A stretch of 43,702 nucleotides of DNA from an uncultured Anaeroplasma sp. (lineage in GTDB: Bacteria; Bacillota_I; Bacilli_A; Acholeplasmatales; Anaeroplasmataceae): positions 1-43,702 of the forward strand of contig CAMEJG010000014.1 of NCBI GenBank assembly GCA_945919465.1, written 5' to 3'. Shown here piece after piece: positions 1 through 43,702 of this stretch. The translations under genes and the position numbers were made by a program. Within the stretch, counting starts at the first letter, position 1. The number at the start of each line of letters is the position of its first letter. A model generated the notes under the pieces. The model searched no databases and was not told where the DNA came from. It worked only from the letters and a program-made list of their open reading frames with translations.

Positions 1-39
1 TGATAATAATAAAACTATAAAAATAATGGTAGGTGCCTA

Positions 40-303
40 TCAAATATGCTTACTAATAATCTCTTCCTTTTTCATAAACAAATAAAATACGGGCTTTTCT
101 ACCTTTAGGTCCTTACGCTCAGAAACCATTAAATCTAGTTCATCTGCAGTAAGTCTGTTTTCTGGTTCTAGTTCAAGCTTTGTATTTCTTAAAGCTCCTG
201 AACCTTGAACATAATTAAGCTTTGGTAAGATTACCTCTGCTGTAACGGAATTTCTTCCATTTCTAGTGTTATACACTAAATGTACATTTACTTTTGTTTT
301 CAT
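40..303 (-). CDS. Hypothetical protein, 87 aa
   Basis: I do not recognise this small soluble protein. It begins at an ATG with a strong ribosome binding site (GGAGG, 6 bases upstream). It has no membrane segment and no signal peptide. The N-terminal half looks beta-rich, and the C-terminal half is charged (many E and K), with the phrase RLTADELDLMVSERKDL that should be helical. It lies beside a Rep/recombinase remnant and IS debris, so it may be cargo of an integrated element. The surrounding base composition is somewhat richer in G+C than the housekeeping part of the window, which fits transfer. The reading frame and binding site make it credible as a gene; the function is unknown. Confidence 0.6.
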   Translation of the reverse strand: MKTKVNVHLVYNTRNGRNSVTAEVILPKLNYVQGSGALRNTKLELEPENRLTADELDLMVSERKDLKVEKPVFYLFMKKEEIISKHI

Positions 304-547
304 AATTTCCTCCGAGTGCTAACATAAATAGAACCTCTTTAGGAATGACTTGCATCTTGAACCCTTACCTTCAATATCAAACATTCTTATTCTACATGTC
401 ATCATCATTCCTTTTGAGGAACTATGAATGCTATATTTAATTTTGTACTCACTTTTGGAGGAGCGCTTCTTTATAATTTTTAATCTCCAATTGCTTGGTA
501 CAACTACATTATACGGGGGCTAGGGTGCCTCTCTTTGTCCTAGTAAA
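304..547. other. Non-coding gap, no gene seen
   Basis: About 245 bases without a convincing reading frame in any frame. It holds the ribosome binding site of the 87-aa gene at its left edge and ends at the terminator of the next minus-strand gene. No tRNA or recognisable RNA motif was seen. Confidence 0.5.
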
Positions 548-588
548 AAAAATATAAAAAAAATCAGCAAGAATTTCTTCTTACTGAT
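548..588 (-). terminator. Intrinsic terminator after the 154-aa gene
   Basis: On the minus strand an ATCAG...CTGAT stem (563-567 with 584-588) continues inward as AAGAA/TTCTT and is followed by a run of eight T residues. It starts 11 bases beyond the stop codon of the gene at 599-1063, so that gene is transcribed separately from the 87-aa gene. Confidence 0.75.
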
Positions 589-598
589 AATAAAACCA

Positions 599-1063
599 TT
601 ATCCTATGAAAGTTAAACTTCCATCTGGATTTTCTCTATAATGTGTTTTTTTAGATTTTTCCATGGCTAGCATTTGTATTGCCATAGATATTTTTGTCAT
701 ATGAATCATTTTTCTAGGGCTATTATTAATACCATGACTCTTTTTTGTTGAATTATCTTTAAATGTAACTATAAGGTTCCACTCAAATTTTTTATCAACA
801 GTTTCTTCAGAATCATCTAATAAATATTCTTCCTTCCAATTCTTCATATTAGTTTTAATTAGATATTCAAGAATTTTGTTTTCAAGTTCCTTCGAAAAAT
901 CTAATTCTTCATTGGCTTCAACGATTCCCATAATATTAACCTTAGACTTGATTCCTTCTTCTTTAAATTCTAATGTGAAGAAGGTTTCGCACATTTCTCG
1001 AATAATATATGTGAATTCAATTTTACTAACCCTTTGTAAAAACTGCTCCATTGACTCCTTCAT
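599..1063 (-). CDS. Hypothetical protein, 154 aa
   Basis: Unrecognised soluble protein. The ATG is preceded by GGAGG at 9 bases, and the gene ends in a good intrinsic terminator, so it looks like a real, independently transcribed unit. No signal peptide or membrane segment is visible. The last third contains a W-x-L-I-V-T-F-K-D pattern followed by a helical stretch rich in Met and Lys (IHMTKISMAIQML). This resembles the general look of small orphan proteins carried on mobile elements of gut Firmicutes, but I cannot name a family. It sits next to a Rep-like remnant, which suggests element cargo. An opposite-strand frame inside it is a shadow. Confidence 0.6.
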   Translation of the reverse strand: MKESMEQFLQRVSKIEFTYIIREMCETFFTLEFKEEGIKSKVNIMGIVEANEELDFSKELENKILEYLIKTNMKNWKEEYLLDDSEETVDKKFEWNLIVTFKDNSTKKSHGINNSPRKMIHMTKISMAIQMLAMEKSKKTHYRENPDGSLTFIG

Positions 1064-1438
1064 ATTAATTTTCCTCCATTTAATAGCGATATTAATTCTA
1101 ACAAAGTTATATCTTTTTTAATGCTTTTATTCAATATATTGCCAAATAAAACAAATCAACAAATTTTCCCCTTTACTACGTAACCCAAGATATGTCAACA
1201 AACCATAACTAAAGTATTAGGTTTTAATTTTAAGCTTATTTTAAGGAAATATATATGAAAAAAAGCTATTAAATCGACTTATTTTTGACTTAATAGATAT
1301 TGTTTTAATTATATATAATTAAGTTTATGTATTTACATTAAATTTTCGTGTGGGTTTTTAAGCTAACGCTCTCAACGGATTCCACCCCATTTCACAAGAT
1401 TTAATTTCCCAAAAAAATTTTGAAAAGATTTAATCATA
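1064..1438. other. Non-coding gap with mobile-DNA debris
   Basis: About 375 bases without a supportable gene. It contains a 13-base block (1382-1394, CCACCCCATTTCA) whose complement recurs at 3506-3518 beyond the IS3 remnant. It lies directly downstream of the truncated Rep/recombinase chimera, so it is probably decayed element sequence. Confidence 0.45.
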
Positions 1439-1942
1439 TTAAAAAAAAGCAAGTGATTGTAATTTAAAATTCTCTAATCTATATCCATATGGAGCAAATC
1501 CTCTATTCCAACCACCTTGTCTAGCCTTTTCTTTAAGACCATTCATATCTCCTTTGAAATCATCGATTACAATATCTATACGCTTAAAATTTGAATTAAG
1601 CTGGGCCATAAAGAGTAAGAAATTAATCCAGTTCTTATCTTTATTTCTATTTTCAAAATCTCTACAGGCATCACCTTTCATTTCTAAATGACAGGTTCTT
1701 TGATAACAAGCATTTAAAGGTCCATCAAGTCTTAGGATTATATATTCTCCTAATAAATATTGATAGTTATAATTATTTTGGGAATACTTACTTCTTACGA
1801 TTTCATGATTCTTTACATTTAAGTATGTTGCCATGAGTCTTACCATTTCATGGACCTTAAATAACAAAGAATCTTCAGCATCACACATTAAAGAAAATGT
1901 TGCGGAAAAGTAGTCAATTTTGACTTCTATATTATTTGACAT
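1439..1942 (-). pseudogene. Rep (Rep_trans-like) N-terminus fused to serine-recombinase fragment
   Basis: Residues 1-130 look like the N-terminal half of a rolling-circle replication initiator of the Rep_trans type (pT181 Rep, Tn916 Orf20): IDYFSATF at 9-16, an MKGDACRDFE segment near 88-97, and RIDIVIDDF at 121-129. Such proteins normally run to 300 aa or more. Here the family pattern stops near residue 133, and the next stretch, GGWNRGFAPYGYRLEN at 143-158, is the signature found in large serine recombinases. The frame then ends within ten residues. I read this as a fusion of two broken mobile-element genes. The start has a good AGGAG site and could still be expressed. A large cruciform lies just upstream, as expected for a replication or transfer origin. 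Confidence 0.6.
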
Positions 1943-1983
1943 CTTAGTGTCTCCTTTCTGTATTTATAATGTATAAAACAATC

Positions 1984-2064
1984 ACTGTATTCGGTTTGGT
2001 ATGCGTGCGGGGGGCTATTAGTATAGCCCACTCGCACTTGCATTTACCAAACCTTGGTTACAGT
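1984..2064. repeat. Large imperfect cruciform upstream of the Rep-like gene (possible origin)
   Basis: Nested inverted repeats form one long hairpin. ACTGTA (1984-1989) pairs with TACAGT (2059-2064); GGTTTGGTA (1993-2001) with TACCAAACC (2045-2053); GTGCG (2005-2009) with CGCAC (2033-2037); GGGCTAT (2012-2018) with ATAGCCC (2023-2029). The loop is TAGT. It is much richer in G+C than its surroundings and begins 42 bases upstream of the rep-like start codon. Rolling-circle elements place their nick site in such structures, so a relict double-strand origin or oriT is likely. The function is inferred. Confidence 0.55.
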
Positions 2065-2105
2065 TTTGATTTGTTTAAAGATTCATTTTTTTTACTAAAC
2101 TAATT

Positions 2106-2140
2106 ATTTATTTTGTTATAAAATCTAGAATTGCATTTAT
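2106..2140 (+). repeat. 35-bp direct repeat, copy 1
   Basis: Identical over 35 bases to 3154-3188. The two copies bracket a block of about 1.0 kb containing two small orphan genes. The 3' part of the repeat seems to be IS3 transposase coding sequence, because copy 2 runs straight into transposase homology. Confidence 0.85.
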
Positions 2141-2154
2141 CTAATTACTTATTA

Positions 2155-2183
2155 TTGAATTAGTTGTTGTAAATTGTTATACT
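2155..2183 (+). promoter_or_regulatory. Sigma-A-type promoter for the orphan pair
   Basis: TTGAAT (2155-2160), a 17-base spacer and TATACT (2178-2183), about 50 bases before the first orphan gene. It lies just downstream of the first 35-bp repeat, so the cassette carries its own promoter. Confidence 0.55.
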
Positions 2184-2235
2184 ATTATCAACTTTAGAAA
2201 TACAACTGTCTAACGGAGGAAAAATAAAATATATT

Positions 2236-2637
2236 ATGAAAATCAAGAATTATAATAATGATATTCCCCATGATCATTATGAAGTAACTTCTATTGTTCA
2301 AAATAAAAATGGCACTCTAATTACATTAGAGGGTAAAAATAACAAGTTAACGATTCATTTTGGATCAATTGGATGCATTTGCATATCTGATGAAGGCTGC
2401 AGAATTGAAACATATAATAATAATGAAACAAAAGAAATTACAGAATATCAATTAAATAAGTTCTATGGTAATCCACTTTTTATAGCAACAGATGATAATG
2501 ATTTTACCCTATGGCTCAAAAAGGAAAGTTGTGGTTTTTCAGATTCTTTAAATCATTATTTAATTATTACAATTAATGATTTAATAGATATTGCTTCTCC
2601 TTTTTCACCTGAAATTTCAACTACAAGGTTAAATTAA
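2236..2637 (+). CDS. Orphan small protein, 133 aa
   Basis: I do not recognise this soluble, acidic protein. The N-terminal 60 residues have the alternating pattern of a beta sheet (TSIVQNKNGTLITLEG, KLTIHFGSIGCICI). The size and style resemble immunity-type proteins of toxin/immunity loci, but no family can be named. The start is uncertain: the ATG lies 16 bases after GGAGG (2215-2219), which is long, while an in-frame ATA at 2224 lies only 4 bases after it. It is followed 42 bases later by a second orphan of similar size, and a promoter lies upstream. The pair sits between 35-bp direct repeats inside an IS3 remnant, so it is likely mobile cargo. Confidence 0.6.
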   Translation: MKIKNYNNDIPHDHYEVTSIVQNKNGTLITLEGKNNKLTIHFGSIGCICISDEGCRIETYNNNETKEITEYQLNKFYGNPLFIATDDNDFTLWLKKESCGFSDSLNHYLIITINDLIDIASPFSPEISTTRLN

Positions 2638-2679
2638 TTTTTTACAAGCTTACAATATTCTCTAAAGGCGGTGTTTTAA

Positions 2680-3105
2680 ATGTATTTAAGAATTAACAAA
2701 AATGAAATTAATAAGCAGAATTTTTATGATTTCTTACATGATAAAGTAATAGGTAAAATTAATATCAAAGATAATTTCGTTGAATTTAATATTTGGAATA
2801 CATATTGTTTAGAACAACAGCCAGAATATCAAATGATTGTTAATTTTGGTAAAAATCCAACCGATTTCATTAATGTATATCTATATAAAATTGAAGATGG
2901 AAATATTAGTGGAAAAATATCAGATATTAATAGTATTGTTAATGATAATACTTCATTTGAAATCATTGATATTGGATATATGAACACTGTATTATTTTTA
3001 AAAGGAAGTATTATCAAAGATTCTAAATTAAATAGAAATAATATCCTAATAGAGTTTTGTTTTGAGAACTTAGAATCTTTTATTGAAATAAAGAATAATA
3101 TCTAG
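2680..3105 (+). CDS. Orphan small protein, 141 aa
   Basis: Second unrecognised gene of the cassette. It has no signal peptide or membrane segment. Predicted strands alternate with short polar turns (YQMIVNFGKNPTDFINVYLY, SFEIIDIGYMNTVLFLKGS), so a small beta-rich fold is likely. The ATG is preceded by AGGCGGTG at a normal distance. The gene ends 12 bases before a clean intrinsic terminator, which closes the two-gene unit. As with its neighbour, the size and setting suggest an immunity-like or other element-borne accessory protein, but nothing in the sequence proves it. A minus-strand frame within it is a shadow. Confidence 0.6.
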   Translation: MYLRINKNEINKQNFYDFLHDKVIGKINIKDNFVEFNIWNTYCLEQQPEYQMIVNFGKNPTDFINVYLYKIEDGNISGKISDINSIVNDNTSFEIIDIGYMNTVLFLKGSIIKDSKLNRNNILIEFCFENLESFIEIKNNI

Positions 3106-3117
3106 ATTATTCTACCT

Positions 3118-3150
3118 GCCTCACTATCGAATTATGTGAGGCTTTTATTT
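3118..3150 (+). terminator. Intrinsic terminator of the orphan cassette
   Basis: GCCTCAC (3118-3124) pairs with GTGAGGC (3136-3142) across an 11-base loop and is followed by TTTTATTTT. It directly follows the 141-aa gene and lies just before the second 35-bp repeat. Confidence 0.85.
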
Positions 3151-3498
3151 TCCATTTATTTTGTTATAAAATCTAGAATTGCATTTATAAGACATTTTGA
3201 AACAACAGGACCAAATCAAAAGTGGACTACTGATGTTTCAGAGTTTAAGCATAAAGATGGTAAGCTTTATTTATTACCTATTATGGATATGTATGACGGT
3301 TCTATAATAGCATTTGATATATCGGAACATCCCGATTTTAACCAGACAAAAAGAATGATTGATAGTACATTTAAACAATATGATAATCTAGAAGGTTTAT
3401 CTACTCAATTATACTATATGTTAATCGGAATTTTATTTAATAATTATACTAATATAATTAACAACATAAAATCTTTTCATTTTTACTTTGCTAAATAA
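3136..3498 (+). pseudogene. IS3-family transposase (OrfB) fragment
   Basis: Residues 20-82 of this frame match the start of the DDE integrase core of IS3/IS150 transposases: HFETTGPNQKWTTDVSEF, then YLLPIMDMYDGSIIAFDIS and an FNQTKRMID stretch. The first catalytic Asp (in WTTDV, about residue 33) is present. The second Asp, the Glu and everything after residue 90 are missing, and the tail is unrelated frame. A full OrfB is about 270-300 aa, so this is a truncated relic. The real homology runs from about 3190 to 3385. The first 15 or so residues come from the terminator and the 35-bp repeat and are not transposase start sequence. No OrfA was found nearby. Confidence 0.75.
3154..3188 (+). repeat. 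35-bp direct repeat, copy 2
   Basis: Perfect copy of 2106-2140, lying immediately before the transposase homology and just after the cassette terminator. Confidence 0.85.
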
Positions 3499-3632
3499 CC
3501 AAAAATGAAATGGGGTGGTTACCATCTCAACAGGCAAATATTCATATAAAAATAATATATAATTTACACTAAATTAATTATTAATTAGATATTCAACTTT
3601 CAATTCATAATTAATTTCATTATATAAAATAT

Positions 3633-3659
3633 AAAGAGGAAACCGATTGTATCCTCTTT
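3633..3659. terminator. Bidirectional terminator between the mobile region and the housekeeping operon
   Basis: AAAGAGGA (3633-3640) pairs with TCCTCTTT (3652-3659) with an 11-base loop; T-rich tracts flank both sides. It lies about 40 bases beyond the stop of the 98-aa minus-strand gene and isolates it from the IS debris. Confidence 0.7.
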
Positions 3660-3695
3660 TCATAAATATTAAAACAATATTTTTTATATATATTT

Positions 3696-3992
3696 TTATA
3701 ATTTCAGTATATTTATATCTTCAATTTCATATATAGGGATTAATATTTTCTTTTCATCCATCTGAAGTTCAATTCCCTTTTCACTACATTCTAAAACAAC
3801 ACCCTCATATCTTTTTTCTTTAGTTTCTATTTCAGCAAGAACATGAATTCTGTAATATAGCATAGCTTCTATATCCTCAACTCGATATTTAGCCTTAGCT
3901 TTTTTTGATTTTATTCTAGAATCAAAAAATTCTTGATTAGAAGAATTAACATTCTCACTTATAGTATCTATAAATAATAATGGTCCATTCAT
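3696..3992 (-). CDS. Hypothetical protein, 98 aa, possible Sm/SH3-like C-terminus
   Basis: Unrecognised cytoplasmic protein. I chose the ATG at 3992 because AGGTGAT lies just upstream; the longer frame only adds MIL. The N-terminal half is basic and helical (KSKKAKAKYR). The last 45 residues alternate strands and turns (YEGVVLECSEKGIELQ, KKILIPIYEIEDINIL), much like a small beta-barrel of the Sm, YlxR or KOW kind. Such a barrel suggests an RNA-linked or membrane-attached adaptor role, but this is inference. It is separated from trxB-like by a terminator hairpin, though transcription could read through from the upstream operon. Confidence 0.6.
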   Translation of the reverse strand: MNGPLLFIDTISENVNSSNQEFFDSRIKSKKAKAKYRVEDIEAMLYYRIHVLAEIETKEKRYEGVVLECSEKGIELQMDEKKILIPIYEIEDINILKL

Positions 3993-4020
3993 TAATATCA
4001 CCTAGATTAATATATGAAAA

Positions 4021-4044
4021 AAAATAGGTAAATGTACCTATTTT
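4021..4044. terminator. Terminator overlapping the trxB-like stop codon
   Basis: AAAATAGGTA (4021-4030) pairs with TACCTATTTT (4035-4044) with a 4-base loop; T or A runs lie on both sides. The stop codon of the minus-strand gene (4038-4040) is inside the stem, so a terminating ribosome could cover it. It is the likely end of the long apt-to-trxB operon. Confidence 0.7.
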
Positions 4045-4886
4045 TTAAGTTCTTTTGATATTTCTAATGCAATTATTGCTCCATCACTTGCAGCTTTTAT
4101 AACCTGATGTAATCCCTTAATACAATCGCCACCAGCATAAATACCCTTTATATTAGTTTGGTAATGCTCATCTACTACTATACTCATAGAATCTAAGGCT
4201 AGACCTAAATGCATAGCTAGGGTAAAAGCATTTTGACTTCCCATTGCGACAAATAAGCCATCTAAAGGATATTCACCATTTTCAGTTACTATTCCTTCTA
4301 AATATTCATCACCCTTTAGTGCTACTATTTTATCACTAACTACAGGATTTGAAACTTCAAATGCTAATTTTTCATTATTTGTAAAGATAGTTAAATTAGG
4401 AATAATATTTTTTAATACCTCATATTCATGCTTCATATAAAGTGATGATCCTAATATACCTACTCTCTTTTTACGATACAAAAATCCATCACAAGTAGCA
4501 CAATAGGAAACTCCATTACCTTCAAATTTTTTAGCTAGTGGAAATTCTCTTTTAGCACTGCCTAAGGCTAAAACAACTTTTGTTGCAGTTATTTCATTAT
4601 TATTAGTTTTAATTAGAAATTCATCATCATTTTGATATTCTATAGCTAATACCTCATCCTTATAAATTGGTATTTCTAAATTCTTAGCCTGTTTTATTCC
4701 CATTTGAAATAAATCAGTACCACTAATAGATAAAATACCATAATAATTTTCAATCAAATGAGCTTTATTTAATGAAGTATTTTCTAATCCTATTAATACA
4801 ACATCATGACCATATCTTTTTAAATATATAGCTGTAGAAATACCACAAGGACCAAGTCCAATAACTGCTACCTGATATCTAGGCAT
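4038..4886 (-). CDS. trxB: Thioredoxin reductase-like flavoprotein, atypical NADPH region
   Basis: FAD-dependent dithiol oxidoreductase expected to reduce the thioredoxin encoded immediately upstream. It has the N-terminal FAD-binding motif GLGPCG (10-15), the redox pair C129-A-T-C132 followed by DG, and the C-terminal FAD motif IYAGGDC. At 282 aa it is shorter than the usual 305-320. The second Rossmann segment reads VGILGSSLYMKHEYE where NADPH-dependent enzymes have GGGDSA, and the HRRxxxR motif that grips the NADPH phosphate is absent (LTIFTNNEKLA). Known ferredoxin-dependent (FFTR) and other divergent reductases lack these motifs, so the electron donor may not be NADPH. Its start overlaps trxA by 8 bases, showing translational coupling. 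Confidence 0.85.
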   Translation of the reverse strand: MPRYQVAVIGLGPCGISTAIYLKRYGHDVVLIGLENTSLNKAHLIENYYGILSISGTDLFQMGIKQAKNLEIPIYKDEVLAIEYQNDDEFLIKTNNNEITATKVVLALGSAKREFPLAKKFEGNGVSYCATCDGFLYRKKRVGILGSSLYMKHEYEVLKNIIPNLTIFTNNEKLAFEVSNPVVSDKIVALKGDEYLEGIVTENGEYPLDGLFVAMGSQNAFTLAMHLGLALDSMSIVVDEHYQTNIKGIYAGGDCIKGLHQVIKAASDGAIIALEISKELKK

Positions 4887-5187
4887 TTTCCTTAACCCAG
4901 CTACTTAATGCGCTATAATTCATATAGCCAACCTTTTTAGATACTAGCTTACCCTTTTTAAATAATAATAAAGTAGGTATAGATGTAACATTAAATGCTT
5001 CAGCTAAAGCATCAATTTCATCAACATCAACCTTACCAACCTTAACATTATCCTTAGTAGCTAATTCCTCTAAAACAGGAGAAAGCATTCTACATGGTCC
5101 ACACCATGATGCCCAAAAATCTACTAATACTAAATCATCGTCAATAAAACTTCTAAAATTCTCCATATCTAAATGTAAAACAGCCAT
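4879..5187 (-). CDS. trxA: Thioredoxin
   Basis: Cytoplasmic protein-disulfide reductant. The active site WASWCGPC places the redox cysteines at 28 and 31, and the cis-proline stretch TSIPTLLLF follows, as in canonical thioredoxins. The length, 102 aa, is typical. I place the start at the ATG at 5187: GGAGG, formed by the last codons of trmL, sits 7 bases upstream. A longer in-frame extension into trmL has no support. It is translated four bases after trmL and overlaps the reductase-like gene by eight bases, so the redox pair is tightly coupled. The partner reductase is unusual. Confidence 0.95.
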   Translation of the reverse strand: MAVLHLDMENFRSFIDDDLVLVDFWASWCGPCRMLSPVLEELATKDNVKVGKVDVDEIDALAEAFNVTSIPTLLLFKKGKLVSKKVGYMNYSALSSWVKENA

Positions 5188-5191
5188 ATTA

Positions 5192-5752
5192 TTACCTCCA
5201 TTCCTTATGCTTGCTGTCAAGTTCATTTATTTTTATATTATCTATAAAATTATGTCCCTTCATAGTATCTGGTTCTTCTTTGGAAACTATACTAGAATCA
5301 TTTAATTGTTCTGAGGCTAAAAATAGCATAATAGCAGCACAATTAGATAAATTTAAGCTTCTTATTTTATCTGTTGTAGGTATTCTATAACAATCATCTA
5401 AATTATCCTTTAAGATATCATATGCTATTCCTGTTGATTCAGCACCAAAGATAAGATAAATATCTTCATCAGTTTCTTTAAAATCAATAACTGATGGAGA
5501 TTTATGACCATACCTAGTTAGGAAATAATATTTTCCTTTATTTTTATTTTTAAAATCATCAAAATCCTCATATACCTCATAATTAATATATTGATAATAA
5601 TCTACTGCACTTCTTTTTAGATGCTTTTCATCTAATGAAAAGCCTAAAGGCTTAATTAAATGAAGCTTAGCATTAAAGCCTACACAGCTTCTCATAATAT
5701 TTCCAGTATTTTGAGGTATTTCAGGATGATATAAAACTACATTAATTTTCAT
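5192..5752 (-). CDS. trmL: tRNA (cytidine(34)-2'-O)-methyltransferase, SPOUT family
   Basis: Methylates the 2'-O of the wobble nucleotide of leucine tRNAs using S-adenosylmethionine. SPOUT knot motifs are clear: the N-terminal IPQNTGNIMRSC, the central LIFGAESTGI, and the C-terminal IPTTDKIRSLNLSNCAA. The length, 186 aa, is slightly above the common 155-175 because of a polar C-terminal tail that carries the ribosome binding site for trxA. Its ATG overlaps the stop of the upstream HAD gene by one base (TAATG), so the two are co-translated. It sits in an operon with rimO, both acting on the translation machinery. Confidence 0.93.
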   Translation of the reverse strand: MKINVVLYHPEIPQNTGNIMRSCVGFNAKLHLIKPLGFSLDEKHLKRSAVDYYQYINYEVYEDFDDFKNKNKGKYYFLTRYGHKSPSVIDFKETDEDIYLIFGAESTGIAYDILKDNLDDCYRIPTTDKIRSLNLSNCAAIMLFLASEQLNDSSIVSKEEPDTMKGHNFIDNIKINELDSKHKEWR

Positions 5753-6507
5753 TATAAATCTCCATTATATATTTTGTTTACCATATAATAAACTCCATCA
5801 TCATATACACTTAAAGTTGAAATATCTGCATGAGCTTTTACCTCAACTGTAGCTTGCCCCATTGCAACACCAAAATCACTATTTTCTAGCATTTCAATAT
5901 CATTATAATTATCTCCAAAGGCTATTATTTCATGATTCTTGAAAAGCTTTCTAATATTATTGATACTTGAGGCTTTACTAATATTTTTATTAATAACATC
6001 AAATCCTAAATTAGATGCCTTGACAAATTTTAGATCAGGGTATTTATTATAGTCAATGTTATTAATATTATAATCATATACTCCTAAAGAATATATTTTA
6101 ATATTTTTGTAGTCATTTAATAGAATAGGTGGGGTAATAGAAAAGCCTGATGAAAAATCTTCAAATATCTCATTTTCTCCAATTCTAAAAAATAAATCCT
6201 TAGATAAAAAAGCTACATGTAATTTATCATTAAGCAATTCATCTATTATTTTATTTGAAATAGGACTTTCAAATATAATGGAATCCTTATAGATTGTAAG
6301 AGCTCCATTATTTAAAATGAATCCATCAAAATCAAATAATGATAAAATATCCTTCATTTGACCTAAGCATCTTCCTGTTGCTAAAAAAACATAATCATTA
6401 TTTCTTTTAATTAATTCAAATGCCTTTATCGTTTTATTTGATACTTTATTGTTTATTGAAATAGTCCCATCTATATCGAATAAAAATACCTTATTCAACC
6501 TGCTCAC
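5752..6507 (-). CDS. Cof-type HAD hydrolase
   Basis: Haloacid-dehalogenase superfamily phosphatase of the Cof (type IIB cap) group, which act on sugar phosphates, FMN/PLP-like metabolites or other small phosphates. Motif I is FLFDIDGT near the N-terminus. The Ser/Thr of motif II lies in VFLATGR. Motif IV is FGDNYNDIEML near residue 200. The length of 251 aa fits. The start is uncertain: GTG at 6507 is used here, overlapping rimO by 17 bases, but a TTG at 6498 would also fit. The substrate cannot be told from sequence. It is in the middle of the apt-rel-rimO-trx operon. Confidence 0.88.
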   Translation of the reverse strand: MSRLNKVFLFDIDGTISINNKVSNKTIKAFELIKRNNDYVFLATGRCLGQMKDILSLFDFDGFILNNGALTIYKDSIIFESPISNKIIDELLNDKLHVAFLSKDLFFRIGENEIFEDFSSGFSITPPILLNDYKNIKIYSLGVYDYNINNIDYNKYPDLKFVKASNLGFDVINKNISKASSINNIRKLFKNHEIIAFGDNYNDIEMLENSDFGVAMGQATVEVKAHADISTLSVYDDGVYYMVNKIYNGDL

Positions 6508-7798
6508 CAGTTAATGAATATGAATCACAATCAAGTATTTTTACATTAACTCTTTCACCTAATTTAAGCTCATATTTAGCAGCCACATAAATTACTCCAT
6601 CAATATCATCAGGAGCGTAAGCATAGTTTCTTGCTAAATACATAAATGATTCTTCATCGTAACCAATAATAAAAGCATCATTAATTATTTTACCAATCAT
6701 TTTTTGATTATTTGCTAAGGCAATTTCTTGTTGCTTTTGCATTACTCTTTCATATCTTTTTTGTTTTTCTCCTTCAGTGATATCTTGTGGATATTCACAA
6801 GCCTTTGTACCCTCTTCTAGGGAAAAAGTAAAGGCACCTAATCTATCAAATTTAACCTCATCCATAAATACTAATAAATTATCAATATCTTCATTAGTTT
6901 CATATGGAAAGCCTATAATTAGAGTAGTTCTAATAATCGCATGAGGAATTAAATTCTTAATTTTTTTCATTAAATTAAGAAGATATTCTCTATTGCCTCT
7001 ACGATACATTTTCTTTAATAAATTATCCTCACTATGCTGAATTGGAATATCAAAATAAGGCATTATTTTAGGATTATCCTTGATAAAATTAATAAGCTCA
7101 TCAGTTACAATATCTGGATATAGATATAATAATCTAACCTTAAAATCACCAGGAATTTTTACAATTTCCTCAAGAAGAGGTACAATCATTAGCTTGTTAT
7201 CATATAAATCAAAACCATATTTAGTAGTATCCTGAGAAATTAAATTAATCTCATAGACTCCATCTTCTACAGCCATTTTCACTTCTTCTACAATAGATTC
7301 AATACTACGACTTCTTAATCTTCCTCTAATTAGAGGTATAGCACAAAAGGCACAATGATTTAAGCAACCCTCTGATATTTTTATATATCTCATATAATTA
7401 GGAGTAGAATATACTCTATTTAATGGGGAATATTCATTATTAAGCTTGTAGCTAGATAATAAGGTATTACTAATAATATTTCCAATATTAGAATATTCAT
7501 CAATAGAAATGAATCTATCAACTTCTGGTAATAATTTAGATATTTCATCTTTATATCTTTGAGCAAGACAACCACAAACTATTAGCTTTGCACCTTCTTT
7601 TTTATAATCAGCTAATGATAATATTGTATCAATAGCTTCTTTTCTTGCTGTTTCAATAAATGCACAGGTATTTATTAATATTAAATCAGCCAAAGAAGGA
7701 TCATCTACTAAGGTAGAATCATCCTTTAAAACACCTAAAATCATTTCTGTATCTACTTGGTTTTTAGCACAGCCAAGACTCACTGTATATAACTTCAT
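6491..7798 (-). CDS. rimO: Ribosomal protein S12 methylthiotransferase
   Basis: Radical-SAM enzyme that adds a methylthio group to an Asp of ribosomal protein S12. The N-terminal MTTase domain has VSLGCAKNQVDTE (C10), C45 in NTCAF and C77 in GCLAQRY, which hold one iron-sulfur cluster. The radical-SAM motif C145-LNH-C149-AF-C152 holds the second. The phrase CAIPLIRGRLRSRS is typical. A C-terminal TRAM domain follows. The N-terminal SLGC.KN.VD signature favours RimO over the tRNA enzymes MiaB and MtaB. The length, 435 aa, matches. It follows a membrane orphan by 9 bases and overlaps the HAD gene by 17. Confidence 0.95.
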   Translation of the reverse strand: MKLYTVSLGCAKNQVDTEMILGVLKDDSTLVDDPSLADLILINTCAFIETARKEAIDTILSLADYKKEGAKLIVCGCLAQRYKDEISKLLPEVDRFISIDEYSNIGNIISNTLLSSYKLNNEYSPLNRVYSTPNYMRYIKISEGCLNHCAFCAIPLIRGRLRSRSIESIVEEVKMAVEDGVYEINLISQDTTKYGFDLYDNKLMIVPLLEEIVKIPGDFKVRLLYLYPDIVTDELINFIKDNPKIMPYFDIPIQHSEDNLLKKMYRRGNREYLLNLMKKIKNLIPHAIIRTTLIIGFPYETNEDIDNLLVFMDEVKFDRLGAFTFSLEEGTKACEYPQDITEGEKQKRYERVMQKQQEIALANNQKMIGKIINDAFIIGYDEESFMYLARNYAYAPDDIDGVIYVAAKYELKLGERVNVKILDCDSYSLTGEQVE

Positions 7799-7807
7799 AT
7801 AATACTC

Positions 7808-9622
7808 CTACATAAAAATAAACATAATTAAGAATAAGGCTAATGATAGTAATAAATTTAATAATACTACAAAGAAACCTTTTTTCTTTATAAATATTGA
7901 AAATAATCCCATTATTACTGGGGCAATTCCAAAATATAAAAATTGAGAATCACTATTTAAATAGCTTTCAAATTTAGAATTTGGAATAATAGACTCTAAA
8001 ATTCCAAATGATTTTATAATAAATATTGTTACTAAAGTCATTAATCCAAATAGTACTGATAGTGCTATTTGACATATTGTCGTTTCTATAATATAAGAAT
8101 AGAAGGATTTCTTTTCATATATTGCCTCATCATTTGTCATTATCATTAAGCGATATTCTTGCTTAACTGTTAATTCATTACTATTTCTTTTTTCTAAAAT
8201 AAATTGATAATTATCAACATTGGTTTTAGATTTTGGTAATCTAAAAGAAATTATAGCACAAGCTACTAATAGAATAACTAAAGTAACTGCAAGTGATATA
8301 TATAATGTAGTATTAACAATTGGTATCGTTGTAGTAATATTTAAGCTTGGAACATATGCAGCAACAATTCCAAATATTATTATAATTAGAGAAATAATAC
8401 TAAAAAATATTGAGAAATTTTTTAAACGATTAACTGCATTTAATATCTTTTTTTGTTTTTTTAGCTTATTTATTATATCTTGATCCTTAAATACTTCTAA
8501 ATCACAAGGAGTATCATTTGTTACATCATCTAAATCTGTTGTATTATTATTTTTATCAGGATTATATAGCTTAATAATTCTATTATTCATATAATCTTGA
8601 CAAATAAAAGTTTTACAATAGGGTTTATCAAAGGCATATAGATTTTGACTAACTCTATTTTTTACCTGAATAATTCCATTTTGAAAATAATGAATAAAAT
8701 TAATATAATTTAGATATAAATCACGAGAAAAATCAATAAATAAATCTAAAGAAATAGAATAGATTTTCTTAGCTTCTATTTGATGAAGATATTTATTATA
8801 ATCATTTTTTATATTATTTAGACGAACTAAGGTTGCCTTAGCTTCACTTTTATAGGTATATTTATCTAAATTATCTAATAAATGCCAATAGAAGGTATCG
8901 CTAATTATTTTCTTTAGATCTTCTGGTTCTATTTCACTTTTAAATAATCTAAGTGAATAGAATACAGGATTTGCTTCATTTGAAATTGTTATTGCAGTTT
9001 TAAAATCATATTTATGTGCTACATATAAATAAAAATCATTAGTTGATAATAGCTTAGTAGCTCTTCTGAAGCATTCCTCACCATTAATAATAATGGATTT
9101 AATCTTAGGTTCATAGGACTCTTTAATAGCATAGGTTTTATAGCTAGATAAAAATAATCTTGTAAATTCTTTATAACAATTCTTATCTAAATAATAGCTA
9201 TCCTTTAATATTTTATATTCTATGGAATCATCATCCTTAGAATATAATTCATGGTAGGTTTTAGTTAATCCAAAATCCTCCATAAAAGCATATAGGGCAT
9301 TAGAATTAGAGGCCTCATAATGAGCTAATGCTTCACAAAAATTTTCAAATGAATATTCATTACCATTAATAAATACCTTTTTATCCTGTAACAGGTAATA
9401 AATAATGAAGGTAAGGGCATTATTTTTATATTTAGAATAAGCTAATGCATTAATAACATTATCTATTAAGATTTTATTTTTTGACTGATATTTAACAAAT
9501 TTAATTAGCTTTTTAGAATTTGAATAAATATCATTTATTGCTTCATCAAAATTATTAATATAAGCTAAAGCTAAATCATTTAAGCTTGTATAAAAATTAT
9601 CTAAAAAAGAATATGCCTTCAT
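7808..9622 (-). CDS. Membrane-anchored hypothetical protein, 604 aa
   Basis: I do not recognise this protein. The first 380 or so residues are hydrophilic, rich in Tyr, Asn, Lys and helix-forming runs, with no signal peptide and no obvious catalytic motif. The last 220 residues hold about six hydrophobic segments: two near 395-460 (FSIFFSIISLIIIIFG; ISLAVTLVILLVACAI), two near 510-540, and two in the last 50. A CKTFICQDY cysteine pair lies before the membrane part. The likely topology is a large cytoplasmic N-terminal domain on a helical membrane anchor. The ATG has an AGAGG-like site upstream. It sits between dtd and rimO in a housekeeping operon, so it is probably expressed constitutively. 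Function unknown. Confidence 0.8.
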   Translation of the reverse strand: MKAYSFLDNFYTSLNDLALAYINNFDEAINDIYSNSKKLIKFVKYQSKNKILIDNVINALAYSKYKNNALTFIIYYLLQDKKVFINGNEYSFENFCEALAHYEASNSNALYAFMEDFGLTKTYHELYSKDDDSIEYKILKDSYYLDKNCYKEFTRLFLSSYKTYAIKESYEPKIKSIIINGEECFRRATKLLSTNDFYLYVAHKYDFKTAITISNEANPVFYSLRLFKSEIEPEDLKKIISDTFYWHLLDNLDKYTYKSEAKATLVRLNNIKNDYNKYLHQIEAKKIYSISLDLFIDFSRDLYLNYINFIHYFQNGIIQVKNRVSQNLYAFDKPYCKTFICQDYMNNRIIKLYNPDKNNNTTDLDDVTNDTPCDLEVFKDQDIINKLKKQKKILNAVNRLKNFSIFFSIISLIIIIFGIVAAYVPSLNITTTIPIVNTTLYISLAVTLVILLVACAIISFRLPKSKTNVDNYQFILEKRNSNELTVKQEYRLMIMTNDEAIYEKKSFYSYIIETTICQIALSVLFGLMTLVTIFIIKSFGILESIIPNSKFESYLNSDSQFLYFGIAPVIMGLFSIFIKKKGFFVVLLNLLLSLALFLIMFIFM

Positions 9623-9636
9623 ATTTAATCCTCTTT

Positions 9637-10083
9637 CTATAAATCATCACTATCTAATATAATTGTTACAGGTCCGTCATTAATTAAATCAATTTTCATA
9701 TCAGCACCAAAAATACCTTTTTTGGTAACAAATCCTAATTGATTTAATTTATCGCAAAATAAATCATAATATTCATTTGCCTTTTTGTATTCCATCGCTT
9801 CAGTAAATGATGGTCTATTTCCATGCTTAGAGTCTGCATAAAGAGTAAATTGAGATATTGCGAGAATTTCTCCATTAACATCCTTAAGAGATTTATTCAT
9901 TTTTCCATTTTCATCCTCAAAAATTCTAAGTCCTGATACCTTCTTTAGAACCTTTTCAAGCTCTACTAAAGTATCAGTATTTTTAAAACCTATTAATAAC
10001 ATAAAGCCTTTATTAATAGAGCTTATTAATTTAGAATCAACAGTACAGCCTGAATGCTTTACTCTTTGTACAACAACTCTCAT
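9637..10083 (-). CDS. dtd: D-aminoacyl-tRNA deacylase
   Basis: Trans-editing enzyme that hydrolyses D-aminoacyl-tRNAs and glycyl-tRNA(Ala) in the cytoplasm. The two family signatures are present: SQFTLYAD followed by KHGNRPSFTEA near residues 90-110, and DGPVTIILD at the C-terminus, which carries the Gly-cisPro dipeptide that sets chirality. The length, 148 aa, is the standard one. It lies 5 bases downstream of rel, an arrangement (apt-rel-dtd) widely conserved in Firmicutes, so co-transcription is expected. Confidence 0.96.
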   Translation of the reverse strand: MRVVVQRVKHSGCTVDSKLISSINKGFMLLIGFKNTDTLVELEKVLKKVSGLRIFEDENGKMNKSLKDVNGEILAISQFTLYADSKHGNRPSFTEAMEYKKANEYYDLFCDKLNQLGFVTKKGIFGADMKIDLINDGPVTIILDSDDL

Positions 10084-10088
10084 TATTT

Positions 10089-12287
10089 TTATTCCTTTTC
10101 TATAGATATTAAATTATCTCTTTCAATATTATAAATATATTTTATTTTCTTTAAATTAACAATCATTTTTTCTAAATCAAAGGAATTATTAATCATTACC
10201 TTTAATTTGACAATTGATTGAAAATTAGTATTACTATTAGCTGAAATAGCTAAAATTGAAGAGCCATTTATAGATACTACATTCATTATTTCTACTAATA
10301 AATTCAAATTACTTGTAGCATAAATAGTAATACTAACAGGATATTTTCTTCCCGGGTTTGTAGCCCATGAAAGTGGAATTAATCTTTCTTTTTGGAAAGA
10401 ATTGATATTTTTACAATTAATATTATGAACAGCTATTCCATTACCCTTAGTTACATAACCAACTATTTCATCACCTGGAATAGGATTGCAACAGCTTCCT
10501 AGCTTAAGCTGAGGACTAGATAATCCCTCTACTACTACACCTGTTTCACTATTTGTAGTTAATATTCTATTATTTCTTTCAATTTGTCTTGAAATAGTTT
10601 GTTCTATTGTGCCATTCTCAAGCTCTGGAGCATATTTAGATACTATAGTTTTTGCTGAAACATTTGATTTAGCTACCTCAAGGTATAAATCCTCTAAAGA
10701 ATTAACATTATTCTTAGAGAAATTCTTTTTTGCGAATTCTTCAGTAAGCTCATAGCTAGTAATTTTACTTTGACGGAATTCCTCATCAATTAATTCTTTT
10801 CCATGAATAATTAAAATATCTTTATTTTGTTTATTTAAAAAATTTTTAATTTTATGTCTAGCATGAGTAGTTTTTGCAATCCTTAGCCAGTTTTCACTTG
10901 GTCCAAAGGAATTTTTATTTGTTTTAATTGAGATAATATCTCCATTTTGAAGCTCATAATCAAGTGGTACTATATGATTATTTACGATAGCACCAACAGT
11001 TTTATTACCAATATTCGTATGAATCTTATATGCAAAATCTAATGGTGTTGCCCCACGAGGTAGGTCTATTACATCACCAGTTGGAGTATATACATAAACA
11101 TTAGTAGATAATATTTCTTCTTTTACTGTATCTACATAATCCTTTGCATCCTCATTCTTTTCTTCTGAAAATTGTAATAATTCAGCATACCATTTAAGCT
11201 TAGAAGCAATTTCAAATTGTTCACGCTCTTTAGAGTATTCAACGTTTTCTTTATAGGCCCAGTGAGCAGCGATACCATTTTCAGCAATATCATCCATTTC
11301 AACTGTTCTAATTTGAACCTCAAAGGTAAAACCATCCTCACTAATTACGGTAGTATGAAGTGATTGATATAAATTAGGCTTTGGTACTGCAATATAATCC
11401 TTAAATCTTTTTGGTACTGGAGTATAATGAGCATGAATTAAGCCTAATACTTGATAGCATTCTGTAATAGTATTAACAATAATACGAATTGCAAGTATAT
11501 CATAGATATCCTTAAAATCTTTATTTTGTTTAACCATTTTTTTATAAATACTATAAATATTTTTAATTCTACCTTTTATTTGATAATTTTCTAATCCTTC
11601 TTTAGCTAGAATCTTTTTTATTTCATCAATAGTATGATCTACATTTTGAATTCTTGCAGAATTATCTGATTTGATTTGAGTTAATATTTTATTATAAAAA
11701 ACTGGTTCAACATAATTTAAAGATGAATCTTCTAGTTCTGCCTTAATACGGAACATACCTAGCTTGTGAGCAAGTGGTGCGTAAATTTCAAGTGTTTCTC
11801 TTGCAATTCTCACTCTTTTTTCTTCTGCAAGTGAAGATAGGGTTCTAATATTATGTAATCTATCAGCAAGCTTAACAATTATAACTCTAATATCTTTTGC
11901 CATAGCTAAAAGCATATGCTGATGATTTTCAACCTGTTTTTGTTCTAAGGATGCAAATTTTAATTGACCAACCTTAGTTACACCATCAACGATTTCAGCT
12001 ATTTCATTACCAAATTCCTTGGCTAGTTCTTCTTTAGTAATAGGGGTATCCTCAACAACATCATGAAGTAATCCAGCACAAATAGTTTGAGGACCTGCAT
12101 GAAGGTTAGCTAAAATACAAGCTACATTTAAAGGGTGAATAATATAAGGTTCACCACTTTTACGAAATTGACCTTCATGTAAAGAATTAGCTCTATTAAA
12201 TGCTTTAGTAATTAATTCAATAGATTCTTCCTTATGAATATATTCACCCGTAAGCTTTAATAAATCATCAAGAGTATGATATATCAT
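10089..12287 (-). CDS. rel: Bifunctional (p)ppGpp synthetase/hydrolase
   Basis: Long RSH protein of the stringent response, ribosome-associated. The HD hydrolase domain has LLHDVVEDT near residue 70 and the second conserved part RLHNIRT. The synthetase domain carries RFKDYIAVPKPNLYQSLHTT, whose RxKD form is that of bifunctional Rel enzymes, and EVQIRTVEMD. A TGS domain (VYVYTPTGDVIDLPRGATP) follows. Then comes a conserved-cysteine zinc-finger region (GSCCNPIPGDEIVGYVTKG) and a C-terminal ACT domain. At 732 aa it is full length. The start is the ATG at 12287: GGGAGG lies 7 bases upstream, and the longer frame would begin on the binding site itself. Apt lies upstream, dtd downstream. Confidence 0.97.
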   Translation of the reverse strand: MIYHTLDDLLKLTGEYIHKEESIELITKAFNRANSLHEGQFRKSGEPYIIHPLNVACILANLHAGPQTICAGLLHDVVEDTPITKEELAKEFGNEIAEIVDGVTKVGQLKFASLEQKQVENHQHMLLAMAKDIRVIIVKLADRLHNIRTLSSLAEEKRVRIARETLEIYAPLAHKLGMFRIKAELEDSSLNYVEPVFYNKILTQIKSDNSARIQNVDHTIDEIKKILAKEGLENYQIKGRIKNIYSIYKKMVKQNKDFKDIYDILAIRIIVNTITECYQVLGLIHAHYTPVPKRFKDYIAVPKPNLYQSLHTTVISEDGFTFEVQIRTVEMDDIAENGIAAHWAYKENVEYSKEREQFEIASKLKWYAELLQFSEEKNEDAKDYVDTVKEEILSTNVYVYTPTGDVIDLPRGATPLDFAYKIHTNIGNKTVGAIVNNHIVPLDYELQNGDIISIKTNKNSFGPSENWLRIAKTTHARHKIKNFLNKQNKDILIIHGKELIDEEFRQSKITSYELTEEFAKKNFSKNNVNSLEDLYLEVAKSNVSAKTIVSKYAPELENGTIEQTISRQIERNNRILTTNSETGVVVEGLSSPQLKLGSCCNPIPGDEIVGYVTKGNGIAVHNINCKNINSFQKERLIPLSWATNPGRKYPVSITIYATSNLNLLVEIMNVVSINGSSILAISANSNTNFQSIVKLKVMINNSFDLEKMIVNLKKIKYIYNIERDNLISIEKE

Positions 12288-12316
12288 AATAATACCTCCC
12301 AACTTAAAGCTATAAA

Positions 12317-12838
12317 TTATTCTCCCTCAAACTCTATTAAGGTTGAAACATCATAGCCCTTTAATACTTCTCTTCCCTTTAAATCAACAAGGTCAATAAC
12401 AAAGCCTAAGCCTACAACCTCGCCGCCTAATCTTTCAACTAATCTGGAAGCTGCAAGTGCTGTACCACCAGTAGCTAAAAGATCATCAATAATAAATACC
12501 TTATCTCCTTTTTTTATGGCATCCTTATGTATTGCTAAAGTATTAGTTCCATATTCAAGACTATACTCCTCTTCAATGACCTCACGTGGCAATTTTCCTG
12601 GTTTTCTAACAGGTACAAATCCACAATTATTCATTACCGCAACAGGACATCCAAACATAAAGCCTCTTGCCTCTGGTCCAACAATAACATTAGCTCCTTT
12701 TTCTTTTGCGATTTTTGCCAATTGCTCTGTAGCATATTTAAATGCTTCACCATTTTGCAAAATAGTAGTAACATCTCTAAAAATTATTCCCTTCTTAGGA
12801 AAATCAACAATATTTGTAACATAATCCTTTAAATTCAT
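12317..12838 (-). CDS. apt: Adenine phosphoribosyltransferase
   Basis: Salvages adenine to AMP with PRPP. The PRPP loop [14 protein letters not shown] near residues 115-130 is canonical, and [11 protein letters not shown] near residue 60 is the flexible-loop region of APT. The length, 173 aa, is normal. The start is the ATG at 12838, six bases after GGAGG. First gene of the long minus-strand operon; its promoter with an extended -10 lies 36 bases upstream of the start. The pairing with rel is conserved in Firmicutes and links purine salvage to (p)ppGpp metabolism. Confidence 0.97.
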
Positions 12839-12873
12839 AAACAACCTCCAAATATAAAGTAATTATATTTGTT

Positions 12874-12882
12874 ATTATACCA
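12874..12882 (-). promoter_or_regulatory. Extended -10 promoter of the apt-rel operon
   Basis: Reading the minus strand, TGG followed directly by TATAAT gives an extended -10 element. The -35 position, 17 bases upstream, is only a T-run, which is usual for extended -10 promoters. It is in the 94-base divergent gap with spoVB. Confidence 0.6.
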
Positions 12883-12920
12883 TATTATTTAGTAGCAAAA
12901 AAGTAATAACTTAAAAAAAT

Positions 12921-12935
12921 GGAGGTTTTACTATA
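12921..12935 (+). promoter_or_regulatory. Ribosome binding site pointing to an ATA start of spoVB
   Basis: GGAGG at 12921-12925 is followed after exactly 7 bases by ATA (12933-12935) in frame with spoVB. The first in-frame ATG (12969) lies 43 bases beyond the GGAGG, with no ribosome binding site of its own. The 12 codons between give KNKKAFLIVLT, the usual basic/hydrophobic start of this family. Confidence 0.65.
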
Positions 12936-14396
12936 AAAAATAAAAAAGCATTTCTTATAGTATTAACAATGGCAGTAATAATAAAAATATTTGGATTATT
13001 TTATAAAATAATTTCAACTAGATTATTAGGTATAGAGGGAATGAAAATGTTATCAATAATATTCCCCTCAGTGGGATTATTCTTATCATTATCATCATTT
13101 TCAATTCAAATTGTATCTAATCAAATGATTGCCCTAAATAAAAAAACGAAAGAATTAAGAGCCTCATCAATTATATTATCAGCAATTAGAATCACTTTAA
13201 TAACCACCTCAATTGCTTCTATAATTCTATTATTATTACTACCAATATATAAAAATATTTTTAATACCTCATTAATATATTTACCTCTATTATTAACAAT
13301 ACCACTACTCTATTTTTCAAATCTAAGTGGAGTATTTAAAGGCTATTTAGAGGGTACAAATAATTTTACACATCCTTATATTTCTAATGTAATTGAATCT
13401 CTAACTAAACTAATATTAATTACAATATTTCTATTAATATTTAAAAATTCTGATATAATTTCTAAAATAATAATTATATTCTTAGTATATTTATTATCTG
13501 AAGCCTCATCCTTTATATATTTATTAATTATAATGAAAAGAAAAAAAGGAACAATCATTCCTAAAAAAACTAAAGGATTAGAAATAAAAATATTTAAACA
13601 AGCCTTACCCTTAACTCTAACTATTTTAGTATCATCATTATCTAATTATATATTTCCCTTTTATTTAATAATATTATCAAATAAATTAAATATAGATTCA
13701 GAAATATTAATAACAGAATACACTCTAATTACCTCATACGCAATGCCATCACTTGTATTATTAGAATCAGTTTCTACAACAATAACTAAATTAATATTTC
13801 CAAAAATTACAGAATATAGAGAAAATGAAACAAAATTAAAAAGAATTATTACTAATTCATTTATTATTATTTTATTATCAGCTATATTAAGCTTTAGTAT
13901 AAATTATTTTTATACTGATTTTATTTTATATTTTTTATATGATAATAATTTAGCTAATATTATTACAAAAAAATTAGCTTTCTTATTTATTTTACTTTAT
14001 TTTAATCCATTATTAATCTCTATACTTGAGGCTAATAATAAAGAAAAATATATTTTTTTTATTCAAATATTATCAGATATATTAACAATAATATTATCAA
14101 CTATATTGATGATTATAATTGGAATTGAAGGATTACTATATGGAATATTAATAGGATTATTATTTAAATTTTTATCATTATTATTTATTGTAATTAAAAA
14201 AACAAAGGTAAAAATAAATAGGATATCATTAATAAATAATATCCTATTAGGAGCTTTATATATACTATCAATAAAAATATTTAATAATTTAATCATTTCA
14301 ATCTTAATATATTTGGGGTTAGTATCTCTTCTTTATCTTTACGATAATAATATAAAAGTTCCTTATCTTTATAAGAAGCATAAAGAATATCTTTAA
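12933..14396 (+). CDS. spoVB: SpoVB/MurJ-type polysaccharide (lipid) flippase
   Basis: Polytopic membrane protein of the MOP (MATE/MVF) superfamily, about 487 aa with some 12-14 hydrophobic segments, expected to flip lipid-linked cell-wall or cortex precursors. The N-terminal phrase IIKIFGLFYKIISTRLLG, with IEGM following, is typical of SpoVB-like proteins, as is FSNLSGVFKGYLEGTNNF near residue 130. It is followed by yrbG (opposite strand) and yrzE, the same neighbours as spoVB of B. subtilis. The start is probably an ATA codon placed correctly after GGAGG; an ATG start at 12969 would cut the first membrane helix short. The 3' end overlaps yrbG by 104 bases. It could be a general flippase and not sporulation-specific. 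Confidence 0.88.
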   Translation: MKNKKAFLIVLTMAVIIKIFGLFYKIISTRLLGIEGMKMLSIIFPSVGLFLSLSSFSIQIVSNQMIALNKKTKELRASSIILSAIRITLITTSIASIILLLLLPIYKNIFNTSLIYLPLLLTIPLLYFSNLSGVFKGYLEGTNNFTHPYISNVIESLTKLILITIFLLIFKNSDIISKIIIIFLVYLLSEASSFIYLLIIMKRKKGTIIPKKTKGLEIKIFKQALPLTLTILVSSLSNYIFPFYLIILSNKLNIDSEILITEYTLITSYAMPSLVLLESVSTTITKLIFPKITEYRENETKLKRIITNSFIIILLSAILSFSINYFYTDFILYFLYDNNLANIITKKLAFLFILLYFNPLLISILEANNKEKYIFFIQILSDILTIILSTILMIIIGIEGLLYGILIGLLFKFLSLLFIVIKKTKVKINRISLINNILLGALYILSIKIFNNLIISILIYLGLVSLLYLYDNNIKVPYLYKKHKEYL

Positions 14397-14961
14397 TTTC
14401 AATATTCTTTTCACCAAATAATTTTATAATTTTTTCCTTATTAAGCTTATGTATCTCTATTGCTTCTTCTTGTATACTTCCACTTAATATAATCGGTAGA
14501 CTTACACTATCAAAATGAGTTTTTCTAAATAATGATAAGGTACCATTATTTTCTAAAATACCTAATCTAATTTCATCAATATTCATAATATGATCCTGAT
14601 GCATCTGAAATACTAAATCATCTATTGTATATAATTCCTTTTTCATATTCTTATAATTGATTTTTCCATCAACTATAATAACAACAGGATTACCATCTAC
14701 TACACCCCTAAGCTTAGCTATCTTAACAATTAATAAAGATAATACCTTTTGTAATATCGCAAGAATAATTACGCATAAAATACAATATAAAAAGAATTCA
14801 TCATTATCTACTCCTATAGAGGCTATATCAGCAATAATTAATAGAATTACTAAATCAAAAATTGATAATTGACCCACCTCTCTTTTTCCTAAAAATCTTA
14901 ATATAATAATCAGTAAAAAATATAAAATAAATATTTTTGTAAATATCCATAATGCTTCCAT
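14293..14961 (-). CDS. yrbG: DUF421 membrane protein (YetF/YrbG family)
   Basis: Family of membrane proteins found mainly in spore-formers and related Firmicutes; the biochemical role is unknown. Three hydrophobic segments occupy the first 85 residues (FILYFLLIIILRFLGKREV is characteristic). They are followed by a cytoplasmic domain with the family's VIIVDGKINYKNMKKE and TIDDLVFQMHQDHI segments. The length of 222 aa is normal. The ATG follows GGTGATT. It is convergent with spoVB and overlaps its last 104 bases, and is divergent from yrzE. This gene order is that of B. subtilis and supports the identification of both neighbours. Confidence 0.9.
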   Translation of the reverse strand: MEALWIFTKIFILYFLLIIILRFLGKREVGQLSIFDLVILLIIADIASIGVDNDEFFLYCILCVIILAILQKVLSLLIVKIAKLRGVVDGNPVVIIVDGKINYKNMKKELYTIDDLVFQMHQDHIMNIDEIRLGILENNGTLSLFRKTHFDSVSLPIILSGSIQEEAIEIHKLNKEKIIKLFGEKNIEIKDILYASYKDKELLYYYRKDKEEILTPNILRLK

Positions 14962-15026
14962 ATAATCACCAATTTTATTTTTAGCATAATAAATATCTAT
15001 TATTCATAAACTTAAGTGGTGATGAT

Positions 15027-15386
15027 ATGAAAAAAATTACAATAAAGGGAATTAAAATATATTTAGTACTATTTATTTATCTATTTATAACATTATTAAT
15101 TTACTCACTCTTAATATCAAAAATGAACTTAGCTCTAAATAAATATGTATTGATAACAATACTAGGAATAGGTTTTATATTATTAGGCTTTTTATATGGA
15201 AATATGCTTCATAAAAAAGGAATAATTATAGGAATAATAATGGGAATAATTCATTATTTATTACTCTATTTAATATTTATGATATCTAATTTTGAAATAT
15301 CATTTAATATCATTAATATGCTATTATATAGTGTTTTATCAGGAATTGGTGGAATTTTAGGAGTAAACTTTAAAAAAATAATTTAA
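15027..15386 (+). CDS. yrzE: TIGR04086-family membrane protein (YrzE-like)
   Basis: Small integral membrane protein of 119 aa with four hydrophobic helices. Features that recall the family are a GxLYGNMLHKKGIIIGIIMG loop-helix in the middle and an SGIGGILGVNF ending. The role is unknown; the family is common in sporulating Firmicutes. GGTGAT lies upstream of the ATG. It lies between yrbG and rarA, and the spoVB-yrbG-yrzE order matches B. subtilis, which strengthens a call that would otherwise rest on a hydrophobic profile. Confidence 0.75.
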   Translation: MKKITIKGIKIYLVLFIYLFITLLIYSLLISKMNLALNKYVLITILGIGFILLGFLYGNMLHKKGIIIGIIMGIIHYLLLYLIFMISNFEISFNIINMLLYSVLSGIGGILGVNFKKII

Positions 15387-15421
15387 TATGATAAAATATT
15401 AATAAGAAAAAGGAGTATATT

Positions 15422-16630
15422 ATGAAGCCACTTGCATATAGAATAAGACCTAAAGAATTTAATGATATAATTGGACAGGACCATTTAGTAGGACCCAAGG
15501 GAGTAATTACTAAGATGCTTGAACAAAATAAAATCTATTCAATGATTTTATATGGACCAGCAGGCTGTGGAAAAACCTCAATTGCGAGTATCATTTCAAG
15601 TCTTAATCCTCTTTCATCATTTGAATTTAATGCCTCATGTGATTCAAAGGCTAAGCTTAAAGAAATAGCTGATAGTGCTAAATTCTATGAAAATACCATT
15701 TGTATAATTGATGAGATTCATAGAATGAAAAAAGACATTCAGGATTTTTTATTACCATTTGTTGAAAGTGGCACTTTAACTATTATAGGCTTAACTACAG
15801 AAAATCCTTATAGAGCTACTAATCCAGCTATAAGATCTAGATGTCATATTTATAGAATGAATGAAATTACTAAAGAAGATATTATACTTTTATTAAAGAA
15901 AACAATAATTAATGAAGGATTTAATGAAATGACTCAGGATATATTAGAATATATCGCAGTTGCATCTTCTTGTGAAATAAGAACTGCTTTAAATATGCTT
16001 GAGGTTTCATCAATGCTAGATAAAGAAGATTTAAATTTAGATAATGTCAAAGCCTTAATTGGAAAAAAAGCCTTTTTAATAGATGAAAAAGGAGAAAACT
16101 TCTATGATGTAGCTAGTGCCATGATAAAATCAATAAGAGGTAGTGACCCTGATGCAGCTATCCACTATCTTGCAAGATTATTAAAAACTGAGGATTTAGA
16201 ATTCATAACAAGAAGACTATTATGCTCTACCTATGAGGATATCGGATTAGGCAACCCTAATATTGGCCCTAGAGTTTATGCAGCCTGCCAAGCAGCATTA
16301 TCATTAGGACTGCCTGAGGCACGATTACCCCTAGCCTATGCAGTAATTGACTTAGCCACAAGCCCTAAATCTAATTCTAGCTATACTGCAATAAATGAGG
16401 CTATAAGTGATTTAGAGGAATTAACTAGTATGGAAATACCACCTCACATTCTAAATAAAGAATTAAAAAGTGGTAAATATGAATATAAATATCCTCATGA
16501 TTATCCAAATGGATATGTAAAACAACAATATTTACCAGATTCCTTAAAGGATAAAACTTATTATAATCCAAAGGATACTGGTTCTTATGAAAGAGCAATA
16601 AAGGAATATATGAATAAGCTTAAAGCTTAG
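15422..16630 (+). CDS. rarA: Replication-associated recombination protein A (AAA+ ATPase)
   Basis: Clamp-loader-like AAA+ ATPase that acts at stalled replication forks (MgsA/RarA/WRNIP1 family). The N-terminal PLAYRIRPKEFNDIIGQDHLVG is the family signature. Walker A is YGPAGCGKTS near residue 45, Walker B CIIDEIHR near 100, and sensor 1 GLTTENP near 125. The C-terminal tetramerisation region includes GSDPDAAIHYLARLL and EDIGLGNP. The length, 402 aa, is close to the usual 420-445. AAGGAG precedes the ATG at a good distance. Its last 11 bases overlap the convergent SpoIIIE-like gene, with no terminator seen between them. Confidence 0.96.
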   Translation: MKPLAYRIRPKEFNDIIGQDHLVGPKGVITKMLEQNKIYSMILYGPAGCGKTSIASIISSLNPLSSFEFNASCDSKAKLKEIADSAKFYENTICIIDEIHRMKKDIQDFLLPFVESGTLTIIGLTTENPYRATNPAIRSRCHIYRMNEITKEDIILLLKKTIINEGFNEMTQDILEYIAVASSCEIRTALNMLEVSSMLDKEDLNLDNVKALIGKKAFLIDEKGENFYDVASAMIKSIRGSDPDAAIHYLARLLKTEDLEFITRRLLCSTYEDIGLGNPNIGPRVYAACQAALSLGLPEARLPLAYAVIDLATSPKSNSSYTAINEAISDLEELTSMEIPPHILNKELKSGKYEYKYPHDYPNGYVKQQYLPDSLKDKTYYNPKDTGSYERAIKEYMNKLKA

Positions 16631-18296
16631 AAATAATATTTTCAAAATCATCTGATGATATATAAGGAGCCTGTCCATGTAAAAGCTTATTATTAGCTTG
16701 ATATAGGATATCTCCTTTTTTTTGTAGTCTTGAGGCTATATCTCCTCCAAAGAATTTTAGTGATATTGATAAATCAGATTGATAAAAGGATAAAATATTA
16801 GAATTATTTAAATTTAATTTATTCAAATCCTTTTTCCCTCTTACAAATATTAATAATACAATACCTACTCTTAATCCAAATTGAATTACATAATTTAACT
16901 TTTGTATTAAAGCCTCATCAAAGGATTCAGGTCTAAAAAATAAAATATGATAAATAATAGATAAGCTTTCATATTTATTATCATGCTCTTTAATTTTCTT
17001 ATTAGCTTCTTCAATATTATCTACATTTAAATATTTAAGAGTATCCATTCTTCTTTCATATTCACTAAAAGCTTCATCTAAGGCAATAGATGCTGATTTT
17101 TCATTATTAACATAAATAATCTTTGTATTAGAAAGAAGCTGAAATTCAGAATAAAAATCATAAAAATATATATTATTTAAATCTATTCCTTTAATTAATA
17201 AAGAAGCTAAAATACTTCTTGCCATAGTTTTTAATCCACTTCCATAATCTCCAATAATTAGAAGTGTTGCCCCATTTTTAGTATCGAATTCTATTTTACT
17301 TCCATCTAGTTCTACTCCTAAAATAAGCTTATTAGATAATTCCTCTCCAATTAAAATACTTTTTAGTGTTAAAAGCTTTTTAAATTGATTAGGAAGTTCA
17401 AACTTCATTTCTAAATTATCCTTTATTACAAATGAACATTTATTGAAAAATCCACTTAATTCAATTCTAACATTATCACTTTTATGTGGTAATGATACTA
17501 TAAATCTTGATGAAGTAAATGATGTCATATATCCTTTAGGAATACAAGTTACTCTTTTATTATGAATAAATTCTACAAGTTCCTTATATTTATCACTATT
17601 AATTTCTTCTTGTAAAGAAAATGAAGTACTAGTTTCTTTATCCATTAATATAGAAACAGGCACCTTCACATTACTACTAGTATTTGCTGGAGTATGAATC
17701 CCTTTAAAATAAGAAATCGTATTATTATAAAAACTATATATAGCTTCTTTTAATCTACCTCCCTTAATTAGCTTAATAATATTTACATCAAATAAATAAG
17801 ATACTCCAATAATTAATGAAGCAATTCCTAATAGAATAATACCTATTTTACCACTTATAAATCCTATTATTTGACATAAAATAGCTATAATGATACCTCC
17901 ACCTACAGTATAGCTATTTTCATATATTGATATATAATTTTTGTATAAATTAATTGTTTTTGTAAATATAGTAGTATTACTCATTGATAAAGGATCATAT
18001 AAGCCTAAATGACAAAAAACACTCATACCTAAAAAAATAAATACTCCTCCGACAAAATAAATATGATGAATATCTATTGGCTTATTCAATATTAAATTAC
18101 AAATAGAAAAAATAATAATAAATATTAATGCTAATGAGGTGAAATCACCAAAAATAAAGCTTATAAAAAGATAAGCTTTTTTCATATAGCCAATTCTTCC
18201 CATTAATAAAAATGAAATGGAAATAATTAAAATACCCAATGCAATATGAAAATATTCTTTTTTTCCTTCTTTTTTCTTTATTTTTTCTTTTGCCAT
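16620..18296 (-). CDS. Degenerate FtsK/SpoIIIE-like protein, likely inactive ATPase
   Basis: Layout of a DNA translocase: four or five membrane helices (residues 15-170), a linker, an alpha-like region and a RecA-like core, then an early end at 558 aa where SpoIIIE/FtsK have 750 or more. Aligned without gaps, the Walker A region reads GDYGSGLKT (349-357) where the family has GTTGSGKS, so the catalytic Lys is Leu. The Walker B region reads LSIIYHIL (445-452) with no Asp or Glu. The segment that should be ATQRPS reads FVRGKK. Yet family landmarks remain: YERRMDTLKYLNVDNIEEAN (413-432) and KKGDILY...SSDDFENII at the C-terminus. The DNA-reading gamma domain is absent. It follows RNase J, as spoIIIE does near rnjB in B. 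subtilis. Probably a structural paralogue; a working FtsK should exist elsewhere. Confidence 0.75.
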   Translation of the reverse strand: MAKEKIKKKEGKKEYFHIALGILIISISFLLMGRIGYMKKAYLFISFIFGDFTSLALIFIIIFSICNLILNKPIDIHHIYFVGGVFIFLGMSVFCHLGLYDPLSMSNTTIFTKTINLYKNYISIYENSYTVGGGIIIAILCQIIGFISGKIGIILLGIASLIIGVSYLFDVNIIKLIKGGRLKEAIYSFYNNTISYFKGIHTPANTSSNVKVPVSILMDKETSTSFSLQEEINSDKYKELVEFIHNKRVTCIPKGYMTSFTSSRFIVSLPHKSDNVRIELSGFFNKCSFVIKDNLEMKFELPNQFKKLLTLKSILIGEELSNKLILGVELDGSKIEFDTKNGATLLIIGDYGSGLKTMARSILASLLIKGIDLNNIYFYDFYSEFQLLSNTKIIYVNNEKSASIALDEAFSEYERRMDTLKYLNVDNIEEANKKIKEHDNKYESLSIIYHILFFRPESFDEALIQKLNYVIQFGLRVGIVLLIFVRGKKDLNKLNLNNSNILSFYQSDLSISLKFFGGDIASRLQKKGDILYQANNKLLHGQAPYISSDDFENIISKL

Positions 18297-18389
18297 TAAA
18301 TATCACCTGTTTTTATATACTATCAAATTATTATTGAAAAAAATGTAATAATATAAATAAAAAAATATGATTTTATTACATGAATCATA

Positions 18390-18440
18390 AAAGAAAAAAA
18401 ATAGAAACTAGCCATATTAATTCTTTATGACTAGTTTCTA
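18390..18440 (-). terminator. Intrinsic terminator after RNase J
   Basis: TAGAAACTAG (18402-18411) pairs perfectly with CTAGTTTCTA (18431-18440); on the minus strand it is followed by a run of eight T. The rest of the 181-base gap to the SpoIIIE-like gene is AT-rich with no gene, so that gene needs its own promoter or read-through. Confidence 0.85.
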
Positions 18441-18477
18441 TATTCTCTAATATTATTTCTAATATGATAATAATAAA

Positions 18478-20172
18478 TTATTTTCTTATATTTTCTAAAT
18501 CTGTTGAAATTAAAACAGGAATAATTATAGGACTCTTTCTAGATTCTTTATAAATGTAATGAGATATTTCATTCTTTAGACTAGTTTTATATTCGCTCCA
18601 ATTAATAAATTTAGATGTTAAATAATTTTGACTTACTAAATAAAATATTTCTTTTATCTTATTTTCAATATTAATATCATCATCTCTTGTGAAGATAAAA
18701 CCCTTTGATATTATTTCAGGACCTAAAATAACTGTTTTAGTTCTAGGATTAATATTTGCAGCAATAAGAATAACTCCATCTTCAGCTAAAAGCTCACGAT
18801 CTCTCATTACTACATCTCCAACATCCTTAAATGCCTTACCATCAATTAATACCTCTGCACAAGGTACAGCCTCACTAATGCCAACATATTTACCATTTTC
18901 AAAGCCTAAAACATCTCCATTATCAAGTAATAAAACTTGTTCATCCTTATAGCCAATACAATTAGCTACAATTCTTAATGCATATTGATGACGATATTCA
19001 CCAATAACAGGAATTATATATTTAGGCTTTAATATATTGATCATTTGCTTTATTTCTTCTCTATTAGCATTAATTTGTGGTAATAAAGTTGAATTAAATA
19101 CTTTAACCTTACTTGTTACATGATAAATAATATCTAATGTACGAGATGCCATTTTTTCAGTACCTAAATAAGGTTGAGTTAATACTACAACAGTATCAGT
19201 CTTTTCTAAATGAATTAATCTATCAATACCCTTAGACATTCTTTGTAGCATAAAATAAGGTTCATGACGTTCTCCAGTTACTAATACTATTAAATCCTTA
19301 TCATTATTTAAATTCTTTTCATCAATATATCTTAAATTAGCAAAATTTTCCTCAGGTATTTTTAAATATCCTAATTCTATTGCTTGATTTACAATCTTTT
19401 GAGTTTTTCTACCAATAATAGCTATTTTTTTATGATGTTCAATAGCAATATTAACTATTTGTTGAATTCTTAAGATATCAGAAGAGAATAACGAGAAAAT
19501 AATTCTATTTTCACTTTGAGATATTAAATTAGTAATTCTTAATTTAAATTCTAAAATAGTACCTCTACTTTGTTCATTATTAGCCCCTAAAGATTCAGTT
19601 AGTAAGGCAAGTACTCCTTCTTTAGCAAAAACTGCAAGAGATCTAAACATATGAGCATAATTAATTCTTGAATTTTGATCAAAATTATAATTACTTGTAT
19701 AAATTATATAACCATCATTAGTTTTTATAGCTATACCATAGCTTTCAGGAATATTATGAGAAACCTCAAAGAATCTAATTGTAACATCTCCAAAATGTAA
19801 TGCAGATTTAGGAGATACAACATTAAGTTGATTCTTAGAATAATTCACCTCATCTTCTTTAAGCTTTTGTTCAAGTACTGCAAGAGTAAATGAAGAACCA
19901 TAAATATTAATATCATTCTTTTCTTTAATTAAATGGCCAATTCCACCAATATGATCATCATGGGCATGACTCAAAAATACTCCGACAATTCGCTCTTTAT
20001 TTTCTACTAAATAAGATAAATCATTAACAATTATATCAACACCATATAATTCAGATGTAGGATACTTTAGTCCACAATCTAAGATAAATATTTGATTATC
20101 GATATCTACAACATAAAGGTTTTTTCCATCCTCTTGTACGCCACCTAAAGCAAAAAAATTTATTTTACTCAT
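18478..20172 (-). CDS. rnj: Ribonuclease J
   Basis: Metallo-beta-lactamase/beta-CASP nuclease with 5'-3' exo- and endoribonuclease activity in mRNA decay and rRNA maturation. The zinc motif SHAHDDHIGGIGHL lies near residue 70. FFEVSHNIPESYGIAI near residue 150 and the KMASRTLDIIYHVTSKV segment of the beta-CASP part are typical. A C-terminal domain follows. The length, 564 aa, fits RNase J1/J2 (about 555). It has a dedicated promoter and a 70-base leader, and ends at a strong terminator. A spoVFA-like gene upstream and a SpoIIIE-like gene downstream mirror the rnjB locus of B. subtilis, so rnjB is the likely orthologue. I cannot separate J1 from J2 by sequence alone. Confidence 0.95.
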   Translation of the reverse strand: MSKINFFALGGVQEDGKNLYVVDIDNQIFILDCGLKYPTSELYGVDIIVNDLSYLVENKERIVGVFLSHAHDDHIGGIGHLIKEKNDINIYGSSFTLAVLEQKLKEDEVNYSKNQLNVVSPKSALHFGDVTIRFFEVSHNIPESYGIAIKTNDGYIIYTSNYNFDQNSRINYAHMFRSLAVFAKEGVLALLTESLGANNEQSRGTILEFKLRITNLISQSENRIIFSLFSSDILRIQQIVNIAIEHHKKIAIIGRKTQKIVNQAIELGYLKIPEENFANLRYIDEKNLNNDKDLIVLVTGERHEPYFMLQRMSKGIDRLIHLEKTDTVVVLTQPYLGTEKMASRTLDIIYHVTSKVKVFNSTLLPQINANREEIKQMINILKPKYIIPVIGEYRHQYALRIVANCIGYKDEQVLLLDNGDVLGFENGKYVGISEAVPCAEVLIDGKAFKDVGDVVMRDRELLAEDGVILIAANINPRTKTVILGPEIISKGFIFTRDDDINIENKIKEIFYLVSQNYLTSKFINWSEYKTSLKNEISHYIYKESRKSPIIIPVLISTDLENIRK

Positions 20173-20244
20173 AAATAAATATCACCCTAATTATGGGCAG
20201 CCTCCTTCTCTAATTATAACTGAATCGAGCTTCAATTTATGTTA

Positions 20245-20273
20245 ATTATACAATATTTTATCTTTATAAACAA
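20245..20273 (-). promoter_or_regulatory. Promoter of the RNase J gene
   Basis: On the minus strand TTGTTT (20268-20273), 17 bases, TATAAT (20245-20250). The transcript would have a leader of about 70 bases before the start codon; the leader contains a second GGAGG (in GAAGGAGGCTGCCC) well upstream of the working GGGTGAT site. Confidence 0.75.
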
Positions 20274-20298
20274 GATATAATAAAAATTTATTTTTTAT

Positions 20299-21015
20299 TT
20301 AAATTCTTGTTAAAATAAGCTTCATTGCCTCATATGGATAAAAAATAGCTGGAATATTTGATAAAATTTCATATTTATTACTCTTATCAAGCTTTAATAT
20401 ATCAAATCCATAAGGGGATGATGAAACATCTAATATATATTTGTTATTAATTAATTGATAATCCCAATCTAAATTTTTAGGAATTGTATTAATTAATAAA
20501 TTACTTTCATAAATATTATCAATATATTTATACCCTAATAGCTCAATAAATTTTATTTCAATAGGATTTATAGTATATATATTAAATTTAATTTTATTTA
20601 ATGACAAAATTAATGCTAAATAAAATGAAATATTTCCAAAACCAATTATAGTAATTGGTTTATCTAATTTTTTATTATCTAATAAATATGAAAAAATGCC
20701 TAAGGCAGTCAATCTTGCATTATCCATAACAAATGAGGGATCACTAAATAATTCTATAAGCTTTATCGAATTATCTTTACAAATTTCTTTTAATCTATTA
20801 TTACTTTTTCCAGTTATTATTTTCTTTATACTATTATTTCTTATTATATCTTCTAAATTTAAATTAATTAATATATTACCATCATTATCTATACCCTTAA
20901 TAGGTAATATTAAGGTATCAATATCATAAAAATCAATTAGCTTATCAGAATAAATAGCATCTACTACCTTTGATAATTCTTTATATCTATTATCACTTTT
21001 AATAATTCCTATCAT
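20299..21015 (-). CDS. Dipicolinate synthase subunit A-like protein (SpoVFA/DpaA)
   Basis: From memory of B. subtilis SpoVFA, the whole chain aligns in order: IDTLILPIKGIDNDGN, KLIELFSDPSFVMDNARLTA, the Rossmann segment ITIIGFGNISFYLALIL, LLINTIPKNLDWDY, ILDVSSSPYGFDI, and a C-terminal PAIFYPYEAMKLIL. DpaA with DpaB makes dipicolinic acid for spore cores. Here the protein is 238 aa against about 297. The dinucleotide motif GxGxxG is GFGNIS, losing its third Gly, and no dpaB, asd, dapG or dapA follows. In B. subtilis those genes lie between spoVFA and rnjB; here RNase J comes straight after. It may be a relic, a partner of a distant dpaB, or a re-purposed NAD(P)-binding protein. GGTGATT precedes the ATG. 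Confidence 0.68.
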   Translation of the reverse strand: MIGIIKSDNRYKELSKVVDAIYSDKLIDFYDIDTLILPIKGIDNDGNILINLNLEDIIRNNSIKKIITGKSNNRLKEICKDNSIKLIELFSDPSFVMDNARLTALGIFSYLLDNKKLDKPITIIGFGNISFYLALILSLNKIKFNIYTINPIEIKFIELLGYKYIDNIYESNLLINTIPKNLDWDYQLINNKYILDVSSSPYGFDILKLDKSNKYEILSNIPAIFYPYEAMKLILTRI

Positions 21016-21043
21016 CTAATCACCATTTTATGATATTCATAAA

Positions 21044-21066
21044 AAAAGAAAAGGTGCTACTAGCAC
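21044..21066 (-). terminator. Intrinsic terminator of the CBM20-type gene
   Basis: GGTGCT pairs with AGCACC around an ACT/AGT loop (21052-21066), followed on the minus strand by a T-rich tract. It is compact and well formed, and sits just after the stop codon, fitting a strongly expressed single gene. Confidence 0.85.
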
Positions 21067-21073
21067 CAAATCA

Positions 21074-21400
21074 TTAATTAAAATTACAAACGCCTACTTC
21101 AACTACTAAGCCCTTTTCAACAATGAAAGAGTGGTTAGGTAAATCCTCATGCCATAAACCCTTTTCAACTGAATCCCAAGACTTATCAGCTAAAACCTTA
21201 AATTCAACAGTAGCGTCTACTGGTAACATTTTAGAAGCAGTGAATTTGCCACAAGCCTCACAATAAGTAAGCTCTAATGCATCCTTAACTTCCCAATCAC
21301 CAAGTCCCTTTACAGAACCACATACATAAACATGTTCAACACCAGCTGGTACTGAAACCTTAAATTCTACTTTACAAGTTTTTGCCTTTGCGCATGCCAT
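21074..21400 (-). CDS. Free-standing CBM20-type starch-binding domain protein
   Basis: A 108-aa protein that is nearly all one carbohydrate-binding module of family 20. It has VEFKVSVPAGVEHVYVCGSV, then KGLGDWEVKDALELTY (family pattern: G-x-x-x-LGxW), CGKFTASKMLPVDATVEFKVL, and a final strand. There is no signal peptide and no attached enzyme, so it should act in the cytoplasm, perhaps on glycogen or maltodextrins or as an adaptor. Six cysteines (3, 9, 27, 47, 50, 105) are unusual for this module and could bind a metal or form a redox switch; this is inference. GGAGGG at a good distance, a clear promoter, a clean terminator and G+C-richer codons suggest high expression. An operator-like palindrome lies upstream. 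Confidence 0.8.
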   Translation of the reverse strand: MACAKAKTCKVEFKVSVPAGVEHVYVCGSVKGLGDWEVKDALELTYCEACGKFTASKMLPVDATVEFKVLADKSWDSVEKGLWHEDLPNHSFIVEKGLVVEVGVCNFN

Positions 21401-21434
21401 ATTAAATCCCTCCTAAAAAAATATGTACGCTTAT

Positions 21435-21462
21435 ATAATATATCAATTAAAACAAAAAACAA
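21435..21462 (-). promoter_or_regulatory. Promoter of the CBM20-type gene
   Basis: On the minus strand TTGTTT (21457-21462), a 16-base spacer, and TATTAT (21435-21440), about 35 bases upstream of the start codon, followed by the AGGAGGG ribosome binding site. Confidence 0.55.
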
Positions 21463-21466
21463 ATAT

Positions 21467-21478
21467 AAAAACGTTTTA
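21467..21478. promoter_or_regulatory. Operator-like palindrome, possible LacI-family site
   Basis: AAAACGTTTT (21468-21477) is a perfect palindrome centred on CG, just upstream of the -35 box. LacI-family regulators of starch and maltose genes (MalR, CcpA type) bind CG-centred palindromes of this sort. In such AT-rich DNA an isolated CG in a palindrome is notable, but the call is inference. Confidence 0.35.
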
Positions 21479-21701
21479 CAATAAAAATATTTATAAAAAA
21501 TTTTATTTTTTTATCAAAATACAAAAAAATACGACAATATATATATAAAATTTTATTAATTAATATTTTTTTCGAATAAAATAACAATTATAAAACATTA
21601 CATTTTACTTCTAAAAAAATAAATATTGCATATTAATTAAATATTTATTCTATTTTTTCATTAATTAATATTTTAGATTTATACTATTTCAACATATTTT
21701 T
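21479..21701. other. Very AT-rich gap, no gene seen
   Basis: A stretch built almost only of A and T between the CBM20-type gene and a dead gene. No reading frame, tRNA or stable hairpin could be supported. It marks the left edge of the accessory island. Confidence 0.5.
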
Positions 21702-22069
21702 TTAAAATGAAAGATCATTAATTTCAAAATCAATATCTTCTTCATAATCTAAATCACAATTTTCTATTGCAAGATATAAAGTTTCAAGCTCTTGAATTAA
21801 TTCTTCTTTTTCTTTTTGTATTTCTCTAAGTTTTTTCGTTTTCTAGCTTCTTTCGGTCTATCAATATTTTCTTTTTTTAATTATAACTTCTTTTATTCCT
21901 AATAACGCTAACTCTCTATAAGCACAACTATTATTTACATTGTATCTTTTCTTATATATATATTTCTTAATTCTATTAATGATAATTTTTTGTCATTAAA
22001 GTATATTTTTTCACCCTTTAATCTTTCTTTTCTAGCATTAGTCATTTTTTCATCAATATAATTTAACAT
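21702..22069 (-). pseudogene. Frameshifted small gene, unknown function
   Basis: On the minus strand an ATG at 22069 opens MLNYIDEKMTNARKERLKG, then KIYFNDKKLSLIELRN. Stepping between frames recovers YNVNNSCAYRELALLGI, ENIDRPKEARKRK and, after another shift, a coiled acidic tail (REIQKEKEELIQELETLY, then AIENCDLDYEEDIDFEINDL) ending in TAA at 21702. At least three frameshifts are needed to rebuild about 120 residues, so it is dead. I do not recognise the family. The YRELALLGI phrase after a basic N-terminus has the style of a small DNA-binding or mobilisation protein. It lies back to back with the TIR-GNAT operon and may have belonged to it. Confidence 0.6.
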
Positions 22070-22112
22070 ATAAAAATTTAATATAAAATATGTTAAATAT
22101 TTTTTTGTATCA

Positions 22113-22141
22113 TTGACTAATAATTATATGTAATTTATAAT
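22113..22141 (+). promoter_or_regulatory. Near-consensus promoter of the TIR-GNAT operon
   Basis: TTGACT (22113-22118), exactly 17 bases, TATAAT (22136-22141). It is 35 bases before the start codon. It is the closest to consensus of the promoters seen in this window. Confidence 0.8.
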
Positions 22142-22175
22142 TTTATTAAACAACTACGATTTATAGGAGGTTCAT

Positions 22176-23258
22176 ATGAATAATAAATATGTTTTTATTT
22201 CTTATTCAAGAGAAAACACAGAAGAAGTAAAAAAAATAGCCAATGAACTAATAGATAAAGGACAAGCTGTTTGGATTGACTATAAAGATATACCTGCTGG
22301 AAAAACTTGGGCTGAAGAAATAGTAAAAGGAATTTCTGATTCTACATGTGTTATTCTAATGCTATCAGAAAATTCAAATAATTCTCAAATGGTATTGAAT
22401 GAAGTAAATTCAGCTACTAATCACAACAAAAAAATAATACCATTAATGATTCATGATCCAATAAAATTATCAAGTGCCATGGAATTTTATGTATCTAGAA
22501 TTAATTGGTTTTGTTATAAGGATAGTAATAGCTTAGATAAACTTTTAGAATCTATAAAATTAATTCAGGATGAAAACAAAAATACTACCTATAAATATCC
22601 AGGACCAATTGTACTTCATGATGAGGAAATAAAACAAATAGGCTATGATACTAGAAGAAAAGTTATAGAAACTATAGAAATAGATTATTTAACATTAGGC
22701 CCTGGTTTATTAGAATATGAGATTAACAGTGAATACTTGATTGATTCTCAAATTGAAGGAGATCCTAATGACTGGCTTGAATATTGTACAAATTATCCTG
22801 AAACCGCTTCATTTTTAATAGTTAATGATAGAATTGTAGGATATTTTCAAGTAGAGCTAATTAATGAAAATAATTATACTTCAATACTTAATGGAGAAAA
22901 GATGATAACAGGAGACATGGAAGAACCATATCTATTTGGAGGAGAATTCTTCTCTTATATTGCAATAATGCCTATTATTCCTCAATATGAAAATCAAAAT
23001 AATTATTTGCTACTAATAGATGCATTATTTAAAAAATTTATTTATTTTTATAAAGAATTCAATGTTGAAATAAAGGAAATAGGAATTTCAGTATATTCAC
23101 ACCAACTAGAAAAAATTTTAAAAATTTTAGGTTTCGAATTTGTTGGTAAAAATCCAGCAAAAGGAAATATTTATAAATTAACGAAGGATAATATTTTATC
23201 TAATAAAATATACCAAAATAAATACCCAACATTCTATAATATTATAAAAGGTGAATAG
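22176..23258 (+). CDS. TIR-GNAT fusion protein
   Basis: Residues 1-135 are a bacterial TIR domain. They show YVFISYSRENTEEVKKIA (5-22), VWIDYKDIPAGKTWAEEI (32-49), SDSTCVILMLSENSNNS (54-70) and LNEVNSATNHNKKIIPLMI (74-92). Glu76 sits at the position of the catalytic glutamate of NAD+-cleaving TIR domains. After a short linker, residues 150-345 look like a GNAT acetyltransferase fold: ASFLIVNDRIVGYFQVELIN, a strand FSYIAIMPIIPQYENQ leading into a long helix, then GISVYSHQLEKILKILGFEF. The acetyl-CoA loop is not canonical. There is no signal peptide. GGAGG and a near-consensus promoter precede it, and a tandem-GNAT gene follows one base after its stop. Defence, signalling or host modulation are all possible. 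Confidence 0.82.
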   Translation: MNNKYVFISYSRENTEEVKKIANELIDKGQAVWIDYKDIPAGKTWAEEIVKGISDSTCVILMLSENSNNSQMVLNEVNSATNHNKKIIPLMIHDPIKLSSAMEFYVSRINWFCYKDSNSLDKLLESIKLIQDENKNTTYKYPGPIVLHDEEIKQIGYDTRRKVIETIEIDYLTLGPGLLEYEINSEYLIDSQIEGDPNDWLEYCTNYPETASFLIVNDRIVGYFQVELINENNYTSILNGEKMITGDMEEPYLFGGEFFSYIAIMPIIPQYENQNNYLLLIDALFKKFIYFYKEFNVEIKEIGISVYSHQLEKILKILGFEFVGKNPAKGNIYKLTKDNILSNKIYQNKYPTFYNIIKGE

Positions 23259-23259
23259 T

Positions 23260-24345
23260 ATGATTAAAGAAATATTAATTACAAAGGAAAACCTAGATTT
23301 AGCATTAAAAATTGAACATGAAATATTTCCATTTTATGATGCCAAGGCTAATTATTTAGATTCAATTAATAAAATAGAAAATAATGAATACTTTTTATTA
23401 TATGATGATGATACATTAATAGGAATAAGTGGAGCTTATTATTATGATATTGACACTACATCTCTTTGGCTTGGTTGGTTTGGAATAAGAAAAGAATATA
23501 GAAGATTACATTATGGGTCTATGGCTTTAAAGCTATTTGAGGATAAAGCATTAAAAAAAGGCTATAAATTCACAAGATTATATACAGATAAATACAATAA
23601 TGATGAAGCTATTAACTTTTATAAGTATAATGGCTATGTCTTTGAGGATTATTTATGCAAGGATGATTCTGCTTCATATAAATATCCAATTTTAATAGGA
23701 AGCAAATCCTTAATAGGTGAGGATATTATTCCTTGGAACAATAGAAATTTCAACTTTACTAAGCAAATAATTAAACAAAATTTGAGTGATATTTCATTAA
23801 TAACTATAGATAGATTAGATGAAGTTACTAATCTTTATGAGGATTGTTTTAAAGACAATAAATATTTTTTAGAACAATTTAAAAATAATGATTTACATAT
23901 AATTATGCAAACTTCTTTTAAAGATATGTTTAGATACTGTATTAATAATAATTTATGTTATGGAATTTATTGTGAAAATAAGATTATTGCTTTATATTTA
24001 GCATTTGATTATTATGAACTAAAAAGAAATGATATTAAACAATTTAATAATGTTTTTACTAGTGATTATAATTGCACAGATTATCCATACATCCATGAAC
24101 TTCATGATAAAATAAATCTATTTGACAAACCAATTATGTATATTTTAGCAGTTTTAGTAGCTAAAGAAGCTAGAGGATTAAAATTAGCTAATTGTCTTAT
24201 AAATGATATATTGAATAGATTTAATTCTTATACAATAATTAGTGATGTTACAAATCCGATATTATTGCACATATTTGAAAAAAGCAATTTTATTATAGAT
24301 TATATTGATGATAATTATTATTTAGTTCATAAAAATCATAGATAA
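23260..24345 (+). CDS. Tandem GNAT-domain acetyltransferase
   Basis: Two GNAT-type domains in 361 aa. The first (about 1-150) has the acetyl-CoA-binding pattern RKEYRRLHYGSMALKLFEDK, then NNDEAINFYKYNGYVFEDYL, a classical GNAT ending. The second (about 170-361) is more diverged: YILAVLVAKEARGLKLANCL is the matching loop-helix and NPILLHIFEKSNF the end. I start at the ATG at 23260, preceded by AAAGGTGA; a GTG nine bases earlier is less well placed. The gene begins one base after the TIR-GNAT stop, so the products probably act together. What is acetylated cannot be told: proteins, small molecules and antibiotics are all GNAT substrates. One domain may be catalytic and the other structural. Confidence 0.8.
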   Translation: MIKEILITKENLDLALKIEHEIFPFYDAKANYLDSINKIENNEYFLLYDDDTLIGISGAYYYDIDTTSLWLGWFGIRKEYRRLHYGSMALKLFEDKALKKGYKFTRLYTDKYNNDEAINFYKYNGYVFEDYLCKDDSASYKYPILIGSKSLIGEDIIPWNNRNFNFTKQIIKQNLSDISLITIDRLDEVTNLYEDCFKDNKYFLEQFKNNDLHIIMQTSFKDMFRYCINNNLCYGIYCENKIIALYLAFDYYELKRNDIKQFNNVFTSDYNCTDYPYIHELHDKINLFDKPIMYILAVLVAKEARGLKLANCLINDILNRFNSYTIISDVTNPILLHIFEKSNFIIDYIDDNYYLVHKNHR

Positions 24346-24517
24346 TTAATTTTTTATAGTTTATTTTACTTATTATTTTTATGATAAAATTAATTATTTG
24401 TAAAATTATACACTTTTGTTAATAATATTATTTAAGTTATAATATATCTTTTATTATTTCATTATTTATAATTTGTATTTATCTATATAAATTTTTAATT
24501 GAATATAATAGAGTAAA
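24346..24517. other. AT-rich gap, no gene seen
   Basis: About 170 bases between the tandem-GNAT gene and a bidirectional terminator. No reading frame or structured RNA could be supported. It marks the right edge of the plus-strand island. Confidence 0.5.
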
Positions 24518-24540
24518 AAAGCTTCATCATGAAGCTTTTT
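24518..24540. terminator. Bidirectional terminator between the island and the hydrolase gene
   Basis: AAAGCTTCAT pairs with ATGAAGCTTT around a two-base centre, with A and T runs on either side. It ends the plus-strand TIR-GNAT operon and the minus-strand hydrolase gene, whose stop codon is about two bases away. Confidence 0.85.
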
Positions 24541-24541
24541 A

Positions 24542-25258
24542 TTATTCTATTCCTTCTAAAAAAGAATTAATAATTAATGAAATAATTAGAGGCTTTTCTA
24601 AATATAAAAAATGACCTGCATCCTCTATTTTAATTAAGACACTATTTCTAATATTTTTATTAATATAATTTCCTACTGTAGAAATAGGAGTTTCATTATC
24701 ATTAGTACCATATAGCATTAATACTGGAATATCTATTTTATTCATTTCCTGTGTCAAATCTTGATTAACTGTATCAACTAGCATTTTCCTTTTATAGCCT
24801 TTACTATTAATATAATCCTTTGATCCCATTTTTATTTTAATACCAAGCTTATTGAATTTTTTGTATATACCTTGTTTAATTCTTTTAATCCCTTTTAGCT
24901 TTAGCTTAACTCCATGTGATGCTAATAAAATTAAACCCTTAATTTTATATTTACTAGCATAAATTATTCCAATTCTTCCACCATAGGAATGACCAATAAT
25001 TACAGGATTAATAATATTTAGCTTTTGAATAAATTTATGTATTAAATCACAAACCTCATATACTGTTAATGAGGTATCTATTACTGTATCTCCAAATCCA
25101 GGTAGATCTATTAAATAAAATGAATACCCCTCAGATAACTTTTCTATTAATTTATTAAAGGTATTATGATTAGCCTCCCATCCATGTAAAAAAACAATAG
25201 GCTTACCATATCCAATCATCTCATAATTAATATTGATATTATCAATTAATATTTTCAA
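24542..25258 (-). CDS. Alpha/beta-fold hydrolase
   Basis: Soluble hydrolase of the alpha/beta family, 238 aa from the chosen start. The oxyanion-hole segment is VFLHGWEANHNTF near residue 20. The nucleophile elbow GHSYGG is near residue 88. The acid lies in LMLYGTNDNETP and the catalytic His in DAGHFLYLEKP. It could be an esterase, lipase-like or lysophospholipase-type enzyme; the substrate is not evident. The start is a TTG at 25258 preceded by GGTGAT, because the 32 extra residues of the longest frame are out of character and overlap the upstream gene's terminator. It follows recN and a small membrane protein. Confidence 0.85.
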   Translation of the reverse strand: MKILIDNININYEMIGYGKPIVFLHGWEANHNTFNKLIEKLSEGYSFYLIDLPGFGDTVIDTSLTVYEVCDLIHKFIQKLNIINPVIIGHSYGGRIGIIYASKYKIKGLILLASHGVKLKLKGIKRIKQGIYKKFNKLGIKIKMGSKDYINSKGYKRKMLVDTVNQDLTQEMNKIDIPVLMLYGTNDNETPISTVGNYINKNIRNSVLIKIEDAGHFLYLEKPLIISLIINSFLEGIE

Positions 25259-25301
25259 AATATCACCATAAAAATATATGTAATATATAGTAATTTTAGC
25301 A

Positions 25302-25331
25302 TAAAAAAAAGGATGCTTTTTAAACATCCTG
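25302..25331 (-). terminator. Terminator overlapping the stop codon of the 208-aa gene
   Basis: AGGATG and GCATCC/CATCCT arms (25310-25316 with 25325-25331) form a hairpin whose loop side contains the TAA stop (25320-25322), followed on the minus strand by eight T. It separates the recN operon from the hydrolase gene. Confidence 0.75.
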
Positions 25332-25946
25332 ATGTAATGAAGTAAATGCATCACTAATTATTTTTGCATTATCCTTATTATTATTTGTAAAATCAATCCA
25401 ATCCTTATAGATATCATTACTTGTCTTATTATCATATTGAAGCTTATTATCACTACCAAACAAATCACTAATATTCTTAGGTAAAAGATTAACTAAATGA
25501 AAATATTCTTCCATTGGTTCTAAGCTAAAATAATAATTATTTTTAGTTAATAATAATTCACTATAACAATATTCATTATAAAGAATACCTATACTTAATA
25601 AGGATTCTCTTTTTAATATTCTACAATCTACATTATTTATATCTACTCCAAGATTAGTTAAAATTTTTTTTATTTCCTTGGACTCAATATCATGTAAAAT
25701 TACTCCAAATGTTGATTTTAATAGTTTTTTATCAGCTTTAGCTTTACTAATAATATAAATAATGGTTACTATTAAAAAGATAATTCCTAATACTAAAAAT
25801 ACAATAGAAATATATCTATTTCTTTCAGTAAATATTAAAGATAAGCCTACTCCAATTAAAACTATATCTAATAAAATAAATAAAACTAAATCGATCATTC
25901 TTTTATTTGATTCAGCTTCAAATATAGTATTATTATATATTTTCAT
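25320..25946 (-). CDS. Hypothetical two-helix membrane protein, 208 aa
   Basis: Unrecognised. Two hydrophobic helices lie near residues 20-38 (LVLFILLDIVLIGVGLSLIF) and 47-68 (ISIVFLVLGIIFLIVTIIY). They are followed by a cytoplasmic domain of about 135 residues, acidic, ending in FTSLHQDV. This layout resembles small membrane proteins with an intracellular C-terminal domain, but no catalytic motif is visible. It begins one base after the recN stop codon, so it is the last gene of the nusB-xseA-xseB-tlyA-recN operon and is closed by its own terminator. Function unknown. Confidence 0.75.
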   Translation of the reverse strand: MKIYNNTIFEAESNKRMIDLVLFILLDIVLIGVGLSLIFTERNRYISIVFLVLGIIFLIVTIIYIISKAKADKKLLKSTFGVILHDIESKEIKKILTNLGVDINNVDCRILKRESLLSIGILYNEYCYSELLLTKNNYYFSLEPMEEYFHLVNLLPKNISDLFGSDNKLQYDNKTSNDIYKDWIDFTNNNKDNAKIISDAFTSLHQDV

Positions 25947-25947
25947 T

Positions 25948-27630
25948 TTATTTTTTCTCCTTTATAAGACTTTTCGCATGTTCAAGAGCGTATAAGCTCA
26001 ACTTATCTCCTGATAACATCAAGGCAATTTCTTCTACTCTCTTATCATAATCTAAATCATTAATTTTAGTTTCAGTTCTATTATTTGCTGAAATCTTATA
26101 AATATGCTTATGATAATCTCCTATTGCGGCAACCTGAGGTAAATGTGTAATACATAAAATTTGTGTATTTTTTGAAATTTGATACATTTTTTCAGCTATT
26201 TTTTTCGCTGTTGTACCACTAACTCCAGTATCTATTTCATCAAATACCATTAATGAATCCTTATAATTATTTGATAAATAGCTTTTGAAAGCTAGCATAA
26301 TTCTACTCATTTCACCGCCTGAGGCAACCTTATGTAAAGGTCTTAAGGGTTCACCTTTATTAAAGCTTATCATAAATTCAACTATATCTATACCATTATC
26401 ATTAAATGCTTGTGAATTAAAAACATCATTAAGATTAATATCTTTAAATATGATTTCAAATTGAGTATTTTCTAAATCTAAATCCTTACATTCATTAATA
26501 ATTGTTTTTTCTATTATTTGGGCTTGTTTTTGTCTAAATTCTGATAATTTTTTACTACTAGCTACTAAAATATTATATTGATTTAATAAATCATTATAGC
26601 TTTCCTTTAATACAGCATCATAATTAGTAGCCATTTCTATTTGTAGGGTGATTTCTTCTAGTTCCTTAATTAATTGAGATACTGATTTTTTATATTTGTC
26701 TTTTACTTTATTTATTTCATTTAAATTTTCAATTAATGAATCTAATTCTTGCTCATCATAATCAAAATTCTTAAGCTGAGATGATATAGAATCCTTTATA
26801 TCAATAATTTGATAATAAAAATCCTTTAAAGTACTACTATTAGTACTATATTCATTATCATATTCTCCTATTACCTCTAAAGAATTTGCAGCATTATATA
26901 ATGCATCAATTGCTGAAAAATCACCATCTAAATAATCTAAAGCTTGATTTAAATTAGAATAAATTTTATCATAATTAGAAAGCTTAGCTATCTTTTCTTC
27001 TAATTCTATATCTATATTCTCATATAAATTTAATGACTCTAATTCATTTTTTTCATATTCTAAAAATTCTAATCTTTCTAATGTATTTTTTTGTCCTTCT
27101 AATATTTTCTTATATTTTGAAAGCTTTTCCTTATAAATAAATAGATTTTTGGAATAATCATTCATTAGCTTATCAAATTTAGTATTATCATGAGGATCTA
27201 TTAATGATAAATAATTATCTGGATTAAAAAGCTTATAAGTATCATTTTGAACATGAATATCAGCAAGTAAAGCTGATATTTGTTTAAGTGTATTTAAATT
27301 TACTGATACATTATTAATTTTTATTACATTTTTGGAGCTATTCCAAATTTCTCTATGAAGAGTAATTTCTTCTAATACTGGAATATTATATTTATTAAAT
27401 AAATCTAAAACTATAGGATTATTAGTGAAAATTCCTGTAATCTCAGCATGAGTTTCATTATATCTAATCATATCGCTATCTGCTCTACTACCTAACAATA
27501 AAGAAATAGTATCTATAATTAGAGATTTACCCGCGCCAGTTTCACCAGTTAGTACAGTCATTCCTTTAGAAAAATCCACTCTTATATCTTCAATTATTGC
27601 AAAGTTTTTTACAGATAGTGTCTTAAGCAT
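25948..27630 (-). CDS. recN: DNA repair protein RecN
   Basis: SMC-like ATPase that acts early in double-strand-break repair and homologous recombination. Walker A GETGAGKS lies near residue 30 after MLKTLSVKNFAIIEDI. A central coiled-coil of about 250 residues follows. Near the C-terminus come the ABC signature HKVASGGEMSRIMLAFKS and Walker B LMVFDEIDTGVSG. The length of 560 aa is normal. It starts 3 bases after tlyA. The order tlyA-recN is conserved in Bacilli, but argR/ahrC, which often lies between, is absent, and spoIVB/spo0A do not follow. Confidence 0.97.
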   Translation of the reverse strand: MLKTLSVKNFAIIEDIRVDFSKGMTVLTGETGAGKSLIIDTISLLLGSRADSDMIRYNETHAEITGIFTNNPIVLDLFNKYNIPVLEEITLHREIWNSSKNVIKINNVSVNLNTLKQISALLADIHVQNDTYKLFNPDNYLSLIDPHDNTKFDKLMNDYSKNLFIYKEKLSKYKKILEGQKNTLERLEFLEYEKNELESLNLYENIDIELEEKIAKLSNYDKIYSNLNQALDYLDGDFSAIDALYNAANSLEVIGEYDNEYSTNSSTLKDFYYQIIDIKDSISSQLKNFDYDEQELDSLIENLNEINKVKDKYKKSVSQLIKELEEITLQIEMATNYDAVLKESYNDLLNQYNILVASSKKLSEFRQKQAQIIEKTIINECKDLDLENTQFEIIFKDINLNDVFNSQAFNDNGIDIVEFMISFNKGEPLRPLHKVASGGEMSRIMLAFKSYLSNNYKDSLMVFDEIDTGVSGTTAKKIAEKMYQISKNTQILCITHLPQVAAIGDYHKHIYKISANNRTETKINDLDYDKRVEEIALMLSGDKLSLYALEHAKSLIKEKK

Positions 27631-27633
27631 AAC

Positions 27634-28389
27634 TTACTCCTTATTACATATTTCAATAAAATTAATATTAGTTTTAATATTTCTTTCTATTAATGCTAAA
27701 AATTCTTTATTACCACTTCCACCAAGTATTGGAGAAGGTATTAGCTTTTTAATGCCTAAATTATATTCATTTAAGGCTTCATTAACTTGATTTAATACCT
27801 TTAAATGTAGTTTTCTATCCTTTACTACTCCATTTTTTAGATGAGATTTACCTAATTCAAATTGAGGCTTAATTAAACAGATTAGCTTACTATCCTTAAT
27901 TAGATTATTTAATCCCGGAAGTAAATATTCAATAGAAACAAAAGATACATCCATAACAAAAAAATCTATTTCATCATCAAAGCCCCTAATATCTAATATA
28001 TTAGTATTTTCTAAGGATATTACTCTAGAATCATTTTTAAGCTTAATATCTAATTGATTAGTACCTACATCAATTGCATAGACCTTTTTAGCATTATTTT
28101 GAAGGGCACAATCGGTGAATCCTCCAGTAGAGGCACCTATATCAACTATAATCTTATCATTAAAATCTAAATTAAATTCCTTTATTGCTTCTAATAGCTT
28201 ATATCCTCCTCTAGATACAAAAGGACATACTTCTTTTTTTATTTCAATTTTAGAATTTTCATTTATTTCTAAGCTAGGCTTATTAGCTAATTTATCATCT
28301 ACATATATTGCATTATCTAATATTGCTGCTTGAGCTTTATTACGGCTTTTAAACAAACCCTTTTCAACTAATAATAAATCTAATCTCAT
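27634..28389 (-). CDS. tlyA: TlyA/YqxC-type rRNA 2'-O-methyltransferase
   Basis: S4-domain plus FtsJ-like methyltransferase; TlyA proteins methylate 2'-OH groups of rRNA and some act as hemolysins. The S4 domain is in the first 60 residues (RLDLLLVEKGLFKSRNKAQ). The SAM motif I is VDIGASTGGFTDCAL near 85-100, with the FVMDVSFVSI motif near 145 and LIKPQFELG near 170. The length, 251 aa, is slightly below the usual 270. It overlaps xseB by 4 bases and precedes recN. Target sites in this organism are unknown. Confidence 0.93.
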   Translation of the reverse strand: MRLDLLLVEKGLFKSRNKAQAAILDNAIYVDDKLANKPSLEINENSKIEIKKEVCPFVSRGGYKLLEAIKEFNLDFNDKIIVDIGASTGGFTDCALQNNAKKVYAIDVGTNQLDIKLKNDSRVISLENTNILDIRGFDDEIDFFVMDVSFVSIEYLLPGLNNLIKDSKLICLIKPQFELGKSHLKNGVVKDRKLHLKVLNQVNEALNEYNLGIKKLIPSPILGGSGNKEFLALIERNIKTNINFIEICNKE

Positions 28390-28610
28390 AATGATTCCTT
28401 AGGAAAATCAACAAGTCCAGCCTCAGTCATTTTCTCTGTTACTAAGGATTCACTAGTATTTAATATATCATAACATTTTTTGGAAACCTCTAAACCCTTT
28501 GTATAGGCTTTTACTGCCTCTTCAAGAGAAATTTCTTTATTTTCAAGCTTATGAAGAATTACTTCTAATTCATTCATATAATCTTCAAATGTTAATTCTT
28601 TATTCTCCAT
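28386..28610 (-). CDS. xseB: Exodeoxyribonuclease VII small subunit
   Basis: A 74-aa helical protein that binds several copies per large subunit to form exonuclease VII, which degrades single-stranded DNA. It shows the family signature LTFEDYMNELEVILHKLENK near the N-terminus, then ISLEEAVKAYTKGLEVSKKC. It overlaps the end of xseA by 11 bases and the start of tlyA by 4, so the three are translationally coupled. Confidence 0.95.
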   Translation of the reverse strand: MENKELTFEDYMNELEVILHKLENKEISLEEAVKAYTKGLEVSKKCYDILNTSESLVTEKMTEAGLVDFPKESL

Positions 28611-29808
28611 TTTTAATCACCTCAACAACCTCACTAATAATTTTTCCATTTTTCATTTCAGTGGTTAATAAATCACCTTTTTTAGCATTATTAACATCAG
28701 TAATAATATTACCATTTATTGAGCTTATTGAATAACCCTTCGCCATAATAGCTAAAGGATTTTTTTCTTCTAATAAGGCTCTATAACGTTCAAATTGATT
28801 TTTCTTTAAATCAATTATATGATTAATTGCTAAATTCAATCTTTTTAAGCTTAAATTAACAGTTTCTCTTTCTCTTTTTAATATTGAAATTGGATTATTT
28901 ATTTCTAATCTTTTATCCAATGATAAAAGCTTCATTTTATTATCATTAATTAAATAATTAATCTTTTTTGTCATTGTATCAATATAATAAGAAATATTCT
29001 TTTTCAATACCTCAATATTAGGTGTTGCAAGTTCTGCAGCTGCAGTAGGAGTTGCCGCTCTAACATCACTCACAAAATCTGCAATAGTAAAATCTATTTC
29101 ATGACCCACTGCAGAAATAACAGGAATATTACTATTATATATTGCATCAGCTACTACTCTTTCATTGAATGCCCATAAATCCTCTATCGAGCCACCACCA
29201 CGACCTACAATTAATACATCAACTAAATTATCTTTATTAGCTTTTTTAATTTGTAATGCGATATCATCTTTTGCATCTACACCTTGAACGATTGCAGGAT
29301 ATAAAATCATATGAGTTAAAGGATACCTTCTATTGATAGTATTAATTATATCTCTAATAGCCGCACCAGTTGGTGATGTAATAACACCAATAGCCTTAGG
29401 ATATTTTGGAATTGGTTTTTTATGAAGTGGGTCAAAATAGCCTTCCTTTTCTAATTCCTTTTTAAGCTTTTCATAGGCTAAATACAAATCACCTATTCCA
29501 TCACTTTTCATTTCAACAACATTTATTTGATAGCTACCAGATGGTTCATATACAGTAACTCTTCCCTTTACATAAACCTTCATACCATCCCTAACATCGA
29601 ATTTCACCTTTTGGGCCTCTCTTGAAAACATTGTTGCTGAAATTTGAGAGTTTTCATCCTTCAAGGTAAAATAAAAATGCCCACGAGAATGATGCTTAAA
29701 ATTAGAAATTTCTCCTTCTAATAATACCTCTTCTAAATGATGATCGTGGTCAAATTTATATTTTATATACTTTGAAAGAGCTGTTACTGTTAAATAACGT
29801 TCCTCCAT
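28600..29808 (-). CDS. xseA: Exodeoxyribonuclease VII large subunit
   Basis: Catalytic and DNA-binding subunit of exonuclease VII. It starts with an OB-fold (TVTALSKYIKYKFD, then GEISNFKHHSRGHFYFTLKD). The catalytic core has AIGVITSPTGAAIRDI near residue 145, VGRGGGSIEDLWAFNE near 210 and ISAVGHEIDFTIADFVSD near 240, followed by a C-terminal coiled coil. From the second ATG at 29808 it is 402 aa; this start is preferred because AGGAG lies 8 bases upstream, while the ATG two codons earlier is too close to it. It lies 20 bases after nusB. Confidence 0.96.
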   Translation of the reverse strand: MEERYLTVTALSKYIKYKFDHDHHLEEVLLEGEISNFKHHSRGHFYFTLKDENSQISATMFSREAQKVKFDVRDGMKVYVKGRVTVYEPSGSYQINVVEMKSDGIGDLYLAYEKLKKELEKEGYFDPLHKKPIPKYPKAIGVITSPTGAAIRDIINTINRRYPLTHMILYPAIVQGVDAKDDIALQIKKANKDNLVDVLIVGRGGGSIEDLWAFNERVVADAIYNSNIPVISAVGHEIDFTIADFVSDVRAATPTAAAELATPNIEVLKKNISYYIDTMTKKINYLINDNKMKLLSLDKRLEINNPISILKRERETVNLSLKRLNLAINHIIDLKKNQFERYRALLEEKNPLAIMAKGYSISSINGNIITDVNNAKKGDLLTTEMKNGKIISEVVEVIKNGE

Positions 29809-29828
29809 AATCATTTCTCCTTATAAAT

Positions 29829-30221
29829 TTATTTAGAAATATTTTTAGATATAGTATCTAATAAACGATTATTAAAACTTACAGCCTTGTGATCACCATG
29901 ATCACTATATTCCTTTGTAATTTCTAATGCTTCATTAATAATAATAGTTTTTTCTGTTTTACCTTCTAATAGTTCTGAGGTTGCAAGCTTAATTATAGCC
30001 TTATCAACCAAATTCAATCTAGAAATAGAATAATCTACTAAAGAATTATTAATTAATTCCATAGCTTCATTTTCATGTTTTTTTACAATATCTAAAAAAA
30101 CATTTACACTCTCTTCTTCATATTCTAATACCATTTTACTAGCATTATCGATTGAAATTCCATTAAAATCAGCAGTATATAAAATTGTCATAGCCAAAAT
30201 TCTAGCTTCTCTTCTTGTCAT
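29829..30221 (-). CDS. nusB: Transcription antitermination factor NusB
   Basis: All-helical RNA-binding protein that, with NusE/S10, assembles antitermination complexes on rRNA operons. The family features are TRREARILAMTILYTADF at the start, a LVDKAIIKLATSELL stretch near 85 and TIIINEALEITKEYSDH near 100. The length of 130 aa is typical. First gene of the DNA repair operon; its promoter with extended -10 lies 57 bases upstream. The nusB-xseA-xseB order is common in Bacilli. Confidence 0.95.
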   Translation of the reverse strand: MTRREARILAMTILYTADFNGISIDNASKMVLEYEEESVNVFLDIVKKHENEAMELINNSLVDYSISRLNLVDKAIIKLATSELLEGKTEKTIIINEALEITKEYSDHGDHKAVSFNNRLLDTISKNISK

Positions 30222-30277
30222 ATAAACACTCCATTATAGTAAGCATCACATAAAAATGATACTTATTTTTCTATCTA

Positions 30278-30306
30278 ATTATAGCATTATAATGCTTATT
30301 TAACAA
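30278..30306 (-). promoter_or_regulatory. Promoter of the nusB-recN operon
   Basis: On the minus strand TTGTTA (30301-30306), 17 bases, TATAAT (30278-30283), with TGC directly before the -10 giving an extended -10. The short leader contains a small hairpin, AAGTATCA with TGATGCTT (30242-30265), that could matter for mRNA stability. Confidence 0.75.
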
Positions 30307-30429
30307 ACCTTTTTTATCATATTTTTAAACTTGTAAAAAAAATATAATAATATTAATTTTTATTCATAATAATAAAATAAATTTTATAAAATGTATAAAA
30401 AATTATTTCATAAATTCTATCTAATAAAT
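30307..30429. other. AT-rich gap, no gene seen
   Basis: About 120 bases of nearly pure A and T between the nusB promoter and the end of a dead transporter gene. Nothing could be supported here. Confidence 0.5.
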
Positions 30430-30890
30430 CTAATAAATAATATTAAATGAAAAATCACTTCCATATATTGATAATAAAATGCTAGATATTGTTATTAAAA
30501 TAACTCCTATCCACAGCTTTATATTTATTTTTTCTTTAAATAATAATGCTATTAATGAAGTTGCAACTATCTCTAAATTATTCAAAAGTGATATTGATGA
30601 GGAAATAGATTTTAAAAGACCAATTAATAATAATATAGGATTTAAATATCTAATATTATCATTAGGATTACATATTTTAAATCTTTTTTTCTAATGATAT
30701 TTCATTTTCATTTTTTATAGCTAATTTTCTAAATCCATATACTATACTCATTCCAATACCAGCTCCAAGATATAATAAACCAGCAAGCATTGTAGATGGT
30801 ATTTCATTTAATAATATTTTTGAAATTAGTGTACTCAATGCATAAAATAATGTAGCAAGAATAGCCCATTATTACCCCAAATTTTTTCAT
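30430..30890 (-). pseudogene. EamA/DMT-family transporter, frameshifted and truncated
   Basis: Stepping through frames on the minus strand rebuilds an EamA (drug/metabolite transporter) N-terminal half. It has MKKFGVIMG, then AILATLFYALSTLISKILL with NEIPSTMLAGLLYLGAGIG, then DLKYVILMIILDI, then NPILLLIGLLKSISSSISL with LLNNLEIVATSLIALLFKEK and LWIGVILITISSILLSIYG, ending at a TAG at 30430. At least three frameshifts are needed. A full gene is about 290-300 aa and this one covers about 150, so the second repeat is gone. It is a recent loss, because most of the helices are still readable. A short plus-strand frame here is only a shadow. Confidence 0.75.
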
Positions 30891-30917
30891 ATTGCTAAAT
30901 TTCTATTATAAATTAAC

Positions 30918-30954
30918 TAAAAAAGGCATAGATGAATTAAAAACCTATACCTTT
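30918..30954 (-). terminator. Intrinsic terminator of the Sel1-repeat gene
   Basis: On the minus strand AAAGGTATAG pairs with CTATGCCTTT (one G-T pair), followed by a T-rich run (TTTTTTAG). It lies about 46 bases after the stop codon. Confidence 0.7.
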
Positions 30955-31000
30955 ATTAAATAAACTACAAAATAGTTTTATCACTTATTATTTCTTATAT

Positions 31001-33571
31001 TTAAAAATTATTATTATAATATTCCTTACTACCAAAGGCATTAAGTTCTAATGCCTTTTGTGCATAATATTTAGCTTCATCCTTATTAACACTAGTACCT
31101 AATCCAGCTAAATAGCATTGGCTTAGCTTTAATACAGCAAGAGGGAAATTTTGATATGCAGCATATTCAAAATATTCAAAGGCCTTAGTAGGATTATAAT
31201 CAGAATTATCAGAATTAGAATAATATAAACCTAATTCATATTGTGCTACATCTAAACCCTTATCAGCTGCTTCCTCAAAATATTTATTAGCTTCTTTAAC
31301 TGATTTTGCTACTCCTTTACCTGTTTGATAACATAAACCAATCATATAAATAGCATATGGAGAATCTTCCTTCATTCCCTTTTTATACCATTTTAAGGCT
31401 TCCTTTGGATTTTCTTTTGTACCAGTACCATAGAAATAAGCATCACCTACTTGAAGAATTGAATCAACATTATTTAAATTAGCACCATTAAGATAATATT
31501 TTAATGCCTCTTCAAGATCAATATTTACACCATAACCAAATTGATAACACTTACCCAAGTTATAATAAGCTTCACTAGAACCTAAAGAAATGGCCTTTTC
31601 ATAATATGAAATTGCAGTAGCATAATCTTTTTCTACACCTTGATTATGAAAATAACAATTACCTAATTCATTTAATGCCTTAGGATAATTCAAAGAAGCA
31701 CATTTTTTTAACATTTCAATAGCTTTTTCACTATTTGCATTAACTCCAACACCATTTTGATAACAACGATAAACATCAAACATTGCCTCTAAATGATTTT
31801 GACTTTGAGCTTTATTATACCATTCAAATGCTAAAGCATCATTCTTTAGAACACCATATCCATAGTAATAATGCTCACCCATTTCAAATTGAGCATTACT
31901 ATTTCCCTCATTCGCTGCCTTTTGATACCATTTTAAAGCCTCATCATAAGAGAAATCAACTCCAAGACCATTATCGTATAATACGCCAATGCAATACATA
32001 CCCTCACTAGATCCTAGATTGGCAGCCTTTTTGAATTGCTGAAGTGCCTTTTTATAATCTTGTTTTTCTCCTTTACCCTCTTTATAACAATAACCTAAAT
32101 TAACATATCCAGAAAGCTCACCTAGGTTTTGAGCATCCTTAAATAATTTAATAGCCATTTTATAATCCTTAGCTACAAATTTACCATCATAATACATTGT
32201 ACCTAAATCATTAATAGCACTTGCATGATTATTCTTTGCTAATTCCTCTAAATAATTATAAGCGAGCTCATAATTATAATCCATTCCATATCCATTTAAT
32301 AAAATAACCGCCAAATTATATTTTGCTTGTTCATTTTTATCCTTAAGAGTATTATAAATATCATATGCCTTCTTATAATCTCTAAAATTATCACTATAAT
32401 AATAACAATTACCTAATCTCAATAATGAATCCTCATCACCTAAATCAGCAGCTTCCTTATAATATTTAATTGCTAATTCATCATTTTTATTAGTTCCTAA
32501 GCCATAGTAATAACAATCAGCTAAAACAGACAATGCATCATTAACACCATTATTTACTGCAAATAAATAAGCTTCAAAGGCTTTAGCTTCATCTTTTTCG
32601 ACTCCTAAGCCCTCAGAATATAAATAACCTAAATAATATGAAGCAAATGGGTAATTATAAATACTATCAAATAAATGGAAAGCCTCTTCATATATAGCTT
32701 CACTATATTTTTCCACTCCTGCATTAAATATAGTCTTAACCTGAGGGGTCTCCTCTAAAGGTAAAATAACTGTTTTTTCTTCAACTTGAGAATTATTTAT
32801 AACTTCTTGAGTTTCTAAAGTCTCTTCTTGAGCTTCATTAGATTCAGATTCTATTTCACTACTATTAGCATCTACAGTTGTTTCTTCTTGAGTTTCATTT
32901 GATTCACATTCTATTTCACTACTATTAGCATCTAAAGTTGGTTCTTCTTGAGTTTCATTAGACTCACATTCTATTTCACTATTATTGGCATCTACAGTTG
33001 GTTCTTCTTGAGTTTCATTAGACTCACATTCTATTTCATTAATATTAGCATCTACAATTGATTCTTCTTGAGTTTCATTAGAATTAGCATCTATTTCATT
33101 ATTAGTTGTATCATCTTCTTTAATATCTAAAGCTGCATTATTATTTTCTTCATATCCTAATAAAGCTAATAAAGACAATTCATTATTAACAGCATTAATA
33201 CTAGATAGAGATTCCTTAAAATCATCAGCTTTTATTATAATATCATCACTTAAAGAATCATCATCATAAACACTATCAAAGATATCATCAAGTTTCCCGT
33301 TATAATAGAAAAATATCTTTTTATTATATTTTTTATTTACCTCATAGAATTCATCTAATACCTCATAAAAATAAAAATCAGATAAGGATAATTTAGATAA
33401 TACAAAAATCTGGGCATCACTTCTAATAAGAGATGCTCTTGCAGATATTTTAGAACTACTAGCTAATAAGCTTGTACGCAAATTAAAGCCTTTATTAGAT
33501 AATGCTTCAAAAACATCATTAAATGCATTTAAATCCTCATTATTAATAATAAAATTAACATTGCTAATCAT
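31001..33571 (-). CDS. Sel1-repeat protein with TIR-like N-terminus
   Basis: Three parts. Residues 1-130 resemble a diverged TIR domain: SLIRSDAQIFVLSKLSLSDF then YFYEVLDEFYEVNKKYNKK (47-85), with Glu70 where TIR enzymes keep the catalytic Glu, although the usual N-terminal FISYS motif is not clear. Residues 155-255 are a low-complexity acidic linker of 20-residue repeats (ESNETQEEPTVDAN). Residues 280-850 are about 15 Sel1-type helical repeats, for example LGYLYSEGLGVEKDEAKAFE and GDAYFYGTGTKENPKEALKWYKK. Sel1 arrays are protein-binding scaffolds. There is no signal peptide, so it is cytoplasmic. Together this suggests a sensor or scaffold linked to a TIR output, by analogy with other repeat-TIR proteins. 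GGGAGG precedes the start and the Nudix gene lies 28 bases upstream. Confidence 0.75.
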   Translation of the reverse strand: MISNVNFIINNEDLNAFNDVFEALSNKGFNLRTSLLASSSKISARASLIRSDAQIFVLSKLSLSDFYFYEVLDEFYEVNKKYNKKIFFYYNGKLDDIFDSVYDDDSLSDDIIIKADDFKESLSSINAVNNELSLLALLGYEENNNAALDIKEDDTTNNEIDANSNETQEESIVDANINEIECESNETQEEPTVDANNSEIECESNETQEEPTLDANSSEIECESNETQEETTVDANSSEIESESNEAQEETLETQEVINNSQVEEKTVILPLEETPQVKTIFNAGVEKYSEAIYEEAFHLFDSIYNYPFASYYLGYLYSEGLGVEKDEAKAFEAYLFAVNNGVNDALSVLADCYYYGLGTNKNDELAIKYYKEAADLGDEDSLLRLGNCYYYSDNFRDYKKAYDIYNTLKDKNEQAKYNLAVILLNGYGMDYNYELAYNYLEELAKNNHASAINDLGTMYYDGKFVAKDYKMAIKLFKDAQNLGELSGYVNLGYCYKEGKGEKQDYKKALQQFKKAANLGSSEGMYCIGVLYDNGLGVDFSYDEALKWYQKAANEGNSNAQFEMGEHYYYGYGVLKNDALAFEWYNKAQSQNHLEAMFDVYRCYQNGVGVNANSEKAIEMLKKCASLNYPKALNELGNCYFHNQGVEKDYATAISYYEKAISLGSSEAYYNLGKCYQFGYGVNIDLEEALKYYLNGANLNNVDSILQVGDAYFYGTGTKENPKEALKWYKKGMKEDSPYAIYMIGLCYQTGKGVAKSVKEANKYFEEAADKGLDVAQYELGLYYSNSDNSDYNPTKAFEYFEYAAYQNFPLAVLKLSQCYLAGLGTSVNKDEAKYYAQKALELNAFGSKEYYNNNF
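32821..33100 (-). repeat. 60-bp in-frame tandem repeat, about 4.6 copies
   Basis: Four full 60-base units plus a decayed fifth encode a 20-residue acidic repeat in the linker of the Sel1 protein. Units differ by a few substitutions each, so the array is neither newly duplicated nor ancient. Copy number could vary between strains by slippage or unequal recombination without breaking the frame. Confidence 0.9.
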
Positions 33572-33599
33572 AAAAATACCTCCCGAATAAAGAAATAAT

Positions 33600-34130
33600 T
33601 TATTTTTTCATTAAATAATATGATAGTGCACAAATAGTTTTTGCATCCTTAATTTCACCATTAAGAATCATGTTTTTCACATCATCAAGCTTATAAAATT
33701 TTGATTCAATAACCTCATCCTCATCAAAATGAGTATGACTCTTTTTACAATTTCTAGCTAAATACAAATAAATAATTTCAGAAGAATACCCACAAGTAGG
33801 ATATATAGCTCCTAAAAAATCTAAACTTTCCGCTTTATTTCCAGTTTCTTCTTCTAATTCTCTTTTAGCTGCTAAAAGTGGATCTTCATTCTTTTCAAGC
33901 TTACCAGCTGGAATCTCATACATCACTTCATCATATGCATAACGAAATTGTTTTACTAATAATATCTCTTCATTTTCATTAATACATAATACTGCTGCTC
34001 CACCGTTATGTCTCACGATTTCTCGAAATGATTCATTACCATTAGGGCATAATACTTTATCCTTAACAAGCTTAACTACATGGCCTTCAAAGATTGTCTC
34101 TCCAGATAATCTCTTCTCTATCATCTTCAT
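33600..34130 (-). CDS. Nudix hydrolase, ADP-ribose pyrophosphatase type
   Basis: Hydrolyses a nucleoside diphosphate linked to another moiety, most likely ADP-ribose. The Nudix box is intact near residues 75-97: GKLEKNEDPLLAAKRELEEE with TG following. The phrase GAIYPTCGYSSEIIYLYLA after it is typical of the ADP-ribose pyrophosphatase group, whose signature residue lies some 15-16 places past the box. The start is the ATG at 34130 with AGGAGTGAT upstream; the longer frame adds ten unlikely residues. Length 176 aa. It lies upstream of a TIR-like/Sel1 gene; TIR enzymes release ADP-ribose species from NAD+, so a link is conceivable but unproven. Confidence 0.9.
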   Translation of the reverse strand: MKMIEKRLSGETIFEGHVVKLVKDKVLCPNGNESFREIVRHNGGAAVLCINENEEILLVKQFRYAYDEVMYEIPAGKLEKNEDPLLAAKRELEEETGNKAESLDFLGAIYPTCGYSSEIIYLYLARNCKKSHTHFDEDEVIESKFYKLDDVKNMILNGEIKDAKTICALSYYLMKK

Positions 34131-34194
34131 AAAAATCACTCCTTTTGATAATTTTATCATATTTTGAAAGAATTGGTATAAAAATAATGAATTA

Positions 34195-34240
34195 TTATAA
34201 AAAAAATGATATTACTACAAAAAATTTGTAATAATATCAT
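34195..34240 (-). terminator. Intrinsic terminator of the merR-type gene
   Basis: ATGATATTA...TAATATCAT arms (34206-34214 with 34232-34240) extend inward over TACAAA/TTTGTA, with a T-rich tail on the minus strand. It lies 13 bases past the stop codon. Confidence 0.75.
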
Positions 34241-34252
34241 AAAAAATAAATA

Positions 34253-35044
34253 TTATTTTATAGAAAATTGAATTTCAGTTAAATAATCATTTTCATTTTC
34301 TTTATTCCAACATCCATCAATATAACATTCTCTAGCACTATCAACAATCTCAAAATGATTATCTTCAATATATTTAAGAAGCTTTAAATATGATTCTCTT
34401 AAATTACTATAGCTTCCATGATGCATAATAGATAATACTCTTTTACTTTCAAGCTTCATAAAATTAATTCCATCACCTTCAATACCTAAGGAATTTACAG
34501 CCTCTTGATAACGAATTTTAATATCTTTTTCTTTATATTCATTATCTAAATAGCTAATAAAACAGTATCCATCATTATGACATGTAAGATTAGGATTTAA
34601 TTTTTTACATAATGACCCTGTTTCTAATACAAAATCAGTAATTTTTGAAAAATCTTCAATAACACCATCCCTATAATAGGTAAAATAATCCGGTATAACC
34701 TTTAAAATAATTTCACTACTCATATTAATATCCTCCAATAATAAATCTATTTTTGAAAGTGTCTTTGTATAGTTTATTATTTGAGCTTCAATAATATTTC
34801 TATGATTATTTAATATTTCTTTAATATCATTACCATCAATAACTTTTTTAATATCCTTAATGGGTAGGCCTAAATCCCTTAATGATACTATATATTTAAG
34901 TTCCATCAGCTTATTAATATCATAGTAACGATAATTAGTATTAGGATCTATTATAGTAGGAATTAACAATCCCTCTTCCTCATAATACCTAATAGCTTTT
35001 ATTGTAACCTTAGAAAGACTTGAAAGCTCTCCTATTTTATACAT
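34253..35044 (-). CDS. MerR-family regulator with GyrI-like effector domain
   Basis: Transcription factor with an N-terminal winged-helix MerR domain (YKIGELSSLSKVTIKAIRYY then EEGLLIP, residues 1-28, and YYDINKLMELKYIVSLRDLG). A dimerisation helix follows, then a C-terminal GyrI/AraC-E-bind-like domain that usually senses lipophilic cations or other small molecules (BmrR type). The LESKRVLSIMHHGSYSNLRE segment near 190 is typical of that fold. The length, 263 aa, fits. It has a MerR-type promoter with a 19-base spacer directly upstream, so it should control itself, and possibly the divergent metallo-beta-lactamase lipoprotein gene. GGAGGTGG precedes the ATG. Confidence 0.92.
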   Translation of the reverse strand: MYKIGELSSLSKVTIKAIRYYEEEGLLIPTIIDPNTNYRYYDINKLMELKYIVSLRDLGLPIKDIKKVIDGNDIKEILNNHRNIIEAQIINYTKTLSKIDLLLEDINMSSEIILKVIPDYFTYYRDGVIEDFSKITDFVLETGSLCKKLNPNLTCHNDGYCFISYLDNEYKEKDIKIRYQEAVNSLGIEGDGINFMKLESKRVLSIMHHGSYSNLRESYLKLLKYIEDNHFEIVDSARECYIDGCWNKENENDYLTEIQFSIK

Positions 35045-35063
35045 ATTGCCACCTCCAGCTATA

Positions 35064-35094
35064 TTTATACAATCTCCCCTAAGTGGAGAGTCAA
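35064..35094 (-). promoter_or_regulatory. MerR-type promoter/operator with 19-bp spacer
   Basis: On the minus strand TTGACT (35089-35094) and TATAAA (35064-35069) are separated by 19 bases. The spacer contains the imperfect palindrome CTCCACTTAGGGGAG. MerR-family activators bind exactly such dyads in over-long spacers and untwist the DNA on induction. This is a strong sign of autoregulation. Confidence 0.85.
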
Positions 35095-35163
35095 GAGAAT
35101 TTAAAAATATTTTATATTATTTTTTTTATTAATGTAAAGTCTTTTATTATATTTTATTTCTAG

Positions 35164-35169
35164 TATAAT
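35164..35169 (+). promoter_or_regulatory. Probable -10 box of the lipoprotein gene
   Basis: TATAAT 18 bases upstream of the ATG; the -35 region (CTTTTA at 17 bases) is poor, so the promoter may be weak or activator-dependent. The GGGTGAT ribosome binding site follows it. Confidence 0.4.
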
Positions 35170-35187
35170 CATTATGGGTGATTAAAT

Positions 35188-36474
35188 ATGAAAAAAATGA
35201 AATTATTATTAAGTATTATTCTAGTAGGTATAATATTATTTACTACTACCTCATGTGATTTAATAAATAAATATTTGCCATTTCTTAATACTTCTACTTC
35301 AACCACACATAATCATACATCACCTTCAATAAACAAAAATGAAGGAGTAGTCTATGATGATTTCCAAATTCATTTTATGACGCTTGGAAATGATAAAGCT
35401 GGAGATTCAATCTATATTAAAGCTGGAAATACTGATATTATTATTGATGCTGGAAGTAGACAACAATCTACTATAACAACAAAGGAATATATGAATCAAT
35501 ATATAAATGATAATAAAATAGAATATGTCATTCTAACTCATAAAGATAAAGATCATATAGAAGGGTTTACTGATACAGCAAATAATAAAGGTATTTTAAG
35601 TAGCTATAAAATAGATACAATCATAGAAAATAGATATACAACTAAAACTACAGCAACCTACAAAAAATATCTTACATTAAGGGATAGCTTAGTAGAGAGT
35701 GGTACTAAGCTTAATTATGCAGATGATTGTTATAATAATACTAATGATGCAAAAAGAGATTATCAATTATCTGATAAGGTTACAATGTCTATAATATATA
35801 ATTATTATTATTTCAATACCTCATCAGATGAAAATAATTATTCAGTTTGTACAATGTTTACTTATAATGATAATAATGAAGAACATCACTTCTTCTTTAC
35901 TGGAGATTTAGAAAAAGAGGGTGAAGAAAAAATGGCTTTGTATTATGATAGCTCAACAGAAGAAAAAACTCTTCCAGAGGTAGATTTATTTAAAGCTGGT
36001 CATCATGGTTCTAAAACCTCATCAAATGATTGCCTATTATCAATAATTAAACCTAAAATGTGTGTTATCACCTGCTGTTGTGGTACTAATGAGTATACTG
36101 CAATAACAGATAATCAATTCCCAACCCAAGATTTCATATCAAGAATATCAAAATATACTGATAATGTTTACGCAACAACAGTATGTGAATCCTTCACTAT
36201 TAAAACGGCTTTACAAGCAGTTGATAGTAATGGAGAGGCTAAGGTTGATAAAAATGGAAAACCTGTATCCGATACATCAGGCATAGAAGTAGGCGGAAAT
36301 TATATTGATTCAAATGGCTATAAGGACTTAAATGGAAATATTATTGTATCCTGTTCAAGTAGTGGTATTGGACTTGCTGCTAGTAATAACCTTATAAAGC
36401 TTAAGGATTCAGAATGGTTCAATCAAATAATAACAATCGATGGAAAGGAAAGACCAATGAGAATATGGAACTAA
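35188..36474 (+). CDS. ComEC-like metallo-beta-lactamase lipoprotein
   Basis: Extracytoplasmic hydrolase of the metallo-beta-lactamase superfamily, of the type found in ComEC C-terminal domains. A signal peptide (LLLSIILVGIILF) ends in a lipobox-like TTSC with C23, so it is probably lipid-anchored. The T at -3 is non-standard. The metal motif is THKDKDHIEG (117-126), the HxDxDH form of ComEC relatives. The other ligands lie in FFFTGDLEKEGE and KAGHHGSKTSS. These proteins are suggested to degrade nucleic acid outside the cell or to process cell-wall material; the substrate is unknown. At 428 aa it is longer than many relatives, with a hydrophilic C-terminal extension. Its end overlaps the next gene by 10 bases. 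Confidence 0.85.
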   Translation: MKKMKLLLSIILVGIILFTTTSCDLINKYLPFLNTSTSTTHNHTSPSINKNEGVVYDDFQIHFMTLGNDKAGDSIYIKAGNTDIIIDAGSRQQSTITTKEYMNQYINDNKIEYVILTHKDKDHIEGFTDTANNKGILSSYKIDTIIENRYTTKTTATYKKYLTLRDSLVESGTKLNYADDCYNNTNDAKRDYQLSDKVTMSIIYNYYYFNTSSDENNYSVCTMFTYNDNNEEHHFFFTGDLEKEGEEKMALYYDSSTEEKTLPEVDLFKAGHHGSKTSSNDCLLSIIKPKMCVITCCCGTNEYTAITDNQFPTQDFISRISKYTDNVYATTVCESFTIKTALQAVDSNGEAKVDKNGKPVSDTSGIEVGGNYIDSNGYKDLNGNIIVSCSSSGIGLAASNNLIKLKDSEWFNQIITIDGKERPMRIWN

Positions 36475-36878
36475 TTATTAAAATATTAGATGAGAACAAA
36501 AATGTATTATTAAGTGAGGTATTTGAGGGTAGAGCTTTTTATGAGGCTCCATTTGTATTTTTAGCTAATGAATTAGGCTTATATGAAATACCAAAGGATG
36601 CCCTTCTTTCAAGCTTAGAATCACTAGAAAAAAGATTAAATTTAGTATTAAATAATGATATTAAAAATGAATTATTAGAATCTGAGGATTTATCTGATAA
36701 TGATAAAGAATTATTAAATTTAATAAATAATAAAAATCTTCAATTAATCCATCCTAAATATTTCTATAATCTTATAAAAAATATTGAGTATGGTAATTTT
36801 GAAGATATAAGAAATTTTATTGAAGATAATAAGAATATTTATAATAATTCATATAGAATTTCAATTGAATGTAAATAA
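36465..36878 (+). CDS. Hypothetical protein, 137 aa
   Basis: Unrecognised soluble protein. I place the start at the ATG at 36465, which overlaps the lipoprotein gene by 10 bases; the longest frame adds 17 residues copied from another frame of that gene and looks spurious. The first 35 residues are strand-like (ELIIKILDENKNVLLSEVFE), the rest is helical and acidic. A Tyr/Asn-rich C-terminus follows. There is no signal peptide. It is co-transcribed with the lipoprotein and ends before a strong terminator, so it may assist it, but nothing more can be said. Confidence 0.65.
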   Translation: MELIIKILDENKNVLLSEVFEGRAFYEAPFVFLANELGLYEIPKDALLSSLESLEKRLNLVLNNDIKNELLESEDLSDNDKELLNLINNKNLQLIHPKYFYNLIKNIEYGNFEDIRNFIEDNKNIYNNSYRISIECK

Positions 36879-36887
36879 TAATATTAT

Positions 36888-36918
36888 ATCCTTATCACAT
36901 ATTGTGGTAAGGATTTTT
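36888..36918 (+). terminator. Intrinsic terminator of the lipoprotein operon
   Basis: ATCCTTATCAC (36888-36898) pairs with GTGGTAAGGAT (36904-36914) with one G-T pair and is followed by TTTTT. Confidence 0.85.
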
Positions 36919-36938
36919 AATATTATATAAATAATAAA

Positions 36939-36976
36939 ATCGACCATTATTACAATATAATGCAATTTTGATCGAT
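36939..36976 (-). terminator. Weak terminator of the flavin reductase operon
   Basis: On the minus strand ATCGATC (36970-36976) pairs with GGTCGAT (36939-36945) over a long loop and is followed by TTTATTATT. The stem is short and the loop long, so efficiency is doubtful. Confidence 0.4.
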
Positions 36977-37018
36977 AATTAACAATGTTTGGATTAATAA
37001 ATTTATTTATATTTAATT

Positions 37019-37564
37019 TTATTGTCTTTTGAAGCCTTCCTTAAAAGCATACCCAATAATACTACCTAATGATAAATAAGTATGATTAATCGGATCATAT
37101 ACAATTGCGTTAAGCTTTGATGGATCTATTTCTCCATTACTTAATATACTCTCATCACAATTAACATTTAATATTTTAGCCTTTAAAACCTCATTAGAAT
37201 ATTCAATAGCCTCACATTCTAACGCTAAAGGTAATTCCTTTATTAAAGGAATATTATTTTCTGATTCAATAATAGTAAATCCAGATTTATTTATTTTTTC
37301 TTTATCATCCTTCAATGAAACTAATCCTACATAATCACAGCTAACAACAGTATCAGCTGTACCAATAGATACAGAAAAATAACGATTATTAATAATATTT
37401 TCAGTGGTTTGATGATTACTTAGAGCGATAGAAATCTGATTATAATCAGTTATTCCTCCCCAAGCAGCAGTCATAATATCAGGATTCTTATCCTTATCAT
37501 AGCTTGTAATAACAAGAACTGGCTGTGGATATAAATAATTATTTGCTTTAAATGTCTTTCTCAT
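37019..37564 (-). CDS. Flavin reductase-like (flavoredoxin) FMN-binding protein
   Basis: FMN-binding split-barrel protein of the flavin reductase-like family. The N-terminal PQPVLVITSYDKDKNPDIMT then AAWGGI segment (residues 14-40) binds flavin in this family, and ISIALSNHQTTENIINNRYF follows. The C-terminus has the usual HTYLSLGSIIGYAFKEGFK. Members transfer electrons between NAD(P)H or ferredoxin and small acceptors; the physiological partner is unknown. The length is 181 aa. AGGAGG precedes the ATG. It lies 9 bases after the metal permease gene, so it is transcribed from the Fur-family regulator's promoter and may belong to the same stress response. Confidence 0.9.
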   Translation of the reverse strand: MRKTFKANNYLYPQPVLVITSYDKDKNPDIMTAAWGGITDYNQISIALSNHQTTENIINNRYFSVSIGTADTVVSCDYVGLVSLKDDKEKINKSGFTIIESENNIPLIKELPLALECEAIEYSNEVLKAKILNVNCDESILSNGEIDPSKLNAIVYDPINHTYLSLGSIIGYAFKEGFKRQ

Positions 37565-37573
37565 ATTTTCCTC

Positions 37574-38443
37574 CTAAATTCCAAATAAACTCATTACTCC
37601 CATTACTATATATCCTGTAGCTAAAGAAGCAATAAATAAAATAATAAATATAATTAAAACATCCTTTATATGCTTTCTATTCTTTAATAAATATACAAAT
37701 CCCAACCCGGCATTCATACATAATCCAGAAACTAAAGCTCCAAAAGGAATACCATTGATTAAATACATTTCAGTAATTAATACTGAAGAAGCACAATTTG
37801 GTATTATACCTACTACTGTAGAGACAAATGGGGCTAAATAGCTATTTTGTGCTAAAAAACTAGATAATACCTCTTCTCCTCCAATTGCATAAATAATTAA
37901 TCCAAATATAATATTAACTACTAATACATAAATAAATATTTGTAATGCATGAAGAATTGGATGAACTAAATGCTTATATAATTTAGTATTAGCATAATTA
38001 ATTTTATGATGACAATCATCATATTCTTGTGATAATTCTATAATATCATTATCCTGCCTTTTTATTAATAAATCAACTATAAAGCCTAAAATAAAGCCTA
38101 AAATTAATTTAATCAATAATAATGGTATTACTGAAATAGCATGGTCAAAATCAGTAAGTAAAATAGGTAGAGCTTCATCAGAACAAGCAAAAAATACTGC
38201 AACAACACAGCCTAAGCTAATATGATTCTTTAAATACATATCTGATGCAATTACACTAGTGCCACATTGTGGAATTAAACCACATAAAGAACCAAAAAAC
38301 GGGCTCGCTTTTTTATGATTTTTAAGTAGGCTAGTAATATATTTTTCTACAAAGGAAAAAATTATGTATATTAATAAAGCTAATACAAATACCTTAACTG
38401 AATCAATTAAGGCATCAAGTAATACTTCAAGAATTTCTTCCAT
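37574..38443 (-). CDS. Putative heavy-metal/manganese permease (ArsP_2-like)
   Basis: Polytopic membrane protein, 289 aa, with about eight hydrophobic segments. It resembles the family annotated as putative 10-TM heavy-metal exporter or putative manganese transporter. The two halves are related: GLIPQCGTSVIASDMYLKN near residue 55 and GIIPNCASSVLITEMYLING near 210 are the same motif, with a conserved P-x-C. A cytoplasmic loop with a His/Cys/Asp-rich DDCHHKINY joins them and could bind metal. It overlaps the upstream Fur-family gene by 17 bases, a strong hint that metal regulates it. The metal and direction of transport are unknown. Confidence 0.8.
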   Translation of the reverse strand: MEEILEVLLDALIDSVKVFVLALLIYIIFSFVEKYITSLLKNHKKASPFFGSLCGLIPQCGTSVIASDMYLKNHISLGCVVAVFFACSDEALPILLTDFDHAISVIPLLLIKLILGFILGFIVDLLIKRQDNDIIELSQEYDDCHHKINYANTKLYKHLVHPILHALQIFIYVLVVNIIFGLIIYAIGGEEVLSSFLAQNSYLAPFVSTVVGIIPNCASSVLITEMYLINGIPFGALVSGLCMNAGLGFVYLLKNRKHIKDVLIIFIILFIASLATGYIVMGVMSLFGI

Positions 38444-38819
38444 CAGTCATACACTCCTTACATATTCCAAATATTGTAGTAGATAAATTATCTATTCTAA
38501 ATCCATGATTTTCATAAATATGCTCCATAAAACTATTTGCCTCACTACAGCTTAAATGAATAACATTACCACAGCTTTTACATTTCAAATGTAAATGACT
38601 ATTACAGCCATTTGAATATTGATATTCATAGGTTTCAGTAGTAGGATTATATACTCTTCTAATAGTGCTATTTTTCTCTAATGATTTTAATTGTCTATAG
38701 ATAGTAGTTTTATTCATTTTTTCCTTTAGCTCTTCTACTAATGCGACTGCTGAATAGGTCTTATCTTTATTATTTTCAAAAATATTAATTAATTCTAATT
38801 TATGATCTGTCTTATACAT
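38427..38819 (-). CDS. Fur-family metalloregulator
   Basis: Dimeric metal-sensing repressor, 130 aa. The winged helix occupies residues 1-75 (TYSAVALVEELKEKMNKTTI then YRQLKSLEK is the recognition region). The metal and structural sites follow: SHLHLKCKSCGNVIHL near residue 80 and GICKECM near the C-terminus, two CxxC pairs that bind structural zinc. A histidine sensing site can be inferred but not assigned. It could be Zur-, Fur- or Mur-like. It is the first gene of a three-gene unit (regulator, permease, flavin reductase-like). A perfect palindrome overlaps its -35 box. Confidence 0.92.
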   Translation of the reverse strand: MYKTDHKLELINIFENNKDKTYSAVALVEELKEKMNKTTIYRQLKSLEKNSTIRRVYNPTTETYEYQYSNGCNSHLHLKCKSCGNVIHLSCSEANSFMEHIYENHGFRIDNLSTTIFGICKECMTDGRNS

Positions 38820-38848
38820 AATAATTGATCCTTTCTAAAATCCATCCT

Positions 38849-38891
38849 ATTCTAGCATATATTTTATAAATTTGCAACTGAGTTGCAAATT
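38849..38891 (-). promoter_or_regulatory. Fur-family promoter and perfect palindromic operator
   Basis: AATTTGCAACT (38869-38879), one central base, AGTTGCAAATT (38881-38891): a perfect 11-bp inverted repeat. On the minus strand the inner TTGCAA (38872-38877) doubles as the -35 box, followed by 17 bases and an extended -10 (TGC then TAGAAT, 38849-38854). A bound dimer would block polymerase, so self-repression together with the permease is expected. Confidence 0.85.
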
Positions 38892-39079
38892 ATTTTTATA
38901 AAATTACCATAACGTGCATTTAAATAATAAAAAAAATATAAATATAATTTATCTTGCAATAAATACTTTATAAGCAAAATAACATACATTTAAAAACAAA
39001 GAAAATTCCATCTTCTCAACTGATAAATTTATAGACGAATTCCAGTAAATAATATAAGAAAACAAAAAATACCCAAGCA
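38892..39079. other. Non-coding gap, no gene seen
   Basis: About 190 bases between the Fur-type operator and the inverted repeat. It is AT-rich with no supportable reading frame or tRNA. Confidence 0.5.
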
Positions 39080-39153
39080 TAAAATGGTACTAGAAGTGCC
39101 TAGCTAATTTACATTTCACTGTCAAATCACTGTCTATTTCTAGTACCATTTTA
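39080..39153. repeat. Perfect 16-bp inverted repeat with internal direct repeats
   Basis: TAAAATGGTACTAGAA (39080-39095) is perfectly repeated inverted at 39138-39153, 42 bases apart. The middle holds two copies of TCACTGTC three bases apart (near 39116-39134). On the minus strand the far arm is followed by a T-rich stretch, so it may be a tcdA terminator; the arms and the internal repeats could also be a small mobile (MITE-like) element. Confidence 0.75.
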
Positions 39154-39160
39154 CATTTAT

Positions 39161-39865
39161 CTATTTAATTAAATCTTTTATAACCTCAGATGCAATTAAT
39201 AACCCTAGTGATGCAGGTACAAAAGCATTACTTCCAGGAATACTTCTTTTAATAGATTCATCAAAATTATTTTCTATTTTCAAAGGAATTTCCTCTGAAT
39301 ACCCAACCTTAAGCTTTTTTATTCCTCTTTTTTTAAGCTCATATCTCATTACACGAGCTAAAGGATCAACACTAGTTTTATAAATATCCTTTATCATAAA
39401 ACCCTGAGGATTAAGCTTATTACCTGCTCCCATAGAAGAAATAATAGGGGTATTAGTTGAATTTGCTTTAACAACAAGTGCTATTTTAGCACTAACTGTG
39501 TCTACCGCATCAATAACATAATCATATAATGAAAAATCAAATTCATCTTGATTTTCAGGAAGAAAAAAACATTTATAAGCATTAACCCTACAATTAGGAT
39601 TAATAGCTATAATTCTTTTTTTCATCACATCTACCTTATATTCTCCAATAGAATCCATTGTGGCAATAATTTGTCTATTAATATTAGTAATACTTACTGT
39701 ATCATTATCAACAATATCAATACTACCAACACCACATCTAGCTAATGCCTCAACAACATAACCTCCAACACCACCAACACCAAATACAATTACTTTAGAA
39801 TTGTATATTTTTTTCATTGAGTTTTTACCTAATAACATTTCTGTTCTTGAAAATTGATTTTCCAT
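39161..39865 (-). CDS. tcdA: tRNA threonylcarbamoyladenosine dehydratase
   Basis: E1-like ATP-dependent enzyme that cyclises the t6A base of tRNAs to ct6A. It has the adenylate-binding GVGGVGGYVVEALARCGVG (29-47), DNDTVSITNINRQ near 53-65, YDYVIDAVDTVSAK near 115, and SSMGAGNKLNP near 143. The length, 234 aa, is close to the family norm of about 250. The ThiF/MoeB families share the fold, but no thiS/moaD neighbours are present and the SSMGAGNKLNP segment is that of TcdA. It lies 9 bases after the antiporter gene, so the fluoride-responsive promoter may also drive it. Confidence 0.92.
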   Translation of the reverse strand: MENQFSRTEMLLGKNSMKKIYNSKVIVFGVGGVGGYVVEALARCGVGSIDIVDNDTVSITNINRQIIATMDSIGEYKVDVMKKRIIAINPNCRVNAYKCFFLPENQDEFDFSLYDYVIDAVDTVSAKIALVVKANSTNTPIISSMGAGNKLNPQGFMIKDIYKTSVDPLARVMRYELKKRGIKKLKVGYSEEIPLKIENNFDESIKRSIPGSNAFVPASLGLLIASEVIKDLIK

Positions 39866-39874
39866 AAAATCTCC

Positions 39875-41071
39875 TTATTCTAATTCAATATTATCATAGC
39901 TTAAAAGCTTTTTATATGTATTATCCATTAAAATAGCACCAAGTGGTGCAGTAATTAAAATTACAATAATTGCTGCAGTTAAAATTACTTCTCCACAAGC
40001 TAAACCCTCAGCTAAAGCAATACCACCGATAGAAGCTTGAACTGTAGCCTTAGGCAAATAAGAAATAATAATAAAAATTTTTTCTTTTAAATTATAATTT
40101 GTAAATATTAAAGATATTAATACACCAATAGTTCTAAATAATAATGAAATAACAACTAATCCAATAATAATTAGACCTGTTGATGATATTGCATAGCTAA
40201 TATTAATTGAAGCACCAACAAGCACAAATAATAAGATTTCAAAACCCTGCCATAAGCTATTATAGGAGCTTTGAATTTTTTTAGCATCATTTTTATTTTT
40301 TAGAGAAATAATAAGTGCCATTACTATTATACCTAATAATGATGAAATTGCAAAATATGGCTTAACAAATTCTTCTAATGCAATAGATCCAAATGATAAT
40401 GCTAATAATACTATTACTTGAATAATTGTATTAATTTTGAACTTCTTCATTACAAATGAAACACTAAAGCCTAATAATATTCCTAATACTATTCCACTTA
40501 AAATACTAATTGGAATATTAATAATACTTAAAGCATTAAAGCTATTAGTAGTTACTAAATTCTTAAATGAATAAAATAATACAATAACAAAAATATCATC
40601 ACAAGAAGCCCCAGCTAAAATTAATTCAGGTACTCTTTTATTTTTACCATAATTAGTTTCTATTAGCTTAATCATTCTAGGAGCTACAACTGCAGGACTC
40701 ACTGCAGCAAGTACACTTCCTAATAACAAAGCCTCTAATATTGAAATACCTAATAATATTGGTCCAAATATTGCAATTCCTATTATTTCAAATAATGCTG
40801 GTAAAAAACATATTAATATTGCAGGTCGTCCAATTTCTTTTAATCCCTTTAGGTCTAAAGATAAACCTGACCTAGTTAATATGATAACTAAAGCTATTTG
40901 TCTTAAATATGAAGATATTTTTAATAATCCTTCATCAATAATATTAAATAAAGAAGGACTCATTAAAATACCTAAAATTAGGTACCAAATTATTTTTGGT
41001 ATTCTTATTTTTTCTAAAAGAATTCCACCAATTATTCCCACAAAAAATATAATAAATAAGCTTAAAAACAT
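39875..41071 (-). CDS. Cation/proton antiporter, CPA family, fluoride-responsive
   Basis: Integral membrane protein, 398 aa with about 12 hydrophobic helices, of the Na+/H+ exchanger superfamily. The typical opening helix is FLSLFIIFFVGIIGGILLEK and the ion-binding region is LAGASCDDIFVIVLFYS near residue 155, carrying the Asp-Asp pair used by electrogenic exchangers. SVLAAVSPAVVAPRMI near 125 is also family-typical. I chose the ATG at 41071 because AAAGGAG is just upstream; the longer frame begins inside the riboswitch terminator. A fluoride riboswitch precedes it, so its job is probably to help cells survive fluoride stress, either by direct anion or proton movement or by restoring ion balance. 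Confidence 0.88.
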   Translation of the reverse strand: MFLSLFIIFFVGIIGGILLEKIRIPKIIWYLILGILMSPSLFNIIDEGLLKISSYLRQIALVIILTRSGLSLDLKGLKEIGRPAILICFLPALFEIIGIAIFGPILLGISILEALLLGSVLAAVSPAVVAPRMIKLIETNYGKNKRVPELILAGASCDDIFVIVLFYSFKNLVTTNSFNALSIINIPISILSGIVLGILLGFSVSFVMKKFKINTIIQVIVLLALSFGSIALEEFVKPYFAISSLLGIIVMALIISLKNKNDAKKIQSSYNSLWQGFEILLFVLVGASINISYAISSTGLIIIGLVVISLLFRTIGVLISLIFTNYNLKEKIFIIISYLPKATVQASIGGIALAEGLACGEVILTAAIIVILITAPLGAILMDNTYKKLLSYDNIELE

Positions 41072-41091
41072 ATTATTCTCCTTTCTTATAC

Positions 41092-41172
41092 AAAAAAAAG
41101 ACACCTATGGCATTACCATAGACGTCATTAGCTTCACGCGGTTTTCTTTCGAGGGGAGACATCATTCCCAAT
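41092..41172 (-). promoter_or_regulatory. Fluoride riboswitch (crcB motif) with overlapping terminator
   Basis: On the minus strand the aptamer reads GGGAATGATGTCTCCC, a short arm, AACCGC, then GAAGCTAATGACGTCTAT. This is the crcB-motif layout: GATG-containing P1/loop, AACCGC, and a GCTGATGAC-like 3' part forming the pseudoknot. The last part also begins an 11-bp hairpin, GACGTCTATGG with CCATAGGTGTC, followed by eight T. Ligand-stabilised aptamer would block the terminator, so fluoride should switch the gene on. The antiporter start lies 21 bases past the T-run. Confidence 0.85.
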
Positions 41173-41181
41173 TACATATAA

Positions 41182-41210
41182 ATTTTACCACTAGTATTAA
41201 CAATTATCAA
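41182..41210 (-). promoter_or_regulatory. Promoter of the riboswitch transcript
   Basis: TTGATA (41205-41210), 17 bases, TAAAAT (41182-41187) on the minus strand. The -35 box includes the stop codon of cca. The transcript would start just before the aptamer. Confidence 0.75.
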
Positions 41211-42559
41211 GAATTAGCTTTATTTTTATTTAAATATTTTATTAATGAATCCTTTTCATTAGCTACTTTATCATTAATTACAGCTTCTAATAAATAATTT
41301 AAGGTATTACCTATTTCCTTACCATTATAACCTAAATTAATTAAATCATAACCATTAATATTAAGATTCTTTAGATTAAAACAAGAATTATCTTTTATAT
41401 CATTAATTAGTTCATATCCCATTTTTCTTACAATAGTTAAATCTATAAGCTTAATATCTTTATTAGAATAATTATGATCAAGTCTATCTGCTTCTTTTAA
41501 ATTTAGTAAATAATCAAAAATATCCTTATATTCCTCACTATCAAATTCTTTAGCTATATTAAATAATAATTTCTTAATATTTCTCTTTTTTTCACTAAAA
41601 TTATAATCATGATATTTAATTAAAAATAATACTATTTTAATAGTTTTTTTGGAATATTTAAATCTCTCTAAAATATCCTTAGAAATTTTTTCTCCTTCAT
41701 AAGCATGTAAATAATAATGAGCTTGATTATTTTCATCAACCACTCTACTATTAGGTTTACCTATATCATGTAAAAATGCTGCTAATCTAACTTCTAAAAT
41801 ATTAGTAGTATTTTTTACTACATTAATAGTATGCTGATATAAATCATTAGGATGAAAAATATTATTTTGATTATAATTAAACATTATTTCTATCTCAGGA
41901 ATAATAACAGCTAAGATTTCTCTATATTCATCTATAGCCTCATAAAAATATTTACCTAATAATATTTTATTAAATTCTTCTCTTATTCTTTCAATAGAAA
42001 CTTTTAACAATAATCCCTTAAGCTCAAATAATGCCTCTTTAGTCTTTATATCAATAATATAACCATATTTAGAATAAAATCTTATAGCTCTTAATATTCT
42101 TAAGGGATCTTCTTTTAAATTGACTAAAGGATTAGCTGATCTAATTATTTTATTTTCTAAATCAAAAAGTGCAGTATCATTGAAATATAAATATTCTCCA
42201 TCATATGCTAGTGAATTTATTGTGAAATCTCTATGATATAAATCATGATATATATCATATTTTTCATCACTTAAAGATCTAAATTCAGTGATTTCTATTT
42301 TATTACCTTTATATATTATAGAAACAGTACCATGCTTAAGACCATTTTCATTAATAATATTATATTCATTAAATAATGACTTAATTTCATTAGTACTCAT
42401 TGAAGTACATAAATCATAATCAGAAGACTCTATTCCTAAAATAGAATCTCTAACAGATCCACCTACTAAATATATTTCTTGATTTTTATCTTTAAATAAC
42501 TTTATTATTTCTAAAATATAATCAGGGATAGTAATATTTCTTTTTATTCTATTATTCAT
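41207..42559 (-). CDS. cca: tRNA nucleotidyltransferase / poly(A) polymerase family (CCA-adding)
   Basis: Adds or repairs the CCA end of tRNAs. Motif A is EIYLVGGSVRDSILG with the catalytic SSDYDLC; motif B is RDFTINSLAYDG near 105, and the EDPLRILRAIRFYSKYG segment follows. An HD domain (AAFLHDIGKP near 260) lies in the second half. At 450 aa it is the class II bacterial length. The ATG at 42559 follows AGGG; the longest frame has seven extra residues with no such site. It follows the nucleotidyltransferase gene by 10 bases. The stop is TGA, showing TGA is a stop in this organism. Confidence 0.95.
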   Translation of the reverse strand: MNNRIKRNITIPDYILEIIKLFKDKNQEIYLVGGSVRDSILGIESSDYDLCTSMSTNEIKSLFNEYNIINENGLKHGTVSIIYKGNKIEITEFRSLSDEKYDIYHDLYHRDFTINSLAYDGEYLYFNDTALFDLENKIIRSANPLVNLKEDPLRILRAIRFYSKYGYIIDIKTKEALFELKGLLLKVSIERIREEFNKILLGKYFYEAIDEYREILAVIIPEIEIMFNYNQNNIFHPNDLYQHTINVVKNTTNILEVRLAAFLHDIGKPNSRVVDENNQAHYYLHAYEGEKISKDILERFKYSKKTIKIVLFLIKYHDYNFSEKKRNIKKLLFNIAKEFDSEEYKDIFDYLLNLKEADRLDHNYSNKDIKLIDLTIVRKMGYELINDIKDNSCFNLKNLNINGYDLINLGYNGKEIGNTLNYLLEAVINDKVANEKDSLIKYLNKNKANS

Positions 42560-42569
42560 AAATATCCCT

Positions 42570-43583
42570 CTATTTAACAATATATTCTTTAAATATCTTT
42601 ATCATAAGTTCTTCTAATAATTCATTATTAACCATTTTAGGTAAACTAGATTTTTTATAAAGTTCTTCTGATTCTTTTTCAAGATTATTTAACATATCAT
42701 AAAATTCTTTTTTTACTCCACCATCTGCTTCACGAAAATAACCATTTCTAATACTCATAAGAAGATCATGTTCTTCTCTATAAGTATGTAAATTTCCATC
42801 TCTTAAAATTTCATTACACATTAAATATAATCTAATTAAATGCATCATATGCTTATTTAAATGAAGATCATCTTTTTTCTTATTTCTTTGACCTATTGTC
42901 GTGTTAAATGTTCTTAAAACATTAGTCATTTCCTCAATTGAACTTCTTAGATGAGATAAAGGATATCCCTTCAAATTAATATCAATTAACAATTCAGGCT
43001 TATTATTAAAACTTCCTACATAGGTCTTAATTGCATCTTCTGGCATATTAAATTTTCCAATAAAGGAAATATTAGCATTAATAACTGAACGATTAATATG
43101 CTTAAGCTTTTCTTCTTCTGTTAAAGCAACCTCATCCCTAACTAAAGCATTTTCTAATCTATTAAGTTGAGCATGTGCATATCCACCAAAGGTATAATAA
43201 GCTTTTTTTGTTAAAAATAACTTCCTATTATTTAATAATAGCTTGCCAACCTCAGAAACCCAAAAATAATGTTCAGGCTTACAAAATAACATTTCAATGA
43301 TATTAGGATTACATTCTCTAACAAGCTTAATAAACTTAGATAAAGAATAAATAGTAGTATCAGTTTCTGTATCAACAAATTGTTCAAAACTAGATGAAAT
43401 TCCTAAAATATTTTCCAGACTATCTAAGGCAACTCCTCTAATATCAATATCAGAAGAATCTATATTAGTACCATATGAATAGCTTCCTGCAACACATAAA
43501 AATACAATTCTATTTTTAAGATTTTTATTTGTTCTTAAAAAATCATATTCTTTTTTATTTAATACTTCATTAAAATCAATCAT
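42570..43583 (-). CDS. Nucleotidyltransferase of the RlaP family
   Basis: DNA polymerase beta superfamily nucleotidyltransferase of the type annotated as predicted nucleotidyltransferase or RNA-repair pathway DNA polymerase beta-like (RlaP). The catalytic signature is VAGSYSYGTNIDSSDIDIRG (residues 31-50), which keeps the G-S and D-x-D of the fold. EMLFCKPEHYFW near residue 100 and LNKHMMHLIRLYLMC near 240 are conserved in the family. The length is 337 aa. The substrate is unknown; RlaP members are linked to RNA repair or nucleotide addition. It is the upstream partner of cca, another nucleotidyltransferase, 10 bases apart. GGTGAG precedes the ATG. Confidence 0.88.
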   Translation of the reverse strand: MIDFNEVLNKKEYDFLRTNKNLKNRIVFLCVAGSYSYGTNIDSSDIDIRGVALDSLENILGISSSFEQFVDTETDTTIYSLSKFIKLVRECNPNIIEMLFCKPEHYFWVSEVGKLLLNNRKLFLTKKAYYTFGGYAHAQLNRLENALVRDEVALTEEEKLKHINRSVINANISFIGKFNMPEDAIKTYVGSFNNKPELLIDINLKGYPLSHLRSSIEEMTNVLRTFNTTIGQRNKKKDDLHLNKHMMHLIRLYLMCNEILRDGNLHTYREEHDLLMSIRNGYFREADGGVKKEFYDMLNNLEKESEELYKKSSLPKMVNNELLEELMIKIFKEYIVK

Positions 43584-43702
43584 TGTCTCACCTACAATTC
43601 TTATATGCTAAATAACATTTATTAGAAAATACAAAAATGAATATCCTATTATGTGTTAATCAGCATTTTATTTACTAATTATATTAATATAAATAATCAA
43701 AA
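43584..43702. other. Upstream region, no gene seen
   Basis: The last 119 bases hold the ribosome binding site of the RlaP gene and probably its promoter (a TATAAG box near 43603), but no -35 could be supported. No gene is visible. Confidence 0.4.

What the first reader, a model, noticed from the sequence alone, without database searches (positions are those of the whole stretch)
41092..41210. Fluoride riboswitch drives a cation/proton antiporter (and possibly tcdA)
The crcB-type aptamer overlaps an 11-bp terminator, with its promoter sharing bases with the cca stop codon. The downstream gene is a CPA antiporter, not CrcB/Fluc or CLC-F. Its Asp-Asp pair suggests electrogenic exchange, raising the question whether it moves fluoride or repairs ion balance.
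Basis: partly seen in the sequence, partly recalled or inferred. Interest (0 to 1): 0.58.

Follow-up and report, generated by a model that had tools for sequence, protein, structure and literature searches.

The report
Fluoride riboswitch drives NHA2-like antiporter
A gut bacterium related to Anaeroplasma carries an RNA switch that senses toxic fluoride and turns on an ion exchanger resembling human NHA2; the same pair recurs in many relatives that lack the known fluoride exporters, so the exchanger may be their main defence against fluoride.

Summary
The riboswitch is real: Rfam RF01734, 41.4 bits (cut-off 34), window 41178-41112, minus strand. It overlaps a 12-bp terminator plus U8, lies under a TTGATA-17-TAAAAT promoter that contains the cca stop codon, and is followed by an RBS and a CPA antiporter. 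The layout is that of a fluoride-ON transcription switch. The genome (97.7% complete) has no CrcB/Fluc and no CLC protein. The antiporter is not NhaA/NhaP-like. Its best solved match is mammalian NHA2 (SLC9B2), and it keeps NHA2's ion site, including the arginine that goes with electroneutral exchange, so 'DD means electrogenic' fails. In a 160-genome order survey and a 392-genome phylum survey, 111 of 120 riboswitch genomes have this NHA-type gene (intact, cut or decayed) downstream. None of those 111 has Fluc over cut-off; one has a full CLC-F signature and one a partial one. The pair also occurs in Clostridia and Fusobacteriota. Riboswitch control of 'Na+/H+ antiporters' is published in general. 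What I did not find in print is that one NHA2-like clade dominates the fluoride response of a lineage almost without known exporters. It most likely exchanges cations for protons; direct fluoride export is not excluded and is cheap to test. The tcdA link is local only.

The parts
41205..41210 (-). -35 box TTGATA; contains the TGA stop codon of cca (41207-41209)
   Evidence: ORF coordinates
41182..41187 (-). -10 box TAAAAT, 17-nt spacer, TG before the -10
41112..41178 (-). fluoride riboswitch aptamer (RF01734), 41.4 bits
41159..41163 (-). 5' pseudoknot strand GAUGU
   Evidence: read from sequence; 5 of 5 pairs with 41125-41121
41121..41125 (-). 3' pseudoknot strand ACGUC; also in the 5' arm of the terminator (the competing pairing)
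41100..41126 (-). intrinsic terminator hairpin, 12 pairs, overlaps the aptamer's 3' end
41092..41099 (-). U8 tract of the terminator
41078..41083 (-). ribosome-binding site AAGGAG
   Evidence: read from sequence
39875..41071 (-). NHA/SLC9B2-like cation/proton antiporter, 398 aa (stop codon included)
   Evidence: PF00999 156 bits; human NHA2 E 1.3e-45; model pLDDT 87.9
39161..39865 (-). ThiF-family protein (TcdA-like, 234 aa), 9 nt downstream; possible read-through only
   Evidence: PF00899 141 bits; neighbourhood not conserved

Best explanation
This is a fluoride-activated transcription-attenuation unit. Without fluoride, RNA polymerase starting at the promoter over the cca stop codon makes a nascent RNA that folds the 12-bp terminator (41126-41100) and stops in U8. 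With Mg-fluoride, the aptamer's pseudoknot (41163-41159 with 41125-41121) holds the strand the terminator needs, so transcription runs into the antiporter gene. The protein is a bacterial NHA (SLC9B2-like, CPA2) elevator exchanger with the complete NHA2 ion site, so it most likely exchanges Na+ (or Li+/K+) for H+ electroneutrally. It would relieve the proton load, or the pH gradient that traps fluoride, when HF enters. In this lineage it is the usual and often the only riboswitch-controlled fluoride-defence gene, in genomes that mostly lack Fluc and CLC-F. Shown here: aptamer, overlapping terminator, gene identity, conserved ion site, recurrence and genomic context. Inferred: fluoride response in vivo, transport substrate and direction, physiological benefit.
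For: RF01734 over cut-off. In the window's order, 73 of 160 genomes have RF01734 and 70 of them have the antiporter 30-126 nt downstream on the same strand; G104 (contig end) shows its start and G095 a decayed start. In a phylum sample, 70 of 392 genomes have RF01734: 23 in the order, 47 outside, of which 39 of 47 have the NHA-type gene. In 80 riboswitch-negative genomes chosen by me, 7 have the clade; Fisher p 1e-17, not corrected for kinship. A terminator overlaps the aptamer's 3' strand in 66 of 69 order loci and 40 of 44 class loci with the motif. Best PDB match by sequence and by Foldseek is NHA2. Ion-site residues E95, S125, D158, D159, R313 are conserved in 104-106 of 106 linked proteins. 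Fluc over cut-off in 0 of 160 and 11 of 392. The same pairing occurs in Acetoanaerobium, Peptoclostridium, Cetobacterium and Ilyobacter.
Against: No in-line probing, expression or transport data were found for any of these. Plain proton extrusion would raise internal pH and trap more fluoride as a weak acid, so a pure Na+/H+ role is not an obvious defence by itself. Fluc is rare in the phylum anyway (11 of 392), so its absence from NHA-linked genomes is not significant (Fisher p 0.23). Two NHA-linked genomes also carry a full (G233) or partial (G400) CLC-F. Seventeen clade members examined are not riboswitch-linked. Two linked proteins have Asn at D159 and one has Glu at D158.
Confidence: 0.6

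Rival explanations
1. The NHA-type protein is itself a fluoride exporter (for example F-/H+ exchange or F- export coupled to Na+), a bacterial solution besides Fluc and CLC-F, and that is why a fluoride riboswitch controls it alone.
For: It is the dominant riboswitch partner (111 of 120 riboswitch genomes) in genomes almost without Fluc or CLC-F. The window genome has two further PF00999 proteins without any fluoride riboswitch, so ordinary Na+/H+ exchange may be covered. A review lists Tenericutes and Fusobacteria among groups that tend to lack exporters (passage of PMC11139923), and the pair is found in members of both kinds. Within the SLC9B family Drosophila NHA1 was proposed to be an H+-Cl- cotransporter (passage of PMC9174904).
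Against: The cation site of NHA2 (D158, D159, S125, E95-R313) is nearly invariant, unlike CLC-F, whose anion signatures changed relative to chloride CLCs. Clade members with and without the riboswitch do not differ clearly at the sites tabulated. No CPA protein is known to me (recalled) to carry fluoride.
Confidence: 0.25
2. The antiporter is an accessory stress gene, and an unrecognised exporter elsewhere does the real work; the riboswitch link is general ion homeostasis, as already published for Na+/H+ antiporters.
For: Na+/H+ antiporters are described as the next-most common riboswitch-associated class after exporters (passage of PMC11139923); C. difficile has CLC-F followed by an antiporter under one riboswitch (passage of PMC11477304).
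Against: The window genome has a single RF01734 site and no Fluc or CLC gene; in the order, 72 of 73 riboswitch genomes link the switch to this gene or its remains.
Confidence: 0.13
3. The aptamer match is a chance or decayed element with no function.
For: Promoter-like matches are at chance level in this AT-rich stretch.
Against: E 3.2e-8 over the whole window; terminator overlap and gene order conserved in dozens of loci; pseudoknot strands change on both sides between relatives (GAUGU/ACGUC in 14, GAAGU/ACUUC in 9).
Confidence: 0.02

Closest known systems
Fluoride (crcB-motif) riboswitch, RF01734
   Same: Aptamer, overlapping terminator and inferred ON logic; the terminator overlap is described in the crcB passage of PMC2864571
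   Different: Partner gene is an NHA-type CPA antiporter, not Fluc or CLC-F; no experiment on this copy
NHA2 / SLC9B2 (human 7b4l, bison 7p1i)
   Same: About 30% identity over the whole transporter core, same ion-site residues, same fold
   Different: Bacterial, shorter; the match begins at NHA2 residue 117, so NHA2's N-terminal extension has no counterpart; fluoride-controlled; substrate untested
CLC-F + antiporter operon under one riboswitch in Clostridioides difficile (CD0656-7)
   Same: Fluoride riboswitch with a CPA antiporter in the transcript (passage of PMC11477304)
   Different: There the CLC-F exporter comes first and the antiporter second; here there is no CLC protein in the genome
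NapA / NhaA (electrogenic CPA2) and NhaP (CPA1)
   Same: Same superfamily fold for NapA and NhaP; the DD pair is shared with NapA/NhaA
   Different: NapA match is far weaker than NHA2 by sequence (4e-7 against 1e-45); Arg replaces the Lys of electrogenic members

Membership tests
Fluoride riboswitch RF01734 | Covariance score over the curated gathering threshold, full-length model | tested here: met
   41.4 bits against 34, model 1-64 of 64
Fluoride riboswitch RF01734 | Expression platform: terminator competing with the aptamer's 3' strand | tested here: met
   Terminator 41126-41100 contains pseudoknot strand 41125-41121
Fluoride riboswitch RF01734 | Binds fluoride and raises expression | not testable with these tools
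   Needs in-line probing and a reporter
CPA superfamily (PF00999) | Profile score over the gathering threshold | tested here: met
   156 bits against 26.2
NHA (SLC9B2-like) branch of CPA2 | Closest solved relative is NHA2 | tested here: met
   phmmer 1.3e-45 against 4e-7 for NapA; Foldseek ranks NHA2 1-5; VIA-align Z does not separate NHA2 from NhaP, SOS1 or SLC9C1
NHA (SLC9B2-like) branch of CPA2 | Ion site: two Asp, Ser in place of the acidic residue, Arg in place of Lys, Glu partner of that Arg | tested here: met
   D158/D159, S125, R313, E95 aligned with human D278/D279, S245, R432, E215 (alignment; roles from passages of PMC9174904)
NHA (SLC9B2-like) branch of CPA2 | Electroneutral Na+/Li+-H+ exchange | not testable with these tools
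   Transport assay needed
Fluc/CrcB fluoride channel | PF02537 match | tested here: not met
   The antiporter matches PF00999 only; no PF02537 in the genome
CLC-F F-/H+ antiporter | PF00654 match with GNNLI/GMGLI, GREGT/V, GEVTP | tested here: not met
   No PF00654 in the genome; the antiporter is PF00999
Fluoride exporter in the functional sense | Fluoride efflux, rescue of a fluoride-sensitive strain | not testable with these tools
   Needs liposome flux and complementation

The most novel reading that the evidence does not exclude
A clade of bacterial NHA/SLC9B2-like proteins under fluoride riboswitches is a previously unrecognised fluoride resistance transporter, possibly a direct fluoride exporter unrelated to Fluc and CLC-F, and fills the gap in lineages described as lacking exporters (Mollicutes-like bacteria, Fusobacteriota).
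Probability: 0.25. Interest if true: 0.85.

Novelty: new variant of a known kind. Interest (0 to 1): 0.58.

Why it matters
A recent review names two bacterial fluoride exporter families and treats Na+/H+ antiporters as helpers (PMC11139923, passages). Here the helper is usually the only riboswitch-controlled gene, in genomes that mostly have neither exporter. Either NHA-type exchange alone suffices as fluoride defence, which challenges the weak-acid-trapping picture, or these proteins move fluoride, which would be a new activity for the SLC9 superfamily. One complementation experiment and one liposome assay would decide. It also offers a bacterial model for human NHA2 with a built-in physiological cue.

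Tried and rejected
Electrogenic exchange from the DD pair: rejected, because the Lys of electrogenic members is Arg here (passages of PMC8850199). tcdA as a conserved regulon member: rejected, 1 of 31 loci. Mutual exclusion of the NHA unit and Fluc: not significant (p 0.23), so not claimed. Hidden Fluc in the order: four sub-threshold PF02537 hits. By those of G120 and G138 fall in AtpI-like and ABC-permease-like frames (my reading by eye), G119 is a decayed Fluc fragment, and G090 was not read. CLC-F hidden among CLCs: of 80 places read, plus four order loci read only and G152's second, the regex for GREG[TV] plus GE[VI][TV]P hit only G233, G313 and G369; G455 and G416 are broken F-type and G400 and G294 partial; a GREGA/GE[IV]VP group is of unknown substrate. 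CLC places of G208, G368, G443, G462, G481, G289, G250, G402, G429 and G225 were not read (none is an NHA-linked genome). Riboswitch hits G428, G330, G284, G315 (23.7-25.7 bits) and G086 (21.4 bits), all below cut-off, stand without an antiporter and are probably chance; they are kept in the denominators. The second sites of G025 and G044 (23-24 bits) and that of G086 were fetched (L096-L098) but not read. My first pseudoknot scan used fixed offsets and found 5 of 5 pairs in only 27 of 67; it is crude. The first terminator scan found 46 of 68, the improved one 66 of 69 plus 40 of 44. The genome-contig scan gave 2 relatives only. A viral contigs pattern scan found nothing. VIA-align gives NhaP, SOS1, SLC9C1 and NHA2 similar high Z, so the fold alone does not place the protein.

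Full report
OBSERVATION. A covariance scan of the window with all Rfam families returns a single match at gathering threshold, the fluoride riboswitch RF01734 at 41178-41112 on the minus strand (41.4 bits, cut-off 34, E 3.2e-8). It is the only such site in the 2.1-Mb, 97.7% complete genome. The elements around it are, 5' to 3' on the minus strand: -35 TTGATA 41210-41205 (containing the TGA stop codon of cca, 41209-41207), 17 nt, TG, -10 TAAAAT 41187-41182; the aptamer; a 12-bp terminator hairpin 41126-41100 followed by U8 41099-41092; RBS AAGGAG 41083-41078; and ATG 41071. The promoter is plausible by position only, since such matches occur at chance frequency here.

SWITCH LOGIC. The aptamer's pseudoknot pairs GAUGU (41163-41159) with ACGUC (41125-41121), and the latter strand is also in the 5' arm of the terminator. 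This is the layout of an ON switch: the fluoride-bound aptamer keeps the terminator from forming. Among relatives the commonest pseudoknot types found were GAUGU/ACGUC (14) and GAAGU/ACUUC (9), i.e. changes on both sides (a crude scan; 27 of 67 gave five pairs). A terminator overlapping the aptamer's 3' strand was found in 66 of 69 order loci and 40 of 44 class loci that hold the motif.

THE GENE. The downstream protein (39875-41071, 398 aa) is PF00999 (156 bits). Against all PDB sequences its best matches are human and bison NHA2/SLC9B2 (E 1e-45 and 1e-42), with NapA at 4e-7 and NhaP at 1e-3 (the species follow from the entry titles). The AlphaFold model built on 44 relatives (pLDDT 87.9) has NHA2 as Foldseek ranks 1-5. 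A second aligner gives high and similar Z to NhaP, SOS1, SLC9C1, NapA and NHA2, so the placement rests on sequence. NHA2's ion site is present: E95, V124, S125, D158, D159, R313 correspond to human E215, V244, S245, D278, D279, R432 (numbering read from the alignment). NHA2 is reported as electroneutral in spite of its two aspartates, because an arginine stands where electrogenic NapA/NhaA have a lysine (passages of PMC8850199, and PMC9174904).

NO KNOWN EXPORTER. The window genome has no CrcB/Fluc (PF02537) and no CLC (PF00654), although the two searches ring in 10 and 12 of 14 control genomes. It has two further PF00999 proteins, neither under a fluoride riboswitch (single RF01734 site).

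RECURRENCE IN THE ORDER. G089's contig has the length of the Anaeroplasma bactoclasticum contig that holds L005, and their antiporters are identical, so genus g1 is Anaeroplasma or near it. Of 160 genomes of the order, 73 have RF01734 (76 sites) and 83 have the antiporter at E 1e-20. In 70 of the 73 the antiporter starts 30-126 nt downstream on the same strand. Of the other three, G104 ends at a contig edge but shows the antiporter's start, G095 has a decayed antiporter start, and G086 is a 21-bit hit. A second site in G105 also precedes an antiporter remnant. Fluc over cut-off: 0 of 160. CLC: 25 of 160 (24 over cut-off), none of the 24 loci read with the three CLC-F signatures named in PMC11139923 (passage).

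RECURRENCE OUTSIDE THE ORDER. Of 392 phylum genomes at least 90% complete, 70 have RF01734: 23 in the order and 47 outside. Reading downstream of the 47, 39 have the NHA-type gene. These 39 include two cut by contig ends (G252, G493) and some that are truncated or frameshifted (such as G316, G408). The other eight are a Fluc pair (G311), CLC-F (G313), a broken CLC-F (G455), one without a recognisable gene (G217) and four sub-threshold hits beside unrelated genes. Together 111 of 120 riboswitch genomes (72 of 73 plus 39 of 47) carry the unit or its remains. In 80 riboswitch-negative genomes outside the order, which I picked by handle number plus three by choice, 7 have the clade, and none of the seven has the riboswitch nearby. 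Fisher p for 39/47 against 7/80 is 1e-17, uncorrected for kinship. Fluc over cut-off occurs in 11 of 392 and in none of the 62 NHA-linked genomes of that sample, but with 1.7 expected this is not significant (p 0.23). CLC occurs in 74 of 392. Among NHA-linked genomes one (G233) has a full CLC-F signature and one (G400) a partial one. So the phylum is poor in known exporters altogether.

OTHER PHYLA. A tblastn against plasmid records found five full-length relatives. I read four (Acetoanaerobium noterae, Peptoclostridium acidaminophilum, Cetobacterium somerae, Ilyobacter polytropus), and all four have a fluoride riboswitch upstream (36.7-56.6 bits). In Peptoclostridium a CBS-domain gene lies between. 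A review states that species lacking exporters tend to be reduced symbionts, naming Tenericutes, Spirochetes and Fusobacteria (passage); the pair occurs in members of such groups.

CONSERVATION AND TREE. In 106 riboswitch-linked sequences (two of them the same genome), E95 and S125 are invariant, R313 and K341 are present in 105 (one gap each), D158 in 105 and D159 in 104 (two Asn). The 17 unlinked members keep the same site apart from one Glu and two Ser. In a quick ML tree of 124 proteins the unlinked members are scattered and at least 13 changes of state are needed, which fits an old unit with repeated loss of the riboswitch.

MECHANISM. Shown: aptamer, platform, gene, conservation. Inferred: fluoride enters as HF, the switch turns on, and the exchanger trades protons for Na+/Li+/K+. 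This could relieve acidification, or lower the pH gradient that traps fluoride. Pure proton extrusion would by itself increase trapping, which is the main weakness of the exchange reading. Direct fluoride export would explain the dedicated control and the lack of exporters, but the cation site is intact. In the same family Drosophila NHA1 was proposed to carry H+ with Cl- (passage of PMC9174904), so anion transport is not unheard of.

LITERATURE. Na+/H+ antiporters as the second riboswitch-associated class are in print (PMC11139923, passages, citing Baker 2012, which is not held). A CLC-F plus antiporter operon in C. difficile is in print (PMC11477304, passages). The searches did not turn up, in listings or in the passages I read, a statement that an NHA2-like clade is the main riboswitch target in exporter-poor lineages or that it carries fluoride. 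The library holds open-licence papers only, so this is weak evidence of novelty.

VERDICT. It is a new variant of a known kind, with a bold reading that two ordinary assays could settle.

Noticed in passing
G105 contig C75:9387-9461 (L090); G095 C44:43899-43972 (L091): Fluoride riboswitches followed by only the decayed first codons of the antiporter: the switch outlives its gene. In G105 an intact unit exists elsewhere; in G095 none was found.
   Followed up: partly
G119 C35:7228-7338 (L066): A decayed Fluc fragment (GGFTTFSSF-type core, frame broken) in a genome that has an intact riboswitch-NHA unit: possible replacement of Fluc by the NHA unit.
   Followed up: partly
L270 4485-5033 (Enterobacter cloacae plasmid) and 356 plasmid records, mostly E. 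coli and Klebsiella: Relatives of the antiporter on plasmids; in the one resistance plasmid viewed a truncated half-length copy lies beside rmtB and qepA between IS26 copies, probably a carried-along fragment.
   Followed up: no
L267 2311-4134 (Peptoclostridium acidaminophilum): Fluoride riboswitch, then a CBS-domain protein, then the NHA-type antiporter: a possible regulatory subunit.
   Followed up: no
L213, L215-L218, L228-L237, L080: A CLC subgroup with GTN-type/GREGA/GE[IV]VP signatures between chloride CLCs and CLC-F; substrate unclear.
   Followed up: no
L261-L263, L153, L154: NHA-clade genes with in-frame TGA in small genomes (0.7-1.0 Mb), open when TGA is read as Trp; two of the five are riboswitch-linked.
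   Followed up: partly
window 42570-43583 (-): RlaP-like nucleotidyltransferase (PF10127) whose frame overlaps the upstream end of the cca ORF; a possible RNA end-processing pair.
   Followed up: no
window 37019-38819 (-): Fur-family regulator, ArsP_2 10-TM putative heavy-metal exporter and flavin reductase-like gene in a row.
   Followed up: no
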